DNA of 64,000 bases from Pseudomonas sp. St316 (GTDB lineage: Bacteria > Pseudomonadota > Gammaproteobacteria > Pseudomonadales > Pseudomonadaceae). Made by a program: the position numbers and the translations under genes. Location of the stretch: positions 434,001-498,000 of the forward strand of contig NZ_AP021901.1 in NCBI RefSeq assembly GCF_018325905.1. Reading direction: 5' to 3'. Numbering within the stretch: position 1 is the first letter of the stretch; every line of letters starts with the position of its first letter. The notes beneath the pieces were generated by a model, which was not told the origin of the DNA, did no database searches, and was given only the letters and a program-made list of their open reading frames with translations. This document shows, in pieces, positions 1 to 64,000 of the stretch.

Positions 1-921
1 GGGCGGGACATGCTCAGCGTACTGGAGGCCTATCACGGCTGGTCGGTGGCGGCCGATGCGGTCTCGACGTCCATTGCCGACAACCCCCTGGCCCTGAGCA
101 GCCGCCCGGACTGGGTGCATCCGGTGACGGCACCGAACACCTATCGCGGCGAATTCCGTGGCCTCGACACTGCGCCGGACTACGTGCGCAGCGTGGAACA
201 CAACCTGGCGAAAATCGCCGAGAGCAAGCGCCAGCTTGCCGGTTTCATCTGCGAACCGGTGTACGGCAACGCCGGTGGGATCGCGCTGCCGCCTGGTTAC
301 CTGAAGCAGGTCTACGCGAGGGTGCGCGAGCGTGGTGGGGTTTGCATCGCCGACGAAGTACAGGTCGGTTACGGGCGCATGGGCGAGTTTTTCTGGGGCT
401 TCGAAGAGCAAGGCGTGGTGCCGGACATCATCACCATGGCCAAGGGCATGGGCAACGGCCAGCCGCTGGGCGCGGTCATTACCCGCCGGGAGATCGCCGA
501 GGCGCTGGAAGCCGAGGGTTATTTCTTTTCGTCGGCCGGAGGCAGCCCGGTCAGTTGCCAGATCGGCATGGCGGTGCTGGATGTCATGGAAGAAGAAAAT
601 CTCTGGGAAAACGCCCGAGTAGTGGGCGGGCACTTCAAGGCGCGGCTGGAGGCCTTGATCGACCGCTATCCATTGGTCGGCGCGGTCCATGGCTCCGGGT
701 TCTACCTGGGCGTGGAACTGATCCGCGATCGCGACACGTTGGAGCCGGCCACTGAAGAAACCACGGCGCTGTGCAACCGCCTGCGAGCGTTGGGGATCTT
801 CATGCAACCGACCGGCGATTACCTGAACATCCTCAAGATCAAACCGCCGATGGTCACCACGCGCCAGAGCGTGGATTTCTTCGTCGATATGCTGGTGAAG
901 GTCTTGGACGAGGGGTTGTAA
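1..921 (+). CDS. Class-III aminotransferase, C-terminal part (gene begins before the window)
   Basis: The reading frame is already open at base 1, so the gene starts upstream and only about 306 C-terminal residues are seen. It is a fold-type I PLP-dependent aminotransferase. The segment FICEPVYGNAGG is followed by the cofactor-binding Asp in CIADEVQVGYGR and the Schiff-base Lys in ITMAKGMGNGQPLG. The small C-terminal domain ends in LKIKPPMV, typical of the omega-transaminase/AGXT2 group. In pseudomonads such a domain can be the C-terminus of a roughly 1,000-residue kinase-peptidase-aminotransferase fusion; that cannot be tested here. The substrate is unknown. aguA lies 250 bp downstream behind a REPIN, so co-transcription is unlikely. 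Confidence 0.85.
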   Translation, partial: GRDMLSVLEAYHGWSVAADAVSTSIADNPLALSSRPDWVHPVTAPNTYRGEFRGLDTAPDYVRSVEHNLAKIAESKRQLAGFICEPVYGNAGGIALPPGYLKQVYARVRERGGVCIADEVQVGYGRMGEFFWGFEEQGVVPDIITMAKGMGNGQPLGAVITRREIAEALEAEGYFFSSAGGSPVSCQIGMAVLDVMEEENLWENARVVGGHFKARLEALIDRYPLVGAVHGSGFYLGVELIRDRDTLEPATEETTALCNRLRALGIFMQPTGDYLNILKIKPPMVTTRQSVDFFVDMLVKVLDEGL

Positions 922-948
922 TTCATCTGGAACGCCAAGCCGTTCCCG

Positions 949-1036
949 GTGGGAGTGGGCTTGCTCGCGATGACGGTGTCCAAGCCAATAGTGATTTGGC
1001 TGACTCGCCGCTTATCGCGAGCAAGCTCGCTCCCAC
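949..1036. repeat. REPIN (inverted pair of type-1 REPs)
   Basis: A GTGGGAGTGGGCTTGCTCGCGA copy faces a reverse copy ending in GAGCAAGCTCGCTCCCAC. The spacer is about 45 bp. It lies between the aminotransferase and aguA. Confidence 0.85.
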
Positions 1037-1174
1037 AGGGTTAGGCGGTCTTTCTAAAATCGATTTTTGTCGATGTTTTCCGCTATTTCAAGATGCTGAT
1101 TAGTTATTTTGACTTTATTAGTCGATATTTATCGTTTATAAAGTTGCCACTTCCCATCGCCCAGGAGATGACCC

Positions 1175-2281
1175 ATGACAACGTTGCACAGCACTCCGCG
1201 CGCGGATGGTTTCCACATGCCTGCCGAGTGGGCGACCCAGACCCAGGTCTGGATGATCTGGCCCGAGCGCCCGGACAACTGGCGCCTGGGCGGCAAGCCC
1301 GCGCAGGCTGCCCACGTAGCGGTCGCCAAGGCTATCGCCCGTTTTGAACCGGTGACCGTGGCGGTGTCTGCGGCCCAGTACGAAAATGCCCGGGCGCGTC
1401 TCGACGTGCCGAATATCCGCCTGGTGGAAATGTCCAGCGACGACGCCTGGGTTCGCGACACAGGGCCGACGTTCGTCATCAATGACAACGGCGAAGTGCG
1501 CGGTGTCGATTGGGATTTCAACGCCTGGGGCGGTTTCGACGGTGGCCTGTATGCGCCGTGGAACCGTGATGCGCAAGTGGCCGGCAAGATCCTTGAGATC
1601 GAGCGCAGCCCGCGTTATCGCACCGAAGGTTTTGTGCTCGAGGGCGGCTCGATCCACGTGGATGGCGAAGGCACCCTGATCACCACCGAAGAGTGCCTGC
1701 TCAACCGCAATCGCAACCCGCACTTGAGCCGTGAAGAGATCGAGGCCGTGCTCAGCGCGCAGTTGGCGGTGGACAAGATCATCTGGCTGCCGGACGGTCT
1801 GTTCAATGACGAAACCGACGGCCACGTGGATAACTTTTGCTGCTACGTGCGGCCAGGCGAAGTCCTGCTTGCCTGGACCGACGACCCGCAAGACCCGAAC
1901 TACGCCCGCTGCCACGCGGCAATGAATGTGCTGCAAAACAGCACTGACGCCAAGGGACGCCCGTTCACAGTGCACAAAATGCCGATTCCGGGGCCGCTGT
2001 ATGCCACCGAAGAAGAATGTGCCGGCGTGGACGCGGCAGAGGGTTCCCAGGAACGCAACCCAACCGTGCGGCTGGCCGGTTCCTATGTGAATTTCCTGAT
2101 CGTCAACGGCGGCATCATCGCCCCAAGTTTTGACGATCCGCTGGACGCACCGGCCAGGGACATCCTGCAGAACCTGTTCCCGCAGCACGAAGTGGTCATG
2201 GTGCCAGGGCGCGAACTGTTACTGGGGGGCGGGAATATCCATTGCCTTACTCAACAGCAACCGGCGCCGCGGGCAAAATGA
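1175..2281 (+). CDS. aguA: Agmatine deiminase
   Basis: Hydrolyses agmatine to N-carbamoylputrescine and ammonia in the arginine decarboxylase route to putrescine. The 368-residue length is normal for the family. The N-terminus ([21 protein letters not shown], of which the WP is typical) and the guanidine-binding RDTGPTF segment are present. The catalytic His is in ETDGHVDN and the nucleophile Cys is in the C-terminal [11 protein letters not shown]. The start follows AGGAGATGACCC. No aguB lies next to it; the only nitrilase-family gene in the window is in the island at 21 kb and is not obviously aguB. AT-rich DNA with TCGAT inverted repeats precedes it and probably holds its promoter. Confidence 0.95.
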
Positions 2282-2351
2282 GTGGCGATGTAACAGCTGG
2301 GTGACATCGACTGCGCCGGCTCTAGGTCGGCGCTTTTGGATCCATCATGGC

Positions 2352-2385
2352 AAGCCCGCGGCCCGATTGGGCCGTGGGTTTTTTT
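2352..2385 (+). terminator. Rho-independent terminator after aguA
   Basis: The stem CCCGCGGCCC / GGGCCGTGGG (one G-T pair, loop GATT) is followed by seven T. Confidence 0.85.
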
Positions 2386-2524
2386 GTGCCTGTTTATGGC
2401 TGCCGCGGATACATTGGCATAGCTCTTGTATCAGCACCTGTGCAGTTTCGGGGAGCGGAACTGCGTTGTTTTGTCATAAACCTTGGATAAATTGGCCGCT
2501 CATCAACCAGGAGAGGGCGCTGGA

Positions 2525-2725
2525 ATGAATATGACAAGCGAGCGCACATGCCATCCCTTGGCCGTTAATGGTGAGTCGCTTCAAGCCCTGGCGCAGTGGT
2601 TGAAGTCCAACGGAACGCGTCAGATCAGAGAGCCTGATCCGCGCCGGATCATCGTTGAGCGTTACCCCGTTGGCCTGTTCAGCGAGGCGGAGCTGGAAGC
2701 GTTGTGGGACGTGATGCAAGGATAG
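2525..2725 (+). CDS. Conserved hypothetical small protein
   Basis: A 66-residue protein with no signal peptide or membrane segment. The middle is basic (RQIREPDPRRIIVERYP) and the C-terminus is acidic and helical (FSEAELEALWDVM). I chose ATG 2525 because AGGAGAGGG lies about ten bases upstream; an in-frame ATG at 2483 lacks a ribosome site. It sits alone between two terminators and so is a single-gene unit. I do not recognise a function. Small proteins of this kind are common beside aguA in pseudomonads, but I cannot confirm orthology. Confidence 0.6.
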   Translation: MNMTSERTCHPLAVNGESLQALAQWLKSNGTRQIREPDPRRIIVERYPVGLFSEAELEALWDVMQG

Positions 2726-2744
2726 AATTCGACGGATTGATAAG

Positions 2745-2776
2745 AAGCGCTGGCCGGGATGGCAGCGCTTTTTTTG
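2745..2776 (+). terminator. Rho-independent terminator
   Basis: The stem AAGCGCTG / CAGCGCTT has a ten-base loop and is followed by a T run. It ends the small gene at 2525. Confidence 0.85.
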
Positions 2777-2811
2777 TGTCCGCAGGCTTTCGGATTCACA
2801 CAAATCCCTGC

Positions 2812-2894
2812 GTGCGGGCTTGCTCGCGATAGCGGTGGGTCAACAACACTGCTGTTGACTGACACACGGCCATCGCGAGCAAGCTCGCTCCCAC
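2812..2894. repeat. REPIN
   Basis: An inverted pair of type-1 REPs; the left one begins GTGCGGGCTTGCTCGCGATAG. The spacer contains a short inverted repeat (CAACA / TGTTG). Confidence 0.85.
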
Positions 2895-3025
2895 AGCGGG
2901 GGTGTTCAAATTCAGTGGGCATTCGACCGATCCACGAAACACACTGAAAACCGTTCCAGCGTTTTTCCGCAGCGCGCTCAAGACTACCCTGCTGCCATCC
3001 AATCCTCATGGTTAGCGGAGTTCCC

Positions 3026-3697
3026 ATGACCACTCTTCATTATATTTACGATCCGCTGTGCGGCTGGTGTTACGGCGCCAAGCCGTTGGTGCAGGCCGCC
3101 CGGACCGTTTTGCCGGTCATTGCCCATGGCGGCGGCATGATGACCGGTGCCAATCGCCAGCAGGTTTCGCCGCAATTGCGTAATTACGTGATGCCCCACG
3201 ACCAGCGCATCGCCGAATATTCCGGGCAGCCGTTTGGCGAGGCCTATTTCGAAGGTTTGCTGCGTGACCACAGCGCCGTGTTCGATTCGGCGCCGCCGAC
3301 CGCCGCCATCCTCGCTGCCGAACAGCTCGGCGGCCACGGCCTGGAATTGCTCGGGCGCCTGCAAACCGCACATTACGTCGAAGGCCTTCGCATCGCTGAC
3401 GAAACCGTTCTGCTGGCGTTCGCTCAAGCCATCGGCCTGCCAGCCCAGGCATTCCTGGCGGCGTTGCGCGCGGTTGATGTGCAGGGGCATATCAAGGCCA
3501 GTCGTACCTTGCTGGCCCAGGTCGGTGGCCAGGGTTTCCCGACCTTTGCCCTGGAGCAGGACGGCCAGTACACACGAATTGACATCGGCCCCTGGTTCGG
3601 CAAACCCGAGGCATTCGCCCAATGGCTAACGCAAGCCCTGCCGGCGCAGGTATCCACGCCATCGGCGGCTTGCGGTTTGGATGGCTGTTCGTTTTGA
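3026..3697 (+). CDS. DsbA-family thioredoxin-fold protein
   Basis: A 223-residue protein with the active-site CGWC near the N-terminus (YDPLCGWCYGAKP) and the cis-Pro segment QGFPTFAL near residue 175, so it is a two-Cys thioredoxin fold of the DsbA/FrnE type. There is no signal peptide, so it is probably a cytoplasmic oxidoreductase or isomerase-like enzyme, not a periplasmic disulfide donor. ATG 3026 is chosen because GCGGAG lies just upstream; an in-frame ATG at 3008 is less likely. The C-terminus carries two more cysteines (AACGLDGCSF), an unusual CxxxxC tail that might bind metal or shuttle disulfides. It is monocistronic. Confidence 0.85.
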   Translation: MTTLHYIYDPLCGWCYGAKPLVQAARTVLPVIAHGGGMMTGANRQQVSPQLRNYVMPHDQRIAEYSGQPFGEAYFEGLLRDHSAVFDSAPPTAAILAAEQLGGHGLELLGRLQTAHYVEGLRIADETVLLAFAQAIGLPAQAFLAALRAVDVQGHIKASRTLLAQVGGQGFPTFALEQDGQYTRIDIGPWFGKPEAFAQWLTQALPAQVSTPSAACGLDGCSF

Positions 3698-3743
3698 ATC
3701 GGTTGTTAGAAGTTTTTTGCCTAATTACAGACGATTCACGAAA

Positions 3744-3773
3744 TTGACACACCCTTGAGGGCGCGACTAGGAT
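3744..3773 (+). promoter_or_regulatory. Sigma70 promoter of a candidate small RNA
   Basis: TTGACA (3744-3749) and TAGGAT (3768-3773) are 18 bases apart. The -10 lies in a perfect inverted repeat, TAGGATTCGTCCTA, which could be an operator. Predicted start is near 3780. Confidence 0.55.
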
Positions 3774-3779
3774 TCGTCC

Positions 3780-3857
3780 TACGCCTGTGGCTAACAGCCA
3801 TGATTCTTAAATAATAAAAAGGCCCGACACGATCTCTCGTGGGCGGGCCTTTTCATT
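3780..3857 (+). ncRNA. Candidate small RNA or short oprD leader transcript
   Basis: Between the promoter at 3744 and the terminator at 3816-3857 lies about 78 nt with no worthwhile open frame. It contains a small hairpin (GGCTAACAGCC), an A/T-rich single-stranded stretch (TTCTTAAATAATAAAAA) suited to Hfq binding, and a strong terminator. It could be a free-standing sRNA or the prematurely terminated leader of the porin gene downstream. No known Pseudomonas sRNA is assigned. Confidence 0.4.
3816..3857 (+). terminator. Rho-independent terminator upstream of the porin gene
   Basis: AAAAAGGCCCG...CGGGCCTTTTT forms a long stem with an inner ACGA/TCGT stem. It is roughly symmetrical and may work in both directions. 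Confidence 0.85.
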
Positions 3858-3949
3858 ATTTCCAGGAGCAAGAGTCCGAAAAAGAGCGCAAAAAGCGCCA
3901 TTTCGGTTGCCCGCCGCAGTGCGTATCAACCCGTACAAGGAAAATAATT

Positions 3950-5236
3950 ATGTTGAACAAGCGCATTAGTTTGATCGCACTGGGGATCTTGAGCACGACA
4001 CACGCCATGGCCAACGACCAGGCTGAGTCCAAGGGGTTCGTTGAAGACAGCAGCTTGAAAGTGCTGTTGCGCAACGCTTATATCAACCGCGATTACAAAG
4101 ATGGCAACGACGACAAGGCCGAGTGGGGCCAAGCGGCCATCGGTACCTTCTCGTCCGGTTTCACCCAGGGCACCGTCGGTGTCGGTGTGGATGCGTTCGG
4201 CCTGTACGCGCTGCGCCTGGACGGCGGCAAGGGCCGTAGCGGTGCGCAAGGCATCGATTTCTTCAAGCAAGGTGACAGCGGCAACGCGGCCGATGACCTG
4301 TCCAAGTTCGGTGCAGCGGTCAAGTTCCGCGTCTCCAACACCGTGCTGGCCTACGGTGACCAGATGCCGGCCCTGCCGGTGCTCAGCTATGACAACTCGC
4401 GCCTGCTGCCGGAAAGCTACACCGGCACGCTGATCACCTCCAAGGAGATCAAGGGCCTGGAACTCAATGCCGGCCGTTTCACCGCCGAATCGCGCAAGAG
4501 CGCCGAAGGCCGCGACAGCGGTGGCCTGAAGTCGATCAACGTCTTGGGCGGCAGCTATCAGTTCACCGAGCAGTTCAAGGCTTCGCTCTACGCTTCGGAT
4601 GTCGAGGATGTATTGAAGAAGCAATACGTGAACGCCAACTATGTGTTCCCGCTGGCCAAGGATCAGTCCCTGACCCTGGATTTCAACGGTTATCGCACCA
4701 AGCTGGACAACAGCTACGTGCGTGAAAACAACGTCACCGGCGATGACAACAAGATCTGGAGCCTGGCTGCCACCTTCGCCACGGGCCCGCACAGCTTCAC
4801 GCTCGCCCACCAGCGCAGCACCGGCGACAGCAACCTGGGTTATGCCTACGGTGGCTATCAGCGCGGGCAGAATCGGGTGGGTGATGGCGGTAACACGATC
4901 TACCTGGCCAACTCCTACTGGTCCGACTTCAACGCTGAAGACGAACGCAGCTGGCAGTTGGGCTATGGCCTGGACTTCACCACCTTCGGCGTACCGGGCC
5001 TGACCTATAACGTCGCTTATGTGCGTGGCGATAACATCACCACCTCCACCAGCGAAGGCGGTACTGAGCGCGAGATCTTCAACCAGTTCAAGTACGTGGT
5101 CCAGAGCGGCCCGGCCAAGGACTTGAGCGTAAGGTTGCGCAGTTCCGTGCTGCGGGTGTCGCAGAAGTCCAGCGAGTACAACGTCAGCGGCAATGAGCTG
5201 CGGGTGTTCGTGGATTACCCGATCAACGTCTTCTGA
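3950..5236 (+). CDS. OprD-family outer membrane porin
   Basis: A 428-residue protein with a signal peptide (MLNKRISLIALGILSTTHAMA, cut after AMA). An 18-strand-like beta-barrel sequence follows and ends in a terminal Phe (DYPINVF), the signal used by the BAM machinery. The opening SFVEDSSL-like segment (GFVEDSSLKVLLRNAYINRD) and LPVLSYDNSRLLPESYTG are OprD hallmarks. Such porins take up basic amino acids, aromatic acids or peptides; the substrate cannot be read from sequence. ATG 3950 follows AAGGA; the in-frame ATG at 3839 falls in the upstream terminator and is rejected. It is transcribed alone. Confidence 0.92.
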   Translation: MLNKRISLIALGILSTTHAMANDQAESKGFVEDSSLKVLLRNAYINRDYKDGNDDKAEWGQAAIGTFSSGFTQGTVGVGVDAFGLYALRLDGGKGRSGAQGIDFFKQGDSGNAADDLSKFGAAVKFRVSNTVLAYGDQMPALPVLSYDNSRLLPESYTGTLITSKEIKGLELNAGRFTAESRKSAEGRDSGGLKSINVLGGSYQFTEQFKASLYASDVEDVLKKQYVNANYVFPLAKDQSLTLDFNGYRTKLDNSYVRENNVTGDDNKIWSLAATFATGPHSFTLAHQRSTGDSNLGYAYGGYQRGQNRVGDGGNTIYLANSYWSDFNAEDERSWQLGYGLDFTTFGVPGLTYNVAYVRGDNITTSTSEGGTEREIFNQFKYVVQSGPAKDLSVRLRSSVLRVSQKSSEYNVSGNELRVFVDYPINVF

Positions 5237-5266
5237 TGCCTGATCGCATGACAAGCGCCTGATAAA

Positions 5267-5296
5267 AACCCCCGACGTCAACTCGGGGGTTTTTTA
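5267..5296 (+). terminator. Rho-independent terminator after the porin gene
   Basis: AACCCCCGA / TCGGGGGTT stem followed by TTTT. Confidence 0.9.
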
Positions 5297-5471
5297 CCTT
5301 TTGGCGCCAGAAAAGTCGCAAAGAGCGCCCGTTTCCCCGAGAAAAAGTCGTACTAATGCAACCCCAAGCGCCGTTTCAAACACGGCTTGAAGTGCCTCAA
5401 ATACTTTCTCATGGACGTAAATCCTGCACCTACTAGATTAGGCCGCTCAATGCAGCGGAGACCTATGAAAA

Positions 5472-6218
5472 ATGATCGTTCTGAACAGGGAAGTGGGCGA
5501 AGCGCTAAGACGTGATAAATACGTCAACGTTCGCGGTGGGGACTTCAACCTCTACGGTCATTTCGGCGATTTTGTCCGGCTGACCAAAAGCTGGGAAAAC
5601 ATGGAGCCCGACAGTTACTACGGCCAGGCCGAGTCAGGCATGCGTTTTCGCCGCTACAGCGACTTCGAATACAACCCCAGGACCCGTGAGCTCATGCAGC
5701 TCGAACACCGGGCCTACATTCAGTCCAAGGCCAATAACAGCTATGTCGGCGGCCTGGAGCGGCACTTCCAGGACTTCTCCAACGAAGTGATGAACTCGCC
5801 GGTGATGCGCAGCCTGATCGACACGGACTTCGAGGTGTACAAGAACGTCCTGCCACAGGAACTGCACGATGAAATCTGGCAGTGCCAGATCCACCAGATC
5901 CGCATCGAGATCAAGCCGGGTAAAGAGTTGGAAATCACCCCCGAAGGCATCCACTGCGACGGGTATCCGTTCAGCGGCGTGCACTTCTGGGGCCGCCATA
6001 ATGTGGCGGGCGCCGAAAGCCGCTTGTACACCGCCCAGGAAGAACAACTGGCGGCGATTACCTACGAGGACATCCTCGACACCACGTTTTTCCTGGACCG
6101 CGACATGCGTCATTACGTGACCCCGGCGCGCAACACCCATAGCCATGACATGGCGTACCGGCAGATCCTGGCCATTTCGTTCTCGCGGCCCGGGACCGCT
6201 TTCGACATTGTTCGCTGA
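5472..6218 (+). CDS. 2-oxoglutarate/Fe(II) dioxygenase, probable amino acid hydroxylase
   Basis: A 248-residue protein resembling the 2OG-Fe_Oxy_2 family (isoleucine 4-hydroxylase/BsmA type). The iron ligands fit an HxD motif at GIHCDGYPFSGVHFWGRHN, with a distal His near THSHDM and an Arg nearby for 2-oxoglutarate. It begins an operon with an acetyltransferase gene (13-base gap) and azlC/azlD, which export branched-chain amino acids and analogues. This suggests it hydroxylates a free branched-chain or similar amino acid; that role is inferred from context. A 16-codon frame starting at ATG 5464 overlaps the chosen start and sits closer to the CGGAG, so it may couple translation. Confidence 0.82.
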   Translation: MIVLNREVGEALRRDKYVNVRGGDFNLYGHFGDFVRLTKSWENMEPDSYYGQAESGMRFRRYSDFEYNPRTRELMQLEHRAYIQSKANNSYVGGLERHFQDFSNEVMNSPVMRSLIDTDFEVYKNVLPQELHDEIWQCQIHQIRIEIKPGKELEITPEGIHCDGYPFSGVHFWGRHNVAGAESRLYTAQEEQLAAITYEDILDTTFFLDRDMRHYVTPARNTHSHDMAYRQILAISFSRPGTAFDIVR

Positions 6219-6231
6219 ACGGCTCGAACCC

Positions 6232-6669
6232 ATGGACGACCCGACGCAGCAGGTCCTGTTGCGCCGAACCATGGTCCGGGACGCCGAGCGACTGGAGCGG
6301 TTCTTTCGCGGTTTCGACGAAGTGTCGTTCTGCGAATGGCAGGACGCCCGATTCTTGCGCGGTGTGTTGTTGCAGGAAACCACCACCGCCTACCTGGCCA
6401 TCGATGCGAGCGGTGAAGTAGTGGGTGCGGTGATCGGCGGCATGCTCGGTACCCGCGGCACGATCAATCACTTGGCGGTCAGCCCGCAGCATCGCACCAA
6501 AGGCCTGGGCCAGCGCCTGGTCGAGGCCGCATCGGCTGACATGAAGCGGGTAGGCGTGCTGCGCATGTTCCTTTTCGTCGACGATGCTAATCTGGCCGGC
6601 AAGCGTTTCTGGGCCGCCCAGGGGTTCTGTGAGCCTCGGGGTGAAATCACCTTCGAGAGGGATTTATGA
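6232..6669 (+). CDS. GNAT-family N-acetyltransferase
   Basis: A 145-residue protein covering one GNAT domain. The acetyl-CoA-binding motif A is seen as LAVSPQHRTKGLGQRLVEAA (Q/RxxGxG/A pattern), followed by the late strand MFLFVDDANLAGKRFW. It acetylates a small molecule or protein amine. Its place between an amino acid dioxygenase and an amino acid exporter points to acetylation of an amino acid or its hydroxy derivative. ATG 6232 gives the normal GNAT N-terminus. Its stop overlaps the azlC start by four bases, indicating translational coupling. Confidence 0.85.
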   Translation: MDDPTQQVLLRRTMVRDAERLERFFRGFDEVSFCEWQDARFLRGVLLQETTTAYLAIDASGEVVGAVIGGMLGTRGTINHLAVSPQHRTKGLGQRLVEAASADMKRVGVLRMFLFVDDANLAGKRFWAAQGFCEPRGEITFERDL

Positions 6670-7378
6670 ACAAGACTTCCAGCCAGCCGCTGGCGGTCGA
6701 ACCACAAGCCTCGCGTACCTTTGCTGAAGCCAGTCCGGTGGTAGCGGGTTATTTTACGGTTTCGTTTGTGTTCGGTCTGATGGCGGTCAACGCCGGGCTA
6801 CCCTTGTGGTTGCCGGTGGCGATGTGCCTGTTCGTTTACGCGGGCGCTTCGCAATTTGCGGCGCTGGCGTTGATTTCGAGCGGCGCGTCGCTGACCACCA
6901 TCGTGCTCACCACGTTCCTGATCAATGCCCGGCACATGCTGATGTCGGTCTACATGGCCAAGGCCCTGCGAGCGCTGGGGCTCAGCCGTTTCGAGCGCTG
7001 GTGCTACGCGGCGGGGCTGACGGACGAGTCGTTCGCGTTCCACAGTGTCAAGCTCGGCAGCGGGGCGCCAGTGAGCGTTCGCTACCTGATCGGTTTCAAC
7101 CTGTTCTGCCACACCTCTTGGGTATTGGGTGGCTTGCTGGGCGCCGTATGTGCGCAATACGCGGCGCACCTCATCAAATATCAGCTCGACTATGCCCTGA
7201 CGGCGATGATGCTCTATGTCCTGGTTTCGTTGTGCAACACCCGCAACAAGTTGATCGCAGCCCTGGCGGCTGTCGTCTGCATGGGGGGCTGAGCCTGCTG
7301 GGCAGCTCGCCGTTCAATGTCTTCATTGCCACGTTCGTTGGCTGCGGGGTGGGCGTATGCCTGACCAAACGTTCCTGA
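6666..7378 (+). pseudogene. azlC: AzlC-family amino acid exporter, large subunit, with a frameshift near the 3' end
   Basis: The intact frame runs 6666-7292 (208 residues) and shows the AzlC pattern of hydrophobic helices, with FLINARHMLMSVYMAKALRA (of which INARH is typical). At a run of six G (7283-7288) it meets TGA at 7290. One extra G would continue it as GGLSLLGSSPFNVFIATF to a stop at 7378, the expected AzlC C-terminus. azlD starts at 7357 inside that extension, the usual overlap. Either one G has been lost, or the tract was misread, or it slips in vivo. If real, the last transmembrane helix is missing and export is probably impaired. Confidence 0.78.
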
Positions 7379-7674
7379 TCCTGGTCGTGGTCCTGATGAT
7401 GGCCGTGACCTTCCTGCCACGCGCCCTGCCGCTGCAGATCAACACCGAACACTGGCCGCCCTTCGTCGCCCGTGCCCTGGAATACCTGCCAGTGGCGATC
7501 GTCGCTGCCATCAGCCTGACTCCCTTGTTGATCAAGGATCAGCGGATACAACTCGACCGCCCTGAATTTTATGCCGCGATTCCGACGCTGTTATGTGCGT
7601 ATTTCAGCCGTAACCTGTTTCTCAGTGTGGCGGTGGGCACGGCGGCGTACATCGCGCTCGGTTCGTTCCTGTAG
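7357..7674 (+). CDS. azlD: AzlD-family exporter small subunit
   Basis: A 105-residue, four-helix hydrophobic protein. It shows the AzlD features TFLPRALPL near the N-terminus and PVAIVAAISLTPLLI in the middle. With AzlC it forms a branched-chain amino acid exporter in the inner membrane. It overlaps the restored azlC frame by 22 bases. Its 3' end also overlaps the convergent LysR gene by 84 bases. Confidence 0.88.
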   Translation: MPDQTFLILVVVLMMAVTFLPRALPLQINTEHWPPFVARALEYLPVAIVAAISLTPLLIKDQRIQLDRPEFYAAIPTLLCAYFSRNLFLSVAVGTAAYIALGSFL

Positions 7675-8517
7675 CGTCAGGTCCACCACATCGTGCAATG
7701 CCTGGCCCGACAACTCCGGATTGTTCACCGCCAGGCGGACCTCCAGGAAATCCTCGAAATCCGGGAAAATCGCCAGGCCATTGCGCAGCGCGGCTTCCCG
7801 GGACACCAGCCCCAAGCCATCGAGCTGGGTGATCAACGACAACGTCAGCGTTTCACTGCAGGAATACACCATGCGTTGGCTCGACCCGTATTCGCCCAGG
7901 CCTGCATCGAGAAAGCGCAGGAAGCTGTGGGAATACGGACATTCTTCTGCCGGGCGCACCTGAAACTTGTCACCGAGCAGGCCAAGGGAATCGTCCGCGT
8001 CGCCACAATGGGCGCCGACCACCCGCACCTGCACATCCGGCATGGTGATGCTGGAAAAACCGGCCTGTTGCTGCCCGATCAGGATCGCCAGGTCAAAATC
8101 TTCATTCCTGAGCTTGCTCAGGTTCTCCATCGACTCGGCGTAGCTGAATTCCAGCTGATACTGGGGGAACACAGCGATCAACCGATCGATCATCCGCCGG
8201 TTGAACTCCGCCGGCAGGGTGGTATTGAGCGCCACTCTGAGCGTGCGCTGTCGCGGGGTCTTGAGCGCCGCGACTTTCTCTTCCAACTGCCGGGTGGCAA
8301 CCAGCACCTGATCCATGAAGGGGGTCAGTTCCGAGCCTTGGCTCGTCAACGTCAGGCCCTTGTTCGAGCGCCGGAACAACCGGAAACCGAACTGTTCCTC
8401 GACCTTGTTCAACTGCGCCGCCAGCGCCTGCACCGTGAGGCACGAATGCTCGGCCGCTGCCGACAAGGAGCCGGTCTGCACGATACGCATGAGGTTGCGT
8501 AGGGTTCTGCTATCCAT
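7591..8517 (-). CDS. LysR-family transcriptional regulator
   Basis: A 308-residue protein. The N-terminal winged helix-turn-helix (LRNLMRIVQTGSLSAAAEH, then VQALAAQLNKVEEQFGFRLF) is followed by a two-lobed substrate-binding domain with LRVALNTTLPAEFNRRMIDR at its start. It is convergent with the dioxygenase/azlCD operon and overlaps azlD by 84 bases, so control of that operon is possible but not shown. The C-terminal 25 residues are basic and poorly typical. The region upstream (8518-8810) has no gene; it holds a perfect 16-bp palindrome CCTGGCCCGGGCCAGG at 8561-8576. Confidence 0.88.
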   Translation of the reverse strand: MDSRTLRNLMRIVQTGSLSAAAEHSCLTVQALAAQLNKVEEQFGFRLFRRSNKGLTLTSQGSELTPFMDQVLVATRQLEEKVAALKTPRQRTLRVALNTTLPAEFNRRMIDRLIAVFPQYQLEFSYAESMENLSKLRNEDFDLAILIGQQQAGFSSITMPDVQVRVVGAHCGDADDSLGLLGDKFQVRPAEECPYSHSFLRFLDAGLGEYGSSQRMVYSCSETLTLSLITQLDGLGLVSREAALRNGLAIFPDFEDFLEVRLAVNNPELSGQALHDVVDLTLQERTERDVRRRAHRHTEKQVTAEIRT

Positions 8518-8560
8518 GAGGTAATGCCCTCTGCTTAAGTGGGCTCGCTATTGTTGTGCT

Positions 8561-8576
8561 CCTGGCCCGGGCCAGG
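8561..8576. promoter_or_regulatory. 16-bp perfect palindrome between LysR and the toxin-antitoxin genes
   Basis: CCTGGCCCGGGCCAGG, 45 bp upstream of the LysR start. It could be an operator; no family is assigned. Confidence 0.35.
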
Positions 8577-8810
8577 TAGTGCATGCGCGCTATCATCATG
8601 CACCTTGCCACGGTTGTCGCGATTTTGTGCCGAAAAGCGCCGGGAGGCGATGGTTGGAGCTTATGCGGGATTTGGGGATTTTGCCCAGTCGGTGCTGGCC
8701 AAGATCGGTTAGCTGGAGCGCTTTAGTCCGCTTGCGAATAAAAACTTAAAAATAATCCATATCTGTACTATCCTCTAAGCACCACCCCCGCGACAAAGGA
8801 GCCCAAACCC

Positions 8811-9221
8811 ATGGCGACTTCCTCCATCAACCTCAATGCACAGCAACAGTTGGACTCCCCGGGCGCGGGTCGAGTCGCATTGAAGTTTTTCTTCAACCTC
8901 ATGGATCTCTGGGGCTGCAGCGTCGAACAGCAGCGCACATTGCTGGGCAAGGTGGGCAACACGACCTTCTACAAATACAAACAGTTGCCGGAAAACGTGA
9001 AGCTGCCTCGCGATACGCTCGAGCGCATTTCCTACCTCATGGGTATCCACAAGGCGCTGAGCATCATCTTCAGCAACAGCCGGGACCGTGCCTATCAGTG
9101 GGTCAGCAGCCCGAACACTGCGGCACCGTTCAACGGCCAGTCGGCGCTGTCCTACATGCTGACCGGGCGGGTGGTGGACATCGCCGATGTGCGGCGATAC
9201 CTCGACGGAGTGCGCGGTTGA
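8811..9221 (+). CDS. Xre/MbcA/ParS-type antitoxin
   Basis: A 136-residue protein with an N-terminal Xre-like helix-turn-helix (LMDLWGCSVEQQRTLLGKVG) and a C-terminal toxin-binding domain of the DUF2384 kind (FNGQSALSYMLTGRVVDIAD, then VRRYLDGVRG). It neutralises the RES toxin encoded next, and such antitoxins repress their own operon. A GGAG ribosome site precedes ATG 8811. Its stop overlaps the toxin start as ATGA, so the antitoxin is made first and the toxin is translationally coupled. Confidence 0.9.
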   Translation: MATSSINLNAQQQLDSPGAGRVALKFFFNLMDLWGCSVEQQRTLLGKVGNTTFYKYKQLPENVKLPRDTLERISYLMGIHKALSIIFSNSRDRAYQWVSSPNTAAPFNGQSALSYMLTGRVVDIADVRRYLDGVRG

Positions 9222-9898
9222 TGATGCCTCCACTGGCGGACCCGCAATGGAAACGGGCCTATCGGATCGTCAACAGCAGCTTCCCGCCGATTTCGCTGTT
9301 TGAAGACGTACTCGACCCCGAAGACCTGCCCACGGCCTACGCCCTGGAAGCGTTGACCAACGACCGGCTGATGGAACAAGCCGGCGTGCTGTCCCGGGTA
9401 CGCCCCGAGGACCGCATTTCCGGGCCCGGCTCTTCGCCGGTGATGGCGGCGTTTACCCACATCGGCAAAAGCAGCCGCTTCAGCGACGGCACCTTCGGCG
9501 TCTACTACGCCGCCAGCAGCCAGGAAGCCGCCATCGCCGAGACCTGCTTCCACCAGGCACGATTCCTCGGCGCGACCAACGAGCCCGACCTGGAGTTGAC
9601 CATGCGCACCTACGTCAACAAGGTCGTCAAACCCTTGCACGACGTCCGCCACGACTATCCCCACCTCCACGACCCGGACCCTACAGCCTACGGCCCGTCC
9701 CAAGTGTTCGCCCGGCAACTGCGGGAAACCTTGTCGTGGGGGCTGCTGTACAACAGCGTCCGCCTGCCCGGCCACGAGTGCGTGGCCGCGTTTCGCCCGC
9801 CGGCGGTGTCGATTCCGGTGCAGGGCAAGCATATTCGGTATGTCTGGAGTGCCCAGAAGCGGGAGATTTCGTTTGTGTTTGAGGTGAGTCAGGTGTGA
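9221..9898 (+). CDS. RES-domain toxin (NAD+-degrading type)
   Basis: A 225-residue protein matching the RES domain, named for conserved Arg, Glu and Ser. The Arg lies near KRAYRIVNSSFPP, the Glu near YYAASSQEAAIAETCFH and the Ser near LLYNSVRLPG. Characterised members (MbcT, the RES toxin of P. putida) break down NAD+ when free of antitoxin. ATG 9221 was chosen because it overlaps the antitoxin stop by four bases. Together with the upstream gene it is a complete, apparently functional type II pair. REP DNA follows downstream. Confidence 0.9.
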   Translation: MMPPLADPQWKRAYRIVNSSFPPISLFEDVLDPEDLPTAYALEALTNDRLMEQAGVLSRVRPEDRISGPGSSPVMAAFTHIGKSSRFSDGTFGVYYAASSQEAAIAETCFHQARFLGATNEPDLELTMRTYVNKVVKPLHDVRHDYPHLHDPDPTAYGPSQVFARQLRETLSWGLLYNSVRLPGHECVAAFRPPAVSIPVQGKHIRYVWSAQKREISFVFEVSQV

Positions 9899-9959
9899 AT
9901 TGGAATAGGAAGAACACCTGACAGAATCAGCAACCCTGCTCACAGGATCGTGCAACCTC

Positions 9960-10001
9960 GTGGCGAGGGAGCTTGCTCCCGCTGGGCCGCGCAGCGGCCC
10001 T
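9960..10001. repeat. Type-2 REP sequence
   Basis: GTGGCGAGGGAGCTTGCTCCCGC plus the hairpin GGGCCGCGCAGCGGCCC. An inverted copy is at 11281-11318 beyond the ATPase gene. Confidence 0.75.
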
Positions 10002-10010
10002 GTTTGTGAA

Positions 10011-11168
10011 TCAACTTGCCGCGATCAACGCTTGTTCTTCCAACCATATTTCCTGAACGAACGGATCTGTAATCGCATAGATCCCATGTCCGCGACGCAT
10101 GATGATATTTTCGGCCACCAAGGCAATCACCACAGGTTGAATTTCTTCTATACGAACATCGCGACCCACGGCTTTTGAGTATTCTGCTGCCGCGTCAACG
10201 GAAAAAATGCCGCGAGCGTCCGCTGCTGCCGAGGCGATTTTATTGAAGATGGCTTGAGCCAGACTGCCCAATTGCTCAACCTTCTCAAGCTCGATGTTTG
10301 CCGCGGCGGAGCGCAGCGTACTGGCGATGACGGGCAAGAAAAGGTCTGGATTACCCTCTTGTTGCAAGACTTGCCTAAGGGCCTTGAGCATTTCTTCCGG
10401 GCGGTTACCCAGTGTATTGAAAGCTTGCGTTGCGACTTCAAGCGACGGCAGTTTGTGTTGGCTGACCGTCATTGCCAGGCGGTTCAGCAGATACTCGACA
10501 TAATCACCTTTCAAGACGGGATACGCCGTGGAAGTCGCGCCGGAAAAACCCTGGTTACGTTTTGCCGTGAGTTCGCTGACCTGCGCTCGGTGAGAGCCTG
10601 TGCCGATGAACAGAAAGTAACCCGGAGTATTGGGGCGAGGGTTGATGGCGTCACGAGCGGCTTTCAGCGCGAGCAACATCTGGTTCCCATCTTCAGAGGC
10701 GATGGCGTGTTGCACCTCGTCGACGATAAGCACCAGGTCAGTCTTGGCTTGATCGACAACTTCGGTGAATGCTTGCGCGAGCGTCGTGCCCCCAACATCA
10801 CCGACTCCTTCAAGTTTAAAACCGAACTTGAATCCTGCCGCGCCGATATCGACGCCGCCGACCCGCCTGAGTTTTTCAAGCAGCCCAGAGGTGGGGGTTT
10901 GTAATTCCTGTAGCGCTCTACGAATGGCGTCGTGCAGTAAGGTGGCCGGGTTGGCGAGGGTATTGCTCCAGAGGTCCACGTAAATAACGAGCGCACCCTC
11001 TTTTTCCAATGTCGGAATCAGGTCGCTGCGCAAAAAAGTCGTTTTGCCGGTTCTACGCAACCCGGACAGGAACAGGCCTGAACGCAAACCTTCGTCAAGA
11101 ACCCCCGGATTAAGAAGCTGATTGGCCATGCTTTCAGCCAGTTCCGGGCGCTGGAAAATGCTGCTCAT
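10011..11168 (-). CDS. AAA+/archaeal-type ATPase with C-terminal winged helix
   Basis: A 385-residue protein. Walker A is GLRRTGKTTFLRSDL near residue 40, Walker B is LVLIVDEVQHA near 145, and a sensor-1-like FLFIGTGSHR follows. The C-terminal ~80 residues (VIALVAENIIMRRGHGIYAI) look like a winged helix. This is the layout of STAND/ORC-like ATPases, often orphan genes in accessory DNA with proposed roles in defence or DNA transactions. The biological role is unknown. The gene is single, with REPs of opposite orientation on each side, and a direct repeat in its promoter region. Confidence 0.8.
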   Translation of the reverse strand: MSSIFQRPELAESMANQLLNPGVLDEGLRSGLFLSGLRRTGKTTFLRSDLIPTLEKEGALVIYVDLWSNTLANPATLLHDAIRRALQELQTPTSGLLEKLRRVGGVDIGAAGFKFGFKLEGVGDVGGTTLAQAFTEVVDQAKTDLVLIVDEVQHAIASEDGNQMLLALKAARDAINPRPNTPGYFLFIGTGSHRAQVSELTAKRNQGFSGATSTAYPVLKGDYVEYLLNRLAMTVSQHKLPSLEVATQAFNTLGNRPEEMLKALRQVLQQEGNPDLFLPVIASTLRSAAANIELEKVEQLGSLAQAIFNKIASAAADARGIFSVDAAAEYSKAVGRDVRIEEIQPVVIALVAENIIMRRGHGIYAITDPFVQEIWLEEQALIAAS

Positions 11169-11192
11169 GCAATTATTCTGTTTTATGGATTA

Positions 11193-11218
11193 GCCATAAT
11201 TATTGCTGAGCCATAATT
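11193..11218 (-). promoter_or_regulatory. Direct repeat upstream of the ATPase gene
   Basis: GCCATAATT occurs at 11193-11201 and 11210-11218, 17 bp apart, in AT-rich DNA 25-50 bp ahead of the ATG. It is a possible operator overlapping the promoter. Confidence 0.4.
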
Positions 11219-11280
11219 TAGCATAAGATTTTGCGCAGGCTGAAAGCGAAACGTTTGCTCGTTGATCAGTGGGACTCAAG

Positions 11281-11318
11281 GGCCGCTGTGCAGCCCAGCG
11301 GGAGCAAGCTCCCGCGCC
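11281..11318. repeat. Type-2 REP sequence, reverse orientation
   Basis: GCCGCTGTGCAGCCCAGCGGGAGCAAGCTCCCGC, the inverted counterpart of 9960-10001. Confidence 0.7.
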
Positions 11319-11335
11319 GTAACAGTGTCGATTGA

Positions 11336-12943
11336 TCAAATCTTGAACTGCTGCACCGAAGCCTGCATCGACCCCGCCGCATGGTTCAATTGATCCGCCG
11401 TTTGCGTCAGGGTGTGAATCGAGCGGGTATTCTCGCGGGACTGCTCGGCGATCGACTCCACCCGCTGGGCCATCTCGTCACTGGCTTTGGACTGCTCGGC
11501 AATGGTCTGGGAAATCTCCTCCACCACTTCGGCCGCATGCCGGGCGCCGGTGCGGATTTCGCTGATGGACACCCCGGCCTGCTGGGCCAGGTTGACGCCT
11601 TCGTCCACGCGACTGACGCACGCCTGCATGTTCGCCACCGCGTCCCGGGCGCTGGACTGGATGCGCTCGATCATCGCGGTGATTTCCTGGGTGGACTGGG
11701 TCGTGCGCGCCGCCAGGTTGCGCACCTCGTCGGCCACCACCGCAAAACCACGGCCCGCCTCACCGGCACGGGCGGCTTCGATGGCGGCGTTGAGCGCCAG
11801 CAAGTTGGTCTGTTCGGCGATGCTCTTGATCACCTGGATGATGGAATGAATGTCCTCGGACGATGCGTCCAATGCCGTGATCTTGCTGGATGACTGGTTG
11901 ACCACTTCGGCGATCCGGTTCATGCCTTCCACCACCCCGAGAATCACCTGGCCACCGCTGCTCGCCAAATGCTCGGACTGTGCGGAAATCGTCCGGGCGC
12001 TGTCGGCGTGCTGATGGATCTGGCTGATGTTCGCCATCATCTGTTCCATGCTCGCGGCCATGCTGGTTGCGCTCTGGGCCTGCTGATCGGCGCTGGACAC
12101 AATCTGCCGCGCCGTATCGCCCAGGTTCCGGGACGTACCGTGCAAGTCATCGCTCTGGCCACGAATCGTGGCGATCATCTGCCGCAGATTGGTCTGCATC
12201 TGCTCGATCACCCCCTGCAACTGACCCAGCTCATCCTTGCTTTGCGCGCCCATCGAGCGCTGCAAATCCCCTTGGGAGATCGCCTGGGTGTTGAGGATGA
12301 TCTTGTTCAGCGGCGTGAGCACAGCCTTGAGCAAGTTCCACGACAACAACACCAGCGCCACGCAGGTGGCCAGCAGCGTCAGGACGAGCCAGCGTTGGGC
12401 GCTTTGGATGCTGGTGTCCTGAAGCTCGCGAGACACCTGCGCCTGTTTTTCGATCAGCTCACTGACCGCCTCGTTGCGTACCTCCAGCGCCGAAAACGCG
12501 CTGTCGAACTCCGCCCGCAACGCCCGGCCGTCCTGAGCGCCGCCCAGTGCCTTGGTGATCACCTGTTTGGCCTTATCGATATACGTCTCGACCTGGGGCT
12601 TCAACTCGACAATCGCCTGGGCGACATCCTTGGGCAACTTCGCCTCCGCGTTATCGGCAATCACCTGGCGCATGCGCTGCGTATGCTCATCGAACGCATC
12701 CGTAACCTCTTTGCCCGCCGCCGCATCCCCCGGCGCCACCAGCAAGGCCGCCAGCACATCACCCCGAATGGCGTCATGCATCATGTCTGCCTCCATGTGC
12801 TTGCGCATGGCCGAGATACTGGTCTCATTCTGCGCCAGGGATTCGGTCATGGCGTGATAACCCCACAACCCGATACCGCCAAGCAACAGCGCAAAAGAAA
12901 GACTGACCAACCCCGAGCCTATGACCTTGGTGCGGATCTTCAT
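11336..12943 (-). CDS. Methyl-accepting chemotaxis protein
   Basis: A 535-residue chemoreceptor. TM1 is at about residues 10-32, a helical-bundle-like periplasmic domain of about 160 residues follows, and TM2 is at about 190-212 ([17 protein letters not shown]). A HAMP domain begins around [18 protein letters not shown]. The signalling domain carries the conserved hairpin tip [20 protein letters not shown] and [12 protein letters not shown], which contacts CheA and CheW. The ligand is unknown. There is no CheB/R-tethering pentapeptide; the C-terminus is SVQQFKI. It is transcribed alone. Confidence 0.95.
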
Positions 12944-13126
12944 CGCTGACTGCTCCTGGAGCGGGGGAATTCTGGGAAAGTGTAGACGAGCGTGAGCGGA
13001 GCCTTGGGTCAGGCCATGCCCTTATTTGGGTATCGGCGGGGTAAATGATTAGATGAATACGCCGCAAACTGTTTGGACAGAAGGCACGGTCGAGGGGATT
13101 TTTTCGCAGGGCTGCGAAGCAGGCGC

Positions 13127-14068
13127 CTACGCCTTCGCTACGATCTCGTCCCATGCCGTGGGGGTAGGAAATAGCTCGTTCAGAAAACCCACAAACGCTT
13201 TAACGTTCGGGCTTCCTCGGCGGCTTTCAGGCCACAAGGCCGTGATGGAGGAGCGGTCGACTGCGAACTGTGGAAAGAGCGGTTTCAGTTCTCCCCGGGC
13301 AACATAGGGCGCCGCGACATAAGTGGGTGAAATGCCAATGCCACCGCCCGCTGCGAGCACCGCAGCCACCGCATCACTGGCGTCGATGACGATGGCTGCG
13401 TCGGGTACGATCTCCACCATTCGATCCCCCACGCTGAATGGCCAGCGCAACGCTTGACCCGAACTCTGGTAGCGAAAATTCACGCAGTCATGGTCGGCCA
13501 GATCACTGAGCTCCCGCGGCGTGCCGCGTTTGGCTAGATAGGCTGGCGAGGCAAAAGCGCAAATTCGATGCGGCCCCAGCGTACGAGAGATGAGTCGCGA
13601 GTCGGCCAGCTCGCCCACGCGCACGGCCACATCGATGCCTTGCTCAATGATGTCCGCAAACTGATCGCCCAAACGCAGGTCGATGGCGAGCTTGGGGTAG
13701 CGCTCGCGAAATCTGGGAATCGCCGGCGCCAATATGTTCAGCCCGATAGGCGGTGGCGCTGTCACTTTCAAGGTGCCGGAGGGCTCCGCGCGCGAGGCCG
13801 CTGCGGCCTGCTCGATGTCCTCCACCTCTCGCAGAATTCGCAGCGCTCGTTCGTACAGGTCCCGGCCTTCCGCTGTCAGGGTGAGCGAGCGTGTGGTGCG
13901 GTTGAACAAACTCAGCTCGAAATGCTGCTCCAGACGTTGCACGCTCTTGCTGATGGCGGAGGGCGACACCGATAAATCGCGCGCAGCAGCGGTATAACTG
14001 CCCAAAGAGGCAGCCCGGGCAAAGGCAATGAGACCCGTAAGGCGGTCCAACCCTATTTGTTCCTTCAT
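13127..14068 (-). CDS. LysR-family transcriptional regulator
   Basis: A 313-residue protein. The N-terminal HTH is complete ([20 protein letters not shown], then [20 protein letters not shown]), followed by the effector domain starting [16 protein letters not shown]. It belongs to the common AaeR/DmlR-like branch. It is divergent from the short-chain dehydrogenase gene, with a 97-bp shared upstream region that is AT-rich near the LysR start. LysR proteins commonly control the divergent neighbour, so it probably regulates that gene; the inducer is unknown. Confidence 0.92.
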
Positions 14069-14165
14069 GGCATTAGTAAAGCGACTTATGCCCTAATTAT
14101 CAATATGGGATCTCGCCTTTAATCTTTGCTCATCGACGCCATCAAGGCGTTCAAGGAGAGAGACC

Positions 14166-14930
14166 ATGAGCCATTCCACTGCTACCCCAAACGCATTTAC
14201 CCAAACGCTTCCAGCCCAACTCGAAGGCCGCACCGTGGTGATTTTCGGCGGCACGTCTGGCATCGGTCTAGCCGCCGCGATTCAAGCCAAAGCGGCCGGT
14301 GCACGCGTGACCGTAATTGGCTCCAATGCTGAACGTGCCAAGCAAGCCGCTCTGGAACACGGGCTCGCCGGCTGGCGTGCCGCTGATGTCACCCACAGCG
14401 AGGCCATCTACACCGCCTTGGCGGACATCCCCCACGTGGATCATCTGGTTCTACTCGCCGGCACATTTGTGGGGGGCAAGGTACTGGAGGCGGAAATCGA
14501 TCACCTGCGCCGAGCGTTCGAAGAGCGGATGTGGGCTTCTGTGCACGCCATTCGCGCGCTCGGGGATCGTTTATCCAAGGACGGCTCCATCACCTTTATT
14601 TCTGGCTGCTTGGCCGACCGGCCCAATGCCCATGGCACCGCTGTACTCGCTGCCGCTTCGGCAGCCATGGAAGCACTGGCCCGTGGCCTGGCCCTCGAAC
14701 TGGCGCCGATTCGCGTCAACACCCTGTCCCCAGGCCCGATCGACACCCCCATTTTCAGCAAAGCCCTGGGCGAGGGGCGCGATGCGTATGTTCGCGCATG
14801 GGAACAAGCACTGCCGTTGCACCGCGTGGGCACCGCCGCTGAGGCGGGCGCCGCTACCGTATTCCTCATGACCAACACGTTCATGAACGGCGCCACGCTG
14901 AACATTGACGGTGGGGCTCGGCTGGTCTGA
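14166..14930 (+). CDS. SDR-family protein lacking the usual catalytic Tyr and Lys
   Basis: A 254-residue Rossmann-fold protein with the cofactor motif VVIFGGTSGIGLAAA and a C-terminal APIRVNTLSPGPIDT segment, typical of classical short-chain dehydrogenases. Where YxxxK is expected, the sequence reads HGTAVLAAASAAMEALAR, so Tyr and Lys appear to be Leu and Ser. The Ser of the triad may survive in FISGCLA. It may bind NAD(P) without normal catalysis or use another mechanism. It is divergent from a LysR gene that probably controls it. An inverted repeat at 14957-14986 lies just after its stop. Confidence 0.85.
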   Translation: MSHSTATPNAFTQTLPAQLEGRTVVIFGGTSGIGLAAAIQAKAAGARVTVIGSNAERAKQAALEHGLAGWRAADVTHSEAIYTALADIPHVDHLVLLAGTFVGGKVLEAEIDHLRRAFEERMWASVHAIRALGDRLSKDGSITFISGCLADRPNAHGTAVLAAASAAMEALARGLALELAPIRVNTLSPGPIDTPIFSKALGEGRDAYVRAWEQALPLHRVGTAAEAGAATVFLMTNTFMNGATLNIDGGARLV

Positions 14931-14956
14931 ACGTAAACCCGTGGCAAGGGAGTCCC

Positions 14957-14986
14957 TGTGGCGAGGGGATAAATCCCCTCGCCACA
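14957..14986. repeat. Perfect 30-bp inverted repeat (third REP-like type)
   Basis: TGTGGCGAGGGGAT pairs with ATCCCCTCGCCACA around AA. It is a known style of fluorescens-group intergenic repeat and may also end the SDR transcript, though no T run follows. Confidence 0.7.
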
Positions 14987-15078
14987 AAAGGCGGTGCTCG
15001 ACTCACTGAGACACATTGCCGAACTGTGTTTTGGAGAGAATGTTTACTATTAAAATCAGTAAGTTGTAGTTTGTTTCA

Positions 15079-15114
15079 TGAGGGGTTGCTCCCGCCGGGG
15101 TGCGAAGCAGCCCT
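15079..15114. repeat. Partial type-2 REP
   Basis: GGGTTGCTCCCGCCGGGGTGCGAAGCAGCCC resembles the 9960 element with its first half degraded. Confidence 0.5.
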
Positions 15115-15141
15115 TCTTTAACTGCCCCTGCAGACTAAGCC

Positions 15142-15171
15142 CAATGCTGCCCCGCTCAGTGAGCAGCATTG
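15142..15171. terminator. Hairpin after the DUF3077 gene
   Basis: CAATGCTGC / GCAGCATTG, nine perfect pairs with a 12-base loop. It lies 12 bp beyond the stop at 15184 (minus strand). There is no clear T tract, so it could be only an RNA-stabilising hairpin. Confidence 0.5.
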
Positions 15172-15183
15172 CGCCTGTGGCTC

Positions 15184-15462
15184 TTAAGCCGGATGACTCC
15201 CCGGCGCCTCCAGCACCTTCACCACATCATCGATGACGGCCTTGCTCATATCCTGCAAATAACATGACGCCCAGGCATACCGATCCGTGCTGCGAATCAT
15301 CGCCGCGTCCTCGGCCAGGACCTTGGCAACGTGGAGCAGATCGGAGGCGTGGGACAGGGCTTCGCCGATGGGAATGCCGCTGTTGACGCGAAATAGCGGG
15401 CGGTCGGAGTGGTAGCAGAAGGGGGTTAGGCCTGGGGTTTTGAGGTCTTTTGGATGGGTCAT
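15184..15462 (-). CDS. DUF3077-family small protein
   Basis: A 92-residue protein resembling DUF3077, a family of small Pseudomonas proteins found in many copies per genome. The core reads FRVNSGIPIGEALSHASDLL followed by the helical VAKVLAEDAAMI and ASCYLQDMSKAVIDDVVKVL. It is soluble with no signal peptide. ATG 15462 follows AGGTGCGCA; a longer frame to 15558 has no ribosome site. The function is unknown. It neighbours the phage-like region at 15560-15745. Confidence 0.8.
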   Translation of the reverse strand: MTHPKDLKTPGLTPFCYHSDRPLFRVNSGIPIGEALSHASDLLHVAKVLAEDAAMIRSTDRYAWASCYLQDMSKAVIDDVVKVLEAPGSHPA

Positions 15463-15559
15463 TGCGCACCTCCATTTGCCAATTGGCGGCGGGCGGTGAC
15501 TAGCAAAGCGATAAGCGAGACTGCAGCAGATCCATGGCGTGCATCGATAAACTCCCATA

Positions 15560-15745
15560 TCGAATGAGAGCTGCCACGTTCGTTCTCAGGCGAATGGGTG
15601 GCAGCTGTGCGCAGGCTGAGAAACCGGAGATACAGGAACCCGGCAGACCCGAAGGTCTCCCACGCACAGCCGCCATTGCACGGAATGCGGACATAAAAAA
15701 ACGCCGCAAAACGTGGTTCGGGCGCTGTAGCGCCTGCATCTTACT
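15560..15745 (-). other. Possible remnant of a phage-type Ash/C4 antisense region
   Basis: On the minus strand an open frame of 79 codons (15500-15739) carries the phrase AAVRGRPSGLPGSCISGF and LRTNVAALIRYGS. This resembles small Ash-family proteins encoded over C4-type antisense RNAs in P4/P1-like elements. The plus strand of the same DNA is also open. The resemblance is from memory only. No promoter is evident, and it may instead be an RNA gene. Confidence 0.25.
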
Positions 15746-15794
15746 CGGGTTCTCAGGCCCGGTCGCTGAATTGGCAGCGACGTTCAGAGAGTAG

Positions 15795-16243
15795 TGGGCG
15801 ATTGGGGAGGCTGCAATCGTGGCGCGATGCTGGCGGGTTAGGAATTGTGTGTCTTGGATTTAGGCTTTCGTGATCACCGGTATGCACTACCTGGTGGTCG
15901 GCAGCGTGGGTAATGAGCAGCGGCGCCACAGCACCTACGAAACGAAGATCATGAAGGCAGTGGAGCTGCGGGTGTTTCGATTGCCATTGTGGGTGAGGAG
16001 AGGGCATCAAAAATCGATGCCTACTTCAGAGCTTCCCTAGAGCCACTTTCCCAGTCAGTTTTAAATTCATTTATTGCTCCTCAAACTAAGCATAGTTAAT
16101 AACATGGCTCTGAGTGACATGGCATAATCAAGGCGATTTGGTGAGTTGGGTAGCGCCCCATCATCTGAACTGGGGCGGGGCGAATTTGTATTGATTGACA
16201 GTGCATAGCCACAAGCTACCGAGAAGCACACGTCGAACAACGA
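15795..16243. other. Intergenic region without a supportable gene
   Basis: About 450 bp between the 15.6 kb remnant and the MipA-like gene. Short open frames on both strands lack ribosome sites. A hairpin CGCCCC / GGGGCG lies at about 16154-16176. AT content rises from about 16040. Confidence 0.5.
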
Positions 16244-17080
16244 TCAGAAACTATATGTCACCTTCAGGCTGCCAGTGGGCGATGTTTTTCGTTGAACAAT
16301 TGGACTATTTCGTGCATCACCAGCCAACTGCGTAAAACCTGCTGCGGCAACTACGCTCCAGTCTTGATTAAGCTTGTGCGTCCAGTCCGTATTCAGTGAA
16401 TAGGCATAAATTCCAGACTTGGCATCATATCGAGTAACCCCCGATGCTGCCGACTGTGATGCACTTACCCCGTAGTAAGTCTGCATGTACTTGCTGGTCC
16501 CCCAACTATTGGTCAGCGCCATCGTCACAGCGTTTTTCGATGACGTATAGAGCGGGCTGACAATGCTGAAATGCAGGGCCTCACCATTGCTTCGCTGAGA
16601 AATCGGCACTTCAGCCTGCAATTGCAAATTAAGCCAGTCGGTCACCTCGTATCCTAGGCCAGGCAAACCGATAGCTGAGCCCTTAACGTCACCCATACCT
16701 CGCAAGTAGTCGCTACCGTAGCTGAGCGAGTCGCTGTCCACGTCACGATCCTTTCTGCCTGCGCGATAACTGAGCGCAGCGCTGTAATCAAATTTGCCGA
16801 TGTTGTTACCGTAACCGATACCACGCGTGGAGCTGACGAAGAAACCATTTAACATAGAGTAATCAATCACTAGGGCCGTCGTGACTCGGCTTTCATCCGA
16901 ACCAGAATAACGTGGCGCAACTTCTACGCCTCCTCCCAAGGTCAATTCGTTGCCCTGTTTCTGTTCTGCTGCCAGTATTGGGGTTGCCAATAACGCGAGG
17001 ACAAATCCTGACAACAATTTTTCCAGGGTATGCCCCGAGAGTGAATGGAGGAACTTATGACTCAGTTCGATGTTTCTCAT
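16244..17080 (-). CDS. MipA/OmpV-family outer membrane protein
   Basis: A 278-residue protein. A long N-terminal stretch leads into a signal peptide (LLSGFVLALLATPILAAEQ), then a beta-barrel rich in alternating strands. GGGVEVAPRYSGSDESRV near the mature N-terminus is typical of MipA/OmpV, and the chain ends in Phe (KVTYSF). E. coli MipA scaffolds murein synthesis enzymes, while other members act in antibiotic or metal responses. It is divergent from a two-component system, a common pairing in which the regulator controls the barrel. The ribosome site is AAGGA eight bases before ATG. A TGAAG box is 100 bp upstream. Confidence 0.88.
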   Translation of the reverse strand: MRNIELSHKFLHSLSGHTLEKLLSGFVLALLATPILAAEQKQGNELTLGGGVEVAPRYSGSDESRVTTALVIDYSMLNGFFVSSTRGIGYGNNIGKFDYSAALSYRAGRKDRDVDSDSLSYGSDYLRGMGDVKGSAIGLPGLGYEVTDWLNLQLQAEVPISQRSNGEALHFSIVSPLYTSSKNAVTMALTNSWGTSKYMQTYYGVSASQSAASGVTRYDAKSGIYAYSLNTDWTHKLNQDWSVVAAAGFTQLAGDARNSPIVQRKTSPTGSLKVTYSF

Positions 17081-17181
17081 TAAGGAAGTCCTTGTGGGTT
17101 CAACTGACTACGATACAAGCGGTTTTAAACGCCAGAACGCTCAGTTTGAATGCTGGCCCTGAAGTTCTCATGAGCCAAAAA

Positions 17182-17197
17182 TGAAGAAATACTGAAG
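17182..17197 (-). promoter_or_regulatory. Predicted OmpR-family operator on the mipA side
   Basis: TGAAGAAATACTGAAG, two TGAAG half-sites 11 bp apart. It is inverted relative to the near-identical box at 17246-17261. Confidence 0.5.
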
Positions 17198-17245
17198 CTA
17201 GTACCAGTTCTGCAAACCTGATAAATTTACTGACACCGTTTTTTT

Positions 17246-17261
17246 CTTCAGACTTTCTTCA
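17246..17261 (+). promoter_or_regulatory. Predicted OmpR-family operator at the regulator's own promoter
   Basis: CTTCAGACTTTCTTCA, the reverse complement of TGAAGAAAGTCTGAAG, matching the 17182 box at 14 of 16 positions. It ends 11 bp before a -10-like TAAAAT (17273-17278), so it would overlap the -35 region, as in activated PhoB/OmpR promoters. Confidence 0.5.
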
Positions 17262-17285
17262 TTCACTGTTGATAAAATCACTATT

Positions 17286-17963
17286 GTGAAAATTCTCCTA
17301 ATCGAAGACGACATCGACCTCGGCAATGGCGTACGTATTGCCCTTACAGACCAAGGATTAGATGTCATATGGGTTCGCCGTAAAGTGGATGCTCTGCATC
17401 AACTCGATCTATGCGTGCCAGAACTTGTATTGCTCGACCTCGGCCTGCCCGACGGTGATGGCATGAGCCTGATGGCGCGTCTGCGTCAGCAGCTCAAGGG
17501 GATCCCCGTCATCATCCTGACTGCTCGGGGCACTCTGCAAGATCGCTTGACTGGGCTGGATGCCGGTGCAGACGACTATCTCGTCAAACCTTTTGTTCTC
17601 GCTGAGTTATTGGCCAGGGTGAGAGCACTTGTGCGGCGCAGTTACGGTTTTAAGAATGATGTGATAGAGATTCGAGGGCTATCTCTCCATGTGCCGACTC
17701 GTCGCGTGACAGTGAGCGAAAGTCATGTTGATTTGACGGCAAGTGAATGCGCGCTGCTTGAAACGTTAATGTTGCGTTCTGACCGTGTTCTGACCCGTAG
17801 TTTTCTGGAAGAAAGGATCTTCGGTGCAAAAGAAAATATGAGTAATGCGCTCGATGTACATATGGGAAATTTGCGTCGAAAAATTGGTGACGGCTATGTG
17901 CGAACGGTGAGAGGTGTGGGGTTTGTCATTGAAACCGTACCCATTCAGAAGGGGGCAGGTTGA
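17286..17963 (+). CDS. OmpR/PhoB-family response regulator
   Basis: A 225-residue protein. The receiver domain (1-115) has acidic residues IEDD, phosphoacceptor Asp in VLLDLGLPDGDG, Thr in IILTAR and Lys in YLVKPF. The C-terminal winged helix (about 130-222) includes LTASECALLETLMLRSDRVL and the VRTVRGVGFVIE ending. The start is GTG 17286; no Shine-Dalgarno is visible and a -10-like TAAAAT is only eight bases upstream, so the mRNA may be leaderless. It overlaps the kinase gene by four bases. It probably activates itself and mipA through the TGAAG boxes. Confidence 0.93.
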   Translation: MKILLIEDDIDLGNGVRIALTDQGLDVIWVRRKVDALHQLDLCVPELVLLDLGLPDGDGMSLMARLRQQLKGIPVIILTARGTLQDRLTGLDAGADDYLVKPFVLAELLARVRALVRRSYGFKNDVIEIRGLSLHVPTRRVTVSESHVDLTASECALLETLMLRSDRVLTRSFLEERIFGAKENMSNALDVHMGNLRRKIGDGYVRTVRGVGFVIETVPIQKGAG

Positions 17964-19351
17964 TGCGTAATTTTTGGCGCTGTCTGAGAATTCCAACGCT
18001 CGTACGGCGAATTATGATCGCCCAGATGCTATTACTCACGCTGCTTTGGTGTATTTTTCTGACCTACATTTTATGGGATAACTTACGCAGCCCTCCAATG
18101 CTATCAGGCAACAAAACCTATGAAACCATTCTGACATTGGTGGATCGTATGGGGGATCGCCCGCACGATCTAACCGATGTGCTGGAAACATTCAGCAAGG
18201 CATTGCGGGAAGGCTATGGCGGAGGTGAAGACCCAAAAATGTCAATCAGCATAATCGTTCGGAAGAATAAAGAGATAATTTATTCATCTGATGGCGCTCC
18301 AGTAGGAGTGACAAACACCGGTTATGGGATGATTCAGAGTGTTCAGAGTAACGGCCGCACCTGGACTAGTCGTACTCTGAAGTCTAGGAGCTCCGACACA
18401 GAGGTGACCCTGCTCACTCCTGCTGGCGGTTGGAACTTCTTCATATACCTGAACTCGCGCGGATACTACATATTACCGCTGCTGGTATGCATTCCTTTTC
18501 TTTTGTTTCCTGCGTGGCTGTCAATCCGCATTGCAATGCGTCCCTGGAACAAGGTGGCAAATGAAGTTTCCTTACGAACACCAGAAGATCTTTCTCCCTT
18601 AAAAGCAGTTCCCAAGCACAAGGAGCTTCGCCAAATAGTGGACGCGATTAATATATTCCTTGCCAGGGTACGAGAAAGCACTGAAAGGGAACGGATTTTC
18701 ATTGCAGATGCCGCTCACGAGCTGCGTACTCCACTGGCTGCAATGCGAGTCAATGTTGAAGCTTTGCAGTCCGATGTAGGCAACGTTAGTCAACAGGAAT
18801 TGCTTGCAGGGATTATTCGTAGCAATAGCCGTGCTGCTCGTCTCGTCAATCAGTTGCTGCTGCTGATGCATAGTGAAGCGCGCATTGACACTGTTATGGA
18901 GCCTGTGCCGCTGACGACGCTCATACAAGAGCGAATGGCTGAGTTGGCACCGCTAGCGGCTGAGAGCCGAGTTGAGCTTGAATTCTACTCTCATGATGAA
19001 GTCTGGATTACAGGTGTCAGGGAACGCCTGATGTCGCTGATCGACAACTTAATTGAAAATGCTGTGAAGTACAGTCCTGAGGGCGGGCGGGTTGAAGTAG
19101 AGGTACGATCGTTAGAAAAATCCATTCAATTGCGTATCTCAGATGCAGGGCCCGGAATCATGGTCGAATTGAGGGAGCGGGTGTTCGACAGATTTTTTCG
19201 TGATCCCAATCAGATACAAAGCGGGAGTGGATTGGGGCTTGCAATAGTCAAAGCGGTTGCGCAGCAACACAACAGCAGTATTTTACTAAGTACGTCTGCA
19301 GAAGGTGGGCTCATGGTTATTGTTGATATCCCAAATCACAACTCCGTCTGA
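17960..19351 (+). CDS. Sensor histidine kinase
   Basis: A 463-residue inner membrane kinase. TM1 is at about residues 15-38, a periplasmic sensor of about 120 residues follows, and TM2 is at about 168-190 (YYILPLLVCIPFLLFPAWLS). A HAMP linker comes next. The phosphoacceptor His is in ADAAHELRTPLAAMR, then N-box LIDNLIENAVKYSPEGG, G1 ISDAGPGI, F-box VFDRFFRD and G2 GSGLGLAIVKAVA. It is a QseC/TctE-like kinase that pairs with the upstream regulator by four-base overlap. The signal is unknown; the divergent outer membrane protein suggests envelope stress or an antibiotic or metal. Codon use looks less GC-rich than in flanking core genes. Confidence 0.93.
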   Translation: MMRNFWRCLRIPTLVRRIMIAQMLLLTLLWCIFLTYILWDNLRSPPMLSGNKTYETILTLVDRMGDRPHDLTDVLETFSKALREGYGGGEDPKMSISIIVRKNKEIIYSSDGAPVGVTNTGYGMIQSVQSNGRTWTSRTLKSRSSDTEVTLLTPAGGWNFFIYLNSRGYYILPLLVCIPFLLFPAWLSIRIAMRPWNKVANEVSLRTPEDLSPLKAVPKHKELRQIVDAINIFLARVRESTERERIFIADAAHELRTPLAAMRVNVEALQSDVGNVSQQELLAGIIRSNSRAARLVNQLLLLMHSEARIDTVMEPVPLTTLIQERMAELAPLAAESRVELEFYSHDEVWITGVRERLMSLIDNLIENAVKYSPEGGRVEVEVRSLEKSIQLRISDAGPGIMVELRERVFDRFFRDPNQIQSGSGLGLAIVKAVAQQHNSSILLSTSAEGGLMVIVDIPNHNSV

Positions 19352-19413
19352 AAGAGAACGCAATTTTAGTCTCGGTCATGCGTAGGACATTTACCAGAAT
19401 AATGGAGCATAAG

Positions 19414-19839
19414 TTGAAATATTTGACCCTGGCTACAATATTGTTTTCTATATCACTTAGCGGATGCGCCATAACCGTCAGTGATTTGAAAAACAGCAAG
19501 TCATCCTTAGACGGCAGTTTCATTAGCAAGACGGGGACCTCCGATACTTATCGAACCATAAGGCACATGGCAAGGCAGTGTATGGAATATGAGGCATATT
19601 CAGGAAATCCGGTCATCGTATTAAGCGAGTTTGACGGTGAGCGTAAAGAAGGTGAGATCATTCAAAAGTTTCTTTCAGAAGGACTGTTGATCAACAACAC
19701 GCTAATTCAGATAGAAAGTCATGATGGTGACAAAGCTAAGATCAGCCTATACACAACCAAGAATATCTTGAGTACGGGCATCAGGTCGCCAAAAGTGAGT
19801 GATATCAAGCGCTGGGCTGATGGCGATAGAACCTGCTAA
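19414..19839 (+). CDS. Small predicted lipoprotein
   Basis: About 141 residues if TTG 19414 is the start, which follows GGAGCATAAG and yields a classic lipoprotein signal (KYLTLATILFSISLSGC). The frame is open back to ATG 19378. The lipobox LSGC puts the lipid on Cys18. The mature part has no family I recognise; it contains MARQCMEYEAYSGNPVI and two further Cys. It follows the kinase by 62 bp in the same direction and may be part of the same unit, for example as an accessory sensor. It ends before an IS remnant. Confidence 0.65.
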   Translation: MKYLTLATILFSISLSGCAITVSDLKNSKSSLDGSFISKTGTSDTYRTIRHMARQCMEYEAYSGNPVIVLSEFDGERKEGEIIQKFLSEGLLINNTLIQIESHDGDKAKISLYTTKNILSTGIRSPKVSDIKRWADGDRTC

Positions 19840-19898
19840 CACGACACTCTCGTACAACTCAGCAATACCGCGAAGCATCCCGACCTGAAAATTAGTGA

Positions 19899-19914
19899 AG
19901 AAACGGGGTCAGAC
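19899..19914 (+). repeat. 16-bp motif at the edge of an IS remnant
   Basis: GAAACGGGGTCAGACC, repeated exactly at the left edge of the right-hand 276-bp repeat (about 29963-29978), where a chemoreceptor gene is cut. The core GGGTCAGACC also starts the left repeat at 20444. Confidence 0.6.
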
Positions 19915-19968
19915 CCTGAGGGATCCCCACAAATCTACTCCAGGCTCTGCGCCTGATAATGCACCTCG

Positions 19969-20370
19969 TCACGCAGGGCCTGCTCGAGCTTTTCTAAATG
20001 CCTTCGTCCGCCAAAGTCCGTGCAGCAACGCCAATCGAGACCAATCGACCAAAATCAATGGATGTTTTAGTGAGCCCAGCAACGCTCGTAACATTACCCA
20101 GTAGAACAGTGGACGCTCTGCCCTTAGGTGCCGATTACCCAGCAATCGGTCTACTCGCTTGATGGCATGTTTGGGGTAAGCCCGACCCGGCAGAGACCGC
20201 CCTAGACCCGTCAGCGTCAGACGACGGCCTTGCAGTAATGAACTGACACAACTCATCAACGTCGTCAGACGGCGGGAATGGACAGAGGAAAGTGCTTGAG
20301 CGAGCGCTCTGTATAAAAATCGGATGGCCTGCATGAGTTCGGGATCTTGTTTTTGTGTGGTGCAATACAA
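19969..20370 (-). pseudogene. IS4-family transposase remnant (N-terminal part only)
   Basis: About 110 residues align in style with the N-terminus of IS10/IS4 transposases: LTLTGLGRSLPGRAYPKHA, then IKRVDRLLGNRHL and LILVDWS, which contains the first Asp of the DDE triad. After VDWS the frame carries unrelated sequence and stops. In another frame the 3' end reads LEKLEQALRDEVHYQAQSLE and stops at about 19930, so two broken genes are joined near 20040. The DDE core is missing, so it cannot transpose. No terminal inverted repeats were found. Confidence 0.7.
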
Positions 20371-20443
20371 GCTGCCGACTCATTCAGGCCTCTTCAATCT
20401 TCCAACTTCTTGATTTTCTGTAAGAAAATTTGGGGGGCCCTTA

Positions 20444-20718
20444 GGGTCAGACCACGGTAATCGGATAGGTCATCTCCGCATCTTTACAATGCCAACCCTC
20501 GCTTGGTTGAATCGCACGGAAGCGGAGGCAGTGCGGGTGAGGTGTTTTTAGCGCTCCCAGCTTTGCGCTTTGCGGGTATAGGTAACGGCCTCATCGCGAG
20601 CAAGCTCGCTCCCACAGGTTTTTCAGGGTGTGGACGAAAAGTGAACACCCCAGAAACAACAAAGCCCCCGCATTTCTGCGAGGGCTTCGTTTTGTATGGT
20701 GCGGCACCAGGAGTCGAA
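20444..20718. repeat. Left copy of a ~275-bp direct repeat, ending in a tRNA-Thr fragment
   Basis: Matches 29969-30244 with about nine substitutions and one deletion. It contains the same half REP (20593-20615), the same terminator-like hairpin (AAGCCC...GGGCTT) and, at 20697-20718, the 3' end of the tRNA-Thr gene with one C missing. Homology stops inside the T arm of the tRNA. It marks the left border of the 9.2 kb operon block. Confidence 0.9.
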
Positions 20719-20913
20719 TAGAAAAGTAAGCACCTGTTTTACAACGTAATTACGCTGATTTATTTCTATCCCTACGATTATCCTAATCAAGTCGCAGGTG
20801 TTCGCTAGGTTCGACGGCATCACTCAATACAAGCGAATAGCTACAGGATTGGCAAGATTGACGCTGGAGCGTAGCCACATCAGCAGAGTTCGATTCTGTC
20901 GTTAAAAAAATCG

Positions 20914-20941
20914 TTGACGTAGCTCGAAAGGTCGGTATAAC
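20914..20941 (+). promoter_or_regulatory. Sigma70 promoter of the amide operon
   Basis: TTGACG (20914-20919), 16-base spacer, TATAAC (20936-20941). The predicted start near 20948 gives a leader of about 125 nt before the first gene. Confidence 0.65.
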
Positions 20942-20984
20942 TTCCATCAAATAGGTCGCCTTTTCTTGTCAGAAATCGCAGACC

Positions 20985-21002
20985 CTCAGCAATATTGCTG
21001 AG
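20985..21002 (+). promoter_or_regulatory. Leader hairpin 1 (candidate ANTAR target)
   Basis: CTCAGC-AATATT-GCTGAG, six perfect pairs around a six-base loop (two further A-T pairs could form). It is 8 nt ahead of a second small hairpin at 21011-21023 (GGCT-ATAGA-AGCC), whose 3' arm overlaps the terminator stem. The loops do not perfectly fit the A1/G4 hexaloop rule for ANTAR sites. Confidence 0.45.
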
Positions 21003-21021
21003 TACATATCGGCTATAGAAG

Positions 21022-21062
21022 CCCCTGATTTGCGTGAATAGCGCAGTCGGGGGTTTTTTTTT
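21022..21062 (+). terminator. Intrinsic terminator in the operon leader (attenuator)
   Basis: CCCCTGA...TCGGGGG with an inner TGCG/CGCA stem is followed by nine T. The first gene begins 13 bases after the T run and its weak ribosome site (GGAAA) adjoins it. A terminator here would block the operon unless read through, as in the P. aeruginosa amiE leader. Confidence 0.75.
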
Positions 21063-21074
21063 GGAAAAATTTAA

Positions 21075-21971
21075 ATGTCGACTTTGAAATCCTCTGACGA
21101 AACCCAAGAATTTCCGAGCACCACGGTGGCAGCCGTACAAATGGAGCCACGAGTGGGCTGCAAGGCTGAAAACCTGGAAGTGTCGCTGCACCTGATAGCC
21201 GAAGCGGCCAGCGCCGGTGCGCAGATCGTTGTACTGCCCGAATTGGTCAGCAGCGGGTATGTCTTTTCCAGTCGTGAAGAGGCCTTTGAACTGGCGGAAT
21301 CCGTACCGGCAGGCATCAGCACCCAGGCGTGGGTAGACGCGGCCCGCCAGCACAACGTTTACGTCATCGGCGGCGTTGCCGAACGGGTGGGGCACAAGCT
21401 TTACAACGCTGCCGTCATGGTCGGCCCCGAAGGTTATGTGGGGACTTATCGCAAGCTCCATCTATGGGGTGACGAACATCTGTATTTCGAGGTCGGCGAT
21501 CTTGGTTTACCGGTGTTCCATACGCCTTTTGGCCGCTTGGCGATGATCATCTGCTATGACGGCTGGTTCCCGGAGGTCTATCGGCTGTTGGCCATGCAAG
21601 GCGCAGATATCGTCTGCATGCCAACCAACTGGGTACCCATGCCGGGACAGGGCAACGGCGCCATGATCATGGCCAATACACTGGCCATGGCCAATGCGCA
21701 CGTCAACGGTCTGAACATCATTTGCGCTAATCGCGTAGGCACCGAACGCGGTCAGCTCTTTGTGGGTAACAGCATCATTGTCGGCGCCGACGGTTGGCCA
21801 TTGGCTACCCCAGGCAGTGCTGACCTCCAGCAAATACTCTACGCCGACATCAATCTGAAGGCGTCCCGTCAATCCCGGCACCTTACGACGTTCAACACGG
21901 TCCTGCGTGACCGCCGCACCGACATCTACGACCCCATGCTAGGCACCGGCTGGCAGCTACCTCGCTACTAA
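21075..21971 (+). CDS. Nitrilase-superfamily carbon-nitrogen hydrolase (probable amidase)
   Basis: A 298-residue protein with the full Glu-Lys-Cys triad: Glu in VVLPELVSSGY, Lys in YRKLHLWGDE and Cys in MIICYDGWFPEVY. It lacks a signal peptide, so it acts in the cytoplasm on an amide, carbamoyl compound or omega-amide, releasing ammonia. It is not the 346-residue aliphatic amidase AmiE; length and motifs fit the broad amidase/N-carbamoyl hydrolase branches. It is first in an operon with an importer, an asparaginase and AmiC/AmiR-like regulators, so its substrate is probably the imported compound. Expression likely depends on readthrough of the leader terminator. Confidence 0.88.
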   Translation: MSTLKSSDETQEFPSTTVAAVQMEPRVGCKAENLEVSLHLIAEAASAGAQIVVLPELVSSGYVFSSREEAFELAESVPAGISTQAWVDAARQHNVYVIGGVAERVGHKLYNAAVMVGPEGYVGTYRKLHLWGDEHLYFEVGDLGLPVFHTPFGRLAMIICYDGWFPEVYRLLAMQGADIVCMPTNWVPMPGQGNGAMIMANTLAMANAHVNGLNIICANRVGTERGQLFVGNSIIVGADGWPLATPGSADLQQILYADINLKASRQSRHLTTFNTVLRDRRTDIYDPMLGTGWQLPRY

Positions 21972-22010
21972 CCCCCCTTATCTACAATAAAAAATATTGA
22001 GGATACTCAC

Positions 22011-23174
22011 ATGAAATCCACTTATCCCCTCATCCGCATTGCCGTTCTTGCCGCTACAGCACTCGTAGCAACTCAGGGACATGCCGCTGAACCGATCAAG
22101 ATTGGTGTCGCGGTGGGGTTGTCAGGCGCCAATAGTGTCGTGGCACCGGCTGTAGTCCAGTCCTCAGAACTCGCTGTGGAGCAGATCAACGCCGCCGGTG
22201 GAATCCTCGGTCGCCCGGTGCAGTTGGAGATTGTCGATGATGCTTCCGGCGCAATAGGTGCACAGAAAGCCTTTGATACGCTGGTGTTGGAAAAGAAAGT
22301 AAACGCCATTATCGCGATGGAAAGTAGCGCCGCGCGCAATGCCGCCTTGCCGGTTATTTCCCGGGGGCGCGTGCCCTATATCTATACCTCGTTCTATGAA
22401 GGCCGTTCTTGCAATAAGTGGATGTATGTCAACGGTTGGGTACCAGAACAGCAAGTTGCCCCCGTAGTGGATTACTTCAGCCAGAAACTCGGGGCTAAAA
22501 ACTACTTTCTTGTCGGTAGCGATTACGCCTTTGGCCGGGGCATGCTGAAGTTTACTAAAGCGTACATTGAGCAACACGGCGGGAAGGTCATCGGTGAAGA
22601 GTACCTGCCGATGGACGGGAGTGACTGGACCGCCGTTATTTCAAAAATTCGCTCGACGCAACCTGACGCGCTTATCAGTGCCACAGCAGGTGGCGCACCT
22701 AACGTCTCATTGGCCAAACAGTTGAAAGCAGCGGCGCTGACACTGCCTTACGGCAACCTGGCCATTGACGAAGGCACCGGCAAGACCATGGGGGATGTCG
22801 CAACAGGCATGTACATGTCGGCTTCGTACTTGACCAGCATCGACACACCGGAAAATAAAAAATTCCTGAGTGACCTCGGCCAGAAGTTTGCCGGGAACCT
22901 GTCCACGCCAAACGAACTGTCCGAACCGCAATATGAAGCCTTCTTCCTCTACAAGGCCGCGGTGGAAAAAGCCAACTCCATCGACTCCGCGGCGGTCGTA
23001 GAGGCGCTGAACGATGTCTCGATCGTCGGGCCACGTGGCGTTGTGCAGATGAATGCCAGCCGTCATACCCCACTGGCCATGCGCCTGGGCCAAATACAAA
23101 GCGATGGTTCTATTCGCATTCTTGAAACCCAAGAAGGAGTCAGCCCAGGTATTCAATGCCCGAATTTGAAATAG
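22011..23174 (+). CDS. Periplasmic binding protein of a branched-chain/urea/amide-type ABC importer
   Basis: A 387-residue type-I binding protein. The signal peptide is at residues 1-25 (IAVLAATALVATQGHAAEP), and the mature protein opens IKIGVAVGLSGANSVVAP. It has the amide/urea-binding look of FmdD/UrtA/AmiC relatives: ESSAARNAALPVISR, YTSFYEGRSCNKW, and DYAFGRGMLKF. It is clearly related to the cytoplasmic AmiC-like protein from 27582 in this operon, so transporter and sensor probably see the same or similar ligands. A 39-bp gap separates it from the amidase. Confidence 0.9.
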   Translation: MKSTYPLIRIAVLAATALVATQGHAAEPIKIGVAVGLSGANSVVAPAVVQSSELAVEQINAAGGILGRPVQLEIVDDASGAIGAQKAFDTLVLEKKVNAIIAMESSAARNAALPVISRGRVPYIYTSFYEGRSCNKWMYVNGWVPEQQVAPVVDYFSQKLGAKNYFLVGSDYAFGRGMLKFTKAYIEQHGGKVIGEEYLPMDGSDWTAVISKIRSTQPDALISATAGGAPNVSLAKQLKAAALTLPYGNLAIDEGTGKTMGDVATGMYMSASYLTSIDTPENKKFLSDLGQKFAGNLSTPNELSEPQYEAFFLYKAAVEKANSIDSAAVVEALNDVSIVGPRGVVQMNASRHTPLAMRLGQIQSDGSIRILETQEGVSPGIQCPNLK

Positions 23175-23232
23175 TCCATTGCTTGATTACTAAGTAACGC
23201 TTCACGTTGCATTCTCCCCGGAGGGAGACGTC

Positions 23233-24066
23233 ATGGTGTTAATTCTAGATATAACAACAACAATAGCCATGCTGTTCATTGTTACTGCGGGCCTGATGAT
23301 GATTTTCGGAATAATGAAAATCGTCAACTTCGCCCATGGTGCCTTGCTGACAATGGGAGGGTATGCGGCGTTTGTCGTGACCCAACTGGGATGGAGTCCC
23401 TGGCTTGCGTGGCCGTTGGCTCTCGCGACCGGAATGATCGTTGGCGCGATCATCGAATACTTGATTGTTAGGCCACTCTATAAACGTCCTCTGGATGCCA
23501 TCCTGGCAACCTGGGGGCTGGGTATCGTGATCGGTCAGCTGATCATTCTCGCCTTTGGCCGGGACGTGAAGTTTGCAGACGTGCCCCTGACAGGAACCTG
23601 GTCGCTGGGTGGAACGGATTACTCCGCCTATCGATTGCTGCTGATTCCCTTGGCACTCGGCCTGTGCGCTTTGCTGACGGCGCTACTCAACGGGACCCGC
23701 TTCGGTGTCAAAACCCGCGCCGTCATCATGAACGAGGAATTGGCCAGTGGCCTGGGCATCCATGCCGGGCGCATACGCTTCATTACCTTCAGCCTGGGCG
23801 CGGGCCTGGGCACATTGGCCGGGGCCTTGATTAGTCCGCTTTCGAGTATTGACCCAGGCATGGGGATTATCTGGCTGGTTTCTGCCTTCATGCTCGTCAT
23901 GGTCTCCGGGCATTCGATGCCCAGCCTTATCGTGACTTGCGCGGTATTTGGTGCGTGCCAAGTTATCGTGAGCACCTATGCGAGCCCGGTACTCGGCGGA
24001 CTCACGATTGCCGTGTTGGCGGCGTTGACCTTGCGTATTCGTCCAAAGGGGTTCGCACATGACTAA
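23233..24066 (+). CDS. LivH-type ABC permease
   Basis: A 277-residue inner membrane permease with about eight hydrophobic helices. The family signature is the LMMIFGIMKIVNFAHGALLT region and the EAA-like loop GLGIHAGRIRFITFSLGAGL. It forms the translocation channel with the LivM part of the next protein. A good GGAGGGAG ribosome site precedes ATG 23233. It overlaps the next gene by eight bases. Confidence 0.92.
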   Translation: MVLILDITTTIAMLFIVTAGLMMIFGIMKIVNFAHGALLTMGGYAAFVVTQLGWSPWLAWPLALATGMIVGAIIEYLIVRPLYKRPLDAILATWGLGIVIGQLIILAFGRDVKFADVPLTGTWSLGGTDYSAYRLLLIPLALGLCALLTALLNGTRFGVKTRAVIMNEELASGLGIHAGRIRFITFSLGAGLGTLAGALISPLSSIDPGMGIIWLVSAFMLVMVSGHSMPSLIVTCAVFGACQVIVSTYASPVLGGLTIAVLAALTLRIRPKGFAHD

Positions 24067-25870
24067 CACTACGTTGCAGGCGGCAAACCCCCAATCCACG
24101 GGCTCCAGTCGTCAGGGAGCATGGGGCCGTTCGGGCGTGCTGTCTTTGATCGCCATCGCATTGCTGGTCGCTGGCCCATGGATTTTCGACAGCTACGTTC
24201 TCAACCTGCTGATCAAGGCCTTTCTGTTTGCGATCGTCGTTATCACGGTGGATGTGCTGTGGGGCTATACCGGATATCTCACCTTTGGGCAGTCGGCGTT
24301 TTTTGGTATCGGTGCGTATGCCGCAGGCTTGGTTTTTACTCACTTTGGCCTGTCGCCTGGCTCCATTGCTATCGCCATCGGGCTCGCGCTTGTCGTCCCG
24401 ATGGTGGTTGCAGGGCTGGTGGGGTGGCTGTCCTTCTACCGGGGCGCCTCGCCGTTTTTTGCCACGGTTATCTCGCTGGTGTTGCCCATCGTAATGACCC
24501 AGTTGCTGCTGTCCGGTGGGGAGTGGACGGGCTCCAGTTCGGGCCTGACCGGCTATGACACCTTCGACTTGTCGCTCAATGCCTGGTACTGGATCGCCGG
24601 GAGTGGCGTGGCGCTGATAGGGCTTTTCGCCTGGCTGTTCGTGCGCAGTGATGCCGGGCGTGTGCTGGCGTCGATACGTGACAACGAGTCCAGATGTGCG
24701 TACCTGGGGATCAACGTCCCGAACATCAAAATCCTTCTGCTGATCGCCACTGCGGCGATTACAGGGATCGCAGGTTTTAGCTACGGTGCTTTCAGTGGCG
24801 TGGTGGCGCCCGAGTTGTCCGGTTTCGTCTTGGGTACCGAGCTGATCATCTGGGTTGCGCTGGGTGGACGCGGCACGTTGTGGGGGCCCATGGCGGGGGC
24901 GATTCTGATTAATGTCGCAACGGCCTATCTCGGCAGCCGCATGCCGTTTTTGTGGCAACTGATCCTCGGCCTCTCTTTCGTGCTGGTGATCGTCTTGCTG
25001 CCGCAGGGGATCGTCCCGGCTCTGCTCAAGCCCCTCGGTTTCGGTGCACCTTCGCGGCGAGTACCGGCGCTGGTTGAACGTGAAGGGAAAGCGGTTCCCG
25101 AATCGGATGGCGTGCCTGCGCTTCTAATGGAGGACGTCACCAAGAGTTATGGTTCGCTCAAGGTACTGCAGGGGATCAACCTCAAGGCCGAGGCCGGTGA
25201 TCTGGTTGGATTGATTGGCCCCAATGGTGCCGGTAAAACAACGCTGATGCGGTGCATGAGCGACGGGGCTGACCGTACATCCGGGACGGTGCATCTGTGC
25301 GGCAACGATATCCGTCGGCTTCCGGCTGAGGCCTGCGTCCGTTTTGGTCTCGGGCGCAAATTTCAAAATGCCAATATTTTCGAATCCCTGACCGTCGCCG
25401 AGTGTCTGCGTATGGCCGGAACCCTTCACGAACGACCCTCGTTTTTCACTCGGGCGGATACGTTGGCCTTGCCATCCTATGCCTTGGACGTTCTGCGGGT
25501 TACCGGGCTGGATAACATGCTGGACGTGGTCGCTCGAGACTTGTCGCACGGTGAACAGCAAGCGCTGGAACTGGCCATGGTGCTGGCCCTGGAACCTCGT
25601 ATCGTGCTGCTCGACGAGCCTACCGCAGGGCTGACAAAGACCGAACGCACGCAAATCGGTGTGGTGCTTTCCATGCTCGCAAACCGCTACAAGTTGTGCT
25701 GCCTGCTGGTTGAACACGATCTGGATTTTGTGGAACAGATCGCTACCCGAATCGTGGTATTACATCAAGGGACGATGGTCATGCAGGGCACTTTCGAAGA
25801 AGTCGTCAACTCGGACTTGGTCAAGACGATTTATGCCGGGTCTGCACTTGCTCCACAGGAGGTCGCATGA
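24059..25870 (+). CDS. Fused LivM-type permease and LivG-type ATPase
   Basis: A 603-residue fusion. Residues 1 to about 325 are a LivM-like permease (VDVLWGYTGYLTFGQSAFFG, and VALGGRGTLWGP near its end). Residues about 355-600 are a complete ABC ATPase: Walker A GPNGAGKTTLM, signature DLSHGEQQALELA, Walker B IVLLDEPTAGLT and H-loop LVEHDLDFV. The two parts are separate genes in the E. coli Liv and most Urt systems, though such fusions are known in proteobacteria. Here no stop or frameshift separates them. The fusion fixes one ATPase to one permease; the other ATPase follows with a four-base overlap. Confidence 0.9.
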   Translation: MTNTTLQAANPQSTGSSRQGAWGRSGVLSLIAIALLVAGPWIFDSYVLNLLIKAFLFAIVVITVDVLWGYTGYLTFGQSAFFGIGAYAAGLVFTHFGLSPGSIAIAIGLALVVPMVVAGLVGWLSFYRGASPFFATVISLVLPIVMTQLLLSGGEWTGSSSGLTGYDTFDLSLNAWYWIAGSGVALIGLFAWLFVRSDAGRVLASIRDNESRCAYLGINVPNIKILLLIATAAITGIAGFSYGAFSGVVAPELSGFVLGTELIIWVALGGRGTLWGPMAGAILINVATAYLGSRMPFLWQLILGLSFVLVIVLLPQGIVPALLKPLGFGAPSRRVPALVEREGKAVPESDGVPALLMEDVTKSYGSLKVLQGINLKAEAGDLVGLIGPNGAGKTTLMRCMSDGADRTSGTVHLCGNDIRRLPAEACVRFGLGRKFQNANIFESLTVAECLRMAGTLHERPSFFTRADTLALPSYALDVLRVTGLDNMLDVVARDLSHGEQQALELAMVLALEPRIVLLDEPTAGLTKTERTQIGVVLSMLANRYKLCCLLVEHDLDFVEQIATRIVVLHQGTMVMQGTFEEVVNSDLVKTIYAGSALAPQEVA

Positions 25871-26574
25871 ACGGTGCCACATTGGAACTGAATTCAGTCA
25901 CGAGCGGTTACAGGGCGTCCGTCGTCCTACGGGATATGTCGTTCAAAGTCGCGGCCGGCGAAGCGGTCGCATTGCTGGGCAAGAACGGCATGGGCAAGAC
26001 GACGTTGCTCAAGACCATCATGGGGTACCTGCCCAAGAAACAAGGCACTGTTCAAGTCAACGCCTGTGACATTACCCGACTGTCGCCTCATCGAGTCGCA
26101 CAAGTAGGTATTGCTTATGCGGCTCAGGAAAAAGCGCTTTTCACCGAACTGAGCATCCGGGACAACCTGCGTATGGGGCTCGAGAAAGACGCGTTGTTCG
26201 ATGAGCGTTTCGCTGCCATAGAATCCGTGTTCCCGGTTTTCAAGGACCGTCTGAAGCAGTACGCCGGCACGCTGTCGGGAGGTGAGCAAAAAATGCTGCT
26301 GGTGGCGCGCGCGTTGATGATGCGCCCCTCCATCATTTTGCTGGACGAAATCACTGAAGGCTTGCAGCCCTCGGTGATTGACCGGATCGCTGTCGCACTG
26401 GTGCACGAGCGGCAACGCCACGGCACGACCCTGCTGCTTATCGAGCAAAATGTGCCGTTCGCATTGAAGGTGGCGGATCGATACCTGGTGCTTAAACAAG
26501 GTGAGATCGAAGAGGAAGGCGACGCCCGCGCGCCGGGTGCTACCGAAGCCATTTTCAACCATCTGAGGGTGTGA
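25867..26574 (+). CDS. LivF-type ABC ATPase
   Basis: A 235-residue ATPase. Walker A is GKNGMGKTTLLK, the signature is LSGGEQKMLLVARALM, Walker B is IILLDEITEGLQP and the switch His position reads LLIEQN, the Gln/Asn form usual in LivF proteins. It pairs with the ATPase domain of the preceding fusion to power uptake. Start and stop overlap both neighbours (ATGA upstream, GTGA downstream), so the five genes from 23233 are tightly coupled. Confidence 0.92.
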   Translation: MNGATLELNSVTSGYRASVVLRDMSFKVAAGEAVALLGKNGMGKTTLLKTIMGYLPKKQGTVQVNACDITRLSPHRVAQVGIAYAAQEKALFTELSIRDNLRMGLEKDALFDERFAAIESVFPVFKDRLKQYAGTLSGGEQKMLLVARALMMRPSIILLDEITEGLQPSVIDRIAVALVHERQRHGTTLLLIEQNVPFALKVADRYLVLKQGEIEEEGDARAPGATEAIFNHLRV

Positions 26575-27581
26575 CGCTTATGGCCCTGTCTAGCTCTGAC
26601 GACCTTCCGTTGTGCCTGTTCATCGCAACAGGCGGAACAATTGCCATGCAAGTTGACCCTTCGACGTCAGCCCCGATACCTGCGTTGTCGGGCAGCGACT
26701 TGATCAAGGTCGTTCCTGCCATCGCAAAGATCGCGCGGCTCGAAATCAACAACCTGTCCAATGTTCCGTCAGTCGAAATGGGGCCGCAGCGCTGGGTACA
26801 GCTGCATCAGATCATTGAAGCCGCGTTGGCCCGTCAGGATATCGCGGGTGTGCTGGTGTCACACGGCACCGACACCCTTGAAGAGACCGCGTGGTTTCTC
26901 GACTTGACATTGACGTGCCGCAAGCCTGTTGTGCTTATCGGTGCTCAACGCAATGCATCCGAATCGGACTTCGACGGGCCACGCAACCTGATGAGCGGTG
27001 CCAGGGTCTGCGTTGAGCCTGAATCTTCGGGCAAGGGCGTGATGGTGGTCCTGAACGATCAGATCAACGCCGCACGGGAAGTCAGCAAAACCCACACCTC
27101 GGACGTTGAGTCGTTCAACTCGGGCGACGCCGGTTTTCTCGGAAGAGTGGACGGCGATACGGTCATTTTTTATCGCTCATCCTGTCGTCGACAATACTTG
27201 TCGCTGGGGCGAGACAGCTTGCCTCGCGTTGACATCGTAGCTATGTACGCCGGCGCCGACGCCTCCTCGTTGAACGCTGCCGTGCAGGCGGGCGCCAGGG
27301 GGATCGTCATCCAGGCGCTGGGGGCGGGAAATGTGAATGCCCAGGTGTATGCAGCCATTTCGCAGGCGATCGACGCCGGTATCACGGTGGTCGTTGCCAC
27401 CCGCGTACCTCGTGGTCGGGTCAGGCCTCTCTATGGCTTTGCCGGGGGCGGCAGTACTTTGAAAGAAGCCGGTGTCATCTTCGCCAATGACCTGAGTCCG
27501 CAGAAAGCGAGGATATTGTTGATGTTGGCTATCCAAAGCCTCAGGTCCGCAACCGAACTACAAGACATTTTTGATCAATAG
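26571..27581 (+). CDS. Asparaginase-family amidohydrolase
   Basis: A 336-residue protein from GTG 26571, or 333 from ATG 26580. It has the two Thr motifs of bacterial asparaginases: FIATGGTIAM near residue 20 and VLVSHGTDTLEETAWFL near 100, the second also holding the catalytic Asp. No signal peptide is present, unlike periplasmic type II enzymes, so it works on imported substrate. It should hydrolyse Asn, Gln or a related beta-amide to the acid and ammonia. It starts inside the livF stop. Being coupled to importer and regulators, it probably finishes what the amidase begins or widens the substrate range. Confidence 0.88.
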   Translation: MTLMALSSSDDLPLCLFIATGGTIAMQVDPSTSAPIPALSGSDLIKVVPAIAKIARLEINNLSNVPSVEMGPQRWVQLHQIIEAALARQDIAGVLVSHGTDTLEETAWFLDLTLTCRKPVVLIGAQRNASESDFDGPRNLMSGARVCVEPESSGKGVMVVLNDQINAAREVSKTHTSDVESFNSGDAGFLGRVDGDTVIFYRSSCRRQYLSLGRDSLPRVDIVAMYAGADASSLNAAVQAGARGIVIQALGAGNVNAQVYAAISQAIDAGITVVVATRVPRGRVRPLYGFAGGGSTLKEAGVIFANDLSPQKARILLMLAIQSLRSATELQDIFDQ

Positions 27582-28742
27582 GTGAGCGTCATGCCAAGCA
27601 CCAAGACAGCAGTCACTAAAGATCAGGGGTGGCCTATCGGCATCTTGTACTCGCGCTCGGGTGCTACCGGTGTCACCGAGTCCGAACATTTTTTTGGTAC
27701 TGCGCTGGCGATCGAGGAAATAAACTCCCTGGGTGGCGTCCTGAATTTGCCGTTGATTCCAACCGCATATGACCCGAAGGGGTCTGCGGAAGAATACCGA
27801 CGCTTGACCGGCAAGTTGCTGATCGAAGATGAGATCAACGTAATTTTTGGCTGTTCCCGATCTTCCAGCCGAAAAGCGGTGCTGCCGCTCATCGAGCGCC
27901 ATAACGCGTTGCTCTGGTATTGCTCGTTCTATGAAGGGTTCGAATATTCACCAAACATCATTTATACCGGCGCCGTACCCAATCAGAACAGCATTCAACT
28001 GGCCGCCTACCTGTTGCAAAACAAGGGCACCCGGTTCTTTTTGGTGGGCGCGGACTACATCTATCCGCGTGAATCCAATCGCATCATGAGGGACGTCGTT
28101 GAACAATACGGCGGCGAAATTGTGGATGAGGTCTACCTGCCCATCGACGCAGGCGTAGAGCAGCTCAAGGACGTTTTGAATGAAATCCGCGAAGCCCAGC
28201 CGGATGTTGTTTTCTCGACCCTGGTCGGACAGTCGGCCCGGTCTTTCTATCAGCTGTATGGCGAGCATGGGCTAGATCCCAAAAAAATGCCCATTGCCAG
28301 CCTATCCATGACCGAAGAAGAAATCCGTTTGATCGGGCCGCAACTGTGTGAAGGCCACATCACCGCCGCCACCTATTTCGGCTCGCTGCGCAACGACAGT
28401 AATCAACGGTTCATTGAGCTTTGGCGCACACGATTCGGTGATCGGCCAACCAGTACCTGGTCGGAAATGGCCTATTCCCAGGTTCACCTGTTTGCGCGTG
28501 CTCTGGAGCGAGCTGGTAGTCTGGACAGGCGCAAATTAGTCGACGCTGTACACAAGGTGAAGTTCGCTTCGCCAGAAGGGCCGATAGCGATTGATGCGGA
28601 AAATAACCATTGCGCCCTGACGCCCCGGATCGGCATCTGCCGCAGTGATGGGCAATTCGACGTCGTATGGGAAGGTTCGGGGCCGGTCAAACCCGATCCT
28701 TACCTCTCCACTTTCGGCTTCTCTGAGTTTTGGTTGAGGTAA
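27582..28742 (+). CDS. AmiC-like ligand-sensing negative regulator
   Basis: A 386-residue protein with the periplasmic-binding fold but no signal peptide, as in P. aeruginosa AmiC. Strong AmiC-like stretches are SSRKAVLPLIERHNALLWY, YEGFEYSPNIIY, APNQNS-like VPNQNSIQLAAYLL and DYIYPRESNRIMRDV. AmiC holds AmiR inactive until an amide binds. GTG 27582 starts directly after the asparaginase stop; ATG 27591 is an alternative. The AmiR-like gene follows after four bases. It is homologous to the operon's own transport binding protein, so sensor and importer share ancestry. Confidence 0.93.
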   Translation: MSVMPSTKTAVTKDQGWPIGILYSRSGATGVTESEHFFGTALAIEEINSLGGVLNLPLIPTAYDPKGSAEEYRRLTGKLLIEDEINVIFGCSRSSSRKAVLPLIERHNALLWYCSFYEGFEYSPNIIYTGAVPNQNSIQLAAYLLQNKGTRFFLVGADYIYPRESNRIMRDVVEQYGGEIVDEVYLPIDAGVEQLKDVLNEIREAQPDVVFSTLVGQSARSFYQLYGEHGLDPKKMPIASLSMTEEEIRLIGPQLCEGHITAATYFGSLRNDSNQRFIELWRTRFGDRPTSTWSEMAYSQVHLFARALERAGSLDRRKLVDAVHKVKFASPEGPIAIDAENNHCALTPRIGICRSDGQFDVVWEGSGPVKPDPYLSTFGFSEFWLR

Positions 28743-28746
28743 CGCC

Positions 28747-29355
28747 ATGAGTTCCAGCCTTCGCCGTCTCTATGAAGATTTGCGCAGCATCTGCGTTGCG
28801 TTTGTTTATCCCCCTGGGGATGACCGCGATATTGTCATGCAGCAACTGAAAAGAATTGGCTGCCGCGTGAAGATCGTCTGGCCATTCCCCTCAGAGCCGC
28901 CTGCGGACGTCGACGTCATTCTCTTTCAGATTACGCAGGATCTGGAAGGCAATAAGATCTGGTCGGGCGCCTCCGTCAACGCGGCACTCATCGCGCTTTC
29001 CGACTACGAAAGCCCGACCATCTTGAAGTTGTTGCTCGATACGCGCGCTCACGGAGTGATTTCAAAACCGTTTCGATCTTCCGGAATTCTTAGCACGCTG
29101 GTACTGGCCAGAGCCTCGTACAGCTACCAGGAACGCTTGCAGGGGAAGATCGACAAACTGGAGTTGACCATAAAATCCCGTCGACAGATCGAAAAAGCCA
29201 TTCGGGTGTTGGTCGAACGTCAAAACCTGACCGAGACTCAGGCTTACGAACACATGAGGTCGCGGGCAACCAAGCTGCATGTAACCGTCGCCGAGGTGTC
29301 CGGGATGATCATCGAGGCCCATGAGGCCATGGAACGGCTTGGTTTGAAGCTTTAG
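28747..29355 (+). CDS. AmiR-like antiterminator with ANTAR domain
   Basis: A 202-residue protein. The N-terminal pseudo-receiver (PPGDDRDIVMQQLKRIGCRV; no proper phospho-Asp site) is followed by a coiled coil (about 120-150) and a C-terminal ANTAR domain of three helices (IEKAIRVLVERQNLTETQAY, then EHMRSRATKLHVTVAEVSGM). It matches P. aeruginosa AmiR throughout. Such proteins bind paired leader hairpins and stop terminator formation. The operon leader at 20948-21062 has the right layout to be its target. It is the last intact gene of the block. Confidence 0.93.
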   Translation: MSSSLRRLYEDLRSICVAFVYPPGDDRDIVMQQLKRIGCRVKIVWPFPSEPPADVDVILFQITQDLEGNKIWSGASVNAALIALSDYESPTILKLLLDTRAHGVISKPFRSSGILSTLVLARASYSYQERLQGKIDKLELTIKSRRQIEKAIRVLVERQNLTETQAYEHMRSRATKLHVTVAEVSGMIIEAHEAMERLGLKL

Positions 29356-29383
29356 CTCTGGCGCGCCGCGATCCGTTTGCACT

Positions 29384-29401
29384 CGTTGTAACGAGTGTCT
29401 A
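29384..29401 (+). promoter_or_regulatory. Inverted repeat after the AmiR-like gene
   Basis: ACTCGTTGTAACGAGT, about 25 bp ahead of the broken chemoreceptor gene. It may be a weak terminator or an operator. Confidence 0.35.
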
Positions 29402-29426
29402 CAGCCACTAAAACAAGAAAACCCCT

Positions 29427-29967
29427 ATGACAATGCTTGATTCCCGCCTCACGGGTGAGTCTCGGCCTGGCCCGATATCGCCTGGATTTTTTAAACGCGC
29501 TCTTGGCGACCTTCCGGTCGGCGGCAAACTGGCGTTTGGTTTTGCGCTCGCGGTGTTGGTAACCATTGGGGGTGATTGCTACGGCTTTAGTGAGTCAGCA
29601 CTCTCTGTTCAATGGCAATGAACAGCTGAACAAGGTCATGGTTATCAATGAACGGGTGCTGCGTGCCCGAGTCGCCGAAAACAGCTTTGCGTTGAGTCGT
29701 GCCGATGATCAACAGCAAGAGATCAAGCAGTCGCTTGCCGTCGCTGTCGAAACGCTTTGAAGCTTGCTGCTTGAACAGAAAACGTCTGATAAACCCTGGC
29801 CAGGGATGCTGGAGGCTATCGATCTCTATCAAGCGCAATTCGAAGCTCATGCCGGCCTGTTGAACGCTGGATATCTCGCGCAATTGGGGATGCAGGATCA
29901 GGCGCGTACGGCGGCAGAAAGCTTCGAATGGGTCTTTCTTGATCTGCTCGATAACTTGAGAGGAAAC
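29427..29967 (+). pseudogene. Chemoreceptor gene, frameshifted and truncated
   Basis: Reads as the N-terminus of a methyl-accepting chemotaxis protein: LPVGGKLAFGFALAVLVTIG (TM1), then periplasmic helices NEQLNKVMVINERVLRARVA and beyond. A run of five G at about 29570 carries one base too many. A TGA at 29758 replaces what is probably Trp, and homology ends where the right-hand repeat begins (GAAACGGGGTCAGACC). No TM2, HAMP or signalling domain remains. As the last gene of the amide block it probably once guided chemotaxis to the same substrate. Confidence 0.75.
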
Positions 29968-29968
29968 G

Positions 29969-30221
29969 GGGTCAGACCACGGTAATCAGATAGGTCATCT
30001 CCGAATCTTTACAATGCCAACCCTCGCTTGGTTGAATCGCGCGGAAGCGGAGGCAGTGCGGGTGAGGTGTTTTTGGCGCTCCCAGCTTTGCGCTGTGCGG
30101 ACATAGGTAACGGCCTCATCGCGAGCAAGCTCGCTCCCACAGGTTTTTCAGGGTGTGGACGAAAAGTGAACACCCCAGAAACAACAAAGCCCTCGCATTT
30201 CTGCAAGGGCTTCGTTTTGTA

Positions 30222-30244
<23 letters not shown>
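29969..30244. repeat. Right copy of the ~275-bp direct repeat, running into tRNA-Thr
   Basis: Partner of 20444-20718. It comprises the downstream flank of tRNA-Thr, a half REP (30118-30140), the tRNA's terminator-like hairpin and the first 23 bases of the tRNA 3' end. Confidence 0.9.
30187..30212 (-). terminator. Terminator of tRNA-Thr
   Basis: Read on the minus strand, AAGCCCT / AGGGCTT is followed by TTTGTTGTTT, ten bases after the tRNA 3' end. Confidence 0.6.
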
Positions 30245-30297
<53 letters not shown>

Positions 30298-30372
30298 GTG
30301 TGGGCGACGATTATAGCGATTGGGTGAGTTCTGTAAACCCCTGAATTCTGACTATTTTTGCACGCCCCATGC

Positions 30373-31197
30373 TTAAGCGCGGCGTAGCAGGGTGCGTACT
30401 TTCTGAAAGGCTCGCCACGCACGGCTGTTTTGCAGGGCATGGAGTTGCGCTTCGGCCTGCTCAGCCCGTTGCAGGGCGGCGCTGAGTTGTTGGTCGGTGT
30501 CGTCGATGGGGTGGCTGAATTTGTGGCCTTTGCAGAGTTGGAAACCGTCGAGGTTGCACGGGGGGATGTCGAAGGCGGGTTTGAGGGCCAGGTGTTCTTC
30601 GGCGAGGTAGTAGGTGTTGATGCCGTCGAACAGGATGGACTGGTAGCCGGCGTCGGTCACCAGGGTTTCCCAGGCCTGGTCGCGGGCCCATGGGGTTTCG
30701 ATGAGGATGATCCAGGGACGCCAGCGGCTGAAGTCCATGCCGCGCAGGACGGTTTCTTCGTGGCCTTCGACGTCGATTTTCAGGAAGTGGATGGGGCGGT
30801 CCTGGGCGTATTGCTCGCAGATGGAGGCCAGGGTGCGGGACTGGACGGTCTGGTTGCGCACGTCCATGCCGGCGTCGCGGTGTTGTTGGGCGACGCTGGC
30901 TTCTACTGTGGACAAGCCGGTGTCGGCGATGGTGTAGAAGGTCAGGCTGTCGGCGTTTTCGCCGGCCACGCATTGCAGGTTGATGTCGTCGGGGCGTTGT
31001 TGGCAGAGGGCGTCGTAGTAAGCCGGCACCGGTTCGATGTTGATGCCGCGCCAGCCGCGGTCGTAAAACGCTCGGGTGACCGAATCATCTGTCGGATGGT
31101 TGGCGCCGACGTCGAGGTAAAAGCCGTTTTCCACCGATTGAAGGGCGCGCCACAGGCGTATGTCTTCGAAGTTTTGTGCGTAGGAAATGAACGTCAC
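30373..31197 (-). CDS. FkbM-family methyltransferase
   Basis: A 274-residue SAM-dependent methyltransferase. The FkbM pattern is GFYLDVGANHPTDDSVTRAF (motif I), INIEPVPAYYDAL, then IHFLKIDVEGHEETVLRGMD (post-motif). Family members O-methylate sugars or polyketides. The C-terminal ~50 residues form a coiled coil (AALQRAEQAEAQLHALQ) followed by a basic tail, as in proteins acting on surface glycans. GTG 31197 is chosen because AAGGA lies six bases ahead; the frame is open to 31230. There is no glycan gene cluster nearby, so the substrate is unknown. Confidence 0.88.
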   Translation of the reverse strand: MTFISYAQNFEDIRLWRALQSVENGFYLDVGANHPTDDSVTRAFYDRGWRGINIEPVPAYYDALCQQRPDDINLQCVAGENADSLTFYTIADTGLSTVEASVAQQHRDAGMDVRNQTVQSRTLASICEQYAQDRPIHFLKIDVEGHEETVLRGMDFSRWRPWIILIETPWARDQAWETLVTDAGYQSILFDGINTYYLAEEHLALKPAFDIPPCNLDGFQLCKGHKFSHPIDDTDQQLSAALQRAEQAEAQLHALQNSRAWRAFQKVRTLLRRA

Positions 31198-31528
31198 GGC
31201 CAGTCCTTGAGTGTGTCGGCATTGTGTCAATCACAGTACGTTGGGCTGTTGTATAGCACGGGCGCGGTGGACGCAATTATTGGCGCGAGGCAGCACTGAA
31301 TTCGGCGGTTATGTCGTTTTGCTTAGACGCTTATGCACAACGGGCAGGATAAGGCGCTGGGCATCTTGCGATTTTGTGACCGCTTTCGCGTTTCGTCGCA
31401 AATGTCTGTTTTCATGGTTTTTTATCCATGTGAACAAAAAATGACCAGCGCTGATTGGGTCATGAAATCGCGAATTTCTTGGATCCTGGTTTATTTCATC
31501 AACAGAGTTATCCACAGGGTGTTTCGTC
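31198..31528. other. Gene-free region with DnaA-box-like sites
   Basis: 331 bp with no supportable gene. It holds TTATGCACA (31331-31339), TTATCCATG (31432-31440) and TTATCCACA (31508-31516). A further TGTGGATAA (31757-31765) lies in the adjacent gene. The middle is AT-richer than its surroundings. Confidence 0.5.
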
Positions 31529-32761
31529 TCAGCAACGCTCTGCCAGCAACAGCAGATTGCGCGGCGTCAGGGGCGTTTCGCAGAAGGTGCCAAGGCGAAC
31601 CTCGTAGCCTTTTTGCGTGAGGAAAAGCGCCCGGTCCAGAACCAGCCAAAGCTCCAGTGGCCGCCGGAAAAGCCCTCGCACCAGTTCCAGGTTGCGCACC
31701 TCCGCCAGGCGCTGATGGCCTGCTGCTTCCAAGGCGACCCAGTCAGGCGCGCCGACTGTGGATAAGTCTTTCAGGGCCGCCAGGTCGGTGCAGTACTGCG
31801 CGAAGGATTTTTCCAGCCAGGCGCTGGGCAGTGAGGGAGTGGGCAAGTAGTCGTCGCACCCTCTGATGTGCCGTTGCAGCACGTCGAAGCCCAGGCGCCA
31901 GGCCATGGATTGGTCCCGTTGTCTTCTGACGCGCGCCCCAGCGGTGACGGTTTCGGTCAGCGGCAGGCTCAGATCGTCGAGCGACAGCCGTAGGGCAGAG
32001 CCCTTGGCCGCGTCGGACAGCGCTTGATAACGCTCGCTGCTGATGCGGTTGTAGCAGCACGGCGCGATCGCCAGTTGTGCACAGCCGACGGCGCTGGCCA
32101 GGTGCATCAGACGCACGTGCAGATCACCGCAAGCGTGCAGAGCTACGGGGGTGTGTTCGGCGTGGAGCGCCTGAGCGGCGTCCGCCGCCAGCACGTCTTG
32201 TTGCAGGTGCGTGGCGGGCAGGCGATGGCGCTGGCTCAGTTGTTGGCCGCTGGCGACCAGGGCGGGGTCATATTCCAGGCAGGTCAGCTGCTGAGTACCG
32301 TGCAGCAGGCGTCGACCGAGGTGGCCTTTGCCGGCGCACCAATCCAGCCAGTGGGTCGGCTGGGTGGTGAAGTGCAGGCGGCTGGCGAAGGCTTCGATCT
32401 GCTGCCATTTGCGTCCGGGCACGTCGACGTTGAGGCGATGGCTTGGCGCCCGGAGCGTGCTGGCCGGCAATTCTGCGACAGCGCTCAATGCCCGGGAGAT
32501 AGCGGCCAACTCCGGGAATGGCGCTGGCGCGTCTTTCATCAACCACGGCTGATGATGGTCGTTTTCTGCCGCTTCCAGCGAGCGCTGGCGTAGCCATCCG
32601 GACAATTGCGGGTGGGACGGTTCCCAAGGCAGTTGCAGATGGGTGAACGGACGCGGCTTCCACAGTGCTTGGTGCGCTGTGAGAAAAACGTCCAGCGCCG
32701 TGAAGCGGGCGAGCAGTGCCTCGCCCATCAGAATGTCGCTTTCAGCGACCTTGGCAGGCAT
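31529..32761 (-). CDS. SAM-dependent methyltransferase (Methyltransf_32/METTL25-like)
   Basis: A 410-residue protein. The SAM-binding core is THWLDWCAGKGHLGRRLL, with LTCLEYDPALV as motif II and the later VALHACGDLHVRLM and IAPCCYN segments. The CGDL and PCCYN pattern fits the Methyltransf_32 family seen in METTL25/RRNAD-type proteins. The target is unknown. Its start overlaps the permease gene by 20 bases, so it is translated from the transporter operon; ATG 32728 is a possible later start. A perfect DnaA box lies within the coding sequence. Confidence 0.82.
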   Translation of the reverse strand: MPAKVAESDILMGEALLARFTALDVFLTAHQALWKPRPFTHLQLPWEPSHPQLSGWLRQRSLEAAENDHHQPWLMKDAPAPFPELAAISRALSAVAELPASTLRAPSHRLNVDVPGRKWQQIEAFASRLHFTTQPTHWLDWCAGKGHLGRRLLHGTQQLTCLEYDPALVASGQQLSQRHRLPATHLQQDVLAADAAQALHAEHTPVALHACGDLHVRLMHLASAVGCAQLAIAPCCYNRISSERYQALSDAAKGSALRLSLDDLSLPLTETVTAGARVRRQRDQSMAWRLGFDVLQRHIRGCDDYLPTPSLPSAWLEKSFAQYCTDLAALKDLSTVGAPDWVALEAAGHQRLAEVRNLELVRGLFRRPLELWLVLDRALFLTQKGYEVRLGTFCETPLTPRNLLLLAERC

Positions 32762-33431
32762 CGACGCGCAACCAGCGTTCCAGTTGTTTGAAACCTTGCA
32801 CCAGGACGAAGGACATCAACAGGTAGAACATGCCGGCCGCGAAGAAGATCTCCACCGGCATATAGGTCCGGGCAATGATGGTACGGGCCATGCCGGTGAG
32901 TTCCAGCAAGGTCACGGTACTCGCCAGGGCACTGGCCTTGAGCATCAGGATCACTTCGTTGCTATAGGCGGGCAGGCCGATGCGCGCAGCGCGGGGCAGC
33001 ATGATGTAGAGCAGCGCTTTGGGCCGCGACATGCCCAGGGCCCGTGCGGCTTCGATCTCGCCCCGGGGGATGGCCTGGATCGCACCGCGCAGGATCTCGG
33101 CGATGTAGGCAGCGGTGTGCAGGGTCATCGTGGCCGTGGCGCACCAGAAAGGATCGCGCAGGTACGGCCACATTGCACTGCTGCGCACGGCATCGAACTG
33201 CGCCAGGCCGTAGTAGACCAAAAACAGCTGGACCAGCAGCGGCGTGCCACGGAAAAAGAAGATGTAGGCGTAGGGCAACGCCCGCACGTACCACAGGCGC
33301 GAAGAGCGGGCGATGCCCAGTGGAATCGCCAGCAGCAGGCCGGCGATCACGGCGATGGCCACCAGCTCCAGGGTCAGCGTGGCGCCTTGGGCCAGCTTCG
33401 GCAGCCATTTGATGATGATGTCCCAGTTCAT
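32742..33431 (-). CDS. hisM: HisM-type amino acid ABC permease
   Basis: A 229-residue inner membrane permease of the His/Glu/Gln/Arg family. The EAA loop is GEIEAARALGMSRPKALLYI, with FFFRGTPLLVQLFLVYYGL early. It makes a heterodimeric channel with the preceding HisQ-like protein. The start overlaps the hisQ stop by four bases. A long upstream extension of the frame is noise from the overlapping hisQ gene. Substrate is inferred as basic amino acids from the binding protein. Confidence 0.88.
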   Translation of the reverse strand: MNWDIIIKWLPKLAQGATLTLELVAIAVIAGLLLAIPLGIARSSRLWYVRALPYAYIFFFRGTPLLVQLFLVYYGLAQFDAVRSSAMWPYLRDPFWCATATMTLHTAAYIAEILRGAIQAIPRGEIEAARALGMSRPKALLYIMLPRAARIGLPAYSNEVILMLKASALASTVTLLELTGMARTIIARTYMPVEIFFAAGMFYLLMSFVLVQGFKQLERWLRVDACQGR

Positions 33432-34123
33432 TGGGTGCTCCTGGTAAAGCCACGGGCGGCGCGTCGTTCCAGCAGGTGCATGCCGATCATGGCGAACACC
33501 GTCAGGCCCAGGTACATGAATGCTGCGACCATATAGAAGGTGAACGGTTGCTTGGACACGGTTACGCCGATTTCCGCATGGCGCATGATTTCTTCCAGGC
33601 CGATCACCGAGACCAGTGCGGTGTCCTTCATCAGGATCATGAACAGGTTGCCCAGACCGGGCAGGGCAATGCGCCACATCTGCGGCATGATCAACCGAGT
33701 GAAGATCCGCCACTTCGACAGGCCCAGGGCGACGCCGGCCTCACGGTGACCCTTGGGGATCGCCAGAATCGCCCCACGAAACACTTCCGTGGCGTAGGCG
33801 CCAAAGCACAGGCCCAAGGCAATGACGCCAGCGGCGAAGGCATCGAGGGTGAGGTCGGGGTTGCCGAAATACTCACCCAAGGCACGTAGCAGGTTGACGG
33901 TGCCGAAATAGATCAGCAGCACCCAGAGCAATTCCGGGATGCCGCGAACCAGCGTCGAATAGGTGCCGCCCAGCCATTGCAGCGGCTTGTACGGCGAGGT
34001 CTTGGCCAAGGCGCCGAGCAGGCCGAGCACCAGCCCCAGGCAGAGGGCCGTGAGCGCCAGTTTGACGGTCATCAGCGCGCCGGCGGCAAGCGCCGGGCCG
34101 AATCCGTAGAGATCGATCATCAT
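33428..34123 (-). CDS. hisQ: HisQ-type amino acid ABC permease
   Basis: A 231-residue permease. It shows STLVRGIPELLWVLLIYFGT (family signature) and the EAA loop GHREAGVALGLSKWRIF. Start codons ATG ATG at 34123/34120. It follows the binding protein gene by 78 bp containing a strong GC-rich hairpin, which may protect the upstream mRNA and keep permease levels below binding-protein levels, as reported for hisJ-hisQ in enterics. Confidence 0.88.
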   Translation of the reverse strand: MMIDLYGFGPALAAGALMTVKLALTALCLGLVLGLLGALAKTSPYKPLQWLGGTYSTLVRGIPELLWVLLIYFGTVNLLRALGEYFGNPDLTLDAFAAGVIALGLCFGAYATEVFRGAILAIPKGHREAGVALGLSKWRIFTRLIMPQMWRIALPGLGNLFMILMKDTALVSVIGLEEIMRHAEIGVTVSKQPFTFYMVAAFMYLGLTVFAMIGMHLLERRAARGFTRSTQ

Positions 34124-34158
34124 GGGTAAGAGTTCATATCGCGGCAGGCTTTGCTAAG

Positions 34159-34188
34159 GGCCGGCGCTGCCAGGCAGCGGCGCCGGCC
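34159..34188 (-). promoter_or_regulatory. GC-rich hairpin between binding protein and permease genes
   Basis: GGCCGGCGC / GCGCCGGCC with a partly paired loop and no T run. It is probably an mRNA-stabilising or attenuating element inside the operon. Confidence 0.55.
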
Positions 34189-34201
34189 AGGCACATCAGT
34201 A

Positions 34202-34957
34202 TCAATAGATGCTGAACGGGAAGTACTTGTCGTTGATCTTTTTATAGGTGCCGTCGGCAATGATTTCCTTGAGTGCGGCGTTCAGCTTGTTGCGCAGTTC
34301 GTCGTTACCCTTGCGCACCGCAATGGCGATCTTGTCGCCTTCCACCACCGGGTCGCCCTTGAATTCGTAAGCACGGCCAGCTTCGGTTTTCAGCCAATCG
34401 TAGTTCACGTATTTGTCCGCCAGGATCGCGTCGACGCGGCCGGAGGTCAGGTCCAGGTAGGCGTTTTCCTGGGTGTCGTAGAGCTTGGCGGTGATATCGC
34501 TGCCCAGTTCGTCTTCCAGCCAAGTGCCGGCGAGGGTAGAGCGCTGTGCCCCGATGACCTTGCCTTTGAGAGACTCTTTATCGGTTTTGAAGTCGACGTT
34601 TTTCGGCGCGATGAATTGCAGTTTGTTGGAGTAGTACGGGTCGGTGAAGTCCACGGCTTGCTTGCGCTCGTCGTTGACCGACAGCGAAGAAATCAGGAAA
34701 TCGAACTTCTGGGCCATCAGGGCGGGAATGATGCCGTCCCAGTTGGACGTGACCACTTCGCACTCGACTTTCATCTTGGCGCACAGGGCGTCGCCAATGT
34801 CTTTATCGAACCCCACGACCTGGCCGCTGGCGTCCTTGTTGTTGAACGGCGGATAGGCCGCTTCGATGCCCATCTTCAGCTTTTCGGCCGCCATGGCGCT
34901 GGCCGAGAAAACCAGGCTGGCCGCTGCGGCCAGGAGGAATTTCTTGTAGGTCTGCAT
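34202..34957 (-). CDS. Periplasmic basic amino acid binding protein (HisJ/ArgT type)
   Basis: A 251-residue solute-binding protein (SBP_bac_3). The signal peptide is KKFLLAAAASLVFSASAMAA. The mature part begins EKLKMGIEAAYPPFNNKDAS and contains GFDKDIGDALCAKM, ligand-site DFLISSLSVNDERKQAVDFT and AGTWLEDELG. This pattern is that of the Lys/Arg/Orn/His binding proteins. ATG 34957 follows GGAGCAATACAC; the longer open frame overlaps the ATPase gene. It is 13 bp after the ATPase gene on the same strand. Confidence 0.9.
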   Translation of the reverse strand: MQTYKKFLLAAAASLVFSASAMAAEKLKMGIEAAYPPFNNKDASGQVVGFDKDIGDALCAKMKVECEVVTSNWDGIIPALMAQKFDFLISSLSVNDERKQAVDFTDPYYSNKLQFIAPKNVDFKTDKESLKGKVIGAQRSTLAGTWLEDELGSDITAKLYDTQENAYLDLTSGRVDAILADKYVNYDWLKTEAGRAYEFKGDPVVEGDKIAIAVRKGNDELRNKLNAALKEIIADGTYKKINDKYFPFSIY

Positions 34958-34970
34958 GTGTATTGCTCCG

Positions 34971-35744
34971 TTAGCGGTTGCTGGACATGAATTGTTTGCA
35001 GCGCGCCGAAAGCGGGTTCTCGAAGACCTGCTGTGGCGATCCTTGCTCCTCGACCAGGCCTTGATGAAGGAACACGACCTCGCTGGAAACCTGACGGGCG
35101 AAGCCCATTTCATGGGTGACCAGCAGCATGGTGCGTCCTTCTTCGGCCAGGGCGCGGATCACACTAAGTACTTCCTGGACCATTTCCGGGTCAAGGGCGG
35201 AGGTGGGTTCGTCGAACAGAATCACCTTGGGCTGCATCGCCAGTGTGCGGGCGATGGCGGCGCGTTGTTGCTGGCCGCCGGACAGTTCGGCCGGGTAGGC
35301 GTGGCGCTTGTCGGCGATACCGACTTTGGCCAAAAGGGCCTCGGCCACTTCGACGGCTTCGGCCTTGCTTTGGCCAAGCACCCGGCGCGGCGCTTCGATG
35401 ATGTTATCGAGCACGCTCATGTGCGGCCAAAGGTTGAAGTTCTGAAAGACAAAACCGATCTCGCTGCGCATGCGGTTGATCTGTTTGCCGTCGGCGGCCA
35501 CCAGCTCGCCATTTTTCGCGGCCTTGAGCTTGAGCGCTTCGCCGGCCACCAGGATTTCACCCTGGTTAGGGTTTTCCAGCAGGTTGATGCAACGCAGGAA
35601 CGTGGACTTGCCGGACCCGGAGGATCCGAGGATCGAGATCACATCGCCGTCGCGGGCGGTCAGCGAGACGCCTTTGAGCACCTCCAGCTGTCCGTAGCGT
35701 TTGTGCAGGTTGCGGATTTCAAGCGCGGGCGTGGCCTGGGCCAT
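34971..35744 (-). CDS. hisP: HisP-type amino acid ABC ATPase
   Basis: A 257-residue ATPase. Walker A is GSSGSGKSTFLRCINLLE, Q-loop GFVFQNFNLWPHM, signature ELSGGQQQRAAIAR, Walker B VILFDEPTSALDPE and H-loop LLVTHEMGFA. It energises the polar amino acid importer made of the three genes downstream. Here the ATPase gene comes first in the operon. A long inverted repeat in its upstream region (35773-35837) may control the whole unit. Confidence 0.9.
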   Translation of the reverse strand: MAQATPALEIRNLHKRYGQLEVLKGVSLTARDGDVISILGSSGSGKSTFLRCINLLENPNQGEILVAGEALKLKAAKNGELVAADGKQINRMRSEIGFVFQNFNLWPHMSVLDNIIEAPRRVLGQSKAEAVEVAEALLAKVGIADKRHAYPAELSGGQQQRAAIARTLAMQPKVILFDEPTSALDPEMVQEVLSVIRALAEEGRTMLLVTHEMGFARQVSSEVVFLHQGLVEEQGSPQQVFENPLSARCKQFMSSNR

Positions 35745-35772
35745 GTGCGGTCCTCATGGTATGTGCTCCCTT

Positions 35773-35837
35773 GCTGTTGGCTGCCTTCCTTGGCGAGGCG
35801 GCCAAGCTAGCATGCGTGGCGAATGGCAGCCAACAGC
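35773..35837 (-). promoter_or_regulatory. Long inverted repeat upstream of the amino acid transporter operon
   Basis: GCTGTTGGCTGCC (35773-35785) pairs perfectly with GGCAGCCAACAGC (35825-35837). Inside, CTTGGC (35789-35794) pairs with GCCAAG (35801-35806). It begins 29 bp from the hisP start, so it should fold in the 5' leader. Confidence 0.55.
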
Positions 35838-36046
35838 GCTACGGGCGGTAAACCGGTGATGTGCGGCAGGTTGTCGCATCGGCGCAGCAGACTGTCGCGC
35901 CATCAACAACCGAACAGCCGTTTGAACCTGGTCTACCGGTGAAAAGCCCCGGGAGTCGCGTAAAAAAAGGCGCGATGGTGCCAGCTTTGGGCGGGGGTTG
36001 GAAGGGTTAAACGGATGAGCGTTACCGAACTCAAAAGTATGTCGGG
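35838..36046. other. Intergenic region upstream of the transporter operon
   Basis: About 210 bp with no gene. It must hold the promoter for the operon from 35744, but no clear -35/-10 was found. Confidence 0.4.
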
Positions 36047-36187
36047 TTATTCGGGAGCGTCCTCGAGATCCCACAATATGTTGAGGACCTCTTTGAAACT
36101 GGCTCGTGCAGTTTCGAAATCCGCCTGTACTTCAGGGCTGTGAAGCCAATGCTCCGTAGCTTCCTGAGCGAGAAAGTGGCCGTAAAC
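36047..36187 (-). pseudogene. C-terminal fragment of the KQQKR-type hypothetical family, cut by a REPIN
   Basis: The sequence FLAQEATEHWLHSPEVQADF followed by ETARASFKEVLNILWDLEDAPE matches in layout the C-termini of the proteins at 37303 (AQRWLSTPEFIKDFSEALDRY) and 39176 (ALDWVESKQFQADYVAASQT). Going upstream it runs straight into the REPIN at 36190-36276. The expected N-terminus (NKQQKR...) is absent, so this is a remnant even though a chimeric frame is open through the REPIN to 36310. Confidence 0.65.
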
Positions 36188-36189
36188 CT

Positions 36190-36276
36190 GTGGGAGCGAG
36201 CTTGCTCGCGATAGCGGTAGAGAAGCCAACGGAGATGTGAGGTTGATGGCCGCATCGTGAGCAGGCTCACTCCCAC
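36190..36276. repeat. REPIN
   Basis: An inverted pair of type-1 REPs; the right arm has drifted (ATCGTGAGCAGGCTCACTCCCAC). It directly abuts a truncated gene. Confidence 0.85.
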
Positions 36277-36320
36277 ATTGGGCCTCGATTGAGCTGTTTT
36301 TTAACTTCAAGCCACCGAAG

Positions 36321-36740
36321 TTACGACCCTGTCGTCGTCACAGTGGTCCAATCCTCGATGCGCAGTCCGGGGACTCTTTCGAACTCTTTCAGGTTATTAG
36401 TGACCACGATCAGCCCGAGGGAGCGGGCGTGGCCGGCAATCATCTGGTCGTAGGGGCGGATTGGCCTGCCCATCTTTGCCAGCTCCGCCCGGATCATTCC
36501 GGTATGTGCTGCAGCGTCATAACCAAAAGGTAAAACCTCAAGTCGGGCACAGAACCCTTCGATGACGCCGAGATTTTTCTCTGGGGCGGATGACTTTTCT
36601 GCGCCGTAGATCAACTCCATCGGCGTGACGGCGCTAATGCAGAGCTGGCCGTGATGAAGATTGAAAGCTTCTCTAACGATCTGGGGTTTATTTTTGATCG
36701 TGAAAATACAGATGTTGGTGTCGAGCATGAATTTGATCAT
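36321..36740 (-). CDS. vapC: VapC-type PIN-domain ribonuclease toxin, no antitoxin gene seen
   Basis: A 139-residue PIN-domain protein. The acidic residues are in MLDTNICIF (Asp), VTPMELIYGAE (Glu) and RPYDQMIAGHARS (Asp), with TNNLKEFERV near the end. VapC toxins cut tRNA or rRNA. ATG 36740 is the usual start. A VapB antitoxin gene normally sits just upstream, but that DNA (36741-36843) holds no open frame of suitable kind and the next gene starts divergently at 36844. The toxin is therefore orphaned, or its antitoxin is elsewhere. The catalytic residues look intact. Confidence 0.85.
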   Translation of the reverse strand: MIKFMLDTNICIFTIKNKPQIVREAFNLHHGQLCISAVTPMELIYGAEKSSAPEKNLGVIEGFCARLEVLPFGYDAAAHTGMIRAELAKMGRPIRPYDQMIAGHARSLGLIVVTNNLKEFERVPGLRIEDWTTVTTTGS

Positions 36741-36843
36741 CAGACAGTCCCAACCAATAGTTCCAATCGATCTAAACGTTGGCTCGCGACTGAGCTCTAA
36801 AAAGAACTCATGTGAGTTGTTTCCAGAGGCTGGAGTCCTCGCC

Positions 36844-37293
36844 ATGAAGCTCATTCATTATTTTGTATTACCCTTCGTCGCCATCAGCGTCCTGCTGTTC
36901 CCCATCGCCCTCAACGCCACCAACCTCGCACCCATCGACAACAGCGGCGTGCAGGTCCAGCCCATGCAGCAGAACGGCATCACTTATCTGTCGGGCGGTA
37001 TCGGTGAGGATGAAGCCCGGGCCATCGGGCAAGCCCAGGGTTACAACTTGCACATGACATTCGCGGTTGGCCCGGAAAACAAATACATCCCGGATGTGGA
37101 GGTCACTGTCCATAACGCGTCGGGGCAAACGCTGCTGACGCTGACTGAGGCCGGGCCGCTGGTTTACGTGCAACTGCCGCCCGGCAAATACACGGTGGTG
37201 GCGACGCGCAACGGTGAGGCGCGGCGCGACACTGCTGAGGTAGGCAGCGGGGCCGCGCGCAACCTGGTGTTTCATTGGAACGGTGACGAATAA
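36844..37293 (+). CDS. Exported protein with carboxypeptidase-regulatory-like fold
   Basis: A 149-residue protein with an N-terminal signal peptide (YFVLPFVAISVLLFPIALNA). The C-terminal ~80 residues form a small beta-sandwich (VEVTVHNASGQTLLTLTEAG, then VQLPPGKYTVVATRNGEARR) as in CarboxypepD_reg/SpaA-like domains. It is periplasmic and of unknown function. ATG 36844 follows GGAGTCCTCGCC. It is divergent from vapC and convergent with the gene ending at 37303. Confidence 0.75.
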   Translation: MKLIHYFVLPFVAISVLLFPIALNATNLAPIDNSGVQVQPMQQNGITYLSGGIGEDEARAIGQAQGYNLHMTFAVGPENKYIPDVEVTVHNASGQTLLTLTEAGPLVYVQLPPGKYTVVATRNGEARRDTAEVGSGAARNLVFHWNGDE

Positions 37294-37302
37294 CCGACGA
37301 GC

Positions 37303-37749
37303 TTATTCGCTGGCCGGTTCCTCCATCGACTGGCGATAACGGTCCAGGGCCTCGCTGAAGTCCTTGATGAACTCCGGTGTGCTGAGCCAGCGCTGGGCGG
37401 TCTCGCGGTCCATTTCATCGACCCACATGCGGTAGTCCACCAGCATGTCGGCGGCCAGGTTGGTGGCTGCCATGCTTTCGTTTTCGGCGTTCTTCAGGTC
37501 GAGCAGGCCTGGGCGTTCGCTGATCATCACGCTCAGGGAGGCGAGCAGCGTGTCGAGCATTTCACTGCGGCTAACGGCCTCGGCTTCGCGCAATTTGGCG
37601 AACAGCTCCAGTACATAGACCGGTGGCTGGGCGGTGGCGTGGTCCGGGTCACCATACATGGGGATGGATTTACGCCCGGTCATGCGGATCTGCTTGGCTT
37701 TGTCTTTGGCGCGCTTGGCACGTTTTTGCTGTTTGTTCAGAGAGGCCAT
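37303..37749 (-). CDS. Hypothetical protein of the KQQKR family (copy 1)
   Basis: A 148-residue soluble protein. A basic N-terminus (LNKQQKRAKRAKDKAKQIRM) could bind nucleic acid. A helical middle (VYVLELFAKLREAEAVSRSE) and a C-terminal helix pair (AQRWLSTPEFIKDFSEALDR) follow. It shares this layout with the protein at 39176-39583 and with the fragment at 36047. I do not recognise a named domain. It is single-gene, next to a kinase remnant. Confidence 0.7.
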   Translation of the reverse strand: MASLNKQQKRAKRAKDKAKQIRMTGRKSIPMYGDPDHATAQPPVYVLELFAKLREAEAVSRSEMLDTLLASLSVMISERPGLLDLKNAENESMAATNLAADMLVDYRMWVDEMDRETAQRWLSTPEFIKDFSEALDRYRQSMEEPASE

Positions 37750-37794
37750 TGGGCTTCGATTTCCACATTCGTTAGGGGGACGGTGCCCGGCTCA

Positions 37795-37920
37795 GTCGAT
37801 TTTAGGCACGGTACAGCGCAATTCGCTGCCCTGGCCTGGCTGGCTTTCGGCGAGCAGTTTACCGCCATGGGCCTGGACAATCCCCTGGGAAATGAACAAA
37901 CCGGTTTGGGTGGGTGGCTT
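37795..37920 (-). pseudogene. C-terminal remnant of a sensor histidine kinase
   Basis: The frame reads TGLFISQGIVQAHGGKLLAE then SQPGQGSELRCTVPKID and stops at 37792-37794. This is the G2 box and final strands of a HATPase_c domain. Everything upstream is replaced by the 3' end of the nuclease gene at 37925. No other part of the kinase is found in the window. Confidence 0.7.
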
Positions 37921-37924
37921 TCTG

Positions 37925-39010
37925 TCAGGTCGCTGGCCCCGGTTGCCGTGCCTCAAGTCGTGTCCGCTCGCGATCCAGCTCATTGCGCAGTTCTTCTTCC
38001 GTAGGGAGCACGAGTTGGTACTGGCTGGCGAATAGTTGTTCGTTGCCTTGTAAGACGGAATAACGCACCACTGACTCGTCTTTCTGGGCGCAGAGAATGA
38101 TGCCGACGGTGGGTTTGTCGTCGGGGCCGCGTTTGAGGTCGTCGTAGAGGCGCACGTACATGTCCATCTGCCCGATGTCCTGGTGGCTCAGTTCGCCACG
38201 CTTGAGGTCGACGATTACAAAGCACTTGAGCAAGTAGTTGTAGAAGACCAGGTCGAGGTAGAAGTCCTTGCTGTCGGTGCTGATGCGTTGCTGGCGAGCG
38301 ATGAAGGCGAAACCCTTGCCCAACTCAAGGAGGAAACCCTGTAGCTGGTCGATCAGGGCTTGTTCCAGTTCCGTTTCCAGTAGCGTGCCGGCATTGGGCA
38401 GGCCGAGAAACTCCAGGACCACCGGATCCCTGATGATGTCTCTTGGGCTGAGGTTGAGTTTTTCAAGGTGAGTTGTCGCTTCCTGCTGCACGGCAGGGCG
38501 GTCCCGACTGGCCAGCAGGCGTTCGTAGTAGAAGGTGCCGATCTGGCGTTCCAGCGCACGAGTTGACCAGTTCTGGGTAGCCACTTCGTTCATGTACCAA
38601 TGACGGGCGTTATCGTCTTCTATCCGCAGAAGCGTACGGTAGTGGGTCCAACTCAATTCGGAACGCACTGCGTTCCAAATCGGAAACGATTGATAAAAGT
38701 CCCGCATGTGCCGCAGATTCCGTTCATCGAATCCTTTCCCAAACCGCGTCGTAAGCTCTTTAGCCAGCGTCGGCAGCAGTCTAGCCCCATAAGCTGCCCG
38801 CTCGGCGCCGCCCTGTTCGAATTCGACAATGTGCCGCCCAATCTGCCAGCAGGTTTGTACCTGGAGTGTATCGACGGCACGCAGGACCTTTTGGCGTGCC
38901 TGGCGAATCAGTTCGCCGAGTTCGTTGATCAAGGGAGCGAGCTGTGGGTCATCTTGGGGCAGCATGGGCGTCATCGAAGTGTCCAGCCATTGAGAGGGGG
39001 CGGACCGCAA
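37925..39010 (-). CDS. YhcG-type PDDEXK nuclease-domain protein (DUF1016)
   Basis: A 361-residue protein. The N-terminal half is helical (VQTCWQIGRHIVEFEQGGAE, LRHMRDFYQSFPIWN), the DUF1016 N-domain. The C-terminal half is a PDDEXK fold with the catalytic pattern FYLDLVFYNYLLKCFVIVDLKRG (Asp then D-x-K). Such proteins are widespread in mobile DNA, with proposed links to restriction or DNA repair. ATG 38974 is an alternative start. It appears to have displaced a histidine kinase gene, suggesting insertion. Confidence 0.88.
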   Translation of the reverse strand: MRSAPSQWLDTSMTPMLPQDDPQLAPLINELGELIRQARQKVLRAVDTLQVQTCWQIGRHIVEFEQGGAERAAYGARLLPTLAKELTTRFGKGFDERNLRHMRDFYQSFPIWNAVRSELSWTHYRTLLRIEDDNARHWYMNEVATQNWSTRALERQIGTFYYERLLASRDRPAVQQEATTHLEKLNLSPRDIIRDPVVLEFLGLPNAGTLLETELEQALIDQLQGFLLELGKGFAFIARQQRISTDSKDFYLDLVFYNYLLKCFVIVDLKRGELSHQDIGQMDMYVRLYDDLKRGPDDKPTVGIILCAQKDESVVRYSVLQGNEQLFASQYQLVLPTEEELRNELDRERTRLEARQPGPAT

Positions 39011-39175
39011 GGATGCTCCAGGCGATGTTTCGATGATGCCGGACGGGGATGATTGCTTGGGCGGAAAAATAGCAGAGTGATGCAGGACGGGTATGACGCC
39101 GCCCCATGTTGGTTGACCTTGGATTGTGGGAATTATCCCCGGAGGGCGTCATCCACCGCGGTCCCGGCCAGACAG

Positions 39176-39583
39176 TCAGTCCTGGCTTTGCGTAAACGTC
39201 TGGGATGCAGCCACATAATCGGCCTGGAATTGCTTGCTTTCCACCCAATCCAGCGCGGTCTGCTCATCGACGCCTGTGGTCAGGCGGCGGTATTCGATCA
39301 ATGCGGTAATGATGAAGTCGGTCGCCTCTTCTTCACCTTCCTGCTCCAGTACCAACGCCAGCAGTGGATATGCCAGGAACGCCTCGCACAGCGCCTTCTG
39401 GCTGACTTTTTCGGCGTCACGCATGATTTGGAACAGCTCCGTCAGGTCCACGGTTTCCAGATCGATACGCTCATCGTTCGGGTCGAGGAAATCGTTCGGC
39501 GCAGCAGCGCGCTTTATCCGGTTGTTCTTGGCTTTCGCCTTGGCGCGCTGGTTGCGTTTCTGCTGTTTGTTCACCGATGACAT
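39176..39583 (-). CDS. Hypothetical protein of the KQQKR family (copy 2)
   Basis: A 135-residue soluble protein opening VNKQQKRNQRAKAKAKNNRI, almost the same basic start as the 37303 protein. An acidic helical middle (VDLTELFQIMRDAEKVSQKA) and the ending ALDWVESKQFQADYVAASQT follow. No known domain is recognised. The two full copies lie on either side of the YhcG gene and kinase remnant, so they may be an old duplication later split by insertion. Confidence 0.7.
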   Translation of the reverse strand: MSSVNKQQKRNQRAKAKAKNNRIKRAAAPNDFLDPNDERIDLETVDLTELFQIMRDAEKVSQKALCEAFLAYPLLALVLEQEGEEEATDFIITALIEYRRLTTGVDEQTALDWVESKQFQADYVAASQTFTQSQD

Positions 39584-39642
39584 GGCCGGATTCCTGATGA
39601 ATAAGTCGACCTATCCTACAGCTTCGGCGTGAACGCTTCGAA

Positions 39643-39972
39643 TCAATCCACTATGAAGAGCGTGGCCCCTGACGAAGTCGAGGAGCGATGGGGCTCGGCC
39701 TGGTCGGCTACTTGATAGCTCATGCCTGGCTTGAGCAAAAATTGCCGCCCGTCTTCAAGTTCAGTGTTGAGCTCGCCCTTGAGGCAAAACAGGATGTGGC
39801 CCTTGGTGCACCAATGGTCGGCCAGGTACCCCGACGTGTATTCCACCATCCGCACGCGAATGGTCCCGAACTGTTGGGTACGCCAATACGCGGTTCCGGT
39901 AATGCCCTTGTGCTCGGTGGGCTCGATGGTTGACCAATCGGTGGTGCCAAAAGGGATGCCGGAGATATCCAT
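39643..39972 (-). CDS. Cupin-fold protein with DHCW-type motif
   Basis: A 109-residue single-domain cupin. The motif region YLADHWCTKGHILFCLKGEL supplies metal-ligand His residues of cupin motif 1, and LLKPGMSYQVADQAEPHRSS gives motif 2. It matches the small DHCW-motif cupins of proteobacteria, whose function is unknown. It is transcribed alone, between a hypothetical gene and tRNA-Phe. Confidence 0.8.
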   Translation of the reverse strand: MDISGIPFGTTDWSTIEPTEHKGITGTAYWRTQQFGTIRVRMVEYTSGYLADHWCTKGHILFCLKGELNTELEDGRQFLLKPGMSYQVADQAEPHRSSTSSGATLFIVD

Positions 39973-40048
39973 GTCGACTCGTTTATCAGAGGGAAGCTGA
40001 TGAATGTAGCCGAGTCGATAAGGCGGAGGAAGAAAATCCCACGCAATA

Positions 40049-40082
40049 AAAAACCCCGATCAATTGCTTGATCGGGGTTTTC
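40049..40082 (-). terminator. Terminator after tRNA-Phe
   Basis: AAAACCCCGATCAA / TTGATCGGGGTTTT, 14 perfect pairs. It is symmetrical and could work both ways. Confidence 0.9.
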
Positions 40083-40088
40083 GGTATT

Positions 40089-40164
40089 TGGTGCCCAGAG
40101 ACGGAATCGAACCGCCGACACGGGGATTTTCAATCCCCTGCTCTACCGACTGAGCTATCTGGGC
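40089..40164 (-). tRNA. tRNA-Phe (anticodon GAA)
   Basis: Minus strand, 76 nt: acceptor GCCCAGA / TCTGGGC, D arm AGCTCAGTCGGTAGAGC, anticodon arm GGGGA-TTGAAAA-TCCCC, T loop TTCGATT and encoded CCA. Confidence 0.95.
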
Positions 40165-40266
40165 AACGGGGCGCATTAAACGGGTTTTTCGGGGGGGCGT
40201 CAAGCACGTTATCAAAAAATATTTAATTATTACCGTCGCTTACGATCCGCCCCCGTGTGGAACAGC

Positions 40267-40539
40267 TTATTCGGACGGCGGCACGTAGCCTTCGGCCTTG
40301 GCGTAATCTTCGCCGGAAAAGTACTTGTCCATCTCGCCCTGAAGGTATTTGCGATCTTCAGCGTTCATCATGTTCAGGCGTTTTTCATTGATCAGCAGGG
40401 TCTGGTGTTTCTGCCAGTCGGCCCAGGCCTTGGCCGAGACGTGGTCGTAGATGTCCTGGCCCTTGGCACCCGGGAACGGTGCACGTTCCAGGCCTTCGAG
40501 TTCTTCTTTGTACTTGCGGCACATGATGGTGCGGGTCAT
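40267..40539 (-). CDS. yggX: YggX, Fe(II)-trafficking / oxidative damage protection protein
   Basis: A 90-residue protein opening [20 protein letters not shown] with the conserved Cys7, and ending [16 protein letters not shown], matching the whole YggX family. It protects Fe-S clusters from oxidation and helps iron handling in the cytoplasm. Its start overlaps the mutY stop by four bases; the mutY-yggX pairing is conserved in gamma-proteobacteria, and MutY itself holds an Fe-S cluster. Confidence 0.95.
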
Positions 40540-41603
40540 TGCAACTCTCCTGCGTTCATTACGGCGGCCGCGCGTTCGAGCAAGGTTTTGACCGGGGCGG
40601 CAAGGCCCAGGCGCGGCGGGGTGGCGAGGTTATACCAGAGCCAGTCGGCCTCGGCCACGTGATGGCCGGTTTCCCGGACCCGGACCAGCCAGGGTTCGAT
40701 CGCCAACTGGAAGTGGCTGAAGGTGTGCACCAGGCTTGGCATTTGCTGTTGGTTGCCCAGTTCCAGCGAGTGTTGCAGGGCCAGGTGCTGCAGGTCGTCG
40801 AGGTCGTCGAGTTCCGGCAGGCTCCACAGCCCGCCCCAGAGCCCTGTGGAGGGGCGACGATAAAGCAGGATTGCGCCCTCGTGGTTGGCCAGCATTGGCA
40901 TCAAGGTGCGCTTCTTGGGCACTTCCTTGCGTGGCTTGGGAATCGGGTAGCGGGTTTCCAGGCCCAGCATGTGGGCCTCGCAACCTTGCTTCAGCGGGCA
41001 GAGCAGGCAACTGGGCTTGCTGCGGGTACAGAGCGTGGCGCCCAGGTCCATCATCGCCTGGGTGTAGGCGTTGACCCGGTCCTGTGGCGTGAAGCGCTCG
41101 GCGGTGGCCCACAGTTGTTTCGCCACCTTGGGTTCGCCTGGGTAGCCTTCCTGGGCGGTGAAGCGCGCCAGTACCCGCTTGACGTTGCCATCGAGAATCG
41201 GCGCCCGCAGGCCCATGCTGATGCTGGCGATGGCGCCGGCGGTGGACAGGCCGATGCCCGGCAACTCGGTGAGTTTTTCCACGTCCCGGGGGAATTCGCC
41301 GCCGTACTGTTCAACGACGATTTTCGCGGTTTTCTGCAAGTTGCGCGCACGGGTGTAGTAACCCAGCCCGGTCCACAGGTGCAGCACTTCGTCCTCTGGC
41401 GCGGCGGCCAGGGCTTGAACGGTGGGCAGCGCGGCCATGAACCGATCGAAGTAGTTGAGCACGGTGCTGACCTGGGTCTGCTGCAACATGATCTCCGAGA
41501 CCCACACCCGGTAGGGCGAGATACCCTGCTGCCAGGGTAAATCGTGGCGCCCGTGGCGGTCGAACCAATCCAGGACAGCGGTGGAAAACTGTTCGGCTCT
41601 CAT
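40536..41603 (-). CDS. mutY: A/G-specific adenine DNA glycosylase
   Basis: A 355-residue enzyme that removes A opposite 8-oxoG. Catalytic Glu is near the N-terminus ([16 protein letters not shown]), with the helix-hairpin-helix [17 protein letters not shown] and catalytic Asp in [12 protein letters not shown]. The 4Fe-4S Cys are in [17 protein letters not shown]. The C-terminal NUDIX-like domain carries the 8-oxoG check ([14 protein letters not shown]). It overlaps the asmA-like stop and yggX start by four bases each. Confidence 0.97.
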
Positions 41604-43831
41604 CGCTTGAACAGCCCCTTGAGCGCATTTTTGAGTTCGGGGCTGACCTTGTCGCCCAGCTTCTCATCGATCTTGTCGCCGAGACGCTCGCCAGCCAGTT
41701 TCGCTGCGACCTTGCCCAGCCCGTCGTTGTCCAGGCGGCAGGCCTTGGCGCCCAGTTCCAGCGGGCCGCGGCAGCGCAATGGCCATTCGACGTCAACGTA
41801 GCGTTCGTTGACCTGGCAGGCCGGATCGGGCATGTCGCTCTTGTCGCCTTCGACGATGATGCCGACGCGATAGTCCATGCCCAGCACTCGCAGGTCGATA
41901 TCGCCGTTGCCGTTGACGCTCATGCCGGGGATGCGGACTTTCAGGTCCGGGTTGTTGGCAACGCCATTGTTGAAGGTGAGATTGCCGTTGAGTTGCTGGA
42001 ATGGCGTGTCCTTGCCCCGGGGTTCGCCGCTGAGGGTCTTGCGATTGAGGGTGGCGATGCCTTTGCACAATTGCTGTTCGAGGTTGGCATTGAGCAGCAC
42101 GCCGTCGTTGATGACGAACCCGGCGGTGCCGTTGAGGCTGTCGATCAGGGCTTTCTGGCTATTGCCGCTGGCGGTGATCGCGCTGTTGACGGTGACCAGG
42201 CCTTTGACCGGCGGATTCTTGCCTTGGCTTTCGATGATCTTCTCGGCAGGGACCCGGTTGATGCGCGTTTGCAGGCTCAACTGTGGGGTAGGTTGGCGCA
42301 CGTCCAGGGTGCCCTTGCTTTCGAAGTTGCCGCTGTACAGGTCGCCTCGCAGGTTCTCCAGGGTCAGCAGGCCGCCCCGGCCGGTGGCCTTGAGCGCAGC
42401 GTTCTGGATCGGCAGTTTATCGAGGGTCAGTTGCCCGAAGGTCAGGTCGGCATCGAGGTCCAGCTTGCTCAGGCGTTCCACCGGAAACAATCGATCGTTA
42501 CTCCAGGCGCCCTGGGTCGGGGCGCTTGGCAGCGGTGTACTGCCAGCACCGGCCATGGCGCTGGCTTCGGTGTTGCTGACTTCGACCTCGCGGGCGGCCT
42601 TGGAGCTGTCGGCTTCGGCGGACTTTGGCGCCAGGTAGCGGTCGACGTTGAACGTGTCGGCCTTGAGCTGCGCGCGCAGGGACTGCTTGGCGAAGTCCTC
42701 CACGGCGATGCGACCGCTGAAGTTGCTGTCGTCCACTTTCAAGTTGAAGTCGTTGAGCTCGACACTGGTTGGCGTACCGGCAATGCGGCTGGACAGCTCG
42801 ACCTTGCCCAGGCTGCCTTCGGCCATGGCCGGGAGTTTCTGGCCGACGCTGTCGACGAACTTCGCCAAGTCGAACTGGGCGATGGACACCCCGCCATTCA
42901 ACTGTGGAGTCTTGTCGAGGTCATTGACCTTCAGTTCACCCAGGGCGCGCAGTTGATTGAGCGACAGCTTGATGCCGGTCCATTCGGCGACGTTTGCCGC
43001 TTTGTCCAGGAACAGTTGGCCTTGGGCGGCAAAGTTCAGGGTCTTGCCCTGCAAGGGGTCGCCGGTGGCTTCGCCGGACAATTTCAGGTCTTCGAACTTG
43101 TAGCGCTTCAAGGCCCGTTCGAAGCGCAGTTCACCCGTCACTTCGGTGCGTACGCGCACGGCTGGCTGGTTGCTGGACAGGAAGGCGGTCAGGGTGACCG
43201 GGATGTTGGTGGAGTCGTGGACCGGGCCGGTGCTCAGTTGGATGCTCTCGGCCGTGAACAGCTTGCCGGTCTGCTCGTCGGTGTATTCGACCCGGGCGTT
43301 GTTCACGGTCAGGCTGTCGATATCCAGGCGGGTCGGCTGGGCAGGTTTTTCTGCCGGGGTGCCGCCGGGCGGGGCCGGTTGTTCGGCCGGCACCGGTGCC
43401 GGCGCGTTCGCCGTCGACGCAGAGGCCGGCACCTTGCCGATGTCTTCCCAGTTGCCGTGCCCGTTCTTGTCACGGTTGAGCCGCAGGTTCAGGCCTTCGA
43501 CCCGCACATCGCTCATCTGTACTTCCCGGCGCAGCAGCGGTATTACCCGGACCGAAAGGCCGAGCATCTGCAGGTCGGCGAAAGGCTGGGTCGGACTGGC
43601 CAAGGTCGCGACGCTGGCGTCGTGCAACTCAAGGCCCAGCCATGGAAACAGGCTCCAGCCGATGTCGCCATTGAGGGTCAGCTCGATGTGGGCCTTGTCG
43701 CGGGCTATCTGGCGGATCTCTTCTTTGTAGTCGTTGGGATCGAACAGGTGGGTCAGGGCAAAGCCCAGGGCCACAATGATCAGCAACAGCCCGAGAAGTA
43801 CCAGACCCAGGATTTTGCCGAACGCTTTCAT
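41600..43831 (-). CDS. AsmA-family protein
   Basis: A 743-residue protein with one N-terminal TM helix (FGKILGLVLLGLLLIIVALG) and a long periplasmic beta-rich body with the chorein-like AsmA N- and C-domains (LELHDASVATLAS; LTFNNGVANNPDLKVRIPGM). AsmA-like proteins are thought to act in phospholipid transport and outer membrane assembly. ATG 43831 is used because AAGGA precedes it; the frame is open to 43858. A Pro/Ala-rich linker lies at about 145-170. It is first in the asmA-mutY-yggX unit. Confidence 0.92.
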   Translation of the reverse strand: MKAFGKILGLVLLGLLLIIVALGFALTHLFDPNDYKEEIRQIARDKAHIELTLNGDIGWSLFPWLGLELHDASVATLASPTQPFADLQMLGLSVRVIPLLRREVQMSDVRVEGLNLRLNRDKNGHGNWEDIGKVPASASTANAPAPVPAEQPAPPGGTPAEKPAQPTRLDIDSLTVNNARVEYTDEQTGKLFTAESIQLSTGPVHDSTNIPVTLTAFLSSNQPAVRVRTEVTGELRFERALKRYKFEDLKLSGEATGDPLQGKTLNFAAQGQLFLDKAANVAEWTGIKLSLNQLRALGELKVNDLDKTPQLNGGVSIAQFDLAKFVDSVGQKLPAMAEGSLGKVELSSRIAGTPTSVELNDFNLKVDDSNFSGRIAVEDFAKQSLRAQLKADTFNVDRYLAPKSAEADSSKAAREVEVSNTEASAMAGAGSTPLPSAPTQGAWSNDRLFPVERLSKLDLDADLTFGQLTLDKLPIQNAALKATGRGGLLTLENLRGDLYSGNFESKGTLDVRQPTPQLSLQTRINRVPAEKIIESQGKNPPVKGLVTVNSAITASGNSQKALIDSLNGTAGFVINDGVLLNANLEQQLCKGIATLNRKTLSGEPRGKDTPFQQLNGNLTFNNGVANNPDLKVRIPGMSVNGNGDIDLRVLGMDYRVGIIVEGDKSDMPDPACQVNERYVDVEWPLRCRGPLELGAKACRLDNDGLGKVAAKLAGERLGDKIDEKLGDKVSPELKNALKGLFKR

Positions 43832-43937
43832 GGGCGAATCCTTGTAGGTTGAGTTCAAAATTTAGCCGGGAGTATAACGCTGTGGGTTGATGGTGGTGCG
43901 TTGGGTGCTCGTTATAAGTCCGGTGCGCAGGTCCATT

Positions 43938-44025
43938 GTGGGAGCGAGCTTGCTCGCGATAGCGGTGTGACAGTCACTGAATGTGTTGAGTGTGCGGCCG
44001 CCATCGCGAGCAAGCTCGCTCCCAC
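43938..44025. repeat. REPIN
   Basis: An inverted pair of type-1 REPs with consensus ends, between divergent asmA-like and OFA transporter genes. Confidence 0.9.
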
Positions 44026-44128
44026 AACAGCTCGACTAACGATGTGCATGAAAATTCCTGAAAAAATAAATCGTTAGCCCCCTATAGAAAACGAGCAGGC
44101 GTGCGATAAGACAGATGGCACGAAAAAG

Positions 44129-44138
44129 GTGATATCAC
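44129..44138. promoter_or_regulatory. Palindrome in the OFA transporter upstream region
   Basis: GTGATATCAC within AAGGTGATATCACTTT, about 170 bp before the gene. It is a possible operator. Nothing else is supportable in 44026-44310. Confidence 0.3.
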
Positions 44139-44310
44139 TTTGGTTTTTACGCCGCGAGCAAATGGTAACCTTTGCCCGTTCGTCCGCCCTTCTGCGACTC
44201 GATGTCGCACACTATGGAGCTTCACCAGAAAATACAGCCATGCCTGCGTGCAATGAAGGCTGAGGGTGACGCGTGGCTGACGGACCATTCCAATAACTGG
44301 GGGATACACA

Positions 44311-45972
44311 ATGAGCACGAGCATCACGGCTGGCGGCGTCGCCGACCAGCCAGCGTTCCTCTCCAAGGAACGTATCATCGCCAAGCCCGGTTTCAACCGG
44401 TGGTTGGTTCCACCGGCCGCACTGGCCATTCACCTCTGCATCGGCATGGCCTACGGCTTCTCGGTGTTCTGGTTGCCACTGTCCAAAGCCTTGGGTGTCA
44501 CCAAGCCTGTGGCCTGTGCACCGGATATGAGCTTTATCTCGCAAGTTTTTTCGTCCCAATGTGACTGGCCGATCTCGATGCTCGGCTGGATCTACACCCT
44601 GTTCTTCATCTTCCTGGGTTGCTCGGCAGCCATCTGGGGCGGCTGGCTGGAACACGCCGGGCCACGCAAGGCTGGCGTTGTATCGGCATTGTGCTGGTGC
44701 GGTGGCCTGCTGATTTCGGCGCTGGGTGTCTATACCCACCAGATCTGGCTGATGTGGGTCGGTTCCGGAGTGATCGGTGGTATCGGCCTGGGCCTGGGCT
44801 ACATTTCCCCGGTATCGACCCTGATCAAGTGGTTCCCGGACAAACGCGGCATGGCCACCGGCATGGCGATCATGGGCTTCGGCGGTGGTGCGATGGTCGG
44901 TGCTCCGCTGGCTGCGGCGCTGATGAGCCATTTCGCTTCGCCGACCGGCGTGGGCGTATGGCAGAGCTTCCTGGTCATGGCCGCGATCTACTTCGTGTTC
45001 ATGATCGGTGGCGCCTTGTCGTACCGCGTTCCGCCAACCGGCTGGAAGCCTGAAGGCTGGACTCCGGCGCCGAAAAAAGCGTCGAACGCGATGATCACCC
45101 ATCGTCACGTCCACGTGAGCGTCGCCTGGAAAACCCCGCAATTCGTGCTGGTGTGGCTGGTGCTGTGCCTGAACGTGTCCGCCGGTATCGGCATCATCGG
45201 CATGGCTTCGCCGCTGTTGCAGGAAGTGTTTGGCGGTAAGTTGCTTGGCAACGACCTGCCCTTCGGTCAGTTGGACGCCACGCAACTGGGTCAGATCGCG
45301 GCCATCGCCGCCGGTTTCACCGGTCTGTTGAGCCTGTTCAACATTGGCGGACGGTTCTTCTGGGCGTCCTTCTCGGATTACCTCGGTCGCAAGAACACCT
45401 ACTTCGTGTTCTTCGCGTTGGGCGTTGTCCTGTACTCGTTGATCCCGAACCTCGGTCACCTGGGCAGCGTCGCGCTGTTCGTGGCGGCGTTCTGCATCAT
45501 CCTGTCGATGTACGGCGGCGGTTTCGCCACCGTGCCGGCCTACCTGGCGGACCTGTTCGGTACGCAAATGGTTGGCGCGATCCACGGTCGCCTGCTGACC
45601 GCCTGGGCCGCAGCGGGCGTGCTGGGTCCGGTACTGGTGAACTACCTGCGTGAATATCAGCTGAGCATCGGCGTGGAACGTGCCGCGGCCTATGACATCA
45701 CCTTGTACATCCTTGCTGGCCTGCTGGTACTGGGCTTCCTGTGCAACCTGATGGTTCGCCCGGTCGCCGACAAGTACTTCATGACCGACGCCGAACTGGC
45801 TGCCGAACAGGCGCTGGGCCATGACAAAGGTGCCGACAGCAGCACTTCGCTGGAGTGGAAAGCGGCGCCGGGCACCAAGCCCCTGGCGATCGCCGCCTGG
45901 CTGGTGGTGGGCATTCCGTTGGCGTGGGGTGTGTGGGTGACCCTGCAGAAGACGGCAGTGCTGTTCCACTAA
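44311..45972 (+). CDS. OFA-family MFS transporter
   Basis: A 553-residue membrane protein with about 12 TM helices plus an extra C-terminal helix (LAIAAWLVVGIPLAWGVWVT). It resembles the oxalate:formate antiporter family: GMAYGFSVFWLPLSKALG at the start, the MFS loop WFPDKRGMATGMAIMGFGGG and SDYLGRKNTYFVFF. E. coli YhjX of this group is induced by pyruvate. The substrate is probably a small monocarboxylate. An Ala/Ser-rich cytoplasmic insert lies near residues 490-520. Single gene. Confidence 0.9.
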   Translation: MSTSITAGGVADQPAFLSKERIIAKPGFNRWLVPPAALAIHLCIGMAYGFSVFWLPLSKALGVTKPVACAPDMSFISQVFSSQCDWPISMLGWIYTLFFIFLGCSAAIWGGWLEHAGPRKAGVVSALCWCGGLLISALGVYTHQIWLMWVGSGVIGGIGLGLGYISPVSTLIKWFPDKRGMATGMAIMGFGGGAMVGAPLAAALMSHFASPTGVGVWQSFLVMAAIYFVFMIGGALSYRVPPTGWKPEGWTPAPKKASNAMITHRHVHVSVAWKTPQFVLVWLVLCLNVSAGIGIIGMASPLLQEVFGGKLLGNDLPFGQLDATQLGQIAAIAAGFTGLLSLFNIGGRFFWASFSDYLGRKNTYFVFFALGVVLYSLIPNLGHLGSVALFVAAFCIILSMYGGGFATVPAYLADLFGTQMVGAIHGRLLTAWAAAGVLGPVLVNYLREYQLSIGVERAAAYDITLYILAGLLVLGFLCNLMVRPVADKYFMTDAELAAEQALGHDKGADSSTSLEWKAAPGTKPLAIAAWLVVGIPLAWGVWVTLQKTAVLFH

Positions 45973-46009
45973 GACCGTTGCCCTGGCCACCCGGTCAGGG
46001 CAACCCGAT

Positions 46010-46097
46010 GTGGGAGCGAGCTTGCTCGCGATGGGGGCGGGTCAGTCGACATCATGGTCGGCTGATCCACCGCTATCGTGAGCAAGCTCGCTCCCAC
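46010..46097. repeat. REPIN
   Basis: Type-1 REP pair between the OFA transporter and hisB. The right arm reads ATCGTGAGCAAGCTCGCTCCCAC. Confidence 0.88.
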
Positions 46098-46239
46098 ATT
46101 TTTTTTGTGTGTGGCGAAGCTTGTATGGACATGTCTATCGCCGACACCCCGTCAGTGATGTCACCTCTTGTGTTTCTGTTTGCCGCTCGCGCCCCTATAA
46201 TGGCTGCCTTTTTCGCCCAATGATTTTGCGGAGCTGGTG

Positions 46240-46833
46240 ATGGCCGAACGTAAGGCGTCTGTCGAGCGCGACACTCTGGAAACCCAGATCAAAGCCTCGA
46301 TCAACCTGGATGGCACCGGAAAGGCCCGGTTTGATATCGGCGTGCCTTTTCTTGAGCACATGCTGGACCAGATCGCCCGTCACGGGCTGATCGACCTGGA
46401 CATCGTCAGTAAGGGCGACCTGCATATCGACGACCACCACACGGTGGAAGACGTCGGTATTACCTTGGGCCAGGCCTTTACCAAAGCCATCGGCGACAAG
46501 AAGGGCATCCGTCGCTACGGCCATGCCTACGTGCCGCTCGATGAGGCGCTGTCGCGCGTGGTCATCGACTTCTCCGGTCGCCCGGGCCTGCAAATGCATG
46601 TGCCGTACACCCGTGCCACCGTTGGCGGCTTTGACGTTGACCTGTTCCAGGAATTCTTCCAGGGCTTCGTCAACCACGCCAACGTGACCTTGCACATCGA
46701 TAACCTGCGCGGGCACAACACCCACCACCAGATCGAAACTGTGTTCAAGGCTTTCGGCCGCGCCCTGCGCATGGCCGTCGAGCTCGATGACCGCATGGCC
46801 GGCCAGATGCCTTCCACCAAGGGCGTCCTGTAA
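46240..46833 (+). CDS. hisB: Imidazoleglycerol-phosphate dehydratase
   Basis: A 197-residue monofunctional enzyme for histidine step 7 (no phosphatase domain, as usual in Pseudomonas). Metal-binding His clusters are in [29 protein letters not shown] and [18 protein letters not shown] 46240 is preferred to GTG 46237. It starts the hisB-hisH-DUF2164-hisA-hisF run and overlaps hisH by one base (TAATG). Confidence 0.97.
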
Positions 46834-47471
46834 TGCAGACGGTCGCCGTTATCGACTACGGCATGGGCAACCTGCACTCGGTGGCCAAGGCCCTCGAGCA
46901 CGTGGGCGCCGGCAAGGTGCTGATCACCAGCGATGCCGACGTGATTCGCGAAGCTGACCGGGTGGTGTTCCCCGGCGTCGGTGCGATTCGCGATTGCATG
47001 GCCGAGATTCGTCGCCTGGGCTTCGACAAGCTGGTGCACGAAGTCAGCCAGGACCGTCCGTTCCTTGGCATCTGCGTGGGCATGCAAGCCTTGCTCGAGC
47101 GCAGCGAAGAGAACGACGGCGTCGATTGCATCTCCATGTTTCCAGGCCAGGTGAAGTTTTTCGGCAAGGGCCTGCATGAAGACGGCGAGCACTTGAAGGT
47201 TCCGCACATGGGCTGGAACGAAGTGAAGCAGACGGTGGATCACCCGCTGTGGCACAACATCCCGGACCTGGCGCGCTTCTACTTCGTGCACAGCTACTAC
47301 ATCGCCGCCGGCAATGCGCGGCAGGTGGTGGGCAGCGGTCACTATGGCGTCGATTTCGCCGCCGCCCTGGCCGATGGTTCGCGCTTCGCCGTTCAGTTCC
47401 ACCCGGAGAAGAGCCATACCCATGGCCTGCAGCTGTTGCAGAACTTCGCAGCGTGGGACGGGCGCTGGTAA
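46833..47471 (+). CDS. hisH: Imidazole glycerol phosphate synthase, glutaminase subunit
   Basis: A 212-residue class-I glutamine amidotransferase. The nucleophile Cys is in [13 protein letters not shown], and His/Glu are in [11 protein letters not shown]. It feeds ammonia to HisF, encoded downstream, to make IGP and AICAR. It opens [20 protein letters not shown]. It overlaps the following DUF2164 gene by one base. Confidence 0.97.
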
Positions 47472-47725
47472 TGGCTCGCAAGAAACCGCCGATCCTCACC
47501 CTCACGCCCGAGCAGGAGAGTGAAGCGAACCGCAAGATCCAGCGGTTCATGGAGGAGCGTTTCGAGCTGGACCTGGGTTCGTTCGAGGCGGCGGAAATTC
47601 TTGACCTGTTTACCCGCGAAATTGCTCCGCACTATTACAACAGGGCGATTTTCGATGTGCAGGCGCACCTTAAAGAAAGGTTCGAAAGCATCGAAAGCGA
47701 CTTGTGGGCGCTCGAGAAAAACTGA
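47471..47725 (+). CDS. DUF2164-family protein
   Basis: An 84-residue acidic helical protein (IQRFMEERFELDLGSFEAAE, then HYYNRAIFDVQAHLKERFES) matching DUF2164. Function unknown. Lying between hisH and hisA with a one-base overlap to hisH, it is transcribed with the his genes, an arrangement conserved in pseudomonads, but no role in histidine synthesis is established. Confidence 0.88.
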   Translation: MARKKPPILTLTPEQESEANRKIQRFMEERFELDLGSFEAAEILDLFTREIAPHYYNRAIFDVQAHLKERFESIESDLWALEKN

Positions 47726-47767
47726 TTTTCGAGCCAAGCTGAATATTCGTATTTGAAGGTTTGCCAG

Positions 47768-48505
47768 ATGCTGATTATCCCCGCTATCGATCTCAAGGAC
47801 GGCGCTTGCGTACGTCTGCGTCAGGGCCGCATGGAAGACTCCACGGTGTTTTCCGATGACCCGGTGAGCATGGCCGCCAAGTGGGTGGAGGGTGGCTGCC
47901 GTCGCCTGCATCTGGTCGACCTGAACGGCGCCTTCGAAGGGCAGCCGGTCAATGGCGAAGTGGTCACGGCCATCGCCAAGCGCTACCCGAACCTGCCGAT
48001 CCAGATCGGCGGCGGCATTCGTTCGCTGGAAACCATCGAGCACTACGTCAAGGCCGGCGTGAGCTACGTGATCATCGGCACCAAGGCTGTGAAGGAACCT
48101 GAGTTCGTCGCTGAAGCCTGCCGCGCCTTCCCGGGCAAGGTCATCGTGGGGCTCGACGCCAAGGACGGTTTCGTCGCCACCGATGGCTGGGCCGAAGTCA
48201 GCACCGTACAGGTGATCGACCTGGCCAAGCGTTTTGAGGCTGACGGCGTGTCCGCCATCGTCTACACCGACATCGCTAAAGACGGCATGATGCAGGGCTG
48301 CAACGTCCCGTTCACCGCCGCCCTGGCCGCCGCGACGAAGATCCCGGTCATCGCCTCCGGCGGTATCCACAACCTGGGTGATATCAAGGCACTGCTCGAC
48401 GCCAAGGCGCCGGGCATCATCGGTGCGATCACCGGTCGCGCGATCTACGAAGGCACCCTGGACGTCGCCGAGGCCCAGGCCTTCTGCGATACCTATAAAG
48501 GCTGA
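47768..48505 (+). CDS. hisA: ProFAR isomerase
   Basis: A 245-residue (beta/alpha)8 barrel for histidine step 4. The catalytic Asp residues are in [13 protein letters not shown] and, from the second half, [14 protein letters not shown]. The phosphate-binding loops are QIGGGIRS and [14 protein letters not shown] 47768 fits HisA starts; AAGG lies ahead. Nine bases separate it from hisF. Confidence 0.97.
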
Positions 48506-48514
48506 GGACTCACC

Positions 48515-49285
48515 ATGGCGCTGGCCAAACGCATCATCCCTTGCCTGGACGTGGACAACGGCCGGGTGGTCAAGGGTGTCAAGTTCGAGAACATCCGTGA
48601 TGCCGGCGACCCGGTGGAAATCGCCCGTCGCTACGACGAACAGGGTGCGGACGAGATCACCTTCCTCGACATCACGGCCAGCGTCGATGGCCGCGATACC
48701 ACGCTCCATACCGTCGAGCGCATGGCCAGCCAGGTGTTCATCCCGCTGACCGTGGGCGGTGGCGTGCGCACCGTGCAGGACATCCGCAACCTGCTCAATG
48801 CCGGTGCCGACAAGGTGTCGATCAACACTGCGGCGGTGTTCAACCCCGAATTCGTCGGTGAAGCGGCCCAGCACTTCGGCTCGCAGTGCATCGTCGTGGC
48901 CATCGACGCGAAGAAGGTTTCCGGCCCGGGCGAAACCCCGCGCTGGGAAATCTTCACCCACGGCGGCCGCAAACCCACGGGCCTCGACGCCGTGGAGTGG
49001 GCGAAGAAGATGGAAGGCCTGGGCGCCGGTGAAATCCTGCTGACCAGCATGGACCAGGACGGTATGAAAAACGGCTTCGACCTCGGTGTGACCCGCGCCA
49101 TCAGCGATGCCCTGGGCATTCCGGTGATCGCTTCCGGCGGCGTCGGCAACCTGCAACACCTGGCCGACGGCATTCTGGAAGGTCATGCCAGCGCGGTGCT
49201 GGCGGCGAGCATTTTCCACTTCGGTGAATACACCGTGCCGGAAGCCAAGGCCTACATGGCGCATCGTGGTATCTGCATTCGCTGA
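48515..49285 (+). CDS. hisF: Imidazole glycerol phosphate synthase, cyclase subunit
   Basis: A 256-residue barrel. Catalytic Asp residues are in [16 protein letters not shown] and [14 protein letters not shown]; phosphate loops are [11 protein letters not shown] and [11 protein letters not shown]. It receives ammonia from HisH. It is paralogous to hisA just upstream. A 63-bp gap leads to a binding-protein gene, which may share the transcript. Confidence 0.97.
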
Positions 49286-49348
49286 TCGCTGGACACCATG
49301 GCGGGCCCAAGGCACTCTTGGGCACACCATGGATTGCGGTAGCCCGAC

Positions 49349-50095
49349 ATGCTCAAACGCCTCGTTCTTGCCTTTGCCGGTGCCACGCTGCTGCTCGCAG
49401 GCACCGTCCGCGCCGCTGATACGTCGCTGGTGTTGCTGACGGAAAACTTCCCCCCATACAACATGGCCAAGAACGGCAAGAACTTCGCCCAGGACGAGAA
49501 CATCCATGGCATTGCCGTGGACATCGTCCGCGAAATCTTCAAGCGTGCCGACATCTCCTACAGCCTGACGCTGCGTTTCCCTTGGGAGCGGATCTACAAA
49601 CTCGCCTTGGAAAAACCTGGCTACGGTGTGTTTGTCATGGCGCGTTTGCCGGAGCGTGAAAAGCTTTTCAAATGGGTGGGCCCCATCGGCCCGGATGACT
49701 GGATCATGCTCGCCAAGGCCGACAGCAGTATTGCCCTCGACTCGCTGGCGCAGGCGCGCCAATACAAAATCGGTGCCTACAAGGGCGATGCGATTGCCGA
49801 GACATTGGCCAAGCAAGGATTGAAGCCGATTGTCGTGTTGCGCGATCAGGACAACGCCAGAAAGCTGCTCAACGGCCAGATCGATCTGTGGGCCACCGGC
49901 GACCCGGCCGGGCGTTACCTGGCGCGTCAGGAAGGGGTGACCGATCTCAAGACCGTGCTGCGCTTCAACAGTGCCGAGCTATACCTGGCGTTGAACAGGG
50001 ACGTGCCTGACGACGTGGTTGCCCGGCTGCAAGCGGCCCTGGATGAACTGCGCAAGGAAGGTGAAGTGGACGCGATCATGGCGCGGTATCTCTGA
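49349..50095 (+). CDS. Periplasmic solute-binding protein (SBP_bac_3 type)
   Basis: A 248-residue protein with a signal peptide (KRLVLAFAGATLLLAGTVRA) and an SBP_bac_3 body starting LVLLTENFPPYNMAKNGKNF. It lacks several ligand residues of classical amino acid binders, and YGVFVMARLPEREKLFKWVG is like the orphan PA-type transporter-like or sensor-associated binders. No permease or ATPase is adjacent, so it may serve a remote transporter or act in signalling. It follows hisF. Confidence 0.85.
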   Translation: MLKRLVLAFAGATLLLAGTVRAADTSLVLLTENFPPYNMAKNGKNFAQDENIHGIAVDIVREIFKRADISYSLTLRFPWERIYKLALEKPGYGVFVMARLPEREKLFKWVGPIGPDDWIMLAKADSSIALDSLAQARQYKIGAYKGDAIAETLAKQGLKPIVVLRDQDNARKLLNGQIDLWATGDPAGRYLARQEGVTDLKTVLRFNSAELYLALNRDVPDDVVARLQAALDELRKEGEVDAIMARYL

Positions 50096-50111
50096 GCGCT
50101 GGAACAAACCT

Positions 50112-50199
50112 GTGGGAGCGAGCTTGCTCGCGAAATCGGTGGGTCAGCCTGCAGCAATGTCGAATGTGTAGCCGCCATCGCGAGCAAGCTCGCTCCCAC
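50112..50199. repeat. REPIN
   Basis: Type-1 REP pair after the binding-protein gene. A 13-bp GTGGTTCTGCATC is directly repeated just beyond it (about 50201 and 50245). Confidence 0.88.
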
Positions 50200-50289
50200 A
50201 GTGGTTCTGCATCGGGCACAGGCTTTGTGTCCAGCTCAGAATAGTGGTTCTGCATCTAGCTCTAGATTTGTGTTCACAGCAGATCCCCT

Positions 50290-50317
50290 GTGGGAGCGAG
50301 CCTGCTCGCGATGGCGG
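50290..50317. repeat. Single type-1 REP
   Basis: GTGGGAGCGAGCCTGCTCGCGA with no inverted partner before the next gene. Confidence 0.8.
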
Positions 50318-50333
50318 CGACTCGGTTTGAAAG

Positions 50334-51113
50334 CTATCGATAAACCCCATCCTTCCCATGCCCAACCATCGCCCGATTGCTGCGCAGGCTGATCATCGAC
50401 TTGATGTCGATCCATTCGATGCCCTGGGCCTTGAGCTTGGGCAGTTCGCGTTCGAGCACGGCCAGGGTCTGCGGGTAGGGATGGCCGATCATCACCGCCG
50501 AGCCTTGCCGGCGGGCCAGGTCGATGGCGGTCTGGAGCTGGTGGGCGATGGCCGTTTCGGTGCGCTCGTCGTCCAGGAACACGTCCCGCGACACGCTGGC
50601 GAGGCCAATCTTTTGCGCCTCGGCGGCGGCGACTGTCTGGGCGCTGGTGCGGCTATCGACGAAAAACTTGTGTCGCTGCTGCAAATTCGCCATCAGCCAC
50701 GCCATGGCCTGGGGTTGGGCGGTCATGCGGCTGCCCATGTGGTTGTTGATCCCGCTGGTATAAGGCACGGCAGCAAACGCGGCGTCGAGGCGCTTGCCCA
50801 GTTCTTCGATGGGCAGCTCAGGATGCCAGGCGAACGGCCCGGTGGCCGGGTCCATGGGCATGTGCAGCATGACCAGTTTGCCGGCGCGATGGGCCTCGCG
50901 GGCAAATTCGGCGGCGTGGGGTGTATCAGGCATGATCGCCGCGGTGACCGGGCCGGGGAGGGCCAGTACCCGACGATCCCGAGGCAGGTTTTGCCCCAGG
51001 TCATCGATGATCAGGCTCAGGTACGCCTTGTGCGGCGAAGAGGGTGTGGCGGGCGCCGCGTTAACGGCTCCCGCCAGCAGGCACAGCAGGACGAAGGTGA
51101 AACGCAGGCCCAT
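50334..51113 (-). CDS. Divergent polysaccharide deacetylase family protein (YibQ-like)
   Basis: A 259-residue exported protein with a signal peptide (LRFTFVLLCLLAGAVNAAPA). It belongs to the divergent NodB-like group: LSLIIDDLGQNLPRDRRVLA (double Asp), LHMPMDPATGPF, NNHMGSRMT and GHPYPQTLA. It probably acts on a periplasmic glycan, possibly peptidoglycan, in keeping with the neighbouring ctpA and envC. It lies two bases after the ctpA stop on the same strand, so the three genes probably form the operon envC-ctpA-yibQ. Confidence 0.9.
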   Translation of the reverse strand: MGLRFTFVLLCLLAGAVNAAPATPSSPHKAYLSLIIDDLGQNLPRDRRVLALPGPVTAAIMPDTPHAAEFAREAHRAGKLVMLHMPMDPATGPFAWHPELPIEELGKRLDAAFAAVPYTSGINNHMGSRMTAQPQAMAWLMANLQQRHKFFVDSRTSAQTVAAAEAQKIGLASVSRDVFLDDERTETAIAHQLQTAIDLARRQGSAVMIGHPYPQTLAVLERELPKLKAQGIEWIDIKSMISLRSNRAMVGHGKDGVYR

Positions 51114-51114
51114 C

Positions 51115-52431
51115 TCAGCGGCCGGACGTGATGTTCAACCCTTTGAGCAGGCTCAAGGCCTGGGCCAATTGATAGTCGTCATCCTGTGGCATTGGCTTGG
51201 CTTTGCCACCGGAACCGGTCGGTTTGTCGGCGCCGCCGTTGCCATTGCCCAGGTGACCTTGCAGGTCGGCTTCCTTGAAGTATTCGCTGTCCTGCTCGTT
51301 GGTGATCTTGGCCTTGCGCACCTCGATGTCCGGGACGATGCCCTGGGCCTGGATGGAGCGACCGTTGGGCGTGAAATACAGCGCGGTGGTGATCTTCAGG
51401 GCGCGGTCGTTGTTCAGTGGCAATACGGTCTGCACCGAGCCCTTGCCGAAACTGGTGGTGCCCATGACCACGCCACGCTTCTGGTCCTGCAGGGCGCCGG
51501 CGACGATTTCCGATGCCGAGGCGCTGCCGCCATTGATCAACACCACCAATGGCACGGCTTCGCTCAGGTCGTTGCCGGTGGCCGAGAAGCGCAGCTCGGA
51601 ATTGGCGATGCGGCCCTTGGTGTAGACGATCAGGCCCTTGGTGATGAAGTGATCCACCACTTCCACCGCCGATTGCAGCACGCCGCCGGGGTTGTTGCGC
51701 AGGTCCAGGACCAGGCCGTTGAGTTTCTTGCCGTTGTCCTTGCGCATCTTGGCCAGGGCCTTGGCGACTTCTTCGCCGGTCTTGACCTGGAATTGGGTAA
51801 TGCGGATGTAACCGTAGCCCGACTCCAGCAACTGGCTCTTCACGCTCTTGACCTGGATGACCGCCCGCGTGAGGGTCACGTCGAATGGCGTACCGCCGTC
51901 GCGCACCAGGGTCAGGGTGATCTTCTGGCCGATCTTGCCGCGCATCTTGTCCACGGCTTCGGTCATGCTCTGGCCGCGCGTCGGCTGGCCGTTGATCTTG
52001 ACGATGAAGTCACCGGCCTGGATGCCGGCCTTGGAAGCAGGTGTGTCGTCGATCGGCGAAACCACCTTGATGAAGCCGTCTTCGCTGCCGACCTCGATGC
52101 CCAGGCCACCGAATTCGCCGCTGGTGCTTTCCTGCAGCTCGGCAAAGTCGTCCGGCCCCAGGTAGGCCGAGTGCGGATCAAGGTTGCTGAGCATGCCTTT
52201 GATGGCGTTCTCCAGCAGCATCTTGTCATCCACCGGTTCGACGTAGGCGGCCTTGATCCGGTCCATGACCTCGGCAAAGGTGCGCAGCTCGTCCAGCGGC
52301 AGCGGGGCCTTGGCGGTCGCGGCTGTGGCAGCGGGGGCCGACGGGGCTGGTTCGGCGGCGAAAGCCAGGGGCGCACCGATCACGAGGGCGATCGTCAGGG
52401 CCAGCGAGGTAAGGCGGGACAAATGCAGCAT
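51115..52431 (-). CDS. ctpA: Carboxyl-terminal processing protease (S41 family)
   Basis: A 438-residue periplasmic protease. The signal peptide is LTSLALTIALVIGAPLAFAA. A PDZ domain (GGLGIEVGSEDGFIKVVSPI, about 85-165) precedes the S41 core with catalytic Ser in GGSASASEIVAGAL and Lys in GTTSFGKGSVQT. In P. aeruginosa CtpA with LbcA degrades cell-wall cross-link hydrolases. ATG 52431 follows GGAGTTCGTTCGAC. The PDZ-flanking N-domain is normal. The stop is followed at once by the deacetylase gene. Confidence 0.94.
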   Translation of the reverse strand: MLHLSRLTSLALTIALVIGAPLAFAAEPAPSAPAATAATAKAPLPLDELRTFAEVMDRIKAAYVEPVDDKMLLENAIKGMLSNLDPHSAYLGPDDFAELQESTSGEFGGLGIEVGSEDGFIKVVSPIDDTPASKAGIQAGDFIVKINGQPTRGQSMTEAVDKMRGKIGQKITLTLVRDGGTPFDVTLTRAVIQVKSVKSQLLESGYGYIRITQFQVKTGEEVAKALAKMRKDNGKKLNGLVLDLRNNPGGVLQSAVEVVDHFITKGLIVYTKGRIANSELRFSATGNDLSEAVPLVVLINGGSASASEIVAGALQDQKRGVVMGTTSFGKGSVQTVLPLNNDRALKITTALYFTPNGRSIQAQGIVPDIEVRKAKITNEQDSEYFKEADLQGHLGNGNGGADKPTGSGGKAKPMPQDDDYQLAQALSLLKGLNITSGR

Positions 52432-52463
52432 GTCGAACGAACTCCTTAATAGGATGGGCGCGC

Positions 52464-53756
52464 TTATCCTTGCGCACGACACCATTGGGCCGGGTCACTG
52501 GGGCGACCCTGCTGACGAATAGCGAAATACAGTGCTGGCGTATCCTGCCCGCCACTGTTACCGACCGTGGAGATGGACTCTCCGGCCTTGACCACATCCC
52601 CCGCCGACTTGAGCAGCGTCTGGTTGTGGCCGTACAGGCTCAAATAACCGTTGCCGTGATCCAGGATCACCAGCAGGCCGGCGCCGCGCAACCAGTCGGC
52701 GAAGACCACGCGCCCGCCATGCACGGCATGTACCTGGCTGCCGGCGGAAGCGCTGATCATCACCCCGTCCCACTTGGTGCGGGTGTCGTCGCCGCGGGTT
52801 TCACCGAAGCGCGCAAGCAATCGACCATTGACCGGCCATGGAAGTTTTCCTCGCGCTGAAGCAAATGCGCCGCCGAAGGTTTCGCCGTCGCTGGAAACCA
52901 GCGCGCCGGGGCTCGATTTTGCTGGTTTGCGCGGTGCGTCGCCGGCGTCCGCGTCGGCCTGGGCTTCACGCAAACGCTTTTTTTCGGCTTCCTGCTGGGC
53001 GATCAGCGCTTTCTGGCGCGCTTCTTCTGCCTCTCGGGCCTGGCGGGCCAGGGTTTCTTCGATGGTTTTCAACACATTGGCCAGTTCGGCCTGGTCCTGC
53101 TCGCGGGCCTTGAGCTTGCTGTCGCGAGCCTTCACGTCGTCATTGAGCTTGGCCAGGGCCACCTGGCGTTCCTTTCGCACCTTCTCGAGTTCTTCGCGTT
53201 GGGTGTCGAGGCTGCTCTTTTGCACCAGCAACTGGGCTTGCTGCAGTTCAATGTCTTTTTCGACATTGGCCAGTTGGCGCAGGGTTTCGTTGAAACTCTT
53301 GAGCTGTTCCAGGCGGGCCTGGCTCAGGTAATCGTAATAAGTCAGGGTGCGAGCGAACTTCTCGGGGTTCTGCTGGTTGAGCAGCAGCTTGAGGTATTCC
53401 TGGCGGCCGTTCTGGTAGGCGGCCCGGGCCTGGATGGCGATCAGCTTTTGCTGTTCAGTGCGCGCGCTCTGGAGTTTTTTTTTCTCTCCATCGAGTCGCT
53501 GCAGCTCGGATTCGCTTTTCTTCAGCTCTTTTTGCAGGGCGTCGACCTGCTTCTCCAGATTGCCCATCTCGGTCTCGGTGCCGCGCAGGTCTTTCTGCAC
53601 GCTGGATTTCTCTTCCTGCAACTTGCCCAGCAGCTTCTTCAGCTCGGCAATGTCCTGGCGCGTGGCTTCCAACTGTTGTTGGGTTTGCGCGCGCTCGTCG
53701 GCAAAGGCCGGTTGGAGCAGGCAGGTCAGAGCGAGGGCTATCAGGACGCGAAGCAT
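52464..53756 (-). CDS. envC: Murein hydrolase activator EnvC-type protein
   Basis: A 430-residue exported protein. The signal peptide is LRVLIALALTCLLQPAFA. Long coiled coils cover about 20-250 (QQQLEATRQDIAELKKLLGK and on), and a C-terminal LytM/M23 domain is at about 320-430 (VHAVHGGRVVFADWLRGAGL; LSLYGHNQTLL). The usual first metal His is Trp in TKWDGVMI and the HxH strand reads LYFAIRQ, so the LytM domain is degenerate. That is the known state in EnvC, which activates AmiA/B amidases at the septum and does not itself cleave. Confidence 0.93.
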   Translation of the reverse strand: MLRVLIALALTCLLQPAFADERAQTQQQLEATRQDIAELKKLLGKLQEEKSSVQKDLRGTETEMGNLEKQVDALQKELKKSESELQRLDGEKKKLQSARTEQQKLIAIQARAAYQNGRQEYLKLLLNQQNPEKFARTLTYYDYLSQARLEQLKSFNETLRQLANVEKDIELQQAQLLVQKSSLDTQREELEKVRKERQVALAKLNDDVKARDSKLKAREQDQAELANVLKTIEETLARQAREAEEARQKALIAQQEAEKKRLREAQADADAGDAPRKPAKSSPGALVSSDGETFGGAFASARGKLPWPVNGRLLARFGETRGDDTRTKWDGVMISASAGSQVHAVHGGRVVFADWLRGAGLLVILDHGNGYLSLYGHNQTLLKSAGDVVKAGESISTVGNSGGQDTPALYFAIRQQGRPSDPAQWCRAQG

Positions 53757-53871
53757 AGAGGCGGGCGACACCAGGGAAAGGGACGGCCTAGTATGCCCGC
53801 CCCACGCTGCAAAAAAAACGCCCATTTGGGGCTGTGTGATAACTGGCTAAAAAAACACCAGAAACCCCAAT

Positions 53872-53959
53872 GTGGGAGCGAGCTTGCTCGCGATAGCGCC
53901 AGTACAGTCAACAAAGATGCCGCTTGGACGATCGCTATCGCGAGCAAGCTCGCTCCCAC
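53872..53959. repeat. REPIN
   Basis: Type-1 REP pair between gpmI and envC, both on the minus strand. Confidence 0.9.
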
Positions 53960-53985
53960 AGGGTTTGCGGTGATTGGTGGATCAA

Positions 53986-55515
53986 TCAGACCAGGATTGA
54001 AGTCCCGGTCATCTCCGCCGGTTTTTCCATGCCCAGCAGCATCAGCATGGTCGGTGCCACGTCAGCCAGCACGCCGCCGTTGCGGACCTTGAAGTTGCGC
54101 TTGCCGACATAGATGAACGGCACCGGCTCGGTGGTGTGGGCGGTGTGGGCCTGGCCGGTGGATTCGTCGGACATCTGCTCGACGTTGCCGTGGTCGGCCG
54201 TGATCAGGGCTTCGCCGCCGACCTTTTCCAGGGCCTCGACGATGCGGCCAACGCAGGTGTCCAGGCATTCCACGGCCTTGACCGCCGCCTCGAACACGCC
54301 GCTGTGGCCGACCATGTCGCCGTTGGCGTAGTTGACCACGATCACGTCGTAACGCTGGTTTTCAATGGCCTCGACGATGCGGTCGGTCACTTCCGGTGCG
54401 CTCATCTCCGGTTGCAGGTCGTAGGTGGCGACTTTGGGCGAGGGGATCAGGATGCGTTCTTCGCCCGGGAAGGGTTCTTCACGGCCGCCGGAGAAAAAGA
54501 ACGTCACGTGGGCGTACTTTTCGGTCTCGGCGATGCGCAGTTGGGTCTTGCCGTTCTTCGCCAGGTAGTCGCCCAGCACGTTTTCCAGGCTGCCGGCGGC
54601 GAAGGCCGATGGCGCGGGGATGCTGGCGGCGTATTGGGTCAGCATCACGAAACCGGCCAGTTTCGGCTGGCGAGCGCGTTCGAACTCCTTGAAGTCGTCT
54701 TCGACAAACACGCGGGTCAGTTCGCGAGCGCGGTCGGCGCGGAAGTTCATGAACACTACGGCGTCGCCGTCTTCAACCTTGACCGGTTCGCCAATGGTGG
54801 TGGCCTTGACGAATTCGTCGCTTTCGCCGCGCTCGTAGGCGGCTTGCAGGCCTTCCTGGGCGGTGGCGGCGTTGAACTCGGCGTTGCCGTCGACAATCAG
54901 GTTATAGGCCTGGGAAACGCGGTCCCAACGGTTGTCACGGTCCATGGCGTAATAGCGGCCGATGAGGCTGGCGATGCGACCCTTGCCAAGTGCCTGGAAC
55001 GCTGCGTCCAGGAGTTCGATCGACGACGTGGCGCTTTTCGGCGGGGTGTCGCGGCCATCGAGGAACGCGTGCAGGTAGATCTGCTCGGCGCCGCGCTTGA
55101 AGGCCAGTTCGGCCATGGCAATCAGATGGTCCTGGTGGCTGTGCACGCCACCGTCGGACAGCAGGCCCATGAAGTGCACGGCCTTGCCGGCGGCCACGGC
55201 TTTATCCACGGCGGCGCAGATGGTCGGGTTTTCGAAGAACTCACCGTCGCGGATCGATTTGGTCACGCGGGTGAAGTCCTGATACACCACGCGGCCCGCG
55301 CCGAGGTTCATGTGGCCGACTTCGGAGTTGCCCATCTGCCCGTCCGGCAGGCCGACGTCCATGCCGCTGCCGGAGATCAGGCCGTTGGGCACGGTGGCCC
55401 ACAAACGGTCCAGCACAGGCTTGTTGGCCGAATACACGGCGTTGGATTCGTGGCTGTCACTGTGACCGAAGCCGTCGAGAATCATCAGGACCAAAGGTTT
55501 AGGCGTGGTAGTCAT
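53986..55515 (-). CDS. gpmI: Phosphoglycerate mutase, 2,3-bisphosphoglycerate-independent
   Basis: A 509-residue Mn-dependent enzyme interconverting 3- and 2-phosphoglycerate. The first metal site is [19 protein letters not shown]. The phospho-Ser is in [20 protein letters not shown]. Second-site residues are [14 protein letters not shown] and [15 protein letters not shown] 55515 gives the usual start; the open frame to 55593 is non-coding. It is divergent from the rhodanese gene. Confidence 0.97.
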
Positions 55516-55667
55516 GGAATCCACTCGTGGCGGGTTAAAAGAAGACGATGGAAAAGGGACGGGCAGTTTAAAGGTAAGTTCCGACGGCGTCACCGCCGGG
55601 CGGGGTTTGGCCGGCCTTGTGTGCTGTGTATACTGGCCGACATTTTAACGCCCTGGAACCTCCTTCG

Positions 55668-56081
55668 ATGGTTGCTCACCTGATTGAATTTGCCACTACC
55701 CACTACATTCTCGTCGGTATCTTCGTCGTACTGCTGGCGTTGCTGGTAGCCCATACGATGCAGGGTGGCGGTCGCAGCCTCAGTACCGCCGAGCTGACGG
55801 CGTTGGTCAACAAGGATGCCGGCGTGGTGGTGGACATCCGCCCGAGCAAGGATTACGCCGCTGGCCACATTGTCGGGGCGGTGAATATTCCCCAGGACAA
55901 ACTGATCGCCCGTATTGGCGAGCTGGAAAAGCACAAGGCCAAGACGCTGATTCTGGTAGATGCCCAAGGCCAGCACGCCGGCACCCACGCCCGCGAGCTG
56001 ATGAAATCCGGTTTCACCGCCGCCAAGCTGTCCGGCGGTGTGGCGAGCTGGAAAGCCGACAATCTGCCCCTGGTGAAGTGA
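55668..56081 (+). CDS. Membrane-anchored rhodanese-like protein without the active Cys
   Basis: A 137-residue protein with an N-terminal TM helix (YILVGIFVVLLALLVAHTMQ) and one rhodanese domain (VVVDIRPSKDYAAGHIVGAV). The loop that normally reads YCRSGxRS is LILVDAQGQHAGTHA here, with Asp where Cys belongs, so sulfurtransferase activity is not expected. It is probably a phosphosensing or protein-binding module. It is followed after one base by grxC, and then secB, a conserved Pseudomonas order. Confidence 0.9.
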   Translation: MVAHLIEFATTHYILVGIFVVLLALLVAHTMQGGGRSLSTAELTALVNKDAGVVVDIRPSKDYAAGHIVGAVNIPQDKLIARIGELEKHKAKTLILVDAQGQHAGTHARELMKSGFTAAKLSGGVASWKADNLPLVK

Positions 56082-56082
56082 A

Positions 56083-56337
56083 ATGCCCGACGTCGTTGTC
56101 TATTCCAGCGATTACTGCCCCTATTGTTCCCGAGCCAAGTTCCTGCTCCAGAACAAAGGCGTGGCCTTCGAAGAGATCAAGGTCGACGGCAAGCCGCAAC
56201 TGCGCGCCCAAATGGCCCAGAAGGCCGGGCGCACGTCCGTGCCGCAGATCTGGATCGGCAGCACCCACGTGGGCGGTTGCGATGATCTGTTCGCCCTGGA
56301 GCGCGCCGGCAAGCTCGACGCACTGCTCAAGGCCTGA
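56083..56337 (+). CDS. grxC: Glutaredoxin 3
   Basis: An 84-residue glutaredoxin with active site CPYC (YSSDYCPYCSRAKFLL), cis-Pro TSVPQIWIG and GSH-binding GGCDDLFALE. It reduces disulfides and deglutathionylates proteins in the cytoplasm. It starts one base after the rhodanese stop; secB follows by 40 bp. Confidence 0.96.
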   Translation: MPDVVVYSSDYCPYCSRAKFLLQNKGVAFEEIKVDGKPQLRAQMAQKAGRTSVPQIWIGSTHVGGCDDLFALERAGKLDALLKA

Positions 56338-56377
56338 ATTTCCCACTGAAAGAACCTGAAAGTAAGAAGGATCTGCG

Positions 56378-56860
56378 ATGACTGACCAACAGAACACAGC
56401 TGCCAGCGAAGAAGAAAGCGCACCGCAATTCTCCTTGCAGCGCATTTATGTACGTGACCTGTCCTTCGAAGCCCCGAAAAGCCCGGCGATCTTTCGCCAG
56501 CAGTGGGAGCCGAGCGTAGGCCTGGACCTGAACACTCGCCAGAAAGCGCTGGAAGATGACTTCCACGAAGTGGTGCTGACCCTGTCGGTGACTGTGAAAA
56601 ACGGTGACGAAGTGGCGTTCATCGCCGAAGTGCAACAGGCCGGGATTTTCCTGATCAAGAACCTGGATGCCGCTTCGATGAGCCACACCCTTGGCGCGTT
56701 CTGCCCGAACATCCTGTTCCCTTACGCCCGCGAAACCCTGGACAGCCTGGTGACCCGCGGTTCGTTCCCGGCCCTGATGCTGGCTCCGGTGAACTTCGAT
56801 GCCCTGTACGCCCAAGAGCTGCAGCGCATGCAGCAAGAAGGCGGCGCGACCGTTCAGTAA
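56378..56860 (+). CDS. secB: Protein-export chaperone SecB
   Basis: A 160-residue chaperone that keeps preproteins unfolded and hands them to SecA. Typical segments are [20 protein letters not shown], the Cys-Pro [20 protein letters not shown] and [17 protein letters not shown]. The acidic, Gln-rich N-terminus and Gln-ending C-terminus are usual. Confidence 0.97.
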
Positions 56861-56888
56861 GCGGCGCTGTCAGCCAGCTACAAAACCT

Positions 56889-57005
56889 GTGGGAGCGAGC
56901 CCTGTGGGAGCCGAGCTTGCTCGCGATGAACGATGACGCGGTTTTGCAGTTGAGCCGTGTCGACCTCATCGCGAGCAAGCTCGGCTCCCACAGGCTCGCT
57001 CCCAC
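56889..57005. repeat. REPIN with symmetrically doubled ends
   Basis: Outer arms GTGGGAGCGAG (56889-) and CTCGCTCCCAC (-57005) enclose a full REPIN at 56904-56991 whose arms read GTGGGAGCCGAGCTTGCTCG and CGAGCAAGCTCGGCTCCCAC. The whole 117 bp is one palindrome-like structure. Confidence 0.85.
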
Positions 57006-57046
57006 AGGTGTTTCTCTCGCAGGTGTTTCTGGTGGACGGGAAGGGT

Positions 57047-57502
57047 TCAGGCGAACCCGTTCTGCCGCCAAGCCTCATAAACCGCCACTGCCACGGTATT
57101 GGACAGGTTCAGGCTGCGACAGCCTTCGCGCATCGGCAGGCGCAAGCGTTGTTCGGCAGGCAGGGCGTCCAGCACGTCGGCCGGCAGGCCACGGCTTTCC
57201 GGGCCGAACAGGAACGCATCACCCGCGACGAAGCTGGCGTCATGGAACGGCCGCGAACCTTTGGTGGTAAAGGCGAACAGGCGCGGATGCCCGAGGCTTT
57301 CCAGGCAACTGGCAAGGTCGGCGTGACGCTGCAAGGTGGCATACTCGTGATAGTCGAGACCGGCACGGCGCAGGCGCTTGTCGTCCATGTCGAAGCCCAG
57401 CGGCTCGATCAAATGCAGGTGGCAGCCGCTGTTGGCGCACAACCTGATGACGTTGCCGGTATTCGGTGGAATTTCCGGTTGAAAAAGGATGACGTGAAAC
57501 AT
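57047..57502 (-). CDS. trmL: tRNA (cytidine/uridine-34 2'-O)-methyltransferase
   Basis: A 151-residue SPOUT methyltransferase that modifies the wobble base of tRNA-Leu. It opens [20 protein letters not shown] with the knot motifs [11 protein letters not shown] and [20 protein letters not shown]. Its start codon shares CATG with the ATG of the divergent frame from 57501. Confidence 0.95.
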
Positions 57503-57941
57503 GCACGGCTCCGCAGATGAAGATGAGCGGCATTCTACGCCGCAAACCGAGCGACGTTCGAAGCTAATGCCTCGGGTGATGGGCTCGTTGGCGATTTTCG
57601 GCATGATGGTCGGGCTGATGATCGGACGCCTGACCACGCCCGAACCGAGCGTACTGCAGCAGGTCGAGGTGATTGACGGTGGGGTGGTGGCTTGGTTCAA
57701 CACCGAACCCAAGCTGCACGGGGAGGTCATCGACGGCTCGGTAGCGTTGTTGTTCGAAGCAGAAGGTCGGCCGCAGAACGGCCAGTTGAAGTTCAACGGC
57801 AAGGACGTGAACTGGCGGGTGCGGTTGAGTGACAAGGGATTGTTGCTGACGTTGGTGGCGGCGCGTCCACTGCGCGGGGCGTGGACCGCCAGCGAGGTCG
57901 ATGATCGCTGGCGGCTGGAGGTCCGTCTCCAGGAGCAATAA
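57501..57941 (+). CDS. Hypothetical membrane-anchored protein
   Basis: A 146-residue protein from ATG 57501, or 124 from ATG 57567; neither has a strong ribosome site, and 57567 avoids overlap with trmL. One TM helix ([15 protein letters not shown]) is followed by a small beta-rich periplasmic part ([40 protein letters not shown]). Function unknown. It is divergent from trmL and followed by a stretch of tandem repeats. Confidence 0.7.
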
Positions 57942-57945
57942 AAGA

Positions 57946-58128
57946 GGGAATCCCCGGCCTGCCTGTACCAAGGTCCCCAAAACGGGAGGGCTTACCGCGA
58001 AGGTCCAGCCCTGGTGTAAAGAAGGGAAACCTTGACCTGCCTGTATCAAGGCCCCCAAAACAGTGGGCTCGATGAGCCCGGTATAAAATGGGGAATCCCC
58101 GGCCTGCCTGTACCAAGGTCCCCGAAAC
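57946..58128. repeat. Three imperfect tandem repeats
   Basis: A 38-base unit starting GGGAATCCCCGGCCTGCCTG and ending CAAGGTCCCCAAAAC occurs at about 57946, 58024 and 58091 (periods 78 and 67 bp). Copies 1 and 3 are near-identical; copy 2 has several changes. It is not REP-like and has no open frame of note. Confidence 0.8.
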
Positions 58129-58203
58129 TGGGTAGTGATTGAGTTATTGCAGGGGGCGTGCCAGGTTTAAATGGTTTGTCACAAAAAAATTGCTGATGCT
58201 GCG

Positions 58204-58229
58204 AAAAGCCCCGTATTGCGGGGCTTTTT
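58204..58229 (+). terminator. Rho-independent terminator
   Basis: AAAAGCCCCG / CGGGGCTTTTT with loop TATTG. It probably ends the transcript from 57501, after the tandem repeats. Confidence 0.85.
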
Positions 58230-58337
58230 CTTTTGTATGGGCTGGGTTTTCGCGTTTTACCGATTGGCTTAGGCTCGCGCGGCATGCGCAATTGCGGTTC
58301 GCCGTGCATTGATGCGGTGCATGAAGCCTCTAAAAGC

Positions 58338-58431
58338 ATCGCGAGCAAGCTCGCTCCCACAGTGGATTTTCGGTGTTCGCGAGCCCGTGAACACCCCTGA
58401 ACCCTGTGGGAGCGAGCTTGCTCGCGATAGG
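58338..58431. repeat. Two type-1 REPs in the reverse arrangement
   Basis: The first copy (ends CCCAC at 58360) is in reverse and the second (GTGGG from 58406) in forward orientation, so the pair points outward, unlike the REPINs elsewhere. Confidence 0.8.
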
Positions 58432-58463
58432 GCCTCCAAATTCAGCGAAGGGTTACCGGCCGA

Positions 58464-59900
58464 TCAGCCCTCTTCGCCATCATCATCATCCCCACCGTCA
58501 ACCTTCATCCCCAACTCCTTGATCTTGCGGGTCAAGGTATTGCGGCCCCAACCCAGCAGCACCGCAGCGTCGCGGCGGCGGCCGGCGGTGTGCTTGAGGG
58601 CGGTTTCGATCATGATCCGCTCGAAGCTCGGCACGGCGCTGTCCAACAGGCTCGATTGACCACGGGCCAGGGCCTGGTCGGCCCACTGGCGCAGGGCTTG
58701 CTCCCAGTTGGTCACCGGGGCTGAATCCTGTGGCAGGCTCAACAGCTCCGGCGGCAGGTCGCTGATGTGCACTTCGCGACCCGAAGCCATCACCGTGATC
58801 CAGCGGCAGGTGTTTTCCAACTGACGCACGTTGCCCGGCCACGGCAGGTTCTTGAGGTATTCCTCGGTTTCGCTCTTGAGCAGCTTGGGCTCGACCGCCA
58901 GTTCCTGGGCCGCGCGGCTGAGGAAGTGCCGGGCCAGGGTTGGAATGTCTTCGCGACGATCTGCCAGGCGCGGGATATGGATGCGGATCACGTTCAGGCG
59001 GTGGAACAAGTCCTCACGGAATTTGCCGGCGTGAACCAGGGTTTCCAGGTTCTGGTGGGTCGCGGCGATGATGCGCACGTCCACTTTGACCGGCGTATGC
59101 CCGCCCACTCGATAAAACTCGCCGTCCGCCAGTACGCGCAGCAAGCGGGTCTGGGTGTCCGCCGGCATGTCGCCGATTTCATCGAGGAACAACGTGCCGC
59201 CGTCGGCTTGCTCGAAGCGCCCGCGCCGCAGGTTGGCCGCGCCGGTGAACGCACCTTTTTCGTGGCCGAACAGCTCGGACTCCATCAGGTCCTTGGGGAT
59301 CGCGGCCATGTTCAGCGCGATGAACGGCGATGCCGCCCGTGGACTGTGACGGTGCAGGGCGTGGGCTACCAGTTCTTTACCGGTGCCCGACTCGCCGTTG
59401 ATCAGCACGGTGATGTTGGAGTGGCTCAGGCGCCCAATGGCGCGAAACACTTCCTGCATCGCCGGCGCTTCACCGATGATTTCCGGGGTGCGGGCCAGGG
59501 CCGGCACCTCTTCCATGCCCTGTTGTTCCTGGGCATGTTGATTGGCGCGCTTGACCAGCGACACGGCTTCGTCGACGTCGAATGGCTTGGGCAGGTATTC
59601 GAAAGCGCCGCCCTGGTAGGACGCCACGGCGCTGTCCAGGTCGGAATGGGCGGTCATGATGATCACCGGCAGCCGCGGATGCTGTTCGCGAATCCGCGCC
59701 AACAGGTCCAGGCCGCTGGCGCCAGGCATGCGGATGTCGGAGATGATGACGTCCGGTTGCTGACGCGCCAGGCGACTCATCACCCCATCGGCGCTGTCGA
59801 AGCTCTGGGTGGTCATGCCTTCCTGTTGCAAGGCTTTTTCCAGAACCCAACGGATAGAACGGTCGTCATCGACGATCCACACGGTTTCACTACGGCTCAT
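58464..59900 (-). CDS. ntrC: Nitrogen regulation response regulator NtrC
   Basis: A 478-residue sigma54 activator. Receiver with phospho-Asp in [17 protein letters not shown]+ domain with Walker [15 protein letters not shown], the sigma54-contact GAFTGA in [12 protein letters not shown], and Walker [14 protein letters not shown]. The C-terminal Fis-type HTH is [18 protein letters not shown]. An acidic tail ([11 protein letters not shown]) closes it. It overlaps ntrB by four bases. Phosphorylated NtrC activates nitrogen-scavenging genes and probably its own promoter at 61061. Confidence 0.97.
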
Positions 59901-60982
59901 GTCGCTGTGGCTCCTTGTTCCAGTGGCAGGAAGATCGAGAAGGTGGTGTGGCCGGGGTGGCTTTCACACTCGATCAAGCCCTGATGCTGACTGATGATGT
60001 TCTGGGTAATGGCCAGGCCCAGCCCGGTACCGTCCGGACGGCCGCTGACCATGGGGAAAAAGATGGTTTCCTGCAGCTCGGCAGGGATGCCCGGGCCGTT
60101 GTCGATGATCTCGATCTTGGTCACCAGGCGATGGCGCACATGGCCGATGGTGAACTGGCGCATGGCGCGGGTACGCAGGCTGATGCGGCCCAGGCGCAGC
60201 TCGTTCTGGCTGCTGATGGCTTGCATTGCGTTGCGCACGATGTTCAGCACGGCCTGGATCATCTGCTCGCGATCGATCAGGACATCGGGAATGCTCGGGT
60301 CATAGTCGCGCACCAGCGTGATGCAACCCTGGCTTTCCGCTTCCACCAGGCTGCTGACGCGCTCCAGCACTTCATGGACGTTGCACATCGCCAGCGATGG
60401 CAGCTTGTTCGAGCCGAGCATGCGGTCCACCAGGTTTCGCAGGCGGTCGGCTTCTTCAATGATGACGTTGGTGTAGTCCTTGAGGCTTTCTTCCGGCAGT
60501 TCGCGGGCGAGCAACTGCGCCGCGCCACGGATCCCGCCGAGGGGGTTCTTGATCTCATGGGCCAGGCCGCGCACCAGCATCTTGCTGGTTTCCTGCTTGG
60601 ACAATTGCGCTTCTTCCTTGGTGATACGCAGAAGGCGATCACGCGGGTGGACTTCCAGCAACAGCAGGGTGGCGCCGTTGTTCAGGATCGGTGTAACCGC
60701 ATAGTCCACGGTCAGGGTCTGGCCGGTCAGCGCGGTGAGCATCGCTTCGCGCTTGGTAAACGGATGGGCTTGTTCCACCGCCTGGCGCAGGGAGTTGAGT
60801 GCCTCGGCGGATTCGGTGAACAGTTCGCTGATGAACTGCCCATGGCTGCGCTGGCCACTGACGGCCAGGAGCATCTCTGCCGCCGGGTTCATGTACTCGA
60901 GGCGCAGTTCAGCATCGAGCAGGATGGTCGCGGTGGTGAGGTTGTCGAGCAGCAAGCGGTGTAGTGCGTCGCTAATGGTCAT
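59897..60982 (-). CDS. ntrB: Nitrogen regulation sensor kinase NtrB
   Basis: A 361-residue cytoplasmic kinase. A PAS domain (about 10-115) precedes the H-box GLAHEIKNPLGGIRGAAQLL, N-box NIVRNAMQAI, G1 IIDNGPGIPAELQ and G2 GTGLGLAITQNIISQHQGLI. It phosphorylates NtrC when PII is uridylylated. ATG 60982 follows AAGAGGT; the frame is open to 61024. Confidence 0.97.
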   Translation of the reverse strand: MTISDALHRLLLDNLTTATILLDAELRLEYMNPAAEMLLAVSGQRSHGQFISELFTESAEALNSLRQAVEQAHPFTKREAMLTALTGQTLTVDYAVTPILNNGATLLLLEVHPRDRLLRITKEEAQLSKQETSKMLVRGLAHEIKNPLGGIRGAAQLLARELPEESLKDYTNVIIEEADRLRNLVDRMLGSNKLPSLAMCNVHEVLERVSSLVEAESQGCITLVRDYDPSIPDVLIDREQMIQAVLNIVRNAMQAISSQNELRLGRISLRTRAMRQFTIGHVRHRLVTKIEIIDNGPGIPAELQETIFFPMVSGRPDGTGLGLAITQNIISQHQGLIECESHPGHTTFSIFLPLEQGATAT

Positions 60983-61010
60983 CAGGACCTCTTTTGGAGC
61001 GTAGCAAATC

Positions 61011-61022
61011 GGGACCGGTCCC
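61011..61022. promoter_or_regulatory. 12-bp palindrome in the ntrB leader
   Basis: GGGACCGGTCCC, 29 bp ahead of the ntrB start and downstream of the predicted sigma54 promoter. Role unknown. Confidence 0.35.
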
Positions 61023-61060
61023 AAATTGCGCGCGCGATTAATGCGCTGTTACAAGGAAAA

Positions 61061-61076
61061 TGCAAAAACCAAACCA
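61061..61076 (-). promoter_or_regulatory. Predicted sigma54 promoter of ntrBC
   Basis: Minus-strand TGGTTTGGTTTTTGCA keeps GG and GC at the -24/-12 spacing (ten bases between) and the TTGCA -12 element. The ntrB start is about 80 bp downstream. Confidence 0.6.
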
Positions 61077-61192
61077 AGGCTCCGAAAAGAAGCGTTTAGA
61101 GCCTCAAAAAGGTGTTTTTCGCCCAGTTGCGTGGCGTTCTGCCAGCTTTTTCGGGTACTTTCGAACCAAAATGGGTTTGGAAACTGAGTAGC

Positions 61193-61220
61193 GTGCAAAT
61201 ATTTGCACCAATATAGTGCG
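61193..61220. promoter_or_regulatory. Overlapping NtrC-type binding sites
   Basis: GTGCAAATATTTGCAC (61193-61208) is a perfect palindrome. It overlaps TGCACCAATATAGTGCG (61204-61220), close to the NtrC consensus TGCAC-N7-GTGCA. They lie about 120-155 bp upstream of the sigma54 element, normal enhancer distance. Confidence 0.6.
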
Positions 61221-61235
61221 CGAGCTTGGGCGGCA

Positions 61236-61859
61236 TCAGAAGAACGGCAGGATGCTGCTTTTTTCTTCTTCAGGCTTTTCGGCGAGTGGGCACTCGGGGC
61301 GTTGACCGTAATCGGCCGTGGCGCAGGGTTTGATGCGGCGCTTTTGCGCCAGTGACATGCGTTGCATATGGAAGGGCTGGTTGGCGGTGCGTTCGACGAT
61401 GCGGTCCTGCTCATCGAGGATTTCTACCGCCAGTTGATGGGTGCCTCGATCGATGTTGCTCAAGGCAAACACCGGGCTTGGCCCCGGCGCACCCGTCGGC
61501 TGGCCGTCGAGTAGCAGGCGGTAGCGGTGGCCTTTTTTCAGGCCGGGTTCGCTGGTGACGCTGACGATCAGTTCGCCTGCGGTGCTGCGTATCGTCGCGT
61601 CCGGCTCGGGTATCAACAGTCGGAGCATTTCGTAATGAAACAAGGGCTCGGGCCGAGCTTCGGCGGTGGGCGCCGAGTGTGTACCCGGGGGCGGCGTCGG
61701 CATCCGGTTGCCGGGTGGCAGTTGGACTTTCTTCGCATTGCCGGGGCGCGGCTGATCGGTGAAGACGCGATTACCCTGGGCATCGATGTAGGTGTAGACC
61801 TGCGCCACCCCTGGCAGTGCCGCCAGCGCCAGGCTAAGCGCGAGCAGCCAGCGGATCAT
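61236..61859 (-). CDS. DUF4124-domain exported protein
   Basis: A 207-residue periplasmic protein. The signal peptide is IRWLLALSLALAALPGVAQV and the DUF4124 motif is VYTYIDAQGNRVFTDQPRPG directly after it. A beta-sandwich-like second part follows (LRLLIPEPDATIRSTAGELI; RYRLLLDGQPTGAPGPSPVF). Function unknown. Its start overlaps the stop of the next gene upstream by four bases. The two proteins share the same plan and arose by duplication. Their position between glnA and ntrBC is conserved in Pseudomonas. Confidence 0.9.
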   Translation of the reverse strand: MIRWLLALSLALAALPGVAQVYTYIDAQGNRVFTDQPRPGNAKKVQLPPGNRMPTPPPGTHSAPTAEARPEPLFHYEMLRLLIPEPDATIRSTAGELIVSVTSEPGLKKGHRYRLLLDGQPTGAPGPSPVFALSNIDRGTHQLAVEILDEQDRIVERTANQPFHMQRMSLAQKRRIKPCATADYGQRPECPLAEKPEEEKSSILPFF

Positions 61860-62374
61860 GGCTGGTGCACCCGCTGCACGGTGAAGGTGACGGTTTCGCT
61901 TTGCTGCACGAGGTTTTCGCCGTCGATGACTTGAACCGCCAGGCTGTGTTCGCCCCGATCGATATTCATCAACTGCAGGCGCGGCACGTTGCTCGGCTGG
62001 CCGTAGGGCTGTCCGTCCAACAGTAACCGGAACAGGTGCGGGCTGCGCAGGCGCGGTTGAGCGTGCACGCCAACGGTGAAGGTGCCGTTGTTGGCGCGCA
62101 GGGCCTCTTCGTTGGGGATGTCCGTCAGTTCCAATATCTCGTAGGCATTGCGCGGCTCGTCGTTGTTGGCGGGGGCTGGCGGTGTGGCCGGGCTGGCCGG
62201 GGATTGGCGTTCGATGCTGTTGAGCGGCGGCAACTCCACCGTCTGGGCCGGTACGCCCTGGGGCGGCTGGTTGCTGTAGGCGGTGTTGCCCTCGGCGTCG
62301 GTGTACTTGTAGATCTGCGCAGCGGCAGGCAGCGCCAACAGCAGCAACAGGATGATTGAAAAACCGCGACCCAT
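61856..62374 (-). CDS. DUF4124-domain exported protein (paralogue)
   Basis: A 172-residue protein with signal peptide GFSIILLLLLALPAAAQIYK and DUF4124 motif IYKYTDAEGNTAYSNQPPQG. A Pro/Ala-rich linker precedes a second domain with LFRLLLDGQPYGQPSNVPRL, the same landmark as in the downstream paralogue. It is exported and of unknown role. ATGA overlap couples the two genes. Confidence 0.9.
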   Translation of the reverse strand: MGRGFSIILLLLLALPAAAQIYKYTDAEGNTAYSNQPPQGVPAQTVELPPLNSIERQSPASPATPPAPANNDEPRNAYEILELTDIPNEEALRANNGTFTVGVHAQPRLRSPHLFRLLLDGQPYGQPSNVPRLQLMNIDRGEHSLAVQVIDGENLVQQSETVTFTVQRVHQP

Positions 62375-62458
62375 GGAAAATCGACCGAAAATGAAAAGTG
62401 ATGGGTTGCAGCATAGGTCAGGGATGGGGATTGACCCAAGTTGTTGCGCTCAGCCCCT

Positions 62459-62545
62459 GTGGGAGCGAGCTTGCTCGCGATAGCGGCGTGTCAGTCACTG
62501 AGATATTGGCTGTGCCGGCCTTATCGCGAGCAAGCTCGCTCCCAC
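62459..62545. repeat. REPIN
   Basis: Type-1 REP pair between the chorismate mutase gene and the DUF4124 genes. Confidence 0.9.
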
Positions 62546-62563
62546 AGGGGAAGGGGTGTTGTT

Positions 62564-63127
62564 TTAAGCTTTTGTGGGGATACACAGCTCTCCGGTCGCC
62601 CGGATCAGGGCGAGGCGGTGCACGGGGTGCTGCTTGTCATTGTGGGTAGCTCGGGCCAGCCATTGCGGGCACTGCGGGTCGGTGCGGTAGGGGGCGAAGT
62701 CGGCCAGTTGTTGCAGCAGGCGTTTTTGCAGTCGATCGAGTTGCGGGCGGATCTGTCCCACCAGGTCCGGGCGCGGAAGGTCCGGGGCCTTGCCTGCCAT
62801 GGCCCAGTCGGAGAGGTTGATGTACTGCACCATTTTGTTGGCTTCTATCTGGGCGGCGAAAAACGCTTCCACGGTTTCGCCACTCAGCTTGTAGGCCGGC
62901 GCCTGGGCGACGGCGGCGGCAATCACTTCTCGCTCGCGCTGACGGTCTTCTACCGGTTTATGGCTGTCCCATTTGCTCAACGCCACTTGATCGCCAAGGG
63001 CCAGGCGTTCGCCAATGGCGTTAAGCAACGGGGTAAGGGCTTCAGGGGCGGGGGCCGAGGCGGCTTCGGCGGTGCAGGCCAGCAGCGCGGCAGACAGGGC
63101 AAGGCAGAGCTTGAAGCGCAAAGTCAT
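62564..63127 (-). CDS. Secreted chorismate mutase (AroQ gamma type)
   Basis: A 187-residue protein with a signal peptide (RFKLCLALSAALLACTAEAA) and an all-helical AroQ-gamma fold. Substrate-site residues are expected in LLNAIGERLALGDQVALSKW, DSHKPVEDRQREREVI and VEAFFAAQIEANKMVQYINL. It converts chorismate to prephenate in the periplasm, where its purpose is unclear, as with P. aeruginosa exported mutase. Two Cys near the C-terminus (DPQCPQW, GELCIPT) may form a disulfide. It lies downstream of glnA but after a terminator. Confidence 0.88.
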   Translation of the reverse strand: MTLRFKLCLALSAALLACTAEAASAPAPEALTPLLNAIGERLALGDQVALSKWDSHKPVEDRQREREVIAAAVAQAPAYKLSGETVEAFFAAQIEANKMVQYINLSDWAMAGKAPDLPRPDLVGQIRPQLDRLQKRLLQQLADFAPYRTDPQCPQWLARATHNDKQHPVHRLALIRATGELCIPTKA

Positions 63128-63189
63128 GGGCAGTCTCGTTTTCTATGGGGGAGCGACGAGGCATCATGCACGTAACCGGCGCCCATAAA

Positions 63190-63217
63190 AAAGGCCTCCC
63201 GAAGGAGGCCTCTCTTT
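63190..63217 (-). terminator. Terminator of glnA
   Basis: AGGCCTCC / GGAGGCCT with loop CGAA. Read on the minus strand it is followed by TTTTTTATGGGC, 30 bp beyond the glnA stop. Confidence 0.88.
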
Positions 63218-63248
63218 ATTCACGCCGTGCGTGGCGGCGTTTACTGGA

Positions 63249-64000
63249 TTAGCAGCTGTAGTACAGCTCGTATTCCAGTGGGTGTACGAAGGTGCGAACC
63301 TTGATTTCTTCTTCGCTTTTCAGTGCGATGTAAGCGTCGATGAAGTCATCGCTGAATACGCCGCCCTTGGTCAGGAACGCGCGGCCCTTGTCCAGCTCTT
63401 CCAGGGCTTCTTTCAGGCTGCCACACACCTGTGGGATTTCCTTGGCCTCTTCAGGCGGCAGGTCATACAGGTTTTTGTCAGCGGCATCGCCAGGGTGGAT
63501 CTTGTTCTGGATACCGTCCAGACCGGCCATCATCAGTGCAGCGAAGGCCAGGTACGGGTTGGCAGCTGGATCCGGGAAGCGTGCTTCGATACGACGAGCT
63601 TTAGGGCTGTTGACGTAAGGAATACGGATCGAGGCGGAACGGTTGCGAGCCGAGTAGGCCAGCATCACCGGGGCTTCGAAGCCTGGGACCAGACGCTTGT
63701 AGGAGTTGGTCGACGGGTTGGTGAAGCCGTTCAGGGCCTTACCGTGCTTGATGATGCCGCCGATGAAGTACAGGGCGGTGTCCGACAGACCGGCATAGCC
63801 TTCGCCAGCGAAGGTGTTCTTGCCGTCTTTGGAGATCGACACGTGAACGTGCATGCCCGAACCGTTGTCACCGTAGAGTGGCTTCGGCATGAAGGTCGCG
63901 GTGCGGCCATAGGCATCGGCCACGTTGTGCACGACGTACTTCAGGGTCTGAACTTCGTCAGCCTTCTTGACCAGCGTGTTGAATTTCACGCCGATTTCGT
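63249..64000 (-). CDS. glnA: Glutamine synthetase, C-terminal half (gene continues past the window)
   Basis: About 250 residues of type I-beta glutamine synthetase. The frame stays open through base 64000, so the N-terminus lies outside. Active-site segments present are [49 protein letters not shown] and [20 protein letters not shown]. The adenylylation Tyr is in [10 protein letters not shown]. It makes glutamine from glutamate and ammonia. It is nearby and on the same strand as ntrBC, which controls it. Confidence 0.97.

Follow-up and report, generated by a model that had tools for sequence, protein, structure and literature searches.

Eight genes lie on the + strand between positions 21075 and 29355 of the window, by which we mean the whole 64,000-nucleotide stretch of Pseudomonas sp. 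St316 DNA that was analysed. This confirms an earlier observation on positions 20719-29968, where a first-pass annotation had described eight same-strand genes resembling an amide operon. In order, they code for a nitrilase-family carbon-nitrogen hydrolase of 298 aa (NIT, 21075-21971; PF00795 CN_hydrolase, 180 bits), a substrate-binding protein with a signal peptide recognised by eye (22011-23174; PF13458 Peripla_BP_6, 260 bits), a UrtB/LivH-type permease (23233-24066; PF02653), a UrtC-UrtD fusion of permease and ATPase (24059-25870; PF02653 at 47-310, PF00005 at 370-523), a UrtE-type ATPase (25867-26574), an asparaginase-family protein (ASN, 26571-27581; PF00710, 198 bits; PF17763, 119 bits), an AmiC-like ligand sensor (27582-28742; PF13433 Peripla_BP_5, 427 bits) and an AmiR-like antiterminator (28747-29355; PF21332 AmiR_N, 124 bits; ANTAR PF03861, 42 bits). 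The genes overlap or nearly so, as had been noted, with gaps of 39, 58, -8, -4, -4, 0 and 4 bases. The limits 20719-29968 proved to be the inner edges of a direct repeat and not those of the transcription unit, which spans 20914-29355 with its leader.

NIT keeps the Glu-Lys-Cys triad of the CN hydrolases (in LPEL, YRKLHL and ICYDGW), and its closest solved chains are 1j31 and 3ivz (194 bits). None of the named equivalog models claimed it, the best being NF040852 (218 bits, cut-off 500), and identity with the P. aeruginosa-type AmiE was rejected on its 75.8 bits with the model for aliphatic amidases (cut-off 427). ASN retains the catalytic Thr, the Thr-Asp pair and the Lys (ATGGTIA, HGTDT and SKTHT) and scores 282 bits against the type II asparaginase model TIGR00520, under the cut-off of 314. 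Certain positions of E. coli asparaginase II, which we take to be contacts of the asparagine amino group, differ in ASN. No signal peptide is visible by eye in either hydrolase, in agreement with the earlier description.

The importer had been given Liv names; it is indeed a complete ABC importer, but the Urt models score higher than the Liv ones (UrtE 225 versus LivF 148, UrtB 178 versus LivH 46, UrtD 200 versus LivG 151 bits), and a Liv amino-acid importer was therefore rejected. Every Urt score stays below its curated cut-off (UrtA 231/493, UrtB 178/250, UrtC 174/296, UrtD 200/304, UrtE 225/286), which points to a separate Urt branch. When the binding protein was aligned to 8hic and mapped by residue spacing, E was found at UrtA Trp120 and F at UrtA Gln144, both of which UrtA requires to bind urea (PMC10392092). 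Of 36 related binding proteins, 35 have the E and 35 the F, and the pocket is nearly constant; since the two required residues are missing, plain urea is probably not what is carried.

Both regulators match the solved P. aeruginosa pair. The sensor scores 283 bits with P. aeruginosa AmiC (1pea) and best with 8tg1 (298 bits), and has the AmiC-type fold without a signal peptide by eye, features that fit an AmiC/AmiR antitermination switch; in AmiR the AmiR_N and ANTAR domains are both above cut-off, and 1qo0_D is matched with 88 bits.

Upstream of NIT lies a leader on the same strand (20914-21062) that the first-pass annotation had not mentioned, consisting of a conserved promoter, two hairpins and a terminator. 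The sigma-70-like promoter (TTGACG-N16-TATAAC, 20914-20941) follows a pattern, TTGAC(A/G)-N16-T(A/G)TA(A/G)N at 69-71 bases upstream of the second hairpin, that is conserved in 9/9 Pseudomonas loci. It is followed by hairpin P1 (20985-21002; loop AAUAUU), a putative target of the AmiR ANTAR domain, by hairpin P2 (GGCU-AUAGA-AGCC, 21011-21023), a putative antiterminator, and by an intrinsic terminator with a U run (21020-21062) that ends 12 bases upstream of the NIT start. A generic promoter and terminator scan reported neither the leader promoter, which it overlooked because it demands T as the final -10 base, nor the leader terminator.

We aligned 18 leaders, omitting L019 and L076 as near copies. 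P1 showed changes on both sides in four of seven pairs, with 97.6% of cells paired, and the terminator helix in three of nine pairs, with 98.8% paired. The P2 stem was identical in all 18 leaders and, since it never varies, gives no covariation signal itself. In 18/18 leaders the bases of its 3' arm (21020-21023) double as the first bases of the terminator 5' arm, so that P2 and the terminator are mutually exclusive, as in an antitermination switch. The leader folding z was -5.4. Pairing of P1 plus P2 reached 98.5% of cells versus 87.8% in shuffles, and their covariation 0.295 versus 0.095 (as high in 0/500 shuffles), while that of P1 plus terminator was 0.438 versus 0.203 (0/500); kinship among the loci stays in these shuffle statistics, as it does in Fisher's test.

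A model built from the leader matched 29 of 30 AmiR-bearing operons and 0/7 AmiR-less ones, where AmiR-less means without a match in the fetched stretch and where L188 (G914), whose contig ends inside UrtCD, is not counted. Among operons outside its training set, 11 of the 12 carrying AmiR were matched, and in its own genome the model had a single strong match (E 9e-20; next 0.02). The exceptions were L235, which carries AmiR without a leader match, and L233, with a weak one (24.9 bits). Because P1 and the terminator covary and the model tracks AmiR-bearing operons, AmiC/AmiR antitermination at this leader, a form of the control that the first-pass annotation had proposed, is well supported by the sequence. 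Certain operons of the clade lack an AmiR next to the core, so the switch is not essential to it; a whole-genome search (E <= 1e-6) found no AmiR in G862, G914 and G950, and one elsewhere in each of G816, G907 and G1292 (31-32% identity).

A dual-hairpin antiterminator mechanism has been published for ANTAR proteins, with A at position 1 and G at position 4 in both hexaloops (PMC3369931). As in the systems of EutV, NasR and AmiR (PMC3369931 and PMC8934654), two hairpins are present here and the second overlaps the terminator; by contrast, neither hairpin of the window follows the loop rule in full. The P1 loop has A1 in 17/18 leaders and G4 in only 7/18, and the P2 loop, longer by one base in Pseudomonas, has U1 in place of A1 in all 18 (A1 in 0/18) together with a G in 18/18, so that the A1/G4 pattern is not found in both loops.

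Direct repeats of 259 bp flank the operon, which occupies an insertion hotspot at a tRNA-Thr gene. The left copy (20444-20702), 97% identical to the right one, runs into a short 3' piece of tRNA-Thr, and the right copy (29969-30227) runs into and overlaps the tRNA-Thr gene itself (30222-30297, - strand), the repeats thus including the tRNA 3' end as in islands at tRNA sites. Between them lie the operon and a broken fragment only, with no integrase of their own; other genomes do carry an integrase at this site (L160, L161 and L165). The spread of paired repeats is 3-12 kb. A fixed tRNA-Thr location was rejected, since the repeat is unmatched in L013-L020.

That the combination is undescribed, as the first-pass annotation had supposed, is not supported. 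All eight genes recur in the same order in 8/8 other Pseudomonas loci fetched from genome_contigs (9/9 with the window), with protein identities from 75% (ASN of L015) to 99.5%, which argues against chance as the source of the order. Furthermore, other Proteobacteria, plasmid records and one paper (PMC13209695) also show AmiC/AmiR joined to an amidase and an ABC importer, and 6/10 distant AmiC/AmiR loci have a full Urt set. A near-identical plasmid copy was rejected: the plasmid near-search gave four Rhizobium records, in each of which a single 57-base piece matched. The UrtCD fusion was found in 1/289 members of the class of G685, namely G685 itself.

Outside Pseudomonas the asparaginase position is exchangeable. 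In the operon stretches fetched from 19 non-Pseudomonas genomes, ASN went unmatched; the tails of non-Pseudomonas operons were analysed by tblastn with our own query proteins (E <= 1e-8) and by ORF reading; in G607 the tail is clipped at the contig start. The slot holds an asparaginase, a DUF1028 protein, an amidase-signature enzyme, an FmdA-type formamidase (in one relative) or a urease operon. DUF1028 is present in 12 relatives (Pfam-confirmed in five; the other seven by tblastn at 61-91% identity), and a literature search on this family found nothing. The UrtCD fusion was found in 57 plasmid records, and of the ten clusters opened among these, seven include urease; G667 has it too, there with its own leader. 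In Aminobacter SR38, gcvT, formate-THF ligase and folD follow the leader, and the fetched stretch has no NIT match. A Methylobacterium record showed an ASN match with the core unmatched in the stretch. That asparagine is imported is doubtful, as ASN is replaceable and the binding-protein pocket nearly constant. What looks new is a fairly constant core combined with an exchangeable hydrolase and an RNA target that departs from the published ANTAR rule.

The genes, their order, the leader, its covariation and its co-occurrence with AmiR, all supported by the sequence, make it likely that AmiC/AmiR antitermination here switches an operon for scavenging amide nitrogen, which probably takes up a small, amide-like nitrogen compound and degrades it to obtain ammonia. 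Sensing of the ligand, release of AmiR by AmiC, binding to the RNA, transport and hydrolysis are what we infer. Transcripts would start directly 3' of 20941 and, with the ligand absent and AmiR held by AmiC, most would end at the terminator (21020-21062). Ligand binding to AmiC would free AmiR to bind the leader hairpins and stabilise P2, and since P2 and the terminator share bases, polymerase would then pass into NIT, the importer genes, ASN and also the two regulator genes. The small amide-like molecule would enter through the importer, and NIT and ASN would free ammonia from it or its products. Taken as a whole, the first-pass interpretation is partly supported.

The cargo admits several readings. 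A simple short-chain amide system, comparable to the acetamide operon but equipped with a broad-range importer and with accessory hydrolases for different amides, is a credible candidate, though less likely than not. Among the sensors, AmiC is closest to acetamide-sensing AmiC, and the formamidase of one relative also fits; yet NIT is far from the aliphatic amidase model (76 bits), and the pocket of AmiC is unlike that of P. aeruginosa AmiC at the column of Thr106, which we take to be a pocket residue. The Klebsiella KOS9 operon, annotated for acetamide (PMC13209695), would agree with a short-chain amide. Slightly more doubtful, and a refinement compatible with the antitermination and scavenging explanation, is a substituted urea or ureide made into urea or a simple amide in the cell, with NIT cutting first and the slot enzyme (urease, asparaginase, amidase, DUF1028 or FmdA) next. 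The urease of the plasmid clusters and G667 points this way, as does the Aminobacter SR38 leader, whose position before gcvT, formate-THF ligase and folD suggests N-methyl groups; however, the stretches fetched for other operons contain no urease, that of Aminobacter SR38 lacks a NIT match, and we know of no nitrilase-family enzyme that releases urea. The replacement of the urea-binding Trp and Gln (PMC10392092) would also be consistent with a ureide, though this pocket was read from sequence alone. Literature on methylurea gave no lead for the operon, and cyanamide was considered as cargo with nothing in the analysis favouring it.

An uptake operon for asparagine or another beta-amide amino acid, with ASN as its main enzyme, is improbable: ASN is present with its catalytic residues in 9/9 Pseudomonas loci, but it is replaced in all examined relatives outside Pseudomonas, the presumed amino-group contacts differ, and the binding protein is Urt-like and not of the amino-acid type. 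Beta-cyanoalanine, to be processed by nitrilase and then asparaginase, was dropped because the asparaginase is a replaceable part. It is very improbable that AmiC/AmiR control other genes and stand at the operon end by coincidence; such pairs do lie beside different gene sets elsewhere, and some clade operons lack them, but leader presence tracks AmiR and the leader is the sole strong model match in its own genome.

More broadly, and as a tentative proposal that may well prove wrong, these operons could represent a mobile module for scavenging nitrogen. Its importer would be Urt-like, with permease and ATPase fused and a pocket not suited to urea; in most cases the module would include a nitrilase-family enzyme, and often AmiC/AmiR, which would act on an ANTAR RNA that is non-canonical in having A1 in one loop and G4 in the other. 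The hydrolase slot would serve as an exchangeable cassette for one and the same imported amide or ureide. If so, DUF1028, a family without a function so far, would be an amide hydrolase, and the slot makes both it and the diverged asparaginase branch testable as such. The AmiC/AmiR RNA switch, a textbook case, would extend to whole import-and-hydrolysis operons, and the 18 aligned leaders offer a test of how much latitude ANTAR proteins have in reading their RNA. The association with urease on plasmids, among them those of Klebsiella, Enterobacter, Paracoccus and Ancylobacter, points to a nitrogen source for soil and waste-water bacteria, perhaps a substituted urea, that may have gone unrecognised.

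In P. aeruginosa amiEBCRS, AmiB/AmiS accompany the enzyme and the regulators lie downstream of it. The operon of the window shares the AmiC-like sensor, the ANTAR protein AmiR, a leader terminator overlapped by a hairpin and regulators 3' of the enzyme; it differs in that a Urt-type ABC importer replaces AmiB/AmiS, an asparaginase is added, the loops depart from A1/G4 and NIT is not AmiE. The UrtABCDE urea transporter has the same subunit types, and its NCBIfam models are the best matches, whereas here UrtC and UrtD are fused and the urea-contact Trp and Gln are replaced. The plasmid acetamidase operon of Klebsiella sp. KOS9 (2026) likewise unites amiC, amiR, an amidase and four ABC genes, but its amidase is called an AmiE acetamidase and no asparaginase is described in the available text of PMC13209695, the likeness being one of description only. 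Another Klebsiella plasmid cluster (L234), with NIT, the importer and urease, must be a different operon because its stretch lacks AmiC/AmiR. The plasmid operons of Paraburkholderia hospita (L226) and Paraburkholderia sp. PGU19 (L227) have the same order of leader, NIT, binding protein, UrtB, UrtCD, UrtE, slot enzyme, AmiC and AmiR (UrtCD 73% and AmiR 60% identical to the window); their slot holds an amidase-signature enzyme (PF01425, 232 bits in L226) and not an asparaginase, and some 3 kb upstream the opposite strand carries a 35% ASN match.

The gene content proposed by the first-pass annotation is real and coherent. Eight plus-strand genes at 21075-29355 encode a nitrilase-family carbon-nitrogen hydrolase (NIT), a binding protein, UrtB, a UrtC-UrtD permease-ATPase fusion (UrtCD), UrtE, an asparaginase-family protein (ASN), the ligand sensor AmiC and the ANTAR-domain antiterminator AmiR. 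All eight are backed by Pfam and the first seven also by NCBIfam, with no NCBIfam model matching AmiR. The solved chains nearest to NIT are 1j31 and 3ivz (194 bits), AmiC matches 8tg1 (298 bits) and Pseudomonas aeruginosa AmiC (283 bits), and AmiR matches 1qo0_D (88 bits).

The operon limits in that annotation are wider than the eight genes and correspond to the facing ends of the two copies of a 259-bp direct repeat that brackets the operon in this 6.78 Mb Pseudomonas genome. The copies are 97% identical, the right one extending into tRNA-Thr; no integrase was found between them, and a search for the repeat around the eight other Pseudomonas copies of the operon found nothing. Among 57 genomes searched, a partial second copy of the repeat/tRNA-Thr junction lay 3-12 kb away in seven of the same genus (G002, G010, G016, G021, G029, G032, G033) and 0.6 kb away in G005. 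This tRNA-Thr (TGT) site (window 20444-30297; loci L160-L167) is an insertion hotspot: 3-12 kb inserts there in other genomes of the genus carry an OLD-like nuclease, a DEAD-box helicase or a phage-type integrase, the last lying close to the tRNA end in L160, L161 and L165. Between AmiR and the right repeat (29430-29968), a broken frame resembles, by eye, a chemoreceptor start. The window also contains a C4 antisense RNA with its a1/b1 target, a P4-type phage control RNA (15594-15794, minus strand), and the nitrogen-regulated small RNA NrsZ (57931-58134).

Control of the operon by AmiC/AmiR antitermination, as initially claimed, is well supported at the sequence level by a conserved, covarying leader 5' of NIT. 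In 9/9 Pseudomonas loci a promoter, TTGAC(A/G)-N16-T(A/G)TA, is followed 69-71 bases on by hairpin P2, the putative antiterminator, and the arrangement of hairpin P1, linker, P2 and a terminator using P2 bases was tabulated for 17 leaders. In an alignment of 18 leaders (A1; eight from Pseudomonas), P1+P2 had 98.5% of cells paired and scored 0.295 for covariation, compared with 87.8 and 0.095 in shuffles, and P1+terminator scored 0.438, compared with 0.203; both scores were reached in 0/500 shuffles, in tests that leave kinship among leaders in and use a structure derived from those same sequences. P2 shows no covariation of its own because it is invariant; it is backed by conservation and by its overlap with the terminator.

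The leader also accompanies AmiR. In its own genome, the leader model had a single strong match, the operon leader (E 9e-20; next 0.02), and it matched 29/30 AmiR-bearing operons (window, L013-L020, L073-L080, L151, L156, L158, L184, L187, L226-L229, L231-L233), giving no match in L235. Eighteen of these operons were used in building the model; 11/12 of the remainder matched, four being near copies of model members and L233 matching weakly (24.9 bits). None of seven operons whose stretch lacks AmiR matched (L148, L152, L154, L157, L185, L225, L234; Fisher's test 8e-7, counting relatives as independent), and 13 operon-free whole genomes (G001, G002, G003, G005, G010, G022, G023, G029, G034, G805, G806, G808, G812) had no match better than E 0.002. 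L083 and L084 have weaker matches adjoining other AmiC/AmiR-Urt clusters; in L083 (13385-13590) two stand in tandem directly behind a distant AmiR. G667 has a second leader ahead of a urease operon, ureAB-C-G-D-F, that adjoins AmiC/AmiR and the importer (L080:3348-8578). The Aminobacter SR38 plasmid (L231:966-19701) carries the leader ahead of gcvT, a HupE/UreJ gene, formate-THF ligase, folD and a response regulator, with the importer, urease, AmiC and AmiR coming next on that strand; this gene set hints at N-methyl urea-type substrates.

The hydrolase position after UrtE is exchangeable. ASN occupies it in 9/9 Pseudomonas loci and was found in 0/19 non-Pseudomonas operon stretches, where DUF1028 directly follows UrtE in 12 (G507, G816, G822, G826, G862, G903, G907, G914, G940, G950, G1292, G1320). 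In the others, UrtE is followed by an amidase-signature enzyme (G461), by FmdA (G742) or by NIT (G667); G685, G610 and G557 have no recognised enzyme gene there, and in G607 a contig end interrupts the operon. An amidase-signature enzyme also adjoins NIT in several of the DUF1028 operons. In the 10 plasmid records opened of 57, urease follows UrtE in five (Enterobacter, Klebsiella, Paracoccus, Ancylobacter, Aminobacter, the last with no NIT match in the plasmid stretch) and lies upstream of AmiC in two (Comamonas, Cupriavidus), and an amidase follows UrtE in three (two Paraburkholderia, Rhizobium etli). The Paraburkholderia operons have exactly the window's gene order with the amidase standing in for ASN, and a 35% ASN match lies about 3 kb upstream on the opposite strand. 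On the conjugative Enterobacter and Klebsiella plasmids (L225, L234), a NIT-importer-urease cluster lacking AmiC/AmiR adjoins transposase genes, and in Cupriavidus EM10 (L232:4867-6002, 10725-11356) AmiC and UrtE each match as two overlapping, frame-shift-like pieces.

The binding-protein pocket segment YTSFYEG is present in 35/36 proteins, and E occupies the column of the UrtA tryptophan in 35/36. The AmiC column matching the pocket residue Thr106 of P. aeruginosa AmiC is S in 19/29, D in seven and other in three; the sensor is therefore more variable than the importer. ASN retains its catalytic residues and differs at positions that presumably contact the amino group of asparagine. In an alignment with urea-binding 8hic, onto which UrtA residues were mapped by residue spacing, the W is replaced by E and the Q by F in the window binding protein. 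In the available text on Prochlorococcus UrtA, W120A failed to bind urea and Gln144 mutation lowered or abolished binding (PMC10392092). Since both urea contacts are replaced, plain urea is probably not what these importers carry, including in operons with urease.

AmiR matched 37/398 Pseudomonas-genus genomes at E <= 1e-10, only five, including its own, at >=97% identity. In a phylum sample it matched 22/398, nine of which, its own included, have the window operon type; UrtCD matched 12/300 genomes from the order of G667 at E <= 1e-120. A full Urt-type set, with UrtC and UrtD separate, lies near 6/10 distant AmiC/AmiR loci (L081-L085, L088-L092), so pairing of this switch with a Urt-type importer is a general arrangement.

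The initial view that the exact combination was undescribed is thus too strong, given these recurring loci and the available part of PMC13209695, which describes a Klebsiella plasmid carrying amiE, amiC, amiR and four ABC genes, as well as an amiE-fmdAB-urtABCDE cluster without amiC/amiR on the Pseudomonas veronii chromosome. In openly licensed full-text literature, AmiR, AmiC and asparaginase are named together in that one paper; AmiR and AmiC with nitrilase gave nothing, nor did DUF1028 in openly licensed literature, each weak evidence of absence. The published ANTAR target rule, as given in the accessible part of PMC3369931, has A1 and G4 in both loops. The window-type leader departs from it: the P1 loop has A1 in 17/18 leaders and G4 in 7/18, and the P2 loop has U1 and a G in 18/18, that G being shifted by one base to a later position in Pseudomonas. 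What is new is the modular pattern, this split RNA rule and a functional lead for DUF1028.
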